Shown here piece after piece: positions 1 to 64,000 of a DNA stretch of 64,000 bases; position 1 is the first letter of the stretch; every line of letters starts with the position of its first letter. Position numbers and translations under genes: made by a program. This DNA is from Crotophaga sulcirostris. Its lineage: Eukaryota; Chordata; Aves; Cuculiformes; Crotophagidae. Where the stretch lies: positions 911,278 through 975,277 of the forward strand of contig VYZB01000218.1 of the NCBI GenBank assembly GCA_013397455.1, in the 5' to 3' direction. The notes beneath the pieces are model-generated. The model was not told the DNA's origin and ran no database searches. It saw nothing but the letters and a program-made list of their open reading frames with translations.

Positions 1-1406
1 TCATTTTGTCCATTGAAGACTGTGTCGAGGAAAATAATGTGACTTTCTCTATGTAGCCCACGAACTGGTAAAAGCAGAGTTGTTGAATGTGATTTTTTTT
101 TTTGCCAGTCTGAGACAATTTTGATCTGTTACCTAAGTACCATGTTCTCGTCATAGTGATTTGATGGCAGGACACTGGGACTAGAAAGCCCAGTCAGGCC
201 ATCCCCAAAAGTTCACATGATGAAGAAATAGACTGAAAGAACTTGAAGCAGCTGCATGAGGTGAGAAGCACAATATCACCATGGGAGACAGACCTTGGTG
301 AAGTATTTCTCCACACAGATTGCATTTGTCTGTGGTACAACATACTTTCAAGGTATAGCAGCTGGCCCGTGGGTTCACTGACATAATTAAAAGATATTGT
401 CATTGTATTGTGTTAATGTTTCAGTGTACCTTCAAACCAGACAAATCAAGTTCTCGTCCTTGACGGTAAATAGGCACAGAGGTTTTTGTCTATTTGCTTT
501 CTTTGTGTCAAAGTGGGTTTTGTGCTGAAGGTAATCTGAAATAAAAATATACTTTCTTTGTATGACTTAAGCCAAAATCTCAACAATTCTGTTTCTCAAA
601 ACAATTGCTTTTAATTACATCATCCCGATATCTTGGTTTGTTAAAAATGCTTTCTTCTCCCCACACAAGCCAGAAAAGAAATGAAGAAAAAAGAAGTCTT
701 GATACATATTTCAATCAAATGTAAAAAAGTAAACAACTGAAAAAAAAGGGAAGAAACATAAGAATGTTCCCATCCAAGTAAAATTATGCTTTATCTGGGA
801 CAATAACAATTGAAAAATTAAAAGAGAAATTTAGTTTGTATGATGATGTTCCTTAAGGCTTACTTTCTTCTGTCTGCACTCTTTATCTTTTAATGCTGTG
901 TTATTCTAGCTTTTACTGGATGGTGGTTTTTTTTCTTTCTTTTAATGGCTAAGTAGAAAGAAAGAAGGATTGGAAATGGTCCTTATATACAACAAAAGCA
1001 CTCTCTTTTTTTAAAAAAAAAAGGTTGTTGTTTCTTTCCTTTGATTTTTTGAAACAGAGCTTAAAAACCTGTGTCCCATGATCAGTCATTTCAGCTTTTG
1101 CATTATTTGGGTTCAGCATTATACATAAAACATTCAGTAGTACATTAGTAGAGAGTATTTTTTGCTCTCTTGATGTTGTCTTCCCTGTCCCTGTTCTGCT
1201 CAGCCAATGCAGCCAGTGAGTGCATGGTTTGCTTACGTGCTTTGCCTTCACAGCTCTAATGTCCTTAAAAGCTCACAGGGGAGAATGAGTCCAACTTCTG
1301 AGGTGTTAAGATGTGGTGTTGATCCTTTAAACTGTAAATATGGGGTTTTGGATAAAACCTGCAGATTTCTAACAATAGCTTTTTCTTTTTTTCCCTCCAA
1401 TTTTAG
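1..1406 (+). other. GLRA2: Intron upstream of exon 5 (3' part)
   Basis: AT-rich intron sequence with short homopolymer runs, for example around 1009-1022. It ends in a strong acceptor: a T-rich tract at 1379-1404 and AG at 1405-1406. A possible branch site (CTAAC-like) lies near 1367-1375. I see no exon, repeat family or RNA gene in it. Confidence 0.85.
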
Positions 1407-1489
1407 ACTTACTTTAACCTTATCCTGTCCCATGGACTTGAAGAATTTTCCTATGGATGTACAGACATGTACAATGCAGCTAGAGAGCT
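1407..1489 (+). CDS. GLRA2: GLRA2 exon 5: Cys-loop
   Basis: This 83-bp exon encodes the signature Cys-loop of the extracellular domain. Base 1407 completes an arginine codon begun in the previous exon. The frame then reads [19 protein letters not shown], followed by TCTMQLES. The two Cys-loop cysteines are codons 1426-1428 and 1468-1470, with 13 residues between them as in all Cys-loop receptors. In family knowledge this loop couples agonist binding to gating at the membrane interface. The glutamate at 1483-1485 matches the alpha-1 loop B residue E157. The last base is the first base of a split Phe codon (alpha-1 F159, an agonist-binding aromatic) completed in the next exon. The acceptor is TTTTAG and the donor GTGAGT. 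Length and phases match this exon in other GLRA genes. Confidence 0.97.
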
Positions 1490-2740
1490 GTGAGTGTCCA
1501 ATTACTTTATCTACTGAAAAACAAGATTTTACCATAACGTTTGGTGATTAGATAGTACCTATACTGTCATATTTGTGTGGTGAGACTCAGTATTCTTTCT
1601 TTGTAAGGGGAAATCATGGAGGAACAGTGCTTTCAATGTTTGTCACCATACTGTGCAGGTTCCCTGTGTCTGTGCTGCTCCTCCTGTTTTCCCTTTCCCC
1701 CTCCCAGGGTAGATCACCTTACCCATCAGGGCTGCATCACTTCCAGGGATAATCACGGCGATGCTATGCAGGAGAAATTAAGTCTTAGGAAAGTAAGAGC
1801 AATTAGAACACAGCCAAGGATTAGGTATGTCTGTTCAAGACATGCTATACTCTTTGAAACACGGAAATAACATGCTCAAGGAAACAGAGGTCCTATATAT
1901 CTGCTTATGCTAGTGAACTAAACATGGCCAAGGCATGGACTTGGGTACTGGCACTCACTCATTGTACCACGTAGCTGTCAGCACCCATCGGTAGCACCGT
2001 TTTGACCTGTACTATGTAACAAAATCAGACAAAACTAGGAGTGATTTGGATAACGGCATGTGCCAGCGCTCATTCCTAATAGTTAGTAGGTACCAGGCCA
2101 CCTTGTTTTTTTCATGGGGAGGGGAGAATGAGTTCAGCTGCATTAGTATGAGCTGCTGGCTACCACCTGTCTTTATGCTCAGAGAATAGCCACAGCTTGT
2201 TTAATTAACCCATAAATACGTAGCCATTGCAGAAAGGAAGATATTTCAGTGTGTTGAAGTGTCTCCTTCCCCTCCACACCTCTCAATTCAGTTCACAGGT
2301 TACAAAAGCTGTCGTTTTCTTTTCTGCAGAGGTCCAGCATTGTGCAGTCTAGTAATCCTTGTTTTGTTGGTGTCCACCAACTCCATCATCAAAAAAATTA
2401 TGAGAATAAAGGAAAATGCAGTCTGATACATAGGCATAGAGGAATGTAATTTCAGATATAAACAGTATATTTGATGGGTCAGAAACATTTTGTTTAGTGG
2501 CAAACCAGGGCAGTATTTCAGATTTGGTTGGTGTTGATTGTTGTTCTTAATGTAGTAATAGGGAAGTAATATTAACAGGTAACTAACAGCAATAGTGCTG
2601 TTGTTAATCAGACAGTTTAAAAATGTAACTGAGATAACATGTGTTGAAAAAAACACACATACTTCTCAGACATAATAATATTTGCTTTTCATGTTTTCCA
2701 GTCAGCTACCATCTAACAAACTGTGATTTCTTTATTGTAG
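1490..2740 (+). other. GLRA2: Intron between exons 5 and 6
   Basis: A 1,251-bp phase 1 intron starting GTGAGT and ending TTATTGTAG. Reading through the donor gives a short extension after LES that soon meets a stop at 1549-1551, so the splice is needed. A few CpGs survive around 1971-2070 but no motif is convincing. No repeat is recognised. Confidence 0.9.
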
Positions 2741-2878
2741 TTGGCTACACTATGAATGATCTGATATTTGAGTGGTTAAGTGATGGACCTGTACAGGTTG
2801 CAGAAGGTTTAACCTTGCCACAATTTATTTTGAAAGAAGATAAAGAACTTGGTTATTGCACAAAACATTACAACACCG
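2741..2878 (+). CDS. GLRA2: GLRA2 exon 6: agonist-binding loops B to C
   Basis: This 138-bp exon finishes the split Phe codon and encodes 45 residues, starting [18 protein letters not shown] and ending GYCTKHYNT. It covers the end of loop B and most of loop C. The TGC codon at 2857-2859 is the first cysteine of the second disulphide, which is specific to glycine receptors (alpha-1 C198). Tyr and Thr in HYNT match the alpha-1 agonist-binding residues Y202 and T204. [12 protein letters not shown] and KELGY are alpha-2-type; alpha-1 has QEQGAVQ and alpha-3 QDEAPVQ at the first. One conservative change from the mammalian sequence I remember is D for E in LKEDKE. The Pro codon at 2788-2790 matches a known C-to-U RNA editing position in alpha-3. 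The donor is G|GTGAGC. Confidence 0.97.
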
Positions 2879-5874
<2,996 letters not shown>

Positions 5875-6245
5875 TGAAGTTTATGAAAGATCTGTGTAAA
5901 TATGCATCAGATAAGAATATCTGAGAAAGTGATAGCAGTGTGGTGTTAAAGTGTTGAAATCCTCTTGCAGTTGGATTAAGGCAGGTTTCTGCTGGTTTGT
6001 GGAATAACTGGAGTGTTCAAAGGTATGGATTTTTAATGAGTTTCAGCTAGTATTGGTACTTAGTATTCAGCATTTAGGAGGGGGATTTGTGAAGTATTTA
6101 GGTATCTGACTAGATTTCTGAAAGTACTTTCATGGAAAATTTTTGTTCTGTCTGATCAGGGACTTTACAAGCTGTCTGGTCTTTTTCTGGACTGTTAGAC
6201 TCTCAGATATCTTGCTCTTGGTAAATATTGCACTTAGTCTGATGG

Positions 6246-6302
6246 ATATATAAAAATACATAAATATATATGTATGTATAAAACACACACATATATATAT
6301 AA
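6246..6302. repeat. Mixed (TA)n/(CA)n microsatellite
   Basis: Alternating purine-pyrimidine DNA: TA-rich, then TATG, then ACACAC, then ATATAT. It is imperfect and short, and likely polymorphic. Confidence 0.85.
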
Positions 6303-9300
6303 CATGTTTACACCTAGAATGTTTCTCTAAATAATCTTTTCAGTGAGAAACAGCTGATGTCTTTGCTTCATGGCATAATTTGTCCATATTCTCATTCAGT
6401 TGTCGTCTGCAGTACTCTATCCTGTCTATGCACAAAAATATCTTCTCACTTGAATTTCGTGGTCTTCTCAATCCAGTTACAGATGCGTCGATGAGATTAC
6501 AGATTACAGACTAGCTTCCTTGTTTGGTCAGGCTGACAGCTCTTTTCAGCATGGGCACAGCCTGAATGCTTCCGCCGATAGCATTCCCAGCAGAATTTCA
6601 TGTGCATGCTCAGGTTTTGTACAATTTTATGGAAGACAGCTCAGAGGTAGATCAGTTTACAATAGTCTAAGGAGTCACGAGATACACTCCCTGAAGAGTC
6701 CTCTTTACAGTAGTCCAGCATCACAGGGATTGGGATCATAAAACCGCTTTAGCAGCAGCGAAGGCACAAATTTTGAGTGTTTGTACAGATCACGATCCTT
6801 TCCAAGAAGCACATTATATTTTTTATACTTTATCCTCAGTATCAAATTTTATCTCATTCCAAATACTGTAATTTGTTCAAATGGACCATATACAGGACAA
6901 CTTCAAAACCTGCACAGATTGTGTTACTCTTCTGTTGGTATTGAGAAAGCATCACTCAAAGTCTGGTGACATAACAGTTGGTTCAGCTTAGTTTGTTCAC
7001 TTGGAGATATTTATAATTTTCCATGCAAACTGAAAGCCTTTCATATATGCTCTCAGAATTTCTAAAGAATAATTTCTTAAACATTTGTTCAGACAATTCA
7101 ATCAATATTACCAAGTGAAGACTCTGAAAAAAATCACATGGAGATAATCCTGGCAAGGAGCGTACAGGCTCTGCATATAGCAAGTTTGGAGTCACCCAAG
7201 ACTGTGTCTAGATGGTACAACATGATTCCATGCTGATATTTTTCAAGTTTCTTCCAAATTAACTGGCTTGAGAATTAGATGTGGTACAATCACTGTAGTG
7301 GAGATTTCCACCCGTATTTCCAACTGGGCAAACTTACCCTATGATAAAGTGCTGCAGTGTTAGCATGCCCAAAATGCTAATGCTTTAGAAAGAATTTTTA
7401 TCAAATGATTTTGATCCAACTGAAATGTTTCTTCCTTTTGTATTCTGCCTCTTTTAGTAGAAAAGTATTTTCTGGGCTTCTGCTGAGTGGAAGAAATGGG
7501 AATATCCAGAATACGTTTACTGTGGCTCTTTGATTATTGGAGAGGTTCTTCTCCATCCTCAGGATTAGATACATTTATCTCAGCAGCTGTAAGAGAACAG
7601 TGATGCTATGTCCCTGCTTCATCCTCTACTGGTGTTTTCCTTTGTCAAGATATAGGAGCTAATGAAAACTACCTTACCAGAGAGCCCAGCTACAGGGCTA
7701 GAATATACCCTGGTTTGTTGCAATTCTGCTGTGTAATTCAGATGAACTGTATTTTACAGCTTTGGTCTATATGTAAGTCAGTTAATCCTCGTGGGAGATT
7801 TTGAAGATGTGCCAGTTGACTTAAAAATGGGTTTCTAAATAAATGTTAGCATACCTGCCAGCTGACCTCCACCTTGGATGACTTGGGTGCATGAATAAAC
7901 GCAGGACTGACCAAAATCTTAGTGCTTCAAAACAGACTTTGTGTGCACATGTAGCAGTATAGCCATACAGATTTCATATCACCAGTATCTGATTCCTTAC
8001 ACAAAGAAGAAGCAAGCTTTTGTTGCTGTTGCTGGCACGTAGCTATTTTAAAACCTCATCTGTATCTTGATATCAAAATTGTGTTTCTTAATATAATCTG
8101 TCTAGCTGAAATGCATTTAGAAATAAAAATATGAAAAGAATTGGATCAAATCAGTGTTAAATCTGAAGTCCCAAAATGGCTTTTTAAAAGCAATGTTTTT
8201 CTAAGTCCTGTCTACATATTGCCAAGACACAGAAAGTTAGGCTGTCAATAAAACATCCATTTAAAAATTGCTGCAAGCGTGAATATCTAACAGAATAAGA
8301 CATGACAAGAGAGTTATTTTTGCAAGAGTACTAAAAACTAGATGCAACTTTGATTTGTGAAAGGAGCCTTGATTTGAACAAAGGAATTGTATTTTCCCCC
8401 GTCCTTCTTTATGTCCTATTCTTATTAACACATATTTATACAGCTTAACTTTACCTTTAATTCACCCACTATCTCATGCCAAGAGTTTCTTGTCATTCTC
8501 CTCTATTTTAGTAGAGCGTTACCACAAAAAAACCCAACAAAACATCAGAATTCACCAACTTTAAAGAGAAGGATTCCTTTATCCAAAAAAAACAAAGAAA
8601 AAATGTACTGAGAAGATTCCTACTTAGTTGTTTTGTTTTGGTTTGATTTGTTTGGTTTTTGTTGTTTTTTTTTAATAGTTTCCAAGTTACTATCTAAATG
8701 AAAAGTGTTACTCTTTAGAAGTAATTGTCTATGTATTGTTCTCAACTCAGGTATAAAATTACATGACAGAGCTCTGTTTGCTTAAAAATGATACTTTTCC
8801 GTATTAATAACAAATATTAATTTAGATATGCAGATTTCATAATGGTAGGTCATGGCAAAACAGACATTAGGCATTCAGTTGTTGAAAATCAGACATAAAC
8901 TTGAGACTGCTGAATAGAAAATAAAAGAAGAAAAGGAGACAAAAGAAAATGAAAGAATGAAATTAATTCCAGATGATGCTCGTATTTGCTGCACATAAGA
9001 GAAACATCTAGAGAAACTCTTTCAAAAGAAATGTAATTATAATTTTTTGGTAATTTATTGTAGTATTCCTGTGGAATTATTATCGTCATAGTATTATGAA
9101 ATTCTGACTAAGAATATAGCCAAATTCCAATATTAGCAATATACTAATAAAGAAATCAGTATTGATTTTTTTCCCTTATTATTCTACAAAGTTGATTATT
9201 TTATTGCAAAAAGTGAGAGTAAATCATGAAAGAATTTGCACTTTCGTTTTTTTAATCCAGAAAGCTGAGGCTGAAATGGTGATTCAAAATAGCAGGTTTC

Positions 9301-12300
9301 TTATGATCAGCTCCCTTTCCCACACGTGAATATGTGTATAAGTCTTACCCACATCTGGACTTCTGGATGTCTCTGGGTATATCTGGATATATACATTATT
9401 TTCCACTTAAGAACTTTGGCTAGATAAATGCTTGTGCACCCAACTACCCCAGTAGCTCTTGCTGATCAGTCAGCTGAGCAGAAAACCTGGTTACCAGCTG
9501 GGTCGTCAGCGCGACCACACATCCCCAGTGAAATCCTCAGGAAACTTGAGCTTTCTATGCAAGTCCTCTGCATGAACTCAGGAGCTTCCTTGCAGCTAGG
9601 GTTTGCTGGACTTCATCTTTACAGAGAAACTCTATGGCACAAAAATCAGGAATCTGATGTAACCTACCATACAACCATGCAAGACTCAGCATGTGCTTAG
9701 ATCCAATGCCTTCTAGAAGTATCAGACCCCTGGCTCAAAAATGACAATATGTATTCATCAAAATATGGACTAAGGAATGTCTGGGCATTGTAAGGGACGC
9801 AGACACATGAATATGCCTTTAAATATTTTATGGTCCCAGCTGTGTATAAGCTGGGAAAGCAAAGGGAAGGTTATCAAGGTACAATTGTGCAGAATTCTTG
9901 AGAAATGTTAGAAAACAGTTCTTTTCTTCAGAGCATTGAATGTCCGTTCTCTTTCTATTCTATTTATTTTTAAACAGTTTCTCTTTTGTTGAATCAACAG
10001 AATCAAATGCTTTTAAAACCTTTTCAAAAAGGCATTTGAAAGAATAATGAGTTCTCTGCTGTGCTAGTAATTGGGTATCTTTTGGATTGCTTTCTTCTTA
10101 AAACACTTAAATAAACCAACTTAGCAATAATAATCCAAGAAAAGGAATTACTTTTAAGGCCATAAAGCAAAACATTTGAGGATGCCTTAAGTCAAGTAAG
10201 TGATAGCAACTGTATTTTACACAGTTGCAAAGCATTCATGTTGTGTTACTTTAATACACAGTTCTTAATGAATATATGTTCCTTCCCCAGGGAGCAATTT
10301 GTGCAGAAAAAAAAGTCTCATTCAAAGCTCACTGAAACCTCTGGGAGTCCTTCCATTCACTTCATTTTGCCTTGGATCACTAAATGCATTACCAAATGCA
10401 ATAAAAACATTATATTCTAATAGGTACAGAGAAATGAAAAATCAAAGTCAATGAAGTCTATCTCTTTTGAGAGTAAATGACTGCTTTTATATGTTGTCCA
10501 CTATCCCCAGCATAGCTGGAGACTTTTCAAGATCCTTGTGCTTCTGGCAGACCAGTCTGAGAAAGTAACCTCTCCTTTCTTGAATGCCAAAAGTTATCAA
10601 GTAAAGCAGCTCCCAGAATACAGCACATTTTTTATTTTGATTCAAGGTTAAAATGATCCTGCAAATAAAGAAAAAAAAATATTAAGGAAATAACACTGAA
10701 GAAAAAGGAATAGATGCTATTCTCAGAAATGATGTGATTCTATGTCAATTTGTTCTTATAGGAAATAGAGCACCTAAAGTGATAGCTTACTTTTTAATGT
10801 AACAAAAGTCAGAAAGGATACATTTTGATGCAGCATTATGGTAAAAAAACATTATGAAGTAACTTGGAATGGAAGCAATTTTTTTTTTTGCAGATTATTA
10901 TTTTTACTCTAGTCTCAGGATGAGAAGAGGAAATATAGGAGTAATTGAGCAATTATGAGATATGTTAGTCAGCACTTGACTTATATGGGTGTCTGACCAA
11001 TTCACACACTGCTTAAATAATTAAGCCAAACCTATTTTTATTATGATTTTAAAAATTCCTGTTGGATACCTGATGATCCTAAAATATTACCTTGATATTT
11101 AATATGCCTGCCCTATGTCACATATTTATGTAACCTGATAGAGGAACTGCAGACAACTCCCACGTAAAAAAATATTGTTCAGGGGCCTTGAGGAAATTTA
11201 AAAGAAACATCCTAGTAGTTGTCAGTTTTCCTGACCATAACATAAGTGGACATGTCCAAATTCTTGGGCAGTCAGTCTACACTGTCAGGTAAACATGTGG
11301 ATCTACTCTTCAGTCATGTGTCTACATGGATATGTTTTAGCACTCATTTGGTTTGCTCATTTCCAATGTTCTTGCATAACTTTCATTTCTATCCCCATTA
11401 TAGTGTTAATATAAAACACATATTCCTTTTTTCACTCTTTTACTTATATTAAGAGAATCATGAAATGTGATTTATCTCTCTCTTTTTTTTTTTAACTTGA
11501 TACAACTAAATCTTGTATTCAGATGATGTTTTCAATATCCATTGTTACATTCCATATGGGATTTGAATCTGGATACAGAAATTATTCTACCCTACATAAT
11601 AATGGAAATTGCATAGACTGAACCTATTTTTCAACAAAATATTTCCAAAATAAAACAAAGGTCATAAGTAAGGGAGCATGTATTTCCTTGCTGTGACTTA
11701 TTGAATCTATCACTTGAGTACAAACTGATAGTGACTAAATGTAGAGTTCTGTGTGCAAAATAAGCGGTTCAACAGAATACTATAAAATAAATTCCTGTTA
11801 AGTTAATAAACACCTGCTCATAACTTATAGTTCAAAAAAAAAGTGTCTTCTGATCCTGCTTTACAACTGCTTCATATTTCATTTCTTTATTCTTACTTCT
11901 TCCCTCTTACGCATTTTTGTGAGTGGTTTTGAGGCCAGATATTAATGGGTTTGTGCTTGAGGGCAACAGAGTGTTTGAACTGCAGTGGAAGATGTGGTAC
12001 ATGTACCAAATGAAACATGATGTACTAAAGATAACTTTGTAGCCACTTCAAGTATCAATAGCACTGTGGCCATGTTAATATCAGCTTGATAATACATTTT
12101 TGGCCCTGATGAAAAGTCTGCGTGGTGCCCAGAAACTTCTCTGCTGCTTCCACCTACATCAGCTAATCATGTAAAAGACGCTTTCCCTTCTTGCAAATAT
12201 CGCTCCTTTGAGATCTAAGTAGATACTTACACAGCTAGTCTATGCAATTACAACTTCAATGGGAGCAGTATCTCAATTAAAGCTATGTTGGATGAGCTTT

Positions 12301-12827
12301 GGCACAGTTATATATGCTGTGACCGTGCATCCATTATAGAGAGAATTTTTTTACTTCTATTCCACAATCATTCCCAGTTCTGTAAAAACTGAAGATTGGG
12401 GTTTACTGCATGGGTAAGAAGACAAAAAGCAATGGGATCTATGCCTCTTGTGAGAAGAACAGAAGGAAAAACAATGTAGATGTTAAACACAGCACCTAAA
12501 TCTGTTGATAGAAATTGTCATTTTATTCTGTTTAGCTTGGCCACGGAGATCTTGGTCTTGGTCAATCTTTGGGTCTAAAAGTGGTTATGTAGTGAAAATC
12601 TTGCTGTCCTTCATTCTGCGCAAAACTGCCAGACAAGATACTGACTGGATAAAGACTAATACATTTGGTTCTATAGCAGGTTCTATTGTATGAAAGGAAA
12701 AAAAAAAACAAACCAAAAAAACCACTGAGTATACAGTCACTGCTTCCACTGTACTAATCTAAACATTAAAATTGTTTTTTTCTGAATAGTGAAGACAGTG
12801 GTATTTACTGTACTACAAAAACAGTAG

Positions 12828-13240
12828 TTGCGGCCATGCGTGACAGCTAAAAATATGCAATAAGATGTGTCTGAATACCTTTGGGATGTTGTTTGAGTAC
12901 TCCTGGCACTTCCTCAGCAGGTTTTATAATGCAGTCATCTGGGAGGGCTGGCATTTGGCGGAGCCTATTTCAAGCACTGGAGAAGAGTTGAAGTGATTAT
13001 GCGCACCAGTCTGCCAGTCGTTTCATAACCCTGGCACGGTACTGGGGCTCTCTGGCTTCATCGTTGCACCCTCCAGGACCTGCTAGTAGCTTTTAGCAGC
13101 TCTCTGAGGAATGCTCTGTGCCGCTCTTTTACACACATAAGCACTGCAAACCCACTCAGAAGCAATGACGTAGGCAGTTGTGGCTCATTCATTTCAAATA
13201 ATTGCAAGTCTTGACTCTATTAGATCATCTAGGAGTATAA
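12828..13240. promoter_or_regulatory. Possible conserved non-coding element
   Basis: This stretch has about nine CpGs and balanced composition, in contrast to the CpG-poor AT-rich intron around it. It has no long open frame and no recognised repeat. It ends in TCATTTCAAATAATTGCAAG, an AT-rich homeodomain/POU-like run. Retained CpGs in an otherwise decayed intron suggest constraint, but this is inference from composition only. Confidence 0.25.
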
Positions 13241-16189
13241 CTTATGAATATCTCCTGTTAATATTTCATCTGAAATAATGTTGATGGGACCCCCTGGAGT
13301 CTGGGAAAAACACTTTAATTTGCAGTGTAACTTAAGGCTAATGTCTTCCAGTCTGAACATCAGTGCACACTGCACATAGCTGTTAAGGCAGCTGGGCCAC
13401 TGACATTTTGCTCCCCAAAAGTTTTCTTTGAATTATAGTGCTACTGTAAAAAAATGTAGCTATCGATGCCTAGAAATATTAACCCCTTCCTAGTCTCTCC
13501 TTTCTTCCCCCTTACCCCCTTAGCAATTTACTTTTCTTCATGGATGCATCAAACAAACTTCTGCAAGAGGAACAACTAAATGACTCAGTGTCTTGGTTTT
13601 TTATATAATATCTGTGATATGACATGACTATGAGATTAATTTGCCAGTCGTATGGCACTCTGTTCTTTGTTGTAGTAATATCAGCTTTGGAAATAAAACA
13701 ATTCTAAAAGAAGTAGTGGCAAGAAAACAATATAATGTGGTTTCAAGGGTTGGGAATATAGTCATGCACTCTAGAATACATCATTATTCATAGATCCCTA
13801 GTAGTAAATTTAAATACCCTAGTGAAGTAGTCTCTTTTCCTCTTTATTTCTTCTTCCTAGAATCTTGGAGTCAATTGAGATATCGTGCTTCAAAGAGAAG
13901 GGAGCATGAGAGCAAAGAGCTTTGATCCTTGTTAGCTTGTATTTGGTGTTAGGCCTCACTGTCTGTGAGAAATAGACATAGTGTGCTGTCTTTCCTTATT
14001 CTACCAAAGGTTAAGGCTCTGGAGAATTGTACTTGAACTCTCAGTATGTCTGGGGAGAAACTTAAGTGACTAAATCACATCATAAGTAACTAAAAAGGGA
14101 GAACACATAACAGATGTTCCTCAGTACATGTGTTCATAGAAAAGAGGCTATGATTATGCTATAAATAATTTTCAATAAGGACACTCTTATAATGAGAACA
14201 TATAAATATCTGTCATATACAGGAGAAATTATTTATATTAAAATATTATCTACCGAATAACTGAAAATTAAAGTTTTCATTGGTATGAATGATTGCATTT
14301 TTCATCTCTTTTTGCAGAAGGACATTTTCCTTTGTGTGTAATGACTATCGAAACACTTTCTTGATAGATTTGTACCAAAATATGATGAACAGTGCTATTT
14401 TTAAAATTTATCTGTGGTCAGGAGGCACTGATGCCCACTCCTTTATAGGCCATGATCAACTTAAAAACACCTCTTAATTTTCCAGGGAACCTTTTAGATG
14501 GTCACAGACAGCAACGAGAGTACCACCTTTCTGGACTGCACCAATCTATGCCTGAGTGTGCTCTGCTCATCAAAAAAATGACTTAAAACGAGTTTAAATT
14601 TGCATGGAACTGACAAAGAAAAATGAGAAGTTAAGAAAGTGAAGCAGCTTAAATGTCAGGATGATAATAAAAACTGTTAGACCGTGTGTTCTGTTGCTTT
14701 TTTTTTTATCCAAACAATCAAACTCCTTGCTTGCTTTTTCTTAAGGAAGCCATAGTTGTCTGACAGGCTTTCTGAGTTTGTTGGCTACATTTTGCGGTCT
14801 TCTGAACCTTCTAGCAGAAACAGAATCTTCTCAAAATGAAAAATCATCCTGTCAATGGGAATGACTTGAATTAAAGCATTCAGATGCTCAGGGTTTACTT
14901 CTCATATTACATCTTACCAGGGCTCTCAAAAGTGAAGAATGACAGGGTTATGCCACAAAGATAACAGTGTAGAGCAATGCAGTTGTGCATGTATCTGTCC
15001 ATGGATATGAAAACAAATATAACATTGCTTATATGTATTCCAAAAATGGCTAAAATACTACTCTAGGAATCAGTGTAGTCTTTTTTTACGTCTTGTGTTC
15101 TCTGTTGTCCCATCTAGTGAGTGGGAAGAATAAGACATAATTATTCTCTTAATTGGCTAATTATTCTCTCGGAAGCTGGTTCATTTGTCATTGGTGTAGC
15201 ACTGATTTTAACTCGGTAATGTTATCTTTTTGGTAAATAAGAAATGAGAAATATATTTTTTAATGATTTTCCAGTGCTCTGTTAGAATGGGGATTAACAC
15301 TGCATTGCCCAGGCTAGATGTCCTATGTGTCAGCCACACCACGGTGTATCGATGTGATTTTTTTTTTCTTTTTCTTCATTGACTGGAACAGGAGATGAAT
15401 GTATTGCAACAAGTCAAAAAAGTGTGTACCACACATGCTTCAAGGCAAGACTTGTAGCCTGGCAAATGATTTCATGGTGAATTGTTTAAAGATAAAACTC
15501 TGAGTGCAACTAAAAGAGTTGATTAGCTACTTACATTAATGAGATTTCAGTAAAAGCTTTTCCCGAATTGAAAGGCATATCTAATTAAAAGACTGTTTAT
15601 TGCCCGAATATGAGAACTGCACTTCATGGCAAGTTCATCTGGCCAGTTTGATTTGTGATTCCTCAATTAGGCTGACTTTCTCCAGATGTACTTCCCTCTT
15701 TTAGTTAAGGAAAGGCAGCCTCAATAGCAGCTGTTGACCACTGCAGAGTTCAAAAGCATCTTAACCAGCTTCTCTGTCTGCCATCTGTGAAACAGACTTT
15801 TAAAATAAATCCGTGCCAGTGCTAGACCTTGTCCTCCTTATGATTTTTTTTTTTAATTCATACTCTTTTCAGCTCTTCTGAAAGACAACTGAAAATCACC
15901 CTGAAGAGAGAATGAAAATGAATTTTCAGCTACAGTATTTTCAGCTAAAATCAAAGAAATATTTCTTCTTAACTCCTCTTTGTCTTTGCCATACACAGTG
16001 TATTAGATCTGTACTCCAACAGTGATATACTTTTTAGATGGGGTCAGGCATTTTCTCCGAGGAACTGTTTTTTGTAAAAAAAAAGTCCCTTTGTTGAAAC
16101 TATGCAAAGGATACTGTAGAATAATTTATTCTCATTTATTGGAAAAACTTCCCAAACCATTGCTGTTGACTTCCAACAGTCACTGTCCT

Positions 16190-16245
16190 NNNNNNNNNNN
16201 NNNNNNNNNNNNNNNNNNNNNNNNNNNNNNNNNNNNNNNNNNNNN
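16190..16245. other. Assembly gap (56 N)
   Basis: A run of 56 undetermined bases in the intron. The true length of missing sequence is unknown. A short open frame that appears to cross it has no meaning. Confidence 0.99.
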
Positions 16246-19200
16246 AAAAGATAGTCAATCTAAAAATATCTGGAAAGTTTGATATGGAAATGGAAATTGT
16301 TCAATTAACATGATGTAAAAAAATAGAATTTGTGATTTTTTTTACTTTTTTTACATTTTCTTTTTTATTCTAATTTAGAAGACATTTCTGAAACTTCAGA
16401 AATCCCCAGGGATGAGAAAAACCACATCCCACTCAGATCTAACATTTACTGAGATACTGGTAGGAACTTTTCAACTTTAAATAATATTAAGACTTCAGAA
16501 AAAAATTGTTCTAATTAAAACTTTACAAGCCACAAGATCAAGCTCAGATAGTGAAACACTTTGAGAAGTGAATAAAATCATGCCTCATAGTGAGCTCCAG
16601 CTATGCTCATTGTAGCCAGCGTATGAAACTTCAGGTCATGGGAGCATATCTTAATCAGTTGTTTCTATTCTGTTGTGGCTTAATGACTTCTAGAAATCAC
16701 AGATTTTATTTTTTTTTTTCCCAAGTCTAGACAGGACAATGTAGCCTTCCAGGATAACACTATTTTTTGCATCCAGTTGCTGTTACAGTTGTGTTCTATA
16801 AATATTCTATATTTGGCTTAAGCATGTCTTAAAAGTACGCAGTCTTGCTTTGAAAATGAAATTTGGAAGTTTATTTCGGTAACTACCCCCATACACTTCT
16901 AAAGGGAAATGGAGTTTAGATACTGGGAGTTCTCTGACTTTACTCTCCAGCCAGTGTTCCTTGCTATGCATTTCTCGTCTGGTCTACAAATGCTTTCCAG
17001 ACCCAGTGTCTTTTCACATTCAAGAAGTCCAGTGATGGAATCAGGCAACCTTTTGATCTGTTTTTTGGCAAACTACACAAATTGAGATTCTTTTATCTGT
17101 CACTCCTACGATGACTTTGTCAGCCTTCAATCTTGTATCTTCCTCACTATGCCAATATGTTTTTAACTCTAGTGACCACAACTATGCCACTGCGGAAATT
17201 CTTAATATAGCTTTCTTCCTCCTCGTCCTTCTCTCTTCTGTTGGTGGACTCTGTATTTATATTCACCTTTTCCCCACAGCTTTGCACAGCCAATACTTGT
17301 TGTCAGCCCTTTTCGCTATCCCCAATGGTATATTGTACAGCCATCCTGCCTACAGATGTGTTCCCCTCCTTGATTCCAGCAGTGTAATGTGGTACTAAGC
17401 TCTTTCCACAAGCAATTGGTTTGGAAATGTCCAGTAATCCTAATTATACTTTATTAAACACTGTATTATAAAGTTGTTTATAGTCCTATCATTCTTTGCT
17501 TCCTCAAATATTTTTCTTTATTTTTCCAGGACTTTTTGTTTCTATTGATTGGTGCTCATTTTCTTCCAGTATTGCCTAGCTTTTGAGTATTGTCTTGTTT
17601 TACATTTTTCAATAGTAACAGCCATTTTTGCTTCTCCTATAATGCCGGAAAGGGTATTTTTAAATCCAAATTTGTTTGGTTTCATAATTGTGGTATTGCA
17701 GTTATTATAATCTTTAACTCTTGCATGGTTATAATTGACTTAGTGCTAGTTAATAAGCAAAAATTTGTGACAATATGTACTTATGCCGTATAAGTTAGGA
17801 CAGAGTTACTGCTTTCTAAAAACTCAGCTGATTGTAAAGGTTAATTCTCAGTGGGAGGAAACTTACAGAGAAAGCTATAGCTGAAGACATATCAAAGTGT
17901 AAATAAGGACAAAAAGGAGAACTCCAAAAGTTTCTGTGACTTTTCTTACCATTTGTGGAATAAGAAGGTATACTGAGAAGTATATTGAAATAAAAAATGG
18001 AAAAAATAGATTAAACTGAGTAGTAACTTGTACGAAGTATTAGGCAGTGTTGTGAAAATTGGCAGTCTATGTCCATTTAACCAGTTAAATAATGATGTCT
18101 ATGGCAGCTGTGAGAGCCTTCCAGATCCTCAGCCAGACAAGTAATTGACAGTTTGAGTGCGTGGGTGAAGAGAAGTAAGAAGTTAAGTCTGCGTGGCATC
18201 AAATGGGAATGATGTGGATTAAGATGAAAGGCATAAAAGAAATTTATGAGTTTCAATAATTGTGGGGCAACAGAGTTCCAGCGGCAATATTAGTCTGAAA
18301 GGAGAAAAAGTACTTCATAAGCAAAGCCAGATAGGCAATAATTTCTAGTATCAATTAAATAGAATAAAAACAATGTCAGAAACAGTAAAACTTAAAAACT
18401 TAAGAATTGCTTTGGATCGGAGTAGCTGTTATAATGTAAAGAGTTACTTTTCCATCCGTACAAGACAAAAATGCTCAGGAAAAGGAAAAAATGTGCTGAA
18501 CGTGTGGGAGTAAGGGGATGAGAGAGGTGGAAATAAATAACAAGACCCTTAATATTTATCACTTAAAGTAAACTAGTGATGTACATGCATGAAAAACATT
18601 CATATGTAGCTGTATATGAAGAATATGAATAGAGGATTATTTTTCAGCTGTGGTTTGTAACAAAAGATTGAGAAAAGCATAAAATAGCCTGTAATTGAAT
18701 GAAATTGTATCTCATTTGCATTTGCATTTCTAAAGTTTTCTGGAGAAAGCCACAGTAATTCTTTCCACTTAGAGACTAATGATGGCCACTTTATTATATG
18801 CATCTGTATTTCACAACCATTTTTAAATCAGAAAGTAAATATTGGACTTGTAAAAATGCACTGATTTCCAACTGCCAAAACTAGAGGTGTCTGAAAGTTG
18901 TTTTAGACTGCCTTTGTAGTAGTCAGCTGAGAGAAGGAAATGCCTCCACTGCCAAAATCTTCTGATGCTCAGACAGGTACACAAGGTAGGTCAGGTGAAA
19001 TGCTTATTTCAGTGCTGACAAGGGAAGCCAGAATGACCATTCTGAAAGTCAGATGTCCGAAATGGTGTGAGGTAAATCCAATCCGAAATGTATAATGTGA
19101 AAAATAGTAAAATATGCATTATTATACAAAATATTCAAAAAAATAAGGTTTACTTTTTTTTCGATGTAAGTGGCTATATAAGAATCTTCTTACCTACCTC

Positions 19201-19628
19201 TACTATTTGTGTGTTATTAAGATCAAACCTGTTGTATTTAGGAAAAGAAATATTTTTTTTCCTTCTTTTTCACATACAGTGTTGACACGGATTAGAGTGA
19301 ATGAGTTGTGGATGAGGTGGTCTCCAAATCCTTATTTCATTTAAGTCTGTTATACATCTGTTAAACTTTGAGACAAGTAGGTTACAGGAAATGACTCTAA
19401 GGCCCTGTGTAGAGCCAGTGGGGCTGCCCACAGGGCCTAATTCAGTCTCCAGTACCAGTTTTATAGGCAAAGAACCTCATGATTACAAGTACTCAGTTTT
19501 ACTCTTGGAGCTGCAAATTAGAAAAGAAAATCGAATATATACGAAGTAGAAATAATTGGAACGGTAGATGTGTAACTTCAGAGTGGAGTAAAAAAATCAA
19601 TATTCAGCATTAAATGGCACAGCAGAAG
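16246..19628 (+). other. GLRA2: Intron 7, no recognised feature
   Basis: About 3.4 kb of AT-rich sequence with T-rich tracts (for example 16335-16380). Open frames are short and without recognisable similarity. I see no repeat family before the CR1 copy that follows. Confidence 0.75.
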
Positions 19629-20468
19629 GATGAGATGTCATCCAGAGGGACCTGGACAAGATGAAGAAGAGAACCTGTTTGAACCTCACAAGGTTCAACA
19701 AGGACCAGTGCAAGGTCCTACACTTCTGTCTGGGCAATCTGTGGTTTCAGTACAGGATTGGGGACAATGTGATTGGGAGCAGCCCTGTGGAGAAGGACTT
19801 GGGGGTACTGAATGTTGAGAAGCTCAACATAATCCAGCAATGTGCGCTCGCAGCCCAGAAGGCCAAACGTGTCCTAGGCTGCACCAGAAGCAGCGTGACC
19901 AGCAGGGCGAGGGAGAGGGTTCTGCCCCTCTGTTCCGCTCTTGTGATACCACACCTGGAGTGCTGTGTCCAGTTCTGGATTTCCCAGCATAAGAAGGATA
20001 TGGAACTGTTGGAATGGGTCCAGAGGAGGCTATGAAGGTGCTCAGAGGGCTGGAGAATCTCTGCTGTGAGGACAGGCTGAGAGAGCTGGCGTTGTTCAGC
20101 CTGGAGAAGAGAAGGCTCCAGGGAGACTTTGTAGCAGCCTTCCAGTACCTGAAGGGGCTACAGGAAAGGTGAGGAGGGACATTTTACAAGGACCTATAGT
20201 GATAGGGTGAGGGGGAATGGCTTTGAAGTGAATGGAGAAGATTTAGATCAGACATCAGGAAGAAATTCCTCACGCTGAGGGTGGTGAGGCCCTGGCACAG
20301 GCTGCCCAGGGAAGCTGTGGATGCCCCCTCCCTGGAGGTGTTCAAGGCCAGGTTGGATGGGGCCTTGAGCAGCCTGGGCTGGTGGGAGGTGTCCCTGCCC
20401 ATGGCAGAGGGATTGGAACTAGATGATCTTTAAGGTGCCTTCCAACCCAAACCATTCTATGATTCTAG
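19629..20468 (+). mobile_element. CR1 LINE, 5'-truncated, plus strand (840 bp)
   Basis: This is the 3' end of a chicken-repeat-1 retrotransposon. The frame at 19661-20035 reads the C-terminal region of CR1 ORF2 (reverse transcriptase protein), including EKDLGVLNVEKLN, ALAAQKAKRVLGC, and [20 protein letters not shown] then EWVQRRL. It stops there where an intact CR1 continues, so the copy is frameshifted and dead. Homology continues at DNA level (the [13 protein letters not shown] and PREAVDAPSLEVFKARLD-type segments at 20090-20360). It ends with the 3' UTR and the tail CCATTCTATGATTCTA at 20453-20468. It is GC-richer than the surrounding intron and inserted in the sense direction of GLRA2. 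Confidence 0.95.
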
Positions 20469-21733
20469 TATGAAATCAGAGGAAAGAGCTTCTATTAGTT
20501 AGTTAGTAATTTCTTCAATGCAAGCATTTCTAGATAAAAATGATTTAAGTATTTTAAGAATGTATTGCCATCAACTAATCTTATCAAATCCTCCTGTGTA
20601 TATAATGGTCACTTTGCATACTGACTGGAGCCAATACTGGTTTTCTTACCTAATTTCGAGTGATATACCACTGGCATTTTTACATTTATGCACAGGTCTG
20701 CCAGGCATAGAGCATTCGTATATAATGCTCCTTACTGCATGAGCCCTGGATTGCATTTATTCACATAGTGGATTTTCAGGCCTTTGGGGATCTAATTGTG
20801 ATTCTGCATGTTTGAAGGAAGGAGACGCAAATGCGAGGCACATTCCAGACTCAGGGGTTATCTCTCCCTCTGTGCAGAAGAACCAATGCTTGAGCCTAGT
20901 ATATACTGTCAGAGCTTCTTACTCACTGGGTCAGATTTTATTTGCTATTTTTTTGTGTTAATGCGTTTAGAGTTCAGTGCGTGAACAAGGTTACAAGTGT
21001 GTCTCAGAATCTAATATAAAGTATTTAATTGAGTCCATTGCTTTAGTGTGCCCAACAGGCTACGTGGGGAGATTCTAAAACCTTACAGGGAATAAAAACC
21101 TGAGCTTTCCTGGATAAGTTCTGTGGTATTGCCAGGTTTGTGGATCTCTCATATGTGTGGAGCAAGCCCACATCATGCAACTGAGATCTACTTTTCAGAG
21201 AGGAGGCTAAATCCTCAGTTCCTTTAAACTGACACAAATCCTCTGGCTAGTTTACCTATTGAAGACCTCGTCTGAGTACATGTTCTTTTGATAACAGAAT
21301 ATTATTTTAAATTACATCAACATTTTGTAGATAAATATCTCTTTTTAATGGAAAAAATAGAGATTCTTTTTCTTCAGGTGGGTCAAAATCAGAACATACA
21401 ATTACTTCGAGAAAGCTTGTGTCATAATCCCCTTTCTTATGTGCCCTTCTGCAACATTTCAGATGCTTTACTGCCTCCTATATGCACTACTGACTCCTTC
21501 CTAGAGAACGTGTCAGAGGACGTGCCTGAGTTGAAAGAAAAACCAGTAGAGATCCCAAGAGAACAAAGAGCTAAACCATACTCCAGCAAATATGTAGTAG
21601 CCCTTCCTTACTGAATGGTGTTTGGTTTGTTCTAAATTGGAGAGGTGACACATTTATGTTGTTGTGTGCGCTCTTGAAAGTTCCAGTGCTCCATTAGAGG
21701 GAAGTTGCTGTTAACATTTCAAAACTGTTCTCT
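20469..21733 (+). other. GLRA2: Intron 7 between two CR1 copies
   Basis: About 1.3 kb of ordinary intron. A plus-strand open frame at 21288-21614 (108 codons) has no recognised similarity and no flanking splice logic. I regard it as chance. No repeat is seen. Confidence 0.7.
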
Positions 21734-22313
21734 AGGTTGGAAAGTACCTTTAAGATCATTGAATCTAGCTGTTGACCTAACACTGCCAAGTCCATCACTA
21801 AATCATATCCCTAAGCGCTGCATCTACATGTCTTTGAAGTAGCTCCAAGGATGGTGACCCAACCACTTCCTTGCCCAACCTGTTCCAATGGCTGACAACC
21901 ACTTCAGTGAAGAAATTTTTCTTAATATCAATTCTAAATCTCCCCTGGAACAACCTGAGGTTATTTCCTCTTATCCCATTGCTTGTTTGGAAGAAGAGAC
22001 CAGCACCCACCTTGTTACAACCTCTTTTCAATTAGTTGTAAAGAGTGACAAGGTTTTCCCTCAGCTTCCTTTTCCACAGACTAAACAGCCCCAGTTCCCT
22101 CAGCTGCTCCTCATAAGTCTAGTGCTCCAGACCCTTCACCACTTTTGCTGCCCTCCCCTGGACACACTCCAGCAGCTCAGTGTCCTTCCTGTAGTGAGTG
22201 GCCCAAAACTGAACACAGTATTCGAGGTGCAGTCTCACCAGTGCCGAGCACATTATGTGATTTATCATCTCCCTGTATTATCTCATGCTCATTTCTACAA
22301 CCTAGAATCCTAA
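21734..22313 (-). mobile_element. CR1 LINE, 5'-truncated, minus strand
   Basis: The minus strand at 21798-22031 reads the CR1 ORF2 C-terminus: NGIRGNNLRLFQGRFRIDI, then KKNFFTEVVVSHWNRLGKEV, VGSPSLELL and DAALRDMI. The 3' UTR ends near 21734 (CTAGGTTGGAAAGTACC on the plus strand is the reverse complement of a CR1 end). On the upstream side homology fades near 22250-22313 in the region that encodes QLRLYGSGALEELRQ-like sequence in intact copies. The tail microsatellite is missing. It is an older, degraded copy in antisense orientation to GLRA2. Confidence 0.9.
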
Positions 22314-25300
22314 AACAACAAGAAGTTTCACTAATTGAGGAAAACACTTCTGTGAAACCACAAGTTCCCAATATGCCCAGGTTGTGGAAATGTTTGATCT
22401 TCTTTTATTCTACTAGATAAATTTTAGTGCTACAATTTAGATCTAAAACTAGCAGTGATCTTCACATCGCACCTTAGTTTTCATATGCAATTATTTAAAT
22501 TTTCAGATGTCATTGTTTATACATTAATTTGGTGACAATAGCAGAGTATTTTGTAATTCACACTCTCAAAAATGGATTAAAGTGCAAGAATTCTGTGACA
22601 AGATTAAATGAGAAGTGAAGTTCCATTTTCCCTAATAAATAAGCACATGTTTTGCCAACTTCAGAGAATGTTCCCCTCCTCTGAGAATTTTATCAGGGAT
22701 ATTGCACGTTTTCAACATTTCTGCTTACCACTACATCACAAAAAGCTTTAAAATATTTTGCCATTACTACTATAGCTGGGTAATAATGGGCAGATACAAC
22801 TGCAGAGAAGAGCAATGCAACTGGGATTTGAGTGCTACAATGGAATTGGAGGAAAGCAATTATCTTGTATCGTTTTTGCCTTTAACTGTCATTTCTGATG
22901 CTATGAACTTGGCTGAAAATCAGCAAACTGGTGGTTTCATACAAAACCATAGCTGCACTGGAAAAAACATGCAAAGCAGTCTGTCCTTTCACCGTTCCTG
23001 TTGCTTGTAGAAATGAACTTGAAATGAACATATTTATACAAATGTTTTCAAACAGCCACACATCCTCCCACGCCTACCTCTTTTTCTTCCCACATAAGCA
23101 CACTCCATCCAGAGTTGCCAGGATACAGTGAGAAAGGTTGCTTTTATAGGGCTCCCAGCTGTGACCAGGTACAGAAGTGTGATTGCTTTGGAGAGGGCGT
23201 CTCTTCAAGGGGTTTACATGCTGTGCTGGAAAGCTTGGGAAACATACATCAGAGGGAAGGTATGGGAGGCACCTCTGTTAGTGCTGTGTGGGTGAGGCAC
23301 ATGAATACATGAGAATGTGCTGAAGCACATACTTCTTGAGATCTGCTCCTTCCAGTGTGTCGTTCATATTTGTCTCAGTTAAGCATCACTGAGCTTGCCT
23401 AGTCTTTCTGGCTCTTGAGGAAGCAGCAAGGAAGGTGTTGACGTCAACTACTCCACCCTCCAGCAGTGCAGAGAGGTCCAAGTAATCCTCTGACCTCATA
23501 TCCATGTAGCTAAGTGCCTAAATTGTCTGTTGAAGGGTACGTATTTTGACCATATTGAGGGATTTTTTTTTAGCAAAATCTTTTTTTTTTTAATTGGAAA
23601 ATATTGATTTGTCAAATTCAAGACAGTTTCCTGGGGTCAGGATGATGTTTTATGATCCCAGGAGAAATAGTAGACTGAAACATAAAACTAGGAAATTGCG
23701 ATCTGATTCCGTTGAGTCTGATTAAAAGCAGTTCTGACGCTAACTCCAAGAAGGGTAACCCAAACTTTAACTCCTATGACTAAATATAAATTACTCAAAT
23801 TGATGAATTGAATTACACCCCAGAGATCTCTCTTCCTCTGCCATTATTGAAGAAATAACAGGTCGGATGTGGAGCTGTAAAGATGCTGCAATTAGATGAA
23901 ATGGCCTCCTTACCATCATATGAATCTGCTACTAGTGTGCTAACTACTGTTTTAATTTATGAGCTTCTCCCTCCACAGTATCTTATGAAAAATATATACG
24001 GATTACCATTTTGATTTAAAATAGTAGAACAAAAACAACAACAAAAAAAATCAAACTCAAAGTATTTCCAAGACAGAATTTTTATTTTCGGACTGTTACA
24101 CATCCATGGTTCATATTTCAGGAAACATGTTCTGGGAAGTAATAAATCCCAGTTTTAGAAACTGTAGTGGACAAGCAGTTCCACAAGGACTATTGACAGA
24201 TGCTGTGCAAAAAGGGCTAACTTGGTCTATGGGTGTGTCAGCTGTGAAAGCGAATGGTAACATGATTTTACTTCTTTATATAACATTTTTATGTCTAACA
24301 CTTTGGTACTGTCTTTTTTATGTGAACAGGCAAGATAGAACTCATACCTACTTTGTAAAACTAAAAATTGTATTTTTTATGTAATGGTCCTGGATATGGT
24401 TATGCTCTCAGCTGTTTTTTGCTGAGATTACGAGTCTCCCCATGCGTTCTCTCTTTTTTCACATGCTGTGCTGATATGCTTTGACGTTTTCCTGCCATCT
24501 TATACAATGAAGCTCTGCATGGTCTGATAGATTCATGCAGGTAACTGCAATCTATAAACACGCACACCACTTATACAAAGAATGACAGCATAGGTGCTCA
24601 CAAAATAATAAGGATGTTTTTTAGAGTTTCTTCCTCTTTTTATTTGTCATAAGATGTGATCAAAAGCTGAAATCCAGGGGGCTAAACAGTATTACAAGAA
24701 TTTCACTTCTCTTTTCTCTAGTTTGCCTTTGATTAACTGAAAATAAAATCCCAGTCCAAACTAGCTAACAGAAAATCCATTTGCTTAGCTGCCTCCAGTG
24801 TATCAGTGATGCTGCTGTGGCTAAACTCAGCTGCACTATCTTGGTGCAGGCTCTCTTGGACACTGTCAAGGGCAGCACAGCAAGAGAAACCGGCAAATTG
24901 CACTAACCCAAACTTGCTTTATGTCCCTCTAAAGCATACAAGAACTCTGTGGACTGTGGCACAGCAAGTTATGTGAGCGAACCCAGCCAGTGTCCCCCTG
25001 CACTATTAGTTCTTGTGGTGATATCATGGGGTCAGTATCAAGTAGACAATTTGCCTATAGGTCCTCAAAAAGGGTCAGTGTCTCACAAGGGAAGGACTGA
25101 ATTCATTATGTCAGGTGCCTGAACTCACACTACCCTTTGAATGGGAGAGGGCTGTGCTATATGGATGATGAGATAGCCAGTGCTGTAAGCACATACATCT
25201 TACAATATAGACATAACAACCTCTAAATTATAGGAGAAAACTTTCACTGCTTACTTCCTGTGAAGACTACTTGAGAATGCAGTGTTTTGTGGTGAGTGAA

Positions 25301-28300
25301 CAAACATGGGAAAGGTATATTGGTTAATCATCAAAGACATCTGGAACGTCTTCTGAGAAGACATCCTCATAGCATGTAGACATATTCTAAACATCACAGT
25401 GATATCTGAGAATCAAATGAAAATAGTTTATGCCAATTAGCGCCCCCCAGGCAGCTTAGTCCTCTATGTTGTTTCAGCACCAGTCTCACCCCTGATCTGG
25501 TAGGATGTGAGGAACCCTAGCTCATGCTGAAGCGTGTGAAGGCAGCTCTCAGAGTCAGTATGTCTCACCAGCCCAGTATGTGCTGTAGGCTTTTTCGGGG
25601 AGGAGCAAGGCATTGGTGTGTCCTATTGCCAGCGATGCCTTGAGAACATGAAAGATTTGGAATTAACTTCTTGCTCTGCCTATAGCTAAAGACAGGAAGT
25701 TTCTTCTTGAAATGTGTTTTATTAAAAGTCTATTGTTATTTGTGTAATAGAGAAAAAACTTTATCTTCCCCTCTCCTCCCTTTCTCCTTCCCCTGACATC
25801 TTGGAACTATTCCTGTCCCTAAAGTAGGCAGCAAATGGGAGGTAAGACATTCAACTGCTACCTATTTTTTTCTGAATCACATCAAACATGACTTTATACC
25901 TGCTGAATACTTGCTGTGAACCTGTGGTGCTCAACTTTCGCCTACCCCTGGTCAATAATATAAAAAAACTCAGTATCGCACTTGGCTGTCAGTCTGGACA
26001 ACAGCAGAGCCCCTCAGCAGCAGTGGCAGCAGCACTGCTGATTGTGAGTGAGGCTGGATATAACTCAACTGCTGGCAGTTGACAGGTGCTCTGTGTGATG
26101 ATGTGCTCACAGTAGAAGTAGATTTCAGTCCTCAAATCCAAGTTAGGGCAATTGTGTCAAAAGCAAGTGCAGACAGTTAGGTGTCTAAGCCTTCTTGCTT
26201 TTCTCAGAGAGCACCTAATTCCAGAATAGCTTAGACATACTTCAGCTTGGTTTCTGAAGATCTTGTTGCATGACTGGATTTGCCCAGGAAATGAAAGGGC
26301 ATAGGAAGACAGGACAGAATACGCCCCAACCTCAGGGCACCTAGGAACTGGACACTGAAGCCCCTGGATTCACCTGAAGATCTAAGTATCAACCAACAAA
26401 TGAACAACACCTACTCCTATAGAAACAAAGCCTGGAAACTTCAGGCACTAACAACCTGCTCCCACTGCCCATGCTCCTTTCTGTAGCAAGGCAAGTAATT
26501 CAATAGAGACGTGACACCAAATTGTAGCATAATTTCAATGAGGCCAGTGCAGGATCATTTTATCCCTTAATGTTTTGTTCTACAATCTATTTGTGACCCA
26601 CTTTTCATCGTTTCAAGGGGATGGAATCTCAAATTACTGAGCCATTTATCAGTGGTACCTGATGGTCTTGGCTTGTCCTGGTGTGAGGAGCCCTGAACTT
26701 CACTAGGGAAATGGCTGATCAACTCTGGACATACTTTAGACCCATATTGGGCTCTGCATCATGGAAGGTCACTTGTGAACTCCAAATCCATTCAAGTGAA
26801 ATAACACGGTCACAAGCTGACATATAGTGACCAACTCTGCTCTCTAATCTGTTCTGGCAACCCTACTGTTGTGTGACAATCTTAAAAAAAAAAAAAAGTA
26901 TTGTTGCTATTAGCAATATCAGAAAGTTACAAAAGCACCCTGTCCCTCAGTGAACAGATAGTGGCATGCTCAGTTCTGCAACAACTGGTTTGTAAAGTCA
27001 TCTGCAATACTCCTTGGTGAAGTTTGATTAATCCTGCCTAGTGAGATGCAATCTCCTGTAGGCTATGTTTGGGGAGTCCCTGACAGACATCTCTTGGCAT
27101 CCTCTGGGTCTGTCTAGAGGCAGCAGCAGAAGCCTGGAGCACTCACTCTGGACACAGTTCTCTGAAGGCATTAATTCATTTCACTGTGCTGATTGTGAGT
27201 GTGCACATATACGCTCTGTGGTTGGTGCCCATGGTATCTATATATTCACAGCCATGGTTTAATTAGTCCTCTTATGGATAGAACTTACCATGGCATTAAG
27301 AGAGACAATATTTTTAGCCTTTATAAGGAGTCAGTCCTGCCCACTCACATGAAATATTTCAGAAGGCAACTTGTATACTGCAGGTAGCTAGGATGACAAA
27401 AGAAACTGAAATTTAGATTATAGTAATTAAAATTTAGTTAGCAAATGAAACCCTGTGTGAAGGGACAAGAATAATTGGTGACTTCACCTTTTAAAGAGAA
27501 AGAGCAACTGTTTTGCTACCTGCCACTCCTTCTCCCTGCCCCCAGGCCAGGGGTCCTGCCGTTTTTAATTGTGACTTTTGTAAAGGTGTGAAAATAAGCC
27601 ATGTTAACTGCTGAGACCGATGGAAGCAAATTGCAAGAACTGAGGAAGAAAACTACCCGAGAGAGGCAGGATTTTACACAAGCATTAAAACCAGCATCAT
27701 TCACCTCTTTCTGTTCATCAGACAGATTTGTACCTCCTCAGAACCGTTAGGACAATAGCACACAAGAATTTTTTAAAAGTGCACAAGCCCTAATAAAAAT
27801 TGAAAAGTAAAAGTGAATTGCCCTTTGCCCCCTCTCAAAGAAATGATGAACTCAAACTGAATGTCTGCTGCTGATTTGGCTCTATGTTCATGACTAAAGT
27901 TAGAAAAGACTTGTAAGGACACCTGAGTATTTCTTTCTGAATACAAATAAAGCTTTTAGCAATGCGTCATGCTTTTTCTTATGTACTTAGAACCAAAATA
28001 AATCGTTGTCATGAAGTTCGTATTTTGCTTCCTACAACTGAGCCAACTTCCACTTTGTGGAAGAAAGATTTCAAAAGGCTGCATGTGTGTGAGTCCAGGG
28101 GAACCATCTAGTGGAGTGGGTTGTGGGAGTGACAGTTGTTCAAATGGCAAGGGGAACACTGAGCCATGGCAGCTACTGTGAAAAAAATGCTGGAGGAAGA
28201 GTACCCAGAAACTCATATAATTTAGATTTTTTAACCCTTTCCTTTGCAAGGGGCTTTCTCTGGATCTTTCTATAACCATTTCCTTATTCAGGGTAAATAC

Positions 28301-31136
28301 ATAGCTCTTGGTGAGAAAATTATTGTCTGAACATATATAATTTCCTTGGGAGAGAAACTCAAACAAATATTGGGGAAGGATTGAACTGTGCTTTTATAAG
28401 AAAACAATATTACTAATGAAATTTAACTCACCTAAGTGTTATCAAGTAAGTAGCTGTTAATGTTTTGTGACATACTGAATATTTACTTTTTTATTATTAT
28501 TAAATTGAGGAAAATTAATTTTATGCATGCCTGATCAGGATAAAGTAAATTTTGCCTAAAATCCATGTGCTGTCGACTATCAAGCTAAGCACTCTAGAGG
28601 AGGACAAAACACAGTTTCCCATTTGATGGCAGAAAAGAAGAGGCAGAGAGAACCATTTTCCTTTGGAACTGATTATACATTTCTAGCTGAAAGTAAAAGG
28701 CAGCTTATCCTGGCTCACATAAATAGACATAGTCACGGCATGTACACAACAGCCAGTCTTAAAGAGCTTTTTGAAGCCCTCCTTCACTTGTCTTTGCCAT
28801 GCCATCCACTGACCATTCACATAACTTTTACCCCTTTTCCCTATCCTTGCTCCAACTGAGTTGGGAATCTGGAAGAAAAAGAGTCAGAGAAAAGGTGCAA
28901 CTGCATCTAGAGGTCTCTCTTGCCTCACTGAAGGTGCCTTTCCACCTCTCTTCTTGAAGACCTGCAGTTTCACCTTAGAAGCTTCTCTGGACCACCCTTG
29001 CCCCTGTGACATGCCACATTGTGGCCACCCCTTTACCATGTCTTCTCGCCAAAGCTGGAGTAGGGAGGATATAGGATCATTAGCTCTGTGGCCATCAGAG
29101 GGTTGGGCCAGTGCTGCAAGAAACCAAAACTGGGGAAAGACATAGGCCCCTGCACTTCAGTGTACTTTTCCATTTGCTTCTTACATGTTCATTGGACCTC
29201 CTCCCTGCCTTCATCTTAATGAGCACAGATCAGCTGAGAGTTGAGCTGATGAGACAGTCTCTCAGACAGGGAACAGAGCCCTTCTAGGTCAGACCTGCAG
29301 GATAATGGAGTTGAGAGCAGAGGATCACCTCAGGGAAAGGGAGAAGGGCTCCACAGGCTCCATTATTGAACTTCTGCTGGTTCATTGGGTTGTGATGTTT
29401 CCAGTCAGCATTATGCTCACAAAGGGTCTCTTATCCCCAAGCCAATCTGCCTTTCTCAGGAACATCATCTGCTCTAATAAGTGAGAACTCAGCTCCTCAA
29501 ACATGGTTTCTTTTGAGCCTGAAGCCCACCATGGCTGCAGCAACTCCTTTGTTGTTATTTATTTGCATTCTGCCAAATTGCAGTAGGTTTCATGTCTCAG
29601 CTGCTACAAACAGTACTAGGACACTCAGTCATATGGCTATGTTCTTCCTCAGCATTGACTGGATTCCTGCTGGATCATCCTGGAACAATACCCTGCAGTG
29701 GCTTTGACCAAAGCTTTGCCATCATTACCATCTGCAGGTTTTGTATTAAAAAAACTATGCAGCCAAGACATCCCTTCAGTAGGCTGCATGGTCAGCCTAA
29801 TCACTATTTCTCAGAAAGAGAAAATCCATGTTTCAGTACACATTTTGAAAAGCCTCTGTGAAATGGAGATTTTAATTGTTGAATATCAGCTGAGTATTAA
29901 AACACATGAAAAAAAGCCTTTGACAATTTCATGGATTCGCTAATGGAAATTGAAACAATATGTATCTCTAGTTAGTACTGAATGAAACATCAAACATCTG
30001 CTGCAGGTTATTATAGAACAAGAAACCAAATGAGAATGGCAAATGTGCAGTCTCAGCTGCAAGGGGTGGAAGGAGACAGCATATAAATGCCATTTGGAGG
30101 AACCCCTTCTCACTCTGCATTGCTCCTTGGAAAGCCAGGAGCTTTTGTGCTGGGCTCTTCAGCTCCTGAACTGAGTCTGTGCACAGCAGGGAATCGGCAA
30201 AGGGATTGGAGAGACTGAGGAAAGGGCTTGGCTGTGGAGAACAGTGAAAAAAGGTGACTAGTTAGCTAGCTAGTTATGTGTAGCTAGTTATGTGTACAGG
30301 GATTAGATGAGGGGAGCAAGATGGATCCCAGATTGATTCAATTTGCTCCCCATTGTGGAAACCAACTCGTTGATTGTAGGAGAAGGGCTCAGTAGAGGTG
30401 CTTCAGCACAGGGCAGGCTGTGTGGAACAGATGGTTGCACAGGAATGGCTCTGAATCTAGGAGTCTGTAAGCTGGGCACCAAGGAGTACTTACAGTGTAT
30501 TCTTATCACAGTTAATTTCTTTTTCTGCTAGTTGTTGTTCAGGGCTCAGAGTAATATGTTGTTCAGATCCTGTCACTAATTAAGGGCATCTCTTCAGCAT
30601 GAGGCACCCTGGAAGTAGGGGTGAGGAATATAAGGATTCCTTAGACCCAGTGTTTTCCAATTTATGGTCTGCTTACAACTTCTCTGAAGTTGTAGGGCAT
30701 GGCTCAGTGCCAGGAGCAACCAGATTACGAGGGGATCCATGTCAACAGAACCAATGTCTGACTTCATATGAATGCAGCACACAGATGAATGAGGGCACCT
30801 CATGACAATGGGCCCACTGTGTCTGCCATATAACATCTGCTGTGTTTTCTCTGCCAAAAAAAACATCCTAATGGTTGAGACAGTCCTACCCAGTAATGTG
30901 TGTTGTGAGCCAGGTAGTTCTGCTCATCAGAAAACTCTTTAGTCTTCAATTCTCCAAGCTTCAAAATAGAGATGAGGAGGTTTACCCAGGACAGTCACAA
31001 CACATACTTCAAATAGGGGACTTTCTCATTTGCTCTTCTCCTTATGTTTTCACATTGCAGGCTCTAATACATGCAGTCCTATAGAGAGAAAGTAACTATG
31101 GAGATAAAATCAATGGGAGATCCCTTTCCTTTAAGC
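22314..31136 (+). other. GLRA2: Intron 7, no recognised gene
   Basis: About 8.8 kb. Low-complexity spots include T-runs at 23562-23591, an A-run at 26885-26897 and a duplicated TAGCTAGTTATGTG at 30267-30296. Composition is more balanced at 24780-27200 and 28860-29700, but no family is recognisable. A TATAAAT followed by a pyrimidine-rich block near 30081-30115 could be remnant LTR or promoter-like sequence, but nothing confirms it. Open frames up to 136 codons (27956-28366, minus) show no recognisable protein. Confidence 0.7.
30267..30296. repeat. Two-copy 14-bp tandem duplication
   Basis: TAGCTAGTTATGTG occurs twice in direct succession, preceded by further TAGC/TAGT steps. It looks like slippage in a simple sequence. 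Confidence 0.8.
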
Positions 31137-31780
31137 CCTGGAGGTACAACAAGAAAAGGCAATAGGTTAAACTGTCTAGAAAATCCCTTCTAGCCCAGGT
31201 CTGCAGGGCGTAACAAACACAAGCACCTACAAAATGTCACAATTTCACACTAGCAAGTCTCAAGAACCTGCATTTTCCCTTGGGGCTTGCAATTTTAAAA
31301 TGCTTGAAATATATTTCTGTTGTGTTTATCTTCTTCACTTTCACATAAGGGAAACCTGTCAGCAATTTGCTGTGGGGAACAGTAGAAGGGATGGGAGGAA
31401 TGTGCTGGAAACACTAGAAAATCGCCTGCCATCTGCATCAGCTTGATGCACGATAGCCAAGCACAACACATCAAGTCAAGTGCAGCTCACTGGTGCTTAC
31501 CCTCATGACAAGACAGAGCTTTAGTGTAAGCACCTAAAGGTATGTGTATATAGAGGCAGAGGTGGCTGCATCACCTCAGCTTTCAGCTTTTCCCTTTTAG
31601 GCAATGTCAAACTAGTCAGGCAAAACACAGAGCAATTTTTGTCCCTTGGGAATGGGCAAACCGGCTTCTTTGTGCCACAGATATGACCTGGAGTTTTTTT
31701 TCCAAGGGACTGCTCATTGCAGCCAGTAATGCTTTAGAAATGAAACCACAGAATAGCAATGGAAGACTAGACAATGCCTC
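31137..31780 (+). repeat. Left arm of a long near-identical inverted repeat
   Basis: This arm of about 640 bp is the reverse complement of 34592-35229. In the central 530 bp I count about ten substitutions and one 7-bp length difference, so identity is about 98%. It falls toward both ends. An open frame of 70 codons at 31234-31446 (FHTSKSQEPAFSLGACNF at its start) recurs on the minus strand in the other arm with only three amino-acid differences. I do not recognise the frame and its similarity only reflects DNA identity. The repeat family is not recognised. Outer homology fades at CCTGGAGGTAC and I see no target-site duplication. Confidence 0.92.
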
Positions 31781-31789
31781 CCCTTTTCT

Positions 31790-32075
31790 TCAAAAGAAGC
31801 CACATGGAGAAAACAAGGGGCAACAAGCAGAAGATGCATTGGGAAAGGTTTCATCTTAATGTGAGAAAGAATTTTATTATGGTGAGAGCAATCATTGACT
31901 GGAACAACCTCCCCTGCGATGTAGTAGAGTCCCTATCACTAGGGGTTTTCAAGAAGTGATTGGAATGGTTGGTAGATAATCTCATTTAGGCACTCTTTTC
32001 CATGAAGCTTTGAATCAGTTGATCTTTGGAGGTACTATCCAAGCTGGTCTCTTCTGTGAATTTTTCCTGATTCAA
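31790..32075 (+). mobile_element. Old CR1-type LINE 3' fragment
   Basis: The plus frame reads RGNKQKMHWERFHLNVRKNF, then IIDWNNLPCDVVESLSLGVF. This is a diverged version of the CR1 ORF2 C-terminus (RGN/RFxLxxRKxFFxxRVxxHWNxLPxxVVESPSLxVF). It is followed by the usual 3' UTR pattern (GGTAGATAATCTCATTTAGG, GTTGATCTTTGGAGGTACT). It sits directly inside the left arm of the inverted repeat and has no counterpart in the right arm. Confidence 0.75.
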
Positions 32076-34591
32076 AAGCTTTGGAGATTTAATATCTTTG
32101 AATTTTTGCCTTGTTCTCCAGTTTCATTGGAGTTGCTTGATTTCTTCAGGTTTCTGAGAATTGATAGATAGATATGCATGGACCAGCAGGAGGGACCTGC
32201 ACAGCAGTAGAAGTCTTTTCCTTAGAAATCAGGCTAAAAATAGAAAAATCAAGATATGGAAAAACTTGCTACAGGTGTTTTTCTCCAGAAACTGGGACCT
32301 GAACAGTTGCAGTATATACAGTGAACTTTCCTGCCTTTGTTCACACTCGAACATGTTGCACATTTTCATATAGTCAATAGTGTGCTGATTAGGCAGACCT
32401 CAAATGAATGTGTCACTCTGAAACCTTACAGCATGCACAGGGGAATGAGCAAAAGACTTTGTATTTGCTTTCTTCATTAGATATCAGTTTTCCTTTGAAT
32501 GTAGAAGCCAAAAATCAAATTAGCTAACATGATGCTCTGCATGACTGACTCTTCTGAGGAACTTAACATTCAGTACCAAGTCAGCTAATTATGATTAAAT
32601 AGCTGACAGAGAGACAACTCTTGTCAGTTAATGTTGAACGTTGTGGTCTAGTCAGTTGTGTCAGTTTAGTCAAGTCATTAAATTGTGATAAACCTGGTCT
32701 CATTTTCAGGAAGTACGCACAACAGACATTGGGTACCACTAAATGATAAAACTGGCGGTCTATCATCTGCCAGGGCAAAGTTAATGAGAGAGAACTGGAA
32801 ACTTGCTTGTTATTCTAATGTTTATTTGAAGAGGATAAAAGATGTCATATATAACTGTGTGACCAGTTTTGATATTCTGTAATTTGACTAATACTTTGTG
32901 GTGCTTGCTGTTAAGGCCCGATCCTGCTCAGCAGGAAGTCTAGGGGAGGTGATCTTTCAAATATTTGCGCAGCAGCACAAAAGTGACAACAATCACTTCA
33001 GAGGTTGACTGAAAATTCCAATCTTTGCTTTGAGCTCAGTCAAAGTTCTTTACAACAAGAACTTACCTAAAATCAGTCCCTTACAAAACAGAATCAGACA
33101 ATGCAACTCAGCAAAAGGCTGTACAACACCCAAAAGCACGGAGAAGAAGTCAGGTAGATTGCAAAAGGAAGTTTGTACAAATAGCAGCAACCCAGGTATG
33201 GTCACTGTTACCCAAAAGTGCCAAGAAGTGAGGTACATGTAAAGAGAGAATAAGGACAGAAAGAGGAAAAAAAATAAAAATAGCAGAAAAAGGGGTATGT
33301 AACAGAAAATCACCATCCCAAAAGATTCCCAGTAGACATCTCAACAGAAAACATGGTCTACAGGCGTGCACGTGAGCCTTTTTGGTGCACTTTATTTATC
33401 GAAAAAATTCTGCCCCCTATTAGCATATGAAGCTCAGAGAGGAGGGGTCTCGCCACCTTTGCGTAGTATCCCTGATTGGAAATTTCTTGAATTGGATGAT
33501 GTGTAGAAGTCCTTTCTGGAAGGTTCTGGAATAGGGTCTTGGGGCTTTAGGGGTCACTCACAGTTCAAGAGACCTTTGCCAGAATAGCTGCTACTCAAAC
33601 TCTTCCAGCACACGTGCATTAAAGGGCACTCTTGCCTCTTCATCTCTGTCAGAGTGATTCAGCAGTTTTCGCCTACTCACACGTTGCAAATCCTTGGGCT
33701 GGTTTGGTGCAACTGGCCCAATGAGCCCTAGTAGCTCAGCTGCACGTGTAGGGGGGAGGCCAGGGGTTTCCTCCTGCACCTGCCTCTCTTTCCTCTGCTG
33801 CTGCCAAAATGGTGAGTGGTTAAGACACACAAGCAAATCATAAATCAACTCTTACGCTTACACATACACCTTTCCAGGGTCTGGCTAATCTGCAAGCTGC
33901 ATAAAGGACATGGCAAATTCAGCATCAGAGCTGGATAAAAATGTCACAATTTATCAAGGATTCCAGCTTGCCATTTTTCAGAGAACAAAAACCAATAAAT
34001 CAGGCATGCAAAGAGTAAATAAGCTGTTCTTCTTGCCCTTCTCAAGGTATGACTAACTAGTATTGGTCTGTTACTCTTATTGTTGTATTGTAATTATGGA
34101 GATGTCATACTCATTCTCTTCCCACAATTCACACACATTCAATACATGGGTCATGCAAAAATATACAAAATACAATAAACATCTCACAAAGCTATTTGCA
34201 AATTATGTGCCAATGACATCACCACTGATCTTTTATTTCAGCATCTATTCATGCAAAAAACCTAAAGGAACAGAAGGCCTGCTGTGAAACTTAATGTGAT
34301 TACCCTTTTGTTAAAGAAACTGAAAGAATGCTTTTTTTTGCCTGTGGACTTTGGTTTTTCAAGGTTCTTAAATATAAATGCTATAAATTCATAAAATTAT
34401 TTTTAACACTATTGCATCAGAACTTCTTTTTTAATTATCCCCATATTAATAGGAAGGATGCCTCTTGGACAGAATCCTTCCAAAATCTGAATGATTTAAA
34501 GATAGAAACAGAAGCAGGAGCTGACTGCTACACTTTTCTCAAGAAAACAAACTGAAATTCGCATTTGTCCTGCTCCACAGAGGAATAAAAT
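32076..34591. other. Spacer of the inverted repeat
   Basis: About 2.5 kb between the old CR1 fragment and the right arm. Most is ordinary AT-rich sequence. The block 33320-33850 stands out: it is GC-richer and keeps several CpGs. It carries a minus-strand open frame (listed separately), followed on that strand by AATAAA. The rest shows no recognised feature. Confidence 0.6.
33591..33848 (-). other. Unassigned minus-strand open frame with downstream AATAAA
   Basis: The frame has 85 codons from an ATG at 33846-33848 to a stop at 33591-33593. The second half is rich in charged residues (LLGLIGPVAPNQPKDLQRVS, then RRKLLNHSDRDEEARVPF). It keeps CpGs at several places, unlike the surrounding DNA. 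About 190 bp further along the minus strand, near 33388-33395, lies AATAAA followed by GTGCACC. This layout resembles the 3' end of a transcript, retrocopy or LTR element. I recognise no protein family. It may be a retroelement remnant carried with the inverted repeat, a small unknown exon, or chance. It is not claimed as a gene. Confidence 0.25.
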
Positions 34592-35229
34592 GAGAGGAAT
34601 TTTCTAGTCTCCCATCGTTATTCTGTGGTTTTATTTCTAAAACATCACTGGCTGCAATGAGCAGTCCCTTGGAAAAAAACTCTGGATCAGATCTGTGGCA
34701 CAAAGAAGCTGGTTTGCCCATTCCCAAGGGACAAAAATTGCTCTATGTTTTGCCTGACTAGTTTGACATTGCCTAAAAGCTGAAAGCTGAGGTGATGCAG
34801 CCACCTCTGCCTCTATATACACATACCTTTAGGTGCTTACACTAAAGCTCTGTCTTGTCATGAGGGTAAGCACCAGTGAGCTGCACTTGACTTGATGTGT
34901 TGTGCTTGGCTATCATGCATCAAGCTGATGCAGATGGCAGGCGATTTCCTAGTGTTTCCAGCACATTCCTCCCATCCCTTCTACTGTTCCCCACAGCAAA
35001 TTGCTGACAGGTTTCCCTTATGTGAAAGTGAAGAAGATAAACACAACAGAAATATATTTCAAGCATTTTAAAATTGCAAGCCCCAAGGGAAAATGCAGGT
35101 TCTTGAAACCTGCTAGTGTGAAATTGTGACATTTTGTAGGTGCTTGTGTTTGTTACGCCCTGCAGACGTGGGCTAGAAGGGATTTTCTAGACAGTTTAAC
35201 CTATTGCCTTTTCCTGCTGCACCTCCAGG
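34592..35229 (-). repeat. Right arm of the long inverted repeat
   Basis: Reverse complement of 31137-31780. Its outer end is at the CACCTCCAGGG near 35229 and its inner end is near GAGAGGAATTTTCTAGTC. Compared with the left arm it lacks a 7-bp stretch in the pyrimidine-rich run CTTTTCCCTTTTAGG. The arms are far more alike than expected for old decayed intron repeats, so either they were duplicated recently or gene conversion has kept them alike. Confidence 0.92.
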
Positions 35230-37636
35230 GGTTGAAGAGTTTAGAGGATCGTGGCTTAAAACCACCTGGTCCTCAGCTCTGAGTGACAGAGAAAAGAGTG
35301 AACTGTGTTTACATTCAGTAGCTGCTTGTGAGAAGTGGAACCTGTTTGCCCTCCTGCTTGACTTTCATGTAAAGGGTGTGCTTCTTCTCAGACCATGTTC
35401 CCTGACTGCTCTTTATATTCAGACAACACAACCTGGGTGCCACCATTTGAGCCTGTGATGCTGACCTGTGCTTCCAGTGCATCAAAGTTCTGCAGTGGAC
35501 TTCATTTTGCAAGAGCCAGAAGATCTTCAAGGATGAGCACTGGAATTTTACTGTGCTCAGGCACATTTGGGAATGGCCGAATTGTCCAGACACGTGTGTA
35601 CAGTTCCTGTGTCCCTGAGACTGGATGGGTTTTTGGTCTCCATCCCTCTGAGTAGCAGTGCAATGAGTATAAAGTGGACCAAAGCTTTCTTGTGCTCCTG
35701 GAGGTCATCATTCATAAATGCATTGTATAGATACTTTGAATGGGAAGGAACCAGCTGGAGGTTGAGAAAGGTTGCACAGCATCTCTTCACCTCTGGTCCC
35801 AGTAAAACACAGGAAGTGATTAGGGTTTTAGCATGTACTACTGCTGGCAAAATATAGATTAGCATGGATTCCAGCTCTTCATTTCTCCTTTTGGCAGAGA
35901 AATTATGTGTTTTACAAGGAAAATATAATGGTTTGAAGTAACATACAAATATGCAACTGTGAATTAAATTTCTGAGAATCATATTACTTATTGAAAGCAG
36001 ATAAAACAATAATAATAATGTAGGTAAAACTGCAGTTACTTTGCCTTGTCAGAAGTCACCTTGTTGACTCTGTTGGAGTCCATCCTGTCAGGTGCTGAGT
36101 ACTCTCCTTTGCCCAAATTTAACCACATGTTTCATTTTGGAGCAATGTGAACTGTGGAGTTGAAGTCTTGCAGTGCTGCTGGGCACCGACTCAAGGTTTC
36201 GTTGAATTTTTATGTGGAGACTGTGTTGCTGGAAACTTCAGTTGATTCCCATCTGCTGCAGATAAGGGGGCTTCCCAAAGATGTTTCATGTGGCAGATTA
36301 CCATAGCATGAGGCTTCGTGAGATGCCAATGTAGCATTATGTCATTTCACTTGTCTTAGCAGTACCAAAGAAGAGATGTGCATATTATGTTTCATTTCCC
36401 AGAGTACTCAAATGTAGTCTTGTATGAAACAGTCAATACCCACAAATCACAGGTATCATGCTATTACCTATGGGTAGAAATAGAGAAAGGGGGTTCTGCC
36501 ATTACTCATGAATGAAGATGACCCTAGAAATGACGGTGACATTGATCAAAAATGGACTTCCGTGAGCTTTTTGCCAGAAAATGTAAGGTCAGGTAAAGAA
36601 GCTACGTTAGACTCTTAAAAGTTGCAGTTAGGGCATTTTTTCATGCATGTATTTTGTGTCAGGCTCACAGGAGCTAAAGAAAAATTCTCTGCTGTGCAGG
36701 AGCTCAGCAAAAAAAAATACAAAATAGAATTCCTGCCTGGCAAGAGAAGTTTCTATGACCATACGGTCACTGGAAAACAAAAATAAGGATTGAAAATAGT
36801 CCTATTTTGGGACTTCTTATATTCTACCCTAGATTCATGACCAACAACTACATTAAGAAAGACAGTGCTCATATTCTTAACAAATTGTTGTCGTTCTTTT
36901 GTGGTACAGTCGAACTGTCCAACAAAAGCACAGATTTCACATGGTATAAATATTCATCACTACTCCTTGTATGTTTTGTATTAGGAGACCAAAATCATAT
37001 CATGCTGACTATATTTTTTTTTCTTCTCTTTAATTTCATTCTGATTTCAATACAGTCTGTCTCAAACCCCACCGAAACCAATTAATTATACCATATGACA
37101 GTTTGGATGTCCTTGTTTTGAGCATCCTAATACATGAATCTGTGCAACCAGTCGATCATAATTTGAACACAGGATTTGCTAAAATGGCACAGAGAATTAG
37201 GACTGTGAAACTACTTTCAAGTTTTACTTTCCAAGTGTTTTCTCTGGATTAATGAAAATCAATGTGTACCATTAAAAAAAAATTGCTGTCCTGTAGGTCC
37301 AGTGAAGTTTGATATTTCTGGTTACAACTAAAGTGGAAAGAATGTCTTGAAATTTTATAATTTTGTGTCAACATCTTTTAGCCATCCTATCATGAGTTAT
37401 TATGTATTTATTACTTTTATGTCTTTCCAAAGTTAAAATAAGATCTTGTATATATTGAAGTCCAAAATGAAGCTTTCAGTCGACTTGAGATTCCGCAAGA
37501 TCACTGTGATCTCTGTAACTTTTATACTTCTACTAGAAAAATAATCTCGTGTACTAAATGTTGATTTTTGACTCTTTTCTACAGAAAAAAATCTCAATAA
37601 CATTTATTCCTAATTTTGCATAATTTCCATGATAAA
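35230..37636 (+). other. GLRA2: Intron 7 after the inverted repeat
   Basis: About 2.4 kb. On the minus strand, open frames at 35557-36009 (150 codons) and 35502-35711 overlap in different frames. Reading on past 35502 gives one stop followed by more open sequence to about 35395. This could be a decayed coding relic, but I recognise no protein (segments include KALVHFILIALLLRG and VPEHSKIPVLILEDLLALAK). The rest, 36010-37636, is AT-rich without recognised features. Confidence 0.5.
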
Positions 37637-38105
37637 AGAATCATAGAATAATTCAAGTTGGAAGGGACTCGTTAGGATCAAATACAACTCCCAGCTTCTT
37701 GCAGGACTATCTAAAACTAAACCATATGACTAAGAGCATTGTCCAGGTACTCCTTGAACTCTGACAGTCTTGGTGCAGCTATTACTTCCCTGGTAAGCCT
37801 GTTCCCAGCACTGGCCTTAAAACTGAGCCCTGGGGAACCCCACTGGTAATTGGCTATCGTCCTGATATAGCCTCATTTACTGTGACTCTTTGAGCTTGAC
37901 CCCTCAGACAATTGTTCACCCACTGTATTATGGACTTACCTAGCTGTATGCTGGACACTTTGTCCAGAAAATACTGTAAGAGACGGTATCAAAAGCTTTG
38001 CTAAAATCCAAACAACTCCCACATCTACTGACTTCCCTGATGAATCAAGCTTTCCAAATCCAGGTTGATTATTGATGTAATACAACAGGTAGAGTTTTGC
38101 ACTTT
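37637..38105 (-). mobile_element. CR1 LINE, minus strand, internally deleted
   Basis: The CR1 3' end starts at 37637 on the plus strand (GAATCATAGAATAATTCAAG, the reverse complement of the tail) and runs to about 37800. At 37805 it jumps to a region that lies well upstream in full CR1 elements (ACTGAGCCCTGGGGAACCCC, then GGTATCAAAAGCTTTGCTAA and ACTCCCACATCTACTGACTT). On the minus strand that part reads SVDVGVVWILAKLL, a diverged CR1 reverse transcriptase segment (DVVxLDFxKAFD-type). The junction implies an internal deletion or two separate insertions. The copy is old and non-functional. Confidence 0.85.
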
Positions 38106-41100
38106 GTCCGTTATATATTGAAATGTCTTCAGAGTCCAAACCCATGGCAGTGGGAAAGACCCACAAAAAATGAAGTCATAAATGACTATAAGAGTAGCAG
38201 TGGTAGCCCGATGATATTTGTCAGCGACCAAGCAAGACAGGGACCTAGGACATCTACAGCAAAGACCAGACCAGGATATTGACCCACAGGGCTTGGGTGA
38301 TGACAGTGGTATGATCCACTGACAGTCCCAAATAGAGTGAGGTGATGAGCAAGGGTTGGGCTGTAACCAGGAGGAGAACCAGGACTGGAGGCAAGGAACA
38401 GAGATCTCAGATCCAAACAGGATTAATTCATGAAGTCCAAGCAGCCAGTGAAGACAGCTAGAGACCAGGCTGGTTGTAAGGCTAACTATAACACAGGCCT
38501 AAGGTCCATGAAGGAGACCTGGCTGCACACAGTGTATATATGACACAGCCCAAAATAGGGTGTGCCTGGGCCCACGGACAGCAGAAGCTTGGTTGAGGGC
38601 TTAAGTGAGACTGGTCAGGGCAACTAAGCCTTGCTGGAACCCCCAGGGACCTGATAATACTTTAATATTCCCTACCATGTGTGCTAGTGTCCTTGTTTAA
38701 CAAGAGGCTTTGCATAACGCTCTTGAAAAAATGGGCCAACATTCAGATGTAACTGAACTTTAGAAGGTAATGCTTTATTTGAACTTTTTTTGCAGTAAAA
38801 TTTGTTTCTGCAGTAATCAAGCTAAGTACCAAGGGTATACAAACATCAGGTTAAGCCTTTGCTTTCTTGGAGTCTCTAAGAAAGGCTTGTCACAGTTTGG
38901 TGCCATGGTCTCTCTAGCTGATTAAATAAAGCCTTCCTAGAGTGGGTTCTGAAAATGAAAAAAAAACTAAGATAATTCACTGGAAGGATAATGGATACAA
39001 TGTTAATTGCAGTGTGGCTATATTTGCCACAATTACACCAAGAAGAATTATCATTCAAATGAGAAATATGAGACACATATGACTGCAGAGTCATGACATA
39101 CTGTGCATATCATGGCCTAAGCAACTGAATAATATTTGACATTTGTCTGCCCATATCTTTATCTCTTTCCCTTTGCGTATGCTTCTCCTTTATTGTATAT
39201 CAAGTCTTTCTTTCAGTGTCCAGAATGAGTCATTAGAGCAGAAAAATACTGATGTAGTTTTGCTTTCTGTAGCAAAATACTCCATATCTAGGAATAAACT
39301 GTATGACAATGAATGCAACATCTGAGGAAGTATTGTATTTCAAAATGTTATATATAAGTGTATGTGTGGGAGGTGGCTTTGAAATTAAGGCTTCTCCAGC
39401 AGAACAAAAAAGTCTGAGTAATGCTGTTTGCATTCATGCTATTCCATTTTAATTTTTTGCCTTTCTTTATTATCACTCTTTTTACATTGCAGGGAAATCA
39501 GTACTAAGGGGATGACTTCCATTTTGGTGTGCAAAATTGATTAGATTCTACCCCTGGAACCATTTCAATTAGTTGTGCTTGGGGCTGAAATACAATGCTA
39601 TTAAAGTAGGAGGAAATTTTCAAGACCTCATGTCCTAAGTTAATAACAAGTCCTGTCAAACTAAGGCATATCCAACCCCTTTAGCCTGGACAAATACTCC
39701 AGCTTTCAGTTTCAGCAAACATTTGCTATTTGAACAGCATTATTTTGGTTGTCAGGATTTTTTAAAGCAAAAATTAGAGGGTAGCAAGGTTCCTTTCAAA
39801 AAGCAAAATCAATAGAATAAATGACATTAGCATGTGCAACTGCAGTCTAGTGCATACAACTGAATTAAACATTTTTGCAATAAAAAGCCATCGTTCTGGA
39901 ACAGCTCAACTTTCTAAGCTGATAACATTTTAGTGAGAAAATAACTTTAATAATCCCTCTGAACATCATATGCATGCACAAATTATTAGATTAGGCTGTC
40001 CTAGTTATTTGGTTATTACAAGACTTCTGCAGGAATCGCACCCAAGCCGCAGGAAAACACCCATTAAAAAACCCGAAAGCCTAAGGATAGCATAATTACC
40101 ACAGAGAAACTGGTGATTAAACAATAATATTTAAAATAAACAGCAGTGTTAGAAGGCTTTTCCAAACTGTGTTTTAATCGTGTTTGTCTCTGTTAAGCCT
40201 TGAAGATAAATAGACAAACCAGTATTAAGCACAGGAACTGCTCTTTCAGTTAGGAGACTGTTAGCAGCACAAAAGAGGACAGAATGAGTCAGGGAACCCT
40301 ATGTCTTTGTAGTTTCTAAATTAAACCCCAAGTTAATTTCATTGGATTCTTCTCCCTTATATTTCTGTATCTATTTCTCCCTCTTTGAATGTCCGATCTG
40401 GCTTTTCAGATCTATTTGGCTAGCAGGTATTCTTTACCTCAGTTCTCTCTTCAGTGGGTGGAAATTGATACTTCCAGAGAGACAATTCATCCCCATGGCC
40501 AATCAACATCTAAAGTAGATGAGATGAAGTCTACCCTGGAGCTGCCTATCTGTTCTGATGGTGAGCTGAATCCTCCCCCTATCGTTCACATAGCTGAGCT
40601 GTTCCTCTAACAGCAGCAGTACCATTATTTCAAATTGGACAGAGTGAATAACTTAACAAAAAGATAAGGCACTACTTCATTCTTGCCAAGTAGCTGACAA
40701 TATACCAGAGTCATCTAAGTCATAGCTTCTTTTCTCCTCTTCTTTGCTGCAAAACTCACAAATCTTGCTTTTCTCTCCATAAGCAGAACAGGTCCCATGC
40801 GAGCTTTAAAGCGCCTTCTCTCCCCAGCCCTGCTCTTGACCCGATAGAGATGTTGTGGGGGGTAGAAGAGAGGCACTGATATCTTCTGAGGCTTGGGAAG
40901 ACATTTAAGGTGTATTTTCCTCTTTGTTGGTGAGTGTCAGTAAAACAAAACTTCCAATGGAAAAAATGGTATTATTTCGTTTTAATACTCCTTCAGCTAC
41001 CAAGGCATTTTTTAAAGCATCTGAAGCTGTCAACGTGTGCTTGGTGGACTCTGAATAAACTCCTATTCAGAGTTCCTGTATGTTCCTCATGTAGCTCCTG

Positions 41101-42814
41101 AATCATGTTTAGACCCAAGTTGAAGCAAGATCCCTCCCTGCACATAGAAGGAGATATTCTGGGCATGAGCAGAACTCAGCTGCCCAGTTAAACAATGAAG
41201 GACCTACTGAATTTCAGTTGTCTCCAGAGTTAAGCAGTAGCTGAACAAGGACAATGTATTTGGACTTAAGCACTGAGATGTTTTATGTATCTATGAACAA
41301 GGGGATACCGGACAGGGAGGAAAGATGAATTAAACACTCCCCTCCAGCTAATTGTTATTCCTTTGTACAGCCATTAAGTGGAAAAGAAAAGAGTAAATAC
41401 TTAGGAGAACTGGGTTGTTAAGAAAGGCCAAGAGAGGGACTTTTCTTGAGTTGAGTTGAAAGAAAGAACATAGTATGATATAGCAAATAACTTCATGGAC
41501 CGTTGTCCTAATACTGTCATACGAACTTGCTTGCCCTATAAAAGGAGGATATTTTCCTCAGGAATGAGATTGTGAGGTTTCATTACAACATTGAAAAATC
41601 AGTGCCAATGCACCTGCTGCATTGCAACGCTAGTGTCAACAGGAACACTGACTTGCAGCCTTCCTGAAGATATATTGAGCAGTGCTCTGAAAATTAAAGC
41701 CCTCGGACAAGAATGTAAAGAGCTCCCCAAGAGCTCAGTGTATTCTCTGTGGAGACCATCCTGCCCAGGAAAGGCTGCTGTCAAACATGCTAGGCAGCTC
41801 TGAAGATATTAATTAAGAGCAAGAAGTGTTTGGTTGAGGATGATGTGTATGCCCCTTCCTCTGATAAAAGCATATTAATATCAAATGGAAGGCAATGATG
41901 GATTTTGATGTTCTTGAAAGGGATATGGTGAGCATATCTGCTGGAGAACCAGGTCCTGCTTGCAGCTTTTTCTATGCTCTTCTGCAGTTAGTTGGCAGCT
42001 AGGGATGTGAAACAGATGTGGGTTTGTTAGAAATAGGAGGCTATGGAGGCTCTTTTCCTTTGCTCTCCTCCCACAGTAGCACCACTTAAAGCAATATTTG
42101 TGCCTATGACATGTCCTGTGGGAGTACAACTGAATGGCTGTGCCCCCCATTCCTCCCTGCTGCCCCCACATTTCAGACTGGGGGCTTTGGCTGCTCTGAC
42201 ACACGAAGCATGTTAAAGAAACAACCTTTAAATTTTGATTTCCATACTTTAGAGTGATTTTGTGTAGGAGTTTTCTGCACTTAAGTTTCCTGATGTGCAA
42301 TCAATCAAAGTCATGGCTGCTGGAATAACATTAGGTTCAAGGTACCCTTAAGGCAGAGTAAGTGTTGCAAACTCAACAAATATGTTTACAAAATAAACAT
42401 TGTATTGACAACTTAAACAAAATCTCTCTTGCAGCTGCATATACTGGGAAAAAAATCCTCTCACTTAACTATGAGTATAACCTATTCTGAAAACACCCGA
42501 ATCTTTTTGAATTTCTCTTCACTGCTTCTTATTACGTCCAAAAACAAATTGACAGCAACAAGAACAAGTGGGTACTATTCTTGCACATTTTTTTCCCTGT
42601 CTTTCTCCCCCATTCTCCTCCTGATGTGTCCAACAGTGATACAAATATGCATCATTACAAAATCCCAATTGCAGAGTGAAGGCGATGCAGGGTCTCCCCA
42701 GGAAAGTTCCTGTGGATTTAGGCAGTTCTGTGGAATAACTGGCTATGTGGATCCCCCCCACAACCATGAGGAAAGGATGATATGGACTCTAAAGCACCAA
42801 GGTGGTAGCCAAAA
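38106..42814 (+). other. GLRA2: Intron 7, no recognised gene
   Basis: About 4.7 kb. The block 38190-38660 is less AT-rich and has short imperfect internal repeats (ACCAG/GGACC themes). It may be an unrecognised transposon. Sequence at 39990-40240 has mixed composition with AT-rich homeodomain-like cores. Open frames (for example 41881-42300, minus, 139 codons) show nothing recognisable. A frame at 42429-42950, the longest in the window, overlaps the MIR-like SINE and is taken as chance. Confidence 0.65.
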
Positions 42815-42965
42815 GATCGTGATTTTGTTCATTGCTCTACCACTGGCTTCTCCTGTAACCCTGGGCAAAATATTATTGTGTGCATACTTTAATTTCTCTA
42901 TTTTTAAAATGAAGCTACTAATATTGTCCTTAATTGAACATACTCTGTGAGAAACAGGTGGTTTA
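42815..42965 (+). mobile_element. MIR-like SINE fragment
   Basis: The order of short blocks follows the MIR/L2 3' pattern: GCTCTACCACTGGCTTC, then GTAACCCTGGGCAAAATATT, then TTTAATTTCTCTATTTTTAA and AATGAAGCTACTAATATTGT. These correspond to the consensus elements 'tctgccacttactagctgtg', 'ccttgggcaagtcact', 'cctcagtttcctcatctgt' and 'aaaatggggataataata'. It is highly diverged, as expected for a relic of the amniote ancestor. Confidence 0.6.
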
Positions 42966-45900
42966 ACTTCTTTAAAACACTTCATTAAGCTCTTTCAAGT
43001 AAAAGAGGCAGAGAAATACTGAAACCTTTTTTTTTGTAATTTTGAGTCTCTTGAGATGCAATCTACTCTCTGCTAACATGTAACATTCCATGTAGAATAG
43101 TTTTCTGATTTTCTTATTTGCTTGTTTTCTTTTTCATCTCCAACAGAATGACATGTGAGTAAATGTCCGTTCAGGTGAGAAACACTTAACAGGGTTCACC
43201 AGCCAGGCAAGTACTTCCCCACTGCTCTAATTAATAATGATAGAGCAAGTGTTACGGAATTTTCTGACATCTATTAATAACTTATCAGACATAAAGATAG
43301 CTTTTAAATATAATATGAAGTGTGTCTCCTTGTCTAGCCACGTGTCACTCTCCTCAGTATCTTGCTAGTGGGGTCAGAGTTTTTAAGAGGCAGGGGCTTT
43401 TCAAGATGCATTTATTAATGCTGAACATGAATACTGGGTAACAGGACAGCACCATCTGGGCTTGTATATAGGGCTATGAAACTCTACTTTTGATCTAATA
43501 GGAGTCAAGACTGCGTATTATGTGCTAATTCTGCTGAATCATAATGGAAATGGAGCTTGTAATAACCACGTGGATATAAAGGATGTAGGTGTGCATTCCT
43601 CCATTTAAGCTAGTAGCAGGAACAGACTGATGTTGCAAGAATATGTAGTGCTGGAAACAAAGCTGACAGTGAGCTGTTACTACCCTACAAATACCAGTAA
43701 GGTAAATGCCTACAAAATGTTTCAAGGAAGACACATGTTCGGTCCCAATTATGCAAATAGAATTACTGGTTTAGGCAGTTCATTAAAATCTCCTCAAAGA
43801 GATATAATTTGACCCTGATCTTCATGATTTAACATTCTGACCAATGTGTTTTCTAAGCTTCCTTATAACGTTCAGAGTTAGGAAAAAAAATAAAAGGAGA
43901 AAGAGAGAATGGGAGTTAAGATGACTCACTTAAAAGCTTTGTTCTTCTCTAGCTACTTATGGAACTGACAGGGGAAAAGTTATATAGGTTGTTATTTATA
44001 TGTAGACTGTTGTCTTGTCTTGCCTAGGGTGGCTCCGTTTTGCAGCTTCTTTCAAGTTATACAACTCATCTGAACAGGTCAGGATTGCCTAAAAGTCAGA
44101 AAAGCTGTTACCTTTCTCTCTCACCTTTGACATGTGCTGTGCCCAACCTGGAGATCTTGGACTCATTCAACGCCCATACCAGGTGGCCCTGCCATCAGAC
44201 AAAAAGAAGAAAACAGGCTCTGGGCATCCAGGGCTGCAACTTCATGAGAGGAACAATCTCTGTGACAGCCCTGGGTGCTACATGGCTGCTCCTTGTTGGG
44301 GGCGTTGCAGGGCAGCTGTAAATCACACTCTTGGTGAAAAAGTTGTGTTTTGCTTCTTACTCTGAAACCCTGGGAGTACAGACAGGAGTACCAGAGTAAA
44401 CGCCCACTGACTTTGTGTCTGACACATGAAAGGTCGGGCAGTCGTCTGAAAGGCACAGTCTCTTCTTTTTGTGAAATAGTGCCTGTGTCAAGACCCTGCA
44501 TCAGCCAGAGCTTTGGGGGGGATTTGGCTGTATCTTCGTCTCACAATGAGATGCTGCAAGAGATTAAAAGTTTTTTTGAACTTAAAATTACCCATGTTCC
44601 ATCAGAACTTGAATAGAATATGATTTTTTTTTAATAATGAAAACTCAAAGCAACTAAGTAAGACTAAGCAGAAATGCAAAGGTTCATACACAGGTCTCAT
44701 CCTACCTACTGTGTCCTCAATTCCATCCATCTGAACGATTTTAAGTGGCAGAAAATGCAGTTTGGTCCTCCCTGAGTCTTAGGATATTATTCTGTCCATC
44801 ATCTCTGAGGCATGTGTGGCTTTTCTTCAGTACATGTTCTCCAGATCCCATGTCATTAAGTCTTTTGAATCTTCTCCTTTTGAGCAGGATTAAAAGTTCC
44901 ACAAGGACGCAGCAGTCTCCCCTCCTTGTAGGTGGTTCAAGCTCACCTATTCACTGTTATAGGATGTAACACAAACTAGGATCAAACATAAAAAAGAAGT
45001 AAAGCGACCTATAGCATCAATTATAATGCCATGCTTGCAGGAAGGATGTAACCCAATACATTGTATGAAAGAATCCATAAAATTGCAAGTAGAAATAGGA
45101 GAACCAGAAGTGATTTATTCCCTGCTTCCTACACAGATGAGCAATCTTCACTGTGAATGTTCACTGAGTAGCAACGATATTCTCAGTTGATATGGAATTG
45201 TTAGCTCCCTCCAGGATTTCTCCAGCCTTTTTGTAAGGTGAACATTCATCTGTCAGTATCACGAAGTCATGCTGCAAGCAGCTGGCAAGCTTTTGCTTGC
45301 TATGGGGCAACAGACTTCAACAAGTCTTGAGCATGTGGCATCAGACTGACATGAAAACCATTCTCCTTACTGTGCTGCAGTACTTTGAATCTTCAGGGCC
45401 CAGAGCAGCCTTTCTGAGAGGTGTCTGCATAATCCTGCCAATACCTCTTGATCTGTACTCTAGACTGCTGCAGTCACTGGTACTGAAAGCGTTTTGGGCA
45501 CCTTTAGTGCTCAGTGGTATACGGCTGTGATTTTCTCTTCCTTGGAGAGTCTCTGAATGCTTTAACTACAGTTGCAGACAGTACAGAACAAATGCACATA
45601 CTCTGGCATTAGAAGAATGGATGAAGAAGAAAGAGCAGTTTGTAGGAGCTAACATTGGTCTTTAGGCTAAGCAATCAAATAACCTTCAGAAAAATGATTC
45701 TCCTGTTATGAAAGTGCAGTACTTTAGCTCAAAGTTAAGCTGAGCAGGGATTATAGATATGCCCCAAACAAGACTGCATGTGGCTGGAAGGCTTCTGTGC
45801 AAACATCCTTCGGTGAGAAGCAATGATATATGTCCTTAGCTGTTGCTTTTTTATATATATTTGCCCTGGATTCCTAACTGTTGTGGCTGAAAATGACTTC

Positions 45901-46951
45901 ACTCAGCCTTGCTGTGTGATGGCACTGTTTTCAACAAAGCTCTTAGTATGAGAGTCCTGGAGACAATTTAGTGCTACCATACAATTCAGAAAGCGTTTGG
46001 ATTTACAGCTCAGGTGAAAATGAAATTCTATGAAAAACATGACAGCTGCAAACAAAAATCTTAGTACAAGACTCTGCTTGGAAGCAAAGTCCCAGAATTT
46101 GGGAGACCTAGTTTTTGTTATAAATCAACAGACTATTTCTCTCTTGAATTGCTGATGAAAGAATTTCATTCTGAGTTACAGTGTTAGTAGCAGACCATCA
46201 GTAAGGTATTACAAATAATCAGAATCTGTAGCAGAAATGAGCATGCAAGGTGACACTGCCTCTTCTTTGTTGAGGTAGCTTGATGAGTTCTCACATGTGT
46301 TCCTGCTGGTTCCACACAGATGCAAAAGGAACTCTACAACGGTGTGTTCCTTTGCTAGTTTTACCTACCTTTTTGTTCCATGGCTGGTTTTCCACAAGCA
46401 GATTGGAAACATAGTTCAGTTAACTAACATTAATTGGTCTGACCTCACTGGCTGGAAAGAACAGGTGGGCCTTGATTAGGAAGTGTTACGTGAATTTAGG
46501 AAAGAGGACAAAAGGATAATTAAATTTCAGAGAATGTGATCAGGAAAAGCAGGGAAGGAGGTACTGGGCAGTGGCTTTAAATCTACTGTGGGTCTGCTTC
46601 TATCACAAAACACGGCTCAGTATGCACCCTCAGTCCTAGAATTTTTCTTCCAAAGAGGTGGTGCAAGTTGATGGTCTGGAGATGGTTAGTGGGATCTATA
46701 GAGTGAGGCAGTCAGGTCCTTCGTTGGAGGAGTCCATGAGAAAGGAAGACATGCTCGGCTTTCTGCACCATCCCAAGTGAGGTGACCTTCTGCGAAATGG
46801 TGGTCTGAGCATGCAACTTGTGTTTCAACAAACACAGCATTGATTCCAGATCCCGAGCCTAAGGGCTTGAGCTAATTTTGTTGTGTGATAGGTATATTTA
46901 CATTAACAAAGCTGCTCTGATCCCTTTAGAATATGGAAACTGATTCAGTCA

Positions 46952-46996
46952 AATAATTTAATAATAATAATAATAACAATAACAACAACAACAATA
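46952..46996. repeat. (TAA)n(CAA)n trinucleotide microsatellite
   Basis: About seven ATA/TAA units change into ACA/CAA units. It is nearly perfect and likely length-variable between individuals. Confidence 0.92.
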
Positions 46997-48405
46997 AGAG
47001 TCGTCATCATCTTTTTATGATTCTTGCTAAATGCTGCTGTTTGTTCCCCTTGAGTTGAATTCCATTTTCTTTCCTTTAACCTGCATTATTTATACCATTT
47101 TCTTTCTTTCTACTTATTAATATTCAGACCATCAGTTTCTTTCTATGTACATTTTCACCTTTGCCATATTCTATTATTTCCATTGTACATCCTCTTTCAG
47201 TTCTGCATTTCCTTAAGTGCTTTACTGTACGTGAAATATGACTCACTCACAATTGGAATTGGACCACGTTATCCCTCCTGAGCCTATGCTTTCTTTGATG
47301 TCACCTTTAGGATCTTTTTTTAGGGACAATTTTAGTTTTCATTTAAAAATTCCTTTTTTTCCCCCAAAGATGGAATAATTTGATGGACCACATATACAGA
47401 GCAATTTACCACACCATTATTGTTATTTTCATATTGCATAAATTATCTGCAAATAAAGCATTTTTCCCTGCCAGTTTATTCAGATGAAGGTAGCAATTCA
47501 AAATACAGAACCAGAAGAAAAATTAAGGATGATAAGTGCCTCAGGAACAGTAAGTAACTGATCAAGTAATAGTCAAGAAAGAAACATATGGAAATACTGA
47601 GTAACGTAATGAAGCATCCCATTCTCAGTTGTTTTAGTCTGATATTATACTTAGTATTGGTAAGGCAATTTTCTCTGACCAAATGATTAATGTAATTTAC
47701 CCACCTCTAATTTTCATAGACTGGCAGACATAAAAGTAAACAAATGGTTTTTCCCACCAAATCACATTGCTGAAATCCTACAAATTCAGAATTTAGTAGT
47801 ACAATCTCAGGGAAGAATTATAAAAGCAACTCTCTATTCACAAACAGCAGAGACCAAGAGTGAAAGAAAAAAAGGCATATTGCCCTAGGCATACCTTTTC
47901 TAATTTTAGTTTTTTGTTGTTTGGTTCAGTGAATTGCATCACTTTTAATGGTTCACTTAGTCGTGACTACAATAGGAAATATAGCATGGAGAGAATGTTG
48001 TAGAATGTTCTGCAGTCACCTTTAACACAATTTTTATGCTATGCAATGGACAAATAAAACCTAAAAATGTACGTATAAGTGCAAACGTTCTTGGTATTGG
48101 TAGTGGTAACTACACTGCCATCTGCCAGTTCTCTGATTCTTACCTGCTTTACATGAAGGAGATTCTTCCTATTCCTACAAAAATAAAATCCTGACTTGTT
48201 ATTTGATAACAGTCATGCACTGAGTCAGTTAACTCTTCAAAGGTCAAAGAATAATGAAATTCGGTGCAATTCTTCCTAACTGGGTCGCAGAGGTAATAAC
48301 TACAACTGGCATGACTGTGGCTGAGCTGAATGAAGATTACTTTTCACCAGAAGCTCCTGAGCCATTTTGGATCTGCAGAGGAAATGGTTTTCTGAACCCT
48401 TTTTG

Positions 48406-48436
48406 AAAACAAACAAACAAACCACAAACAAACAAC
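48406..48436. repeat. (AAAC)n microsatellite
   Basis: Runs of AAAC/CAAA interrupted once by CCAC. About seven units. Confidence 0.85.
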
Positions 48437-51400
48437 CGTTGCAGAAAACTGTAATCAGAGCAGAAAAGCTGGTGTTTTAGAAGTAGGCTCTCTGACTGTA
48501 CTCAGATACATACTGCATTAGCTTCTTGTTTCAAATAGATGTTAAATATAAATGTTCCTTTGTTAAGTATCAGCATTGTACTCTGTTTATGAATTTAACG
48601 ACATCGTTTCAAAATCCTGCCAGCAATTCTTGCTAGGGATCATGCAATCATGGTACTGTGGCTCTTCTTTAATCTTCCTCAGTATTTTCTCCTCAGTGAT
48701 TGTTCTTATCCAAGCTGTCATCCACTGAAGAATTTACCACTTGGAGTCCAAGTAGTCAAGTGGGCATTTAATGACATTAAAGAAATATTATCTGTTGATT
48801 TCACTAGGAAGGAAGAGCCAGAAACTTCTATTGTAAATGAGACCCAAGGCTGACATTGTCATCCAGCTACAAAAGCTGCCTGTGTGTATATTAGCCTGTC
48901 TCTTAATGCAGCACACAATTTGCACTGATCTCAGCTGGATATGGGGGTGTTTCTGTGTGATAAATGTCTTTCAATTACTTAACAATAAGAAGCTGCTTCC
49001 TTGTAGCAGGGATATCAATCCATATTTGTCACCTTCATAAACTGATCACCACAGTTCCTCCTATCCGTTGATTACTTTCTTCGTCTGTACACAAGAAATA
49101 TCACAAATATTGGTATTATTTATTTTATTTCTGCCAACATGAGCTTGCTTTTCTGCCTTTCTTTATTCACACGCCAAACCTGAAGGATTAATTTTTGGGG
49201 CACTGAGATGCTGTAGTAACCAGTGGGGAGTTTATGCGCAGAGAGAGCTCTATTTTTTTGTGGTGCCAGAAAGATTGTTTTTCCCTCTGACTATAGAAAG
49301 CTTTATCAGAAATCTGGTTGTTTTTGAACGAAAAAATAAAAAGACTTGGTCAAATGGTTGTGAACTCTTAAGATCAATTTCTTGAAGACGGAGCAAGACA
49401 AAACTGAAGGTGGGACTGAGGAAAAGAGCAGATACGCACTGAATATTAGTGGTGAAAAACCAGTGCTTGGTGTTGCAGGTCTCTTTTTTAGACAACTCAA
49501 GCACAGACTGTGGGTCTTACTGGCTTGTCTGAGATCTGACCAACTTGTACCACCTCTGGCTGTGATACTGGGTTGAAGTGGGGTTAACTGCCTCTTGGTC
49601 TGCAACACTACAGCAGAGCACCTTTTCCTTGGCCAGTTAAGCCAGGGTTTTTTTTACCAAGAGGGCAGAGAGAGGCCATCAGGCTGGACATTAACAAGAA
49701 CCACAATGCTATTTCCGTATAGTATTGAGAATGTGGCTGAACTGGTGGGAGTGGTGGTGTCCCCTGACCTGTTGTTGTCCAGTAAGTTTTTCAGGATCAG
49801 GGCAATGAGAAAAGTCAGCAGTACCTCAGTGGATGCCAAAGTCCTAATTAATGATGAACAGAGGAATTTGCATTTTTTTCCCTTCTCCCTCTTTCAGAAC
49901 TTTGATTCTCCCCCAAAATCTGTTTCTGTAAAGGGCTGAAAAGAGACAATCAGTCAGAAACAACTAGTCCCTTTATTATTTGGTCCATTCATGTACCCAC
50001 ACTTTGCACACCCTGATGACGATCTTCTCATTCTTTTTCCACTCTGCCCTTTTTTGTAGGACATTAACTCAACACAGTTCTTGGGGAGGGTCACCAGAAC
50101 CTCCTGTTTCCAAATAATTCAACATTTCCCATCTGTACCATAATGCCACCCATTTCTGTGGCGGTCTGAGCTTGACTTGAGACTCCTGACCTAGATTTAA
50201 GAGATATTTCCAATTTATTGTCCTCTTAGTGAAAAGCAACACAACACATAATTGAATGCCTGTTTGCAAAAGTGGGCTTTTTTATTTCATTCCCAGTAGC
50301 AGAAATCAGCTTGCCCCTGTATTATCAATGCGTAATAAAATGCACCCAGTTTGCTCCCAAGCAGAGAACCAACACCATTATGTGTCCAAAGCACAAGTCT
50401 TTTTTCTCAGCTCTAACCTGCTTGGTTAGAAAAATTGCTTAAGTGATTGCTCAGATTTTTTTTTAATTATGTCTGAAAAATAGTCACACTATTTTCAAGG
50501 AAACCAAGGGCCTCTGAATTGGAAATGGTACATCCTGTCTAAATTTCCTGTACAGAAGGAATGAATTGTCAGGAATGGGAAATACAAGGCAACTACACCA
50601 TATGCTTGCACAAAATGACACATGATGAATATGCCAATACTTCATATGCCCTTGGGAAGGAAAAACAAGCAATCTTGGCTTCACGAATCTGATAACTGGT
50701 TCTGTATTTATGGGATTACATTTTTCAATGTACAAATACACTGTTTGAGAAGAAAGTATGAATAGACACAGCCTATGCTAAAAAGAAATACTTCTTGTTT
50801 CTCTAGAATGGCTTTCCTTTACTTGGAATGCAAGTTTACATTTTTTTTGTAATGTGTCATATAGAATATAGTTACATAATTTAAAGAAATATCAGTCTCT
50901 GGTGTGTAGTTGCTATTCTGTGCTCCCTTTATCACATACTTCAGAATGTACTATAACACAATACTGTGTCATCTGAACCAGATGTTAGCCATGTGTTGCA
51001 GAGGTTCACAAATTCTTGGATAATAACTGCAGTTTCCTGGGGGCCATCCCCAGTCTGAACGTGGGAGCACCTTGCTCGCTGTCTTCAGTAGATGTAGAAT
51101 TGAAATAGCACAGTGGTAACAGTCTCCACTCACAAACCAGTACTGTGTCTGTGGTATCTTGGACTAGTTATTGCAACAAAGATAGCTGTTAGTGGTATTA
51201 GTGAGTTTTGCTGCACACCTATCATCACCTCACAAAAAGAAAATACTTTCCTTGTAATAGTAGCTGACAGCATGTACTTCATTCAGAGAATTCTCTGCAT
51301 AGAAACTGTGATGAAACCAAGACTGGTGCTTTCAGCTTCAGCTACATAAAGCTGATATGCAGGAAAGAGCTGTTGCTTTCTTTCTGAATTCAAGATTTTG

Positions 51401-53019
51401 AAACAAATAAACCAACCAACCAGTAAGTTTTATGGTAACAGAATCCATGTAAGTGTTTTGATTTAAAGAAACAAAGTGAAGTTTAATGCAACATCAATGC
51501 CCTGAACTGGAAGGTAGTTTTCCATAACTTTTGTTTTAGTTTTGTTTTAAAATATTACTTTGTTCTATTTCACATTTCCAAGCTGAAAAATGTTCTGAAA
51601 CTTTTTTCCCTGCGAGAATATTTTAATGCATAGGAGGAATTAATTTCAAATTGTAACATGTTCCAGTAGCTGAAAATTTTCTTCTTTAAAAAAATCTGCC
51701 TAGAATGTGGTATTGTGTGAAAGCAGAGATTTGGGGCTTCATATCACAAGTCATAAATATTTTTTCATGAGGTTCTATCAACCGAAATAAGGGAATATAT
51801 GTTTTTGGACACAGGCTGAGCACCTCACTCTGCTTGTTGAAGTTGTTTCCACTATGCATAACTCTGGGAGAGAATGGATATGTCTTTTTTTTTTCCTTTT
51901 TACACCTGTCAACTGAATCAGAGAGTTAAAGCAGTTCACTAGAATCTCAGGAGGCTGGCGCTGCAGCAGAAATAGAACTTGCATTTGGGTTGATTCACAA
52001 ATGTCAACAAATGACAGCTACTCAACTGCAGGACCCATGACCATGTTTTCTCCCAGCTACTCTCAAAAAAAGCAAGCTTTGTTCTGGTCATGACACATGG
52101 CAATATTATGAAAGGTACCTAGAATCTGTGAGAGAGTCATAGTGACAAAATAAGAAGAGCTAGAAAAGTGGAAAAGTAGAAGGTTTAAACTTTGCAATGC
52201 CTTTATGAACAGTATAATCTTCCTTGGACTTTCATTTCCAGCAACATCACTAGGATTATTGATGCTACAGCAGTCCTGTATAGAGCATAAACCTCTCTTT
52301 TATTTACATAGTGGACATGGCCAAATAACAAATAAGGAAAATTGTGAAACAAAAGACATTGCTTTGTCATATATGCTATGCTTAGCCTCGTCATACTTGG
52401 TTCTTGGTGCAGACTCTGAAAAAGTTCCCTTATTATCTGGCCCTAAAACATTTACAGAGCATCTGAATAATTGATACAATTTATGGTTTTATTGATGGGA
52501 ACCATTTAACCCCCTCCCCTGAAACAATATTATAGAGAAAACTCTGCAACATGCAGTAAAAAATGGAGCAGCTATTTAAAGAAAGGAAAGGGCAAGAAAA
52601 TCTTATTGTGTTTTCTGAACATGGTAACACTGAATGAGGCAGAGTTTCCAAATATCCACTTCTAAAAGTACTGCAAAGTAAATGTAGTCAGTGTACCATC
52701 AGAGTTATAGGCTTTTCAGAGGAAGTTTTGCAAGGTTTACCTTTGAAAAAACAATCACTGCAACATTTTAATTTTATACTTGGTGGCTTGTTAATATCAA
52801 TTCTGAATCTATAGTGTTATTGCAGACCTTGCATTCTATCCTGAAATTATGGCAAAAATGGCAAATGTTCACGTAACGGTCTCTGTTGCGTAGGATTGCA
52901 TGGGGTAACTTCTGTTATTCTATTCTGTTCTGCTTAAGATTACTTCAAGATACTAGCTAAAAGAGGTGATTCACAGGCTTTATAAAATCAAAGTTGCCAT
53001 ATATCAAGCAGGTGTATAC

Positions 53020-53103
53020 ACATGGTTTAGCAGAGGACAGGTACAGTTGGACTTGATCTTGATCTTGGTCTTTTCCAACCGGATGATTCTATGATTCTAA
53101 AAC
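53020..53103 (+). mobile_element. CR1 LINE tail fragment, plus strand (about 84 bp)
   Basis: Only the last part of the CR1 3' UTR remains: ATGGTTTAGCAGAGGACAGG, TTGGACTTGATCTTGATCTT, then TCTTTTCCAACC and the tail GATTCTATGATTCTA. TTGATC is duplicated inside. It is a severely 5'-truncated sense insertion. Confidence 0.88.
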
Positions 53104-53301
53104 TCTAGTCTTGGTTGAAAATGTGACACTGGGATTTTTAAGGTTAGGCTATAGTATAGATATCCACCTTCTACTTAGATGTATTTTGTCCTAAAAATGC
53201 TCATTTCTTATAATGAATTTAAAAAACTACAATATACAATCGGTTTTAAGCTAGGCAAGATGAAACTTCCTTGGAAAATGTCAGGATCTATACTCACTTA
53301 C

Positions 53302-53557
53302 ATCACAGTATCACAGTATCACAGTACTACAAGGTTGGAAAGGACCTCTGAGATCATTGAGTCCAACCTATGACCCAACACTAACACCAACCCATCATCT
53401 AAACCATGGCACTGAGTGCCTCATCCAATCTCCTCTTAAACACCTCCAGGGCTGGTGACTCCACCACTTCCCTGGGCAGCGCATTCCAATGGCCAATCAC
53501 TCTTTCAGTGAAGAACTTTTTCCTAATATCAAACCTATTTTCCTAATATCAAGCCTA
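53302..53557 (-). mobile_element. CR1 LINE, minus strand, GATACTGTGATAC-tail subfamily
   Basis: It begins with the reverse-complemented tail (TCACAGTATCACAGTATCAC) and CAAGGTTGGAAAGGACCTCT. It continues through the 3' UTR and the ORF2 C-terminal segment (frame [24 protein letters not shown] on the minus strand), to about 53557. TTTTCCTAATATCAA occurs twice at the upstream end, a small local duplication. It shares tail type and 3' UTR with the copy at 62920-63278 but in the opposite orientation. Confidence 0.93.
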
Positions 53558-54002
53558 CATGTGCATAGTAATGACTATGGAGCATGGATGTGGTAGTCAA
53601 GGAAGCTGGAGATACAATATTGTTTGATGAATCCTTATCAAAGCAGATGTAAGCCTTTTAGTTGAGCAAACGTGAAAGTTTTCAGAGGGAAAGAATCTGG
53701 TAACATTGGTTTTGAGTTTGGCATAAGAACTTCCCAAAGCAATGGATGTGTCTGTATCACAAAGTACTCAGTCTTGCAGACCCCAGCTCCTACAGGTGTG
53801 TCACTTAGCAATAATTTTAACTGAAAATTAGATGTGAAATGTCCCTTGGAGAGTGCAAAGTTGAAATAAGCACCTAGGAATGAGGTGAACGCCAGAGCCT
53901 GCTGAGTGGAAAGTTTCCTGTGGAGATAAGTGAGAAATGGCTGAGGATCTCCTAGGAAAAGGCATTTCATTGACATGTGAAACTCCGTAGTAAGATCCTA
54001 CA

Positions 54003-54130
54003 GCATCTGGGAGGCAAGTGGTTATAGCACTCACCTGGAACATGTAGATCAAATTCACATCCTTTCTTTGCTCATCTCACTGAGGAAATTATTCAAGCAC
54101 CATGAAATATGCTGTCATAGGGCCTTTTCA
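54003..54130 (+). mobile_element. Possible tRNA-derived SINE relic
   Basis: TGGTTATAGCACTCACCTGG resembles an RNA polymerase III A box region (TRGYNNANNNG type). AGATCAAATTCACATCC, about 25 bp later, resembles a decayed B box (GGTTCRAATCC). The phrase is close to an ancient amniote repeat with 'gtggttagagcactcacctggga' that I remember but cannot name with certainty. It is too decayed to be an active tRNA gene and forms no clover-leaf I can draw. Confidence 0.35.
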
Positions 54131-54639
54131 ATCCCTGCATGTGTTTGGGACATGGAGACAGAGAAAGACTTCATATTCCACCAGTTAAGATTTGCATCTA
54201 GGAATGAAAGACTCTGTTCCCAATCCTCAAACCAATGTATTTTTGAATGTTTTCACACAAGGTGGAACAGCTTCAGCAACGGTGGTTGAGAAAGATCCTC
54301 TTTGGGTGTGAATATTTCCTAGATGAAGGGAGACACAGGTTAATGTCAGCTAAAGCAGACATAGACACTAAATTCCACTGAAACTTTGCATTGTGCATCC
54401 TTTAGACACCAAAGTGCTGGTCTAAAATCTGGGGACTCATTTAGGACTTCCTTAGAAATGTGTGAGAGTTAGGGCCCTCCTAAGCTTGATGTAATAGATC
54501 CATGTAATTTTCCATGCACAGGGGTATCTAGAAAAAAGTCTGGCTTCAGAAAATTGCATGGGGTTTTAGGCTTTTGGCAGCATAATTCTGTAAATACTGG
54601 GGATACATAGATGTAATTGCATGCAGTGATTTGAAAACA

Positions 54640-55220
54640 AAGGAGTCAGCTTTCACTCATTGCAGGAATTTTCCATTTATTTATTTTTAATATATTCTTG
54701 GAAGCATTTGCTTTCTGTTTTCTCATTTAAAGCTGTGCGTGGTGTGGCAATGGCTAAACAATAAAACAAGCTATGTACCTGCCAAGTATATCATGATCCT
54801 CTGATTCTAGCCCAACAGGCTGGAGTTAAAATAATCTGTCTGGCTCAGCAATTATACGGATGCCATTTATGGCAGCACTGTGTAATGGCAGGAAGAATAA
54901 CTCAGGGTTTCCTTTATTATTTTGCCCTCCCTGCTTTAAGCCCAGTAGGATGGGATTTGCACAGTCAGAAATGCTGATTCTTGTGGCTTCAGCTCCCTGC
55001 ATTGTGCTCTCTCTGGCAGCACAGTCCAGCTGTTTATGCATGTCTAATGTGTCTCCTAAAGGCATTGGTAAAGGAAAACAAGCTGCCCCTTCAAGGAAGG
55101 TAACAAACAATCTAAACTGAGCTGCATTTTACAGAAATTACAGTGACTTGATTCCTACTGCGCCTCAGCCTGTGGCACAGAATGTCTGGGACATTGCTGA
55201 GTTTTCGCTGGGTTATACAG
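54640..55220. promoter_or_regulatory. Possible conserved non-coding element
   Basis: This stretch is of even composition, without low complexity or recognised repeats. It has motifs common in developmental enhancers, such as TTTATGCATGTCTAATGTG (octamer/homeodomain-like) near 55032 and a GGATGCCATTTATGGCAG near-palindrome near 54858. Both strands are open for 80-95 codons (54860-55120 plus, 54826-55110 minus), which suits slow decay as well as coding. This is inference from composition and motifs only. Confidence 0.25.
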
Positions 55221-57171
55221 CTGCTCGGTAAAGATGTAATTTGTAAAATTCCTTTATGTGTGGGAGAGAGAAATGCATACCTGCTGTGTATCTAATTGAA
55301 AGGCACAGATTCATAGTGTCACCTTAGCCTGCTAAACCCTCCTCTTCCATCTCAGCCTGTGCATGTTGTACTATGGGTATTGCAGTGTGGACCTGCACTG
55401 TCGCCTGACCTACAGAAATGTGTGTTCCCGTGACGCAGTCTCAGTAACAGCATTTAGGTCCTCTTTAATGTCTTTTTCAGTGTTCAGAATCTGCAGAACA
55501 GAGCTCTGTATCCTTTCTGCCATGCTTTAAATTCCTATTCCTCTACACATGTTACTTGCTGGAGCACGTAGTGCAATATATTCCGTTTGATGTTAACAAA
55601 AAATGTTCTACAGTGTTTGAAAAATGACGCTATTCAAGCATATGGAAAACAGAAGCAAAATCTACTGGAACAAGGTTGCTTCCCTTTATCATGAAATAGT
55701 ATCCATGGCCATAAGCACAAGGTCATTTTGAATAGCGTGTGTAAATGGTACAGGTAGTGTTTTCCAAAGTGGAGATTGGATCTCCTGAACACTAGAATGT
55801 TAGATGCACAGCACATCCTTTTCTGCTCTTTTAGACCACTGAATGTTCTCACTGCATTGAAATGTTTGGCCTGCAATGTACTATTCAGACATTAAAATAC
55901 CTTTGATTGCAATTTTTCAGAGTTTATGTATGATCCATTTTGCCTACCTTGATTCAGTTGTAGAGTGCCATTTGAGGTAACCTTGGATATTTGAGACAAC
56001 TCCAAAGGATTTGCTAGTTTGATATTGGAGATTTGTCCTCTATTGGATTAACAAATGGAGGCTGGGTACCTAGTGTGGCAGTATGTGATGCTTAATATAG
56101 ACAACTGAGTAAAGCTCCATGTGTCTATGCTTAGATGGTGGTTCTAAGCTCCTCTTTACAGGCATGAAGATGAAGAAACACTGTTTGAGTGTTATTCATC
56201 TCATCCTAGGAAGACATCTAAAACAGTTCAGATGCATTGCATCCTAGAAATGCCTGTTCATTTTCATTCTTTGATTTATTTATATCAAAGGAGCTTAGGC
56301 AAACAGCTCACACTTAAACTGTAGACATTAAAAGTCAGGTGATTTTTATTTCAACCTGGATGTAATATCTGATAAACAAAAGAGGCAACCTGATGTTACC
56401 TGATCATAACACCTTTGCTTAAAACCTGCAAGACAAGGAAAGGCAGAGACCAAATAGAGATATGGAGGACAATGTACATTTGATATACACAGTTGCAGTG
56501 TTGTAATATATCTGATTTTAATGTGGGCCAGTCAATTCAAATCAGAATAGGTTTTTACTGGAACAGAGGCATCTAGTACTTGGACATGTGTAGTAGATAA
56601 TACCTATGAAGACTTATTTTTCTTATAGAGCTGCTGGATAAAGGTCAAGACAAGTAGGATCAAATATTTAATAATATATTTATTAATTATATCTTATCCA
56701 TCAATAGGAGACAGTACTCTGAGTTTACTTTGAAGTTATGAATACCAAACATAGCTAATTAATTAATATGGTAGTTGTTTATAAAAAAGGGGAAAGGTGA
56801 TAACTATAAACTTGCTAGAGTTGTTTTTCAATAGGTAAGGTATCTTTCCCTGTATTCATATTCTTTCTGATAAGCTGTCATTGTGTCTATAAAAGCACAT
56901 TCATTTTGTTAGACTAATTCTGATTCTTTTCCTAAAGGCAGTAGCTCATGATTTGTGTTTTCTTTGTGAGTATGCATTTCCATTAATAGTTGGATTATTT
57001 ATTTGTTATAGGACAACAAGCTAACAAACCAAAACACAAACCAAGAAACACCTTACCTCATCGAACAACTGGAGCTCATGCTGTGCAGAAATGTGTTTAT
57101 TTTTTCACGCCAATATCTTGAGCTTGTGAAGACGTTTGAAATATAAAATGCTGTGTTGTATTTCTTTCTAG

Positions 57172-57321
57172 GTCTCATATGTAAAAGCTATCGACATCTG
57201 GATGGCTGTGTGCCTTCTCTTTGTCTTTGCCGCATTACTGGAATATGCAGCAGTCAACTTTGTTTCACGGCAGCACAAGGAGTTTCTGAGGCTTCGAAGA
57301 AGGCAAAGAAGACAAAACAAG
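57172..57321 (+). CDS. GLRA2: GLRA2 exon 8: M3 and start of the cytoplasmic loop
   Basis: This 150-bp, phase 0-0 exon encodes 50 residues. It starts at [10 protein letters not shown] in the M2-M3 linker, continues with M3 ([20 protein letters not shown]), and ends in [20 protein letters not shown]. Tyr in VSY matches alpha-1 Y279, and Ala after WM matches A288, an alcohol and anaesthetic site. The basic tail [12 protein letters not shown] is the N-terminal basic cluster of the M3-M4 loop. Its RLRRRQ form and FVFAALL fit alpha-2; alpha-1 and alpha-3 have RFRRKR and FVFSALL. The acceptor is TTTCTAG and the donor AAG|GTACAG, a weaker donor than those of the other exons. The following coding exon (EEDVTRESRF-type in alpha-2) is not found before the window ends. 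Confidence 0.98.
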
Positions 57322-58224
57322 GTACAGCTGCTCTTTACCTGGGGTGACTGAGTCTGCCCTGACAGCACGCTGACGTGCAGCTTGATTTCTCATCTCAGTT
57401 CTTGTTTTTGTGGGAGAGTCTCATTCTAAAGTTTCTTTTTGAATGATTTACTCCTTGATAAAGAGCTGATAACTAGACACTGGGTATTTACACTTCATGA
57501 AGTTATTGAGAAATGTCAATAGATTGGTCACTGATTCCAAGAATTTTATTCTCTGCTTGCAATTGCTGAGGCAACTGCACCTTTACTTTTGAAATTATAT
57601 TGTCTTCTAACTCCCAAATATTATGCTATTATGTGGCACCCAACAGCAGATAAGGAATAGTTAGAAGCAATGACATAGATAGGATATCAATATTATTTCC
57701 TTGACATCATTCAGACATGCTGACATCAGCACATGCTTGAGATCTATCTTTTCTAGTGCCACTCTAGTTAGTCATGATAACAAGGGTAGCCAATTGCAGA
57801 GCAATTGGCAGTTCTGTCCTCACTTCTAAACCACCAGTGACTGGTGTCTTTCCTAGCTGAAACCAGTAAACATAGACAGTTTTAAAAAAAGAAGGATTAG
57901 GACAATTTCGTCTCCACATTCTACTATTCCACAGTTTGTTACTGATGCTAATTTCAATTTTTTAACAAAGGCCCTGTTAGCCACATCATTTTATGCTAGT
58001 GACTGAAATGTAGAAGAGAGTCTTGGTTTTAATCTAGATATCACTCTAGAAATGTTTTAAGAAATTTGTCCATCTTTTCTGATTATTATTTTGCTAAATG
58101 ACAAGTATAAACATTAAATTCAATTTTAATTCAGTTTTGATAATTCCCACAACTATAAAGGCTTCATCCTTCCTGTATCTATGTCACTAGTTTTCAGTAT
58201 CAGTAGAAACATTTAGATTTACGC

Positions 58225-58520
58225 TGTACATATGCATTTGCTAGGTTAAGTATATGTTTGCCTGAGCTGCGTGAGTGCTTCAGGCTGCAAATAATGGTTT
58301 CCTTTACAAGAAGGATAACAACAATGGCACAGGGCATTTGTGTTTTGACAGGTCTGTCTAATAAATATTCTGCAGCAAATGTAATATTTGATGCATGCTC
58401 TGGGAAGCAATCCAGTGCTGTTCTCTGATTTAACATTATTGTTAGGTGAATTGAGATTCCCATTAAGATTAGATTACAGGAGAGAGCAGAAATGCTTGCC
58501 CATCTGCAGGTACACATGCC
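58225..58520. promoter_or_regulatory. Possible conserved non-coding element
   Basis: This is unique, non-repetitive sequence with several clear transcription-factor-like cores: AACAATGG (SOX type) at 58320-58327, ATAATGG and TAATAAAT, ATTAGATTA (homeodomain type) and CAGATG. The minus strand is open for 105 codons (58200-58517), with no recognised protein. It lies between exon 8 and the cassette candidate. Basis is motif content only. Confidence 0.3.
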
Positions 58521-59175
58521 AGATGTAATGCCACTGGAAGCCTTTGTACCAAAAAATAGTATTGCAGTAGCAGAAGCTACTGTATGGGGTCTGTAATTTC
58601 AGGTTTGGGTACAATGTCTTCTCTAGAGATGAACAAATAGGAATGGTAAGTAATATTATCCAGTGGCATCACTCAAAAAGTTTGGTTTTGGTCCATGGAA
58701 GTGGTCATTCCTCACTTGTGGGTATGATTATTTTGGTGGCTATTAAAAGAAAGTTGTTTAACACCGAATCACCAGAAGACTTGTGCTAATGCTAAGCCAC
58801 AAAATGCAGGGATTCTTTGCAAAATAGGTAATGCCCTAATTAAATACAAGAAAATACTCTGCTAGAGTAAGATACACCGACCAATTTGCACAGGCTTTTC
58901 TTTTCTTCTATGAATCTGGTTGCATGAATTTCAAAATAGGGAGTAATGTTTCTAAGACCATCTCTTTAGGAGGTCTTCTCTGCATCTCTTTACTTGAGCT
59001 TTTCTCTCACAGTTTTCTTATTTTATTTTGTCTTGAAAGTGATTCACGTTGTTTTGCATGAAGCTCTTCTCTAACTGAGCCGTTCTTCTCTTTGCGTGTT
59101 GTGTATGTGTGTCGTGTTACCTCTGTGCTATTCTCATTCTTGCTGCTGCTATCTATGCTGACACTCTGGGGACAG

Positions 59176-59295
59176 GCACAGGCTATGACTGTTGGGAATG
59201 AAAGCGTCGAATCCATGCGGCGCATGAATGGCTTGCGGAGCAAAGAGTCATCAGCTTACGGGACAGTGAATCAGATCGGCAATTCAAGTTTGAGG
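59176..59295 (+). CDS. GLRA2: Candidate GLRA2 cassette exon (40 codons, M3-M4 loop)
   Basis: This 120-bp segment is open in the frame set by exon 8 (phase 0 at both ends). It is preceded by a pyrimidine-rich tract and AG (59174-59175), with a second in-frame acceptor AG at 59180-59181. It is followed by G|GTAAAA at 59296. The translation begins AQAMTVGNESVESMRRMNGL and ends with YGTVNQIGNSSLR. By my count it has 7 CpGs and 61 G/C of 120 bases, in a CpG-poor intron of roughly 38% GC. Inclusion would insert 40 (or 38) residues after RRRQRRQNK, the same place where GLRA3 has its alternative exon in the M3-M4 loop. I do not recognise the peptide. It could also be an exon of an unknown nested gene or a conserved non-coding element. 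Confidence 0.45.
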
Positions 59296-59662
59296 GTAAA
59301 ACCATAGTGAGAAAGAGAAAGCAAGAGAAAGTTTTAGTATGTGCAATGATGTCATAAATCAGCAAAATGGATGATTTTGATGGCATCACTAGTAGTCTCT
59401 TGTATTCTCTTTGCTAAATGTCTCCACAAAATACACAGTACTGTCCCCAGCATGAACAGCAGTTTCATGTTGTACTATCTTATGACCCATCCTTATGCTT
59501 GCTTTTTTCCATAGTTGGCTTGTGTCACCTCTATTCCAAACCTCCCAAGGAAAGTGCATGTATATTTGGTAGCCTGATCCTTTACAAATCTAGGGTGAAT
59601 GGGGGGACAGGAGTGTAGGAAATGCCTTGAGACAGTAAATCCCACATTGTGTTATCTTTCAG

Positions 59663-59686
59663 ATGAGAACAGTCCAACAAAATTTG
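59663..59686 (+). CDS. GLRA2: Candidate 24-bp GLRA2 micro-exon (8 codons)
   Basis: A good acceptor (TTGTGTTATCTTTCAG) at 59647-59662 is followed 24 bases later by a good donor (TTG|GTATGT). The 24 bases are phase 0-0 in the exon 8 frame and read MRTVQQNL without a stop. The candidate lies 367 bp downstream of the 40-codon candidate, so the two might be spliced together or alternately. Such a short segment between plausible splice sites can occur by chance, so confidence is low. Confidence 0.2.
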
Positions 59687-62508
59687 GTATGTACAATGCA
59701 ATGCATTTTTATTTGTATGATATTTATTTCTGAACTATCAACCTGCAGTGTTCCTCATTGTGATGTCCTGAATCAAGCTTAGTGGAGTATGAATAGTTAT
59801 GAGTGAAATAATACATTTCATCAGTTTCTTTGTATTTGCTTGGAGAACAGCCATGAGGTTGAAATCTTTTGCATAGCGTAACGTGTAGCAGATCAGAGGC
59901 AATACGATAGTAGCTGATAGATCCAGATTATGGGTGACTTGTGGAGGTAATTAAATCAGTGATGGAGAGAGAAATGAGTTTAGTGTGCAGCTCACTGTTT
60001 GGTACTAGTGGCTGAGAAATGAAATGCATTCATTTGAATATAAAGGAATCAGGATTTAAATCTTTTAGGATCTGATTTCCTGGAACAAAAACATTGCCTT
60101 AGCAACTTTTGAACTGTAATGGCCCTCTGACTTTGATCAAGCTCTGTAAAGTTATGTGATTATAAGATGCAGATGATTTCAGTGAATTTTGTACACAACA
60201 AAGGGTATTAGTAGCTTTCAAAATCAAAAGCAAATACCACAGTTCATGTTACACAGTTAAGTTAGGATAGAGGGTTTGTGATGCAATAAGTTATTCACTT
60301 GCAGGGCTATGATATCAAGCAGTGGAATAGAGACTTCATTTCTGGATACTTTCTGTTGTAGAAATAATCATATTTACACATGTATAAAGCCGAATATAAG
60401 ACAAAAAAATTAGAGTCCCTGTAGAAGATAAGACCAATATTACTATGGGGCTACTGGAAAGCTGATGCCATACAACTACAAAACCAGTCCAAGTAAGTAC
60501 ATAGTGTTGCATATCTTATCAGTCACAAAGTGCTGTAGTTCTGCTAAGGTTCATGTAAGGCCAGGTCATCCTCTCTCTAAGGAAAGCTTGCAGAAATCTC
60601 TCTTCTACTTTTGAATATTGTGTATTACATGTACAGCCGTGGAAGTACACAGAGGGACCATGCCATTGCAGTACTTTTGCTGCAGACCCCTAAGAGCTGG
60701 AGCTGCAGTGGCATTGATGTCCCCTGGAGAATTCCTACCACAAAAGTGATGTGCACTGAAGATCTGAACAGAGAAGACATGCCAAGACAAAGGTTTCTGG
60801 AGCGATGCTACCACAACTAGAGTTTGGTACTCTTCTGCTTGAATGGAGGTTTATGTGCAGAGGAGAACATAGCAACATAGCCTGTGGTGCCACGGGAAAC
60901 CTCACAAACAGGGAGCTTGATTTGCTCGCTGAACCAAGGGTTTATGGTGAATGTAAATCTAAAAGTCAAAGTCAAGAGCAGACAGTGTAAAAGAGAGGTG
61001 ATTTAATATTTATATCGCATCATTCAGTGCTAATCTGGGGTGAGGAAAATATAGGTGCTAAATCATGCCTGACCAGGATTCCTGGATCTAGCAGCTAGAT
61101 CTGCAAAACAAGAAAAATACTGTTCTTGGTTTTGTAAGCCTGTATCTCTGTTACTGCTTTCGTTATTGCTTCTGCTAAGTGCTGCAATTCTCAGAGCATT
61201 GCATGAAAGACACCTTAATAGACCGTCAGATCTCTTAAGCCAAAGATAAGACTGATTAATGTTTTTCTAGGAAAGTCTGGGTTGTATCATTGATGGTCCA
61301 GAAGTTGCATTTACAGCTGAACCATTGTCCTGTCATTGCATTAGAAAAGATTGCACTATGATGATCTTCCATATAGAATAAATCCCTATATCCTAAGGTA
61401 ATCAGTCCTTAAACCTGTCTACCTTCTGCACACAGTTTCTGTTGGAGGAAACTTTCAATGCTTGTCCTAAAGATTCATGTAGTCTTCCTACTCACAGTGA
61501 AATACACCCATCAATAGCAGTACTTCACTGCTGAGAGAAATGGTTGTCTGTTTATTGCTTATCATCATACTACTTTTTGCATAGAAAGAGTACAGGCTGC
61601 AGAAACCATAAGTCTGATGGTACTGAGGCTGTAATACAGTTTCAATGTATTAAAGTCTAAATTTGTGTAGTGCCAGATCATCTGAAAGAAAATAACTTCT
61701 TTTTAAAATATGATTTGTTTATTTTTCAAAATTATGGGTTTCTGGGGAAGCAGAAGAACTCTGTTTACACAGGTTCAATCATCCCTTTTTGAAAACAGTA
61801 ATTATTATGTTATATGATCAGTAGTCAAAATGAGTCACAGTACACTAGTATTCATACCATCATCTCAGAGATGACTTCCTAAATTATATGTGTGATGGTT
61901 GCCACTGTGACCAAGAATAGGGGTTAAATTTGGGACCGTTAGTGTTAAAAGCAATAGTTAATAGCTTGAATGAAAAACTGTGCAGCCGGAGGCTGTGACA
62001 GACTTTAATCCCATGTGCAAGGCACACAGAGCAATACAAATAACCATACTGCAGCCAGGGGGGTTCACATGCATGCAGATTAGCAAAGGGAGGCACAAAT
62101 GGTGTTTTGAAATGAAAGAGCTGGGACTGAGACTAAGTGAGTATAGCAGCAAAGGACAACTCCAGCAAGCAAATATGGCAGAGCCTGGTTGAGCGGTTTG
62201 GAGCACTGCTGGTCTCTAGGTGGAGCTGTCAGTGGTGAGGCGGGTAGCCCAAGTGCCTGAACAAAATCACTGACATTACTGAGATAATGCAGTATTTCCA
62301 TCTTTAAAACGGAGAAGAGGTATGTATTGAGTAACTGATTTTCAAAAACCATTTCTGTCATTTTAATCGTTTTGAAATCCCTCTGTCTGACACCCCAAAC
62401 AATTTTCTGAGATTTTTCTAGACTTCCCAATGATAAAAACTCAGTGCCTTCAGCTTGACTTTGCCTTTAAAACACTTGGTACTACAGTCCCTGGTGGAAA
62501 TTTTTGCC

Positions 62509-62730
62509 CGCTAGCATCCGTGTGCACTGCACTTGGTGAAATGACGTGTTCGTTCCGTGTTATGTAAGGTGCCGCATCATGTGAATAATGGAAGTGCTCA
62601 AGGAAAGCCCTTTTTGCTGAGCTATTTTTGGTACTCACTGAGTGAGCTCAAGCACATGAGTTTCATTGTGAAAAATAAGAAGCTGAGTCTGAATGACGTT
62701 ATCGCTCTCTCTCGCACCTCGTTTACGTAA
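62509..62730. promoter_or_regulatory. CpG-retaining candidate enhancer with CRE/bZIP-like sites
   Basis: Eleven CpGs fall in 219 bp in two clusters: six at 62509-62574 and five at 62697-62727. The surrounding intron is very CpG-poor. Motifs are TGACGTG (62542-62548), TGACGTTA (62694-62701) and the palindrome TTACGTAA (62723-62730). These resemble CREB/ATF and PAR-bZIP sites. AT-rich ATTAAAG repeats follow at 62733-62752. There is no recognised repeat, and it lies just upstream of a CR1 insertion. Retained CpGs suggest constraint or lack of germline methylation, but function is inferred. Confidence 0.4.
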
Positions 62731-62919
62731 CAGATTAAAGAGCACAGATTAAAGTAGCTTCAGCTGTAGATAAACATCCTCAAGATATTGTGATTACTTT
62801 TATTTCTCCAGGGCAATTGCATTAGCACTTTAATATAGCTGCAAAGAAAAAAATCCAGTAGAAGATAAATATACCAAAATGATCATTAGGCTTGAAGTTA
62901 TAGTCCCACATCCAACTAC

Positions 62920-63278
62920 AGGAGGCTCAGGGGCGACCTTATTGCTCTCTACAACTACCTAAAAGGAGGTTGTAGTCGAGCAGGTGTTGATCTCTTCTCA
63001 CAGGTGACCAGTGACCGAACTAGAGGGCACAGACTTAAGCTTCGTCAGGGGAAGTTTAGACTTGATGTTAGGAAAAAGTTCTTCACTGAAAGGGTGATTG
63101 GCCATTGGGATGCACTGCCCAGGGAGGTGGTGGAGTCGCCGACCCTGGATGTGCTTAAGGGAAGACTGGATGAGGCACTGAGTGCCATGGTTTAGGTGAT
63201 GGAATGGTGTTAGTGTTGGCTTATAGGTTGGACTTGATGATCTCAGAGGTCCTTTCCAACCTTGTGATACTGTGATAC
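62920..63278 (+). mobile_element. CR1 LINE, plus strand, GATACTGTGATAC-tail subfamily
   Basis: It starts abruptly at GGAGGCTCAGGGGCGACC, in the late ORF2 coding region. The frame 63004-63195 reads the ORF2 C-terminus without a break: [20 protein letters not shown], then [20 protein letters not shown] and LDEALSAMV, then a stop. The 3' UTR follows and ends in CTTGTGATACTGTGATAC. It is well preserved, so likely younger than the copies at 21734 or 37637. It belongs to the same subfamily as the minus-strand copy at 53302-53557. Confidence 0.95.
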
Positions 63279-64000
63279 ACAGAACGAGTCAAATAATAGA
63301 CACAATGCATATCAATAATAAGGATAAGAATAAGAATAAGGATAGATACATTTCAAGGGAGAGAATTCTGAAAACCAAATAAAAATTTGGGTACATTAAA
63401 CATTTGGTAATCAAAAGCAGACTAATTTATGGAACATGTAATACCAGTTCCTGAGAAAGACCTTCAAATATCATGTCCAAAAATATTTAATCATTAATTA
63501 AAGCTGATAGAATACAAGTGCGCAAGCTGAAGTAATGAAATCCAGGTACCAGAACAGAGGTGAAGCCAGGAGAACAAAATCAAAAGAACAAATTATTTCT
63601 GAAAAAAACCCAAACAAACACACAGACCCCCACAAAAATGGAGGGCAGGTTAAACATGCCTAGACTAGAGGTGGCACAAAATAGAGAAGTGGAGGACTGT
63701 TGGGGAGTTGGTATGGATGCAGAATGGTGGCTCTTTATAACTGCTGAAATGATCAGTGCAGTGCAATATAGAGTACTCTGTGGGAGAAGGGGCCAAGCAA
63801 TCAACCCGTAGGGACCAGGCATGGCACCGAAGCACCAAGTAAGACATAACAGAGTGTAATGACTTATGTTGACCAGCTGGCAAATACTTTCACAAGTTCC
63901 TCCTTAACATTAAATCAGATATGGACAGTATATAAGCATTGTAAAATTAAGTTTAAAGGGCCTACAGAACAGTAATATTGCAATATTTCAGATCTAGGAT
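63279..64000 (+). other. GLRA2: Last intron, end of window
   Basis: This is AT-rich intron with an AATAAG-type simple repeat at 63314-63346. No exon, and in particular no alpha-2 M4 exon, is present. Short open frames on both strands around 63560-63880 have no recognised similarity. Confidence 0.8.
63314..63346. repeat. (AATAAG)n-type simple repeat
   Basis: Five to six imperfect units of AATAAG/GATAAG just downstream of the CR1 tail. Confidence 0.8.

Follow-up and report, generated by a model that had tools for sequence, protein, structure and literature searches.

The window, by which we mean the whole 64-kb stretch of DNA analyzed, carries the 3′ half of the glycine receptor gene GLRA2 on its plus strand. 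A tblastn search with human GLRA2 located parts of four exons at approximately 1399-1488, approximately 2743-2883, 5536-5817 and 57172-57321, and the last of these, exon 8, was 98% identical to that query. Exon 8 stops at a codon boundary after ...RRRQRRQNK, with a GT at 57322. Exon 9 lies beyond the window in the same genome, at window coordinate 85008; it begins in phase 0 after CCCCCAG and encodes EDEVARDSRF...HEDIHKK, so that the intron between the two exons spans approximately 27.7 kb. When exon 8 was searched against the bird's own genome, one match at 100% and three paralogous matches at 77-82% were obtained. The region at approximately 62900-63280 resembles the 3′ end of a bird CR1-type LINE. 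Features are collected in Table 1.

Table 1. Features of the GLRA2 locus and of the corresponding introns of its paralogues; positions are those of the window unless a locus is named
Feature	Position	Strand	Basis
Constitutive exon 8 of GLRA2, coding M3 and the basic cluster RRRQRRQNK; donor in phase 0	57172..57321	+	tblastn
TGCATG upstream of predicted cassette exon	58921..58926	+	motif scan
TGCATG upstream of predicted cassette exon	59055..59060	+	motif scan
Predicted GLRA2 cassette exon, 40 codons, phase 0-0	59176..59295	+	open frame, splice dinucleotides, cross-species protein matches
Six-base tandem-acceptor extension coding Ala-Gln	59176..59181	+	sequence; 41/41 amniote and 0/11 frog spliced rows
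Donor GTAAAA of predicted GLRA2 cassette	59296..59301	+	sequence; corresponding ends are R|GTAAAC in GLRA3 and R|GTAAAG in GLRA4
TGCATG between the two predicted cassette exons	59555..59560	+	motif scan
Second predicted cassette, 24-nt microexon ATGAGAACAGTCCAACAAAATTTG (MRTVQQNL), phase 0-0	59663..59686	+	splice scores; two predicted isoforms
GLRA3 intron 8 segment, 111 nt, 37 aa, phase 0-0	L007:4692-4582	minus	AG...GT, open
GLRA4 (by elimination) intron 8 segment, 105 nt, 35 aa, phase 0-0	L006:1044-1148		AG...GT, open

Many predicted bird isoforms designated X5 (446 aa, or 454 aa where the microexon of Table 1 is present) are without 46 residues, from GKFTC... to ...DAAP, which comprise M1 and the start of M2 and belong to the M1-M2 exon at 5536-5817. 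These isoforms look as if an acceptor inside that exon had been used, and their function is doubtful.

The predicted cassette exon is situated 1.85 kb into the intron between exons 8 and 9. Its 120 nt are open, bounded by AG and GT, and translate without a stop codon as AQAMTVGNESVESMRRMNGLRSKESSAYGTVNQIGNSSLR; because exon 8 ends and exon 9 starts on codon boundaries, the segment is in phase 0-0. The acceptor side reads ...ggacag, and a second in-frame AG occurs six bases into the exon, at 59180-59181. An earlier reading of this DNA from its letters (hereafter the sequence-only reading) had proposed just such an open 120-bp segment, with an acceptor, a donor and two in-frame acceptors six bases apart, and we recovered each of these elements where it had placed them. 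It had also counted 7 CpGs and about 51% GC, and our recount gave 7 CpGs and 50.8% GC. A density of 7 CpGs per 120 bp was reached solely within 59159-59324 of the 64 kb (window mean 0.78), while the GC content is less exceptional, being equaled or exceeded in 5.4% of 120-bp windows. The splice sites themselves were scored with splice-site frequencies, and the acceptor scores of the exon were weak. By the same scoring, the plus strand has 47 segments of 60-201 nt, open and in phase 0, that match or beat its acceptor and donor scores, a count that includes the cassette and exon 8, and we therefore rejected splice-site scores as proof of an exon. What raises the segment above chance is not its splice anatomy, but the conservation of its protein across species.

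Three protein searches were performed with the insert alone, one with the window insert, one with a frog insert and one among short proteins, which was intended to pick up fragments from further vertebrates, and together they returned 54 insert-bearing proteins, comprising 52 predicted spliced GLRA2 proteins and two unspliced genomic frames. In the window-insert search, where the 40 residues were placed in a full-length context, 50 of the 51 candidates at E<=10 carried the insert: 40 predicted GLRA2 proteins of birds, representing 31 species (identity 83-98%), nine frog proteins (70-74%) and one genomic reading frame (93%). In the frog-insert search the figure was 16 of 19, the new members being two frog proteins and one from the lizard Hemicordylus capensis, and the only candidate of the short-protein search (1/1) was a genomic frame 88% identical to the bird/frog consensus. 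The spliced rows thus represent 40 bird proteins from 31 species, one lizard protein and 11 frog proteins from seven species. As pipeline predictions, these 52 rows are stop-free by nature and may copy each other by homology; having been retrieved because they hold the insert, they are uninformative on species without it and on how frequently it is absent. No mammal, fish, turtle or crocodile was named in the window-insert and frog-insert searches, whose proteins are representatives of 90%-identity clusters. A PDB search with the insert gave a single unrelated match (E = 1.1).

Within these proteins the position and length of the insert were highly regular. The end of exon 8 precedes it in 52/52 spliced rows, and in 51/52 exon 9 comes after it, directly in 49 and behind the microexon in two; the remaining row (a partial Mesitornis protein) has other sequence there. 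Inclusive of the window and the two genomic frames there are 28 distinct inserts, constant in length within amniotes and within frogs. All 11 frog rows have 38 residues, a length that corresponds to use of the downstream acceptor, and the Ala-Gln extension is thus an amniote feature in this sample, in which amniotes have 40 residues and frogs 38. The sequence-only reading had expected 38 or 40 extra residues in birds. The longer form was present in 41/41 amniote spliced rows, but a 38-residue form made through the second acceptor was found in none of the 41. Its broader proposal of a long bird GLRA2 isoform gains support, as such isoforms are predicted in many birds with these residues placed right after exon 8, and the exon is not limited to birds, since predicted proteins of frogs and a lizard also carry it. 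Both genomic frames read through the upstream intron into the exon, which keeps its length and frame; relative to the window, the upstream intron reading shows a frame shift in P0055 and one gained residue in P0014.

Comparison of five frog rows with bird row P0013 showed identity at 27-32 of 38 insert positions, at 39-41 of 49-50 positions in the rest of the loop, which is constitutive, and at 48 of 50 positions in exon 8. The insert thus comes near the remainder of the loop in bird-frog identity and falls short of exon 8. Among birds, 19 of the 40 insert positions are variable. The 25 changes observed there have a mean BLOSUM62 score of 0.48, compared to -0.26 for random changes of the same codons, and only 131 of 20,000 draws scored as high. 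The cassette protein is thus conserved in birds, lizard and frogs, and 59176-59295 is almost certainly a real coding exon of GLRA2, a conclusion we draw from sequence comparison. One could argue that the segment does not work as protein at all, having been kept for RNA reasons or propagated as annotation from one pipeline to another, as all 52 spliced rows are predictions, the acceptor scores are weak and many AG...GT segments of the window score equally well. However, amino-acid conservation from bird to frog at constant length, the conservative nature of the substitutions and a CpG density unmatched elsewhere in the window make this explanation highly improbable.

We also considered whether the exon could be constitutive in birds and frogs. 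The bird and frog proteins of the sample, having been selected for the insert, are all of the long form, as such a reading would have it. Nevertheless, most rows bear the names of numbered isoforms, the acceptors are weak, and the GLRA2 PDB chain 9y7p_A leaves no room for an insert, with exon 9 aligning from residue 361 directly after exon 8. Constitutive use is therefore very unlikely indeed, and alternative use of the cassette exon is, in our judgment, very likely.

The microexon of Table 1, which the sequence-only reading did not include, lies downstream of the cassette exon and reads with its flanks tgttatctttcag|ATGAGAACAGTCCAACAAAATTTG|gtatgt. No other open AG...GT segment of 24 nt on the window's plus strand equals it in both splice scores. 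The two spliced rows (of 52) that have a counterpart directly following the 40-residue insert are from Cuculus canorus (MSTVQQNL) and Myiozetetes cayanensis (MSAFQQNL). Its length of eight residues is that of the known GLRA1 insert, although the sequences differ when compared by eye. The open 24-nt AG...GT segments of the GLRA3, GLRA4 and GLRA1 introns included no homologue of the microexon, the best candidate agreeing at 2 of 8 residues. The surroundings of the cassette exon contain TGCATG, which we take to be an RBFOX-type motif, three times at a distance of no more than 300 bases, compared to 35 copies in 64 kb, as well as a dense set of 14 TCTT motifs, mainly upstream. Seven motifs were tried in one species, and the combination of TGCATG and TCTT near the exon, while suggestive only, would fit neuronal splicing control.

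Splicing of GLRA2 was reportedly described by Kuhse in 1991, and the known splicing of this gene concerns the mutually exclusive exons 3A and 3B of the extracellular region; the cassette belongs to the same gene, but to the M3-M4 loop. PTBP2 and NOVA are stated to act on Glra2 splicing in passages of one paper (PMC6092797). Other glycine receptor genes have optional residues at this very place. As portions of the published accounts describe it, the long form of GLRA3 (GLRA3-L) has an insert of 15 residues, TEAFALEKFYRFSDT (PMC9534812), and shows slower desensitization, presynaptic targeting with SEC8 and slower diffusion (PMC9534812; PMC4891346). The sequence-only reading had placed an alternative exon of GLRA3 at the same point as the GLRA2 cassette, and this was borne out by the GLRA3 PDB chain 9bu2_A, where exon 8 aligns to residues 310-356 and exon 9 from 373, with 16 residues between. 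This gap fits one residue left from the end of exon 8 followed by a 15-residue insert, so that GLRA3-L maps to the junction used by the GLRA2 cassette. Both are cassettes of the cytoplasmic loop and enter it behind the basic cluster, but GLRA3-L is shorter, at 15 residues, and its sequence is unrelated by eye; we therefore rejected the GLRA2 insert as a homologue of the GLRA3-L exon on grounds of length and sequence. The GLRA3-L peptide, which is known from mammals, was unrecognizable in the GLRA3 intron of this bird, where 20 of 100 shuffled peptides scored as well.

GLRA1 provides a further comparison. Its insert (alpha1ins, SPMLNLFQ) likewise adds optional loop residues at the same junction and is intact in this bird at L008:2309-2332, directly upstream of exon 9. 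Unlike the GLRA2 cassette, it consists of 8 residues contiguous with exon 9, and because it is contiguous with that exon and preceded by AG, it appears to arise by use of an alternative acceptor and not from a separate exon. Predicted GLRA2 isoforms that contain the cassette exon are present in NCBI and UniProt for birds, frogs and Hemicordylus; they are automatic, and no functional description was seen among them. The sequence-only reading had called the exon undescribed. In agreement with this, no paper describing a GLRA2 M3-M4 cassette was found among the open-access matches listed, and the peptide RRMNGLRS was absent from the open-access texts searched; however, the database predictions already hold the exon, and in that respect the word does not apply. 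The predicted exon would be a further glycine receptor M3-M4 loop cassette, and an overlooked long form of the GLRA2 glycine receptor probably exists.

We asked how the cassette relates to the corresponding introns of the paralogues, which were identified among the exon 8 matches in the same bird genome through their exon 9 and PDB. Locus L007 is GLRA3 (E = 3.3e-51) and locus L008 is GLRA1 (E = 3.7e-55). Locus L006 is nearest to GLRA2 and GLRA3 and has no close solved relative (best E = 1.7e-28), and we call it GLRA4 because of elimination only. The introns had been picked beforehand and both strands were scored; in GLRA3 and GLRA4 the gene strand was best. On the gene strand, the segment in the GLRA3 intron reads ag|GVLDGNEISESLQHSNGLTCTGPIDGILPQIYSTNLR|gtaaac, and that in the GLRA4 intron, which has GC-rich surroundings, reads ag|GLSSGTASLESLQQLSGQCGSEHTYATLSQLSSSR|gtaaag. 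This bird's GLRA3 intron has a GLRA2-like segment in place of a recognizable GLRA3-L peptide.

The strength of the similarity varied by query. The frog insert scored 64 against the GLRA3 intron (25 on the other strand), a value reached by none of 600 shuffled queries (maximum 42) and none of 200 dinucleotide-shuffled introns (maximum 40), and the window insert scored 51 against the GLRA4 intron (29 on the other strand), again with none of 600 shuffled queries (maximum 49) and none of 200 shuffled introns (maximum 39) as good. Scores were lower for the reciprocal pairs. The window insert scored 43 against the GLRA3 intron (1/600 shuffled queries, 0/200 shuffled introns), compared to a maximum of 45 in 28 unrelated 4-kb window chunk-strands, and the frog insert scored 42 against the GLRA4 intron (0/600 shuffled queries; 1/200 shuffled introns, maximum 44). 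For the lizard insert, 23/200 and 10/60 shuffles were as good against GLRA3 and 2/60 against GLRA4. The GLRA3 segment was matched by 21/60 shuffles when compared to the GLRA4 intron and by 64/2000 when compared to the GLRA4 segment directly, and a profile of the GLRA2 inserts gave E = 0.12 for GLRA3 and did not list GLRA4 at E<=10. In the GLRA1 intron we found no homologue of the long cassette: the best scores were 26 and 25, and of 600 shuffled queries 431 and 443, respectively, did as well.

In both GLRA3 and GLRA4, an AG, a GT and phase 0 occur at the ends of the alignment or within two codons of them, which the scoring did not require, and we find the likeness persuasive because these features coincide with the alignment ends unasked. 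The segments of GLRA2, GLRA3 and GLRA4 thus have in common a similar peptide, the junction, the strand, the phase and the ends. Alternatively, a genuine cassette may have been born in GLRA2 alone, in the tetrapod ancestor or somewhat earlier, with the likeness to GLRA3 and GLRA4 due to chance. The weak pairs would fit such an origin, namely the lizard insert with GLRA3, the GLRA3 segment with the GLRA4 intron and the two segments with each other, as would the profile result. However, the best pair for GLRA3 and that for GLRA4, which differ in their query, both outscored all 600 shuffled queries and all 200 shuffled introns. They did so in the one relevant intron per gene and on the gene strand, and the AG, the GT and phase 0 coincide with the alignment ends or lie close to them; we therefore regard a birth in GLRA2 alone as unlikely. 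Paralogy of the GLRA2 cassette with the GLRA3 and GLRA4 segments is, as judged from these alignments, the likely explanation. Should these counterparts be real, the exon would predate the divergence of the genes. We lean, with modest conviction, toward an ancestral M3-M4 loop cassette of 35-40 residues, inherited by vertebrate glycine receptor alpha genes, that predates the separation of GLRA2, GLRA3 and GLRA4, was kept in those genes of birds but not in GLRA1, where it was lost, and has so far escaped description; the tie between the GLRA2 cassette and the GLRA3 and GLRA4 segments was absent from the passages of the literature examined.

We propose that splicing the cassette in between exons 8 and 9 would add 40 residues (38 in frogs) to the M3-M4 loop of alpha2, and that these would sit directly behind the basic cluster that follows M3. 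There they may serve as a flexible Ser/Asn-rich docking segment switched by splicing, and inclusion may shift the trafficking, anchoring, mobility or desensitization of alpha2 receptors, as GLRA3-L and GLRA1-ins do for their receptors. By analogy with these forms, a role of the insert in trafficking, anchoring or desensitization seems to us somewhat favored. The cassette would be one of a small family that GLRA2, GLRA3 and GLRA4 carry at one and the same junction, with an origin before the early-vertebrate separation of the genes. We infer nervous-system expression, flexibility and every functional effect of the GLRA2 insert. An AlphaFold2 model of the long isoform, built with 10 sequences, was unusable (mean pLDDT 33), and we make no structural claim for the insert because of this value.

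A different mechanism could also be envisaged, in which the insert and the basic cluster form a kinase D-docking site and/or a Tyr-x-x-hydrophobic endocytosis signal, such that inclusion would couple the surface level of alpha2 to signaling. The 8-residue insert of GLRA1-ins, according to portions of one report, combines with this basic cluster into a D-docking site for ERK, with Ser380 phosphorylation and endocytosis (PMC6703679), and the pattern R/K-X2-6-hydrophobic-X-hydrophobic was found in 26 of 26 distinct rows of flank plus insert, the YxxPhi pattern in 24 of 26. However, of 5000 shuffles of the insert columns, 693 did as well for the first pattern and 767 for the second, the GLRA3 segment has neither motif by eye, and no Ser/Thr-Pro site was seen by eye to be shared between frogs and birds in the loops compared. 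We consider this mechanism rather improbable, and we rejected both linear motifs as findings, frequent as they are, because they were not significant in the column shuffles. The reading we prefer as a whole, that of a GLRA2 cassette which belongs to a paralogous family and acts as a splice switch of the loop, appears quite likely.

The alpha2 subunit is a developmentally important subunit of glycine receptors, and some of the animals in which the long isoform is predicted are standard spinal cord and retina preparations. Rare GLRA2 variants are linked to human autism (PMC5440463). A conserved long isoform in birds, a lizard and frogs, if true, would mean that alpha2 shares with alpha1 and alpha3 a kind of loop switch, and the GLRA3 and GLRA4 counterparts, if true, would mean that one ancestral cassette links three genes. 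If the ancestral cassette is also absent from mammals, an ancient long form of these receptors would have escaped work in rodents and humans. Provided that the counterparts in GLRA3 and GLRA4 are genuine, the question of which loop segment the ancestral receptor used becomes testable from existing RNA data.
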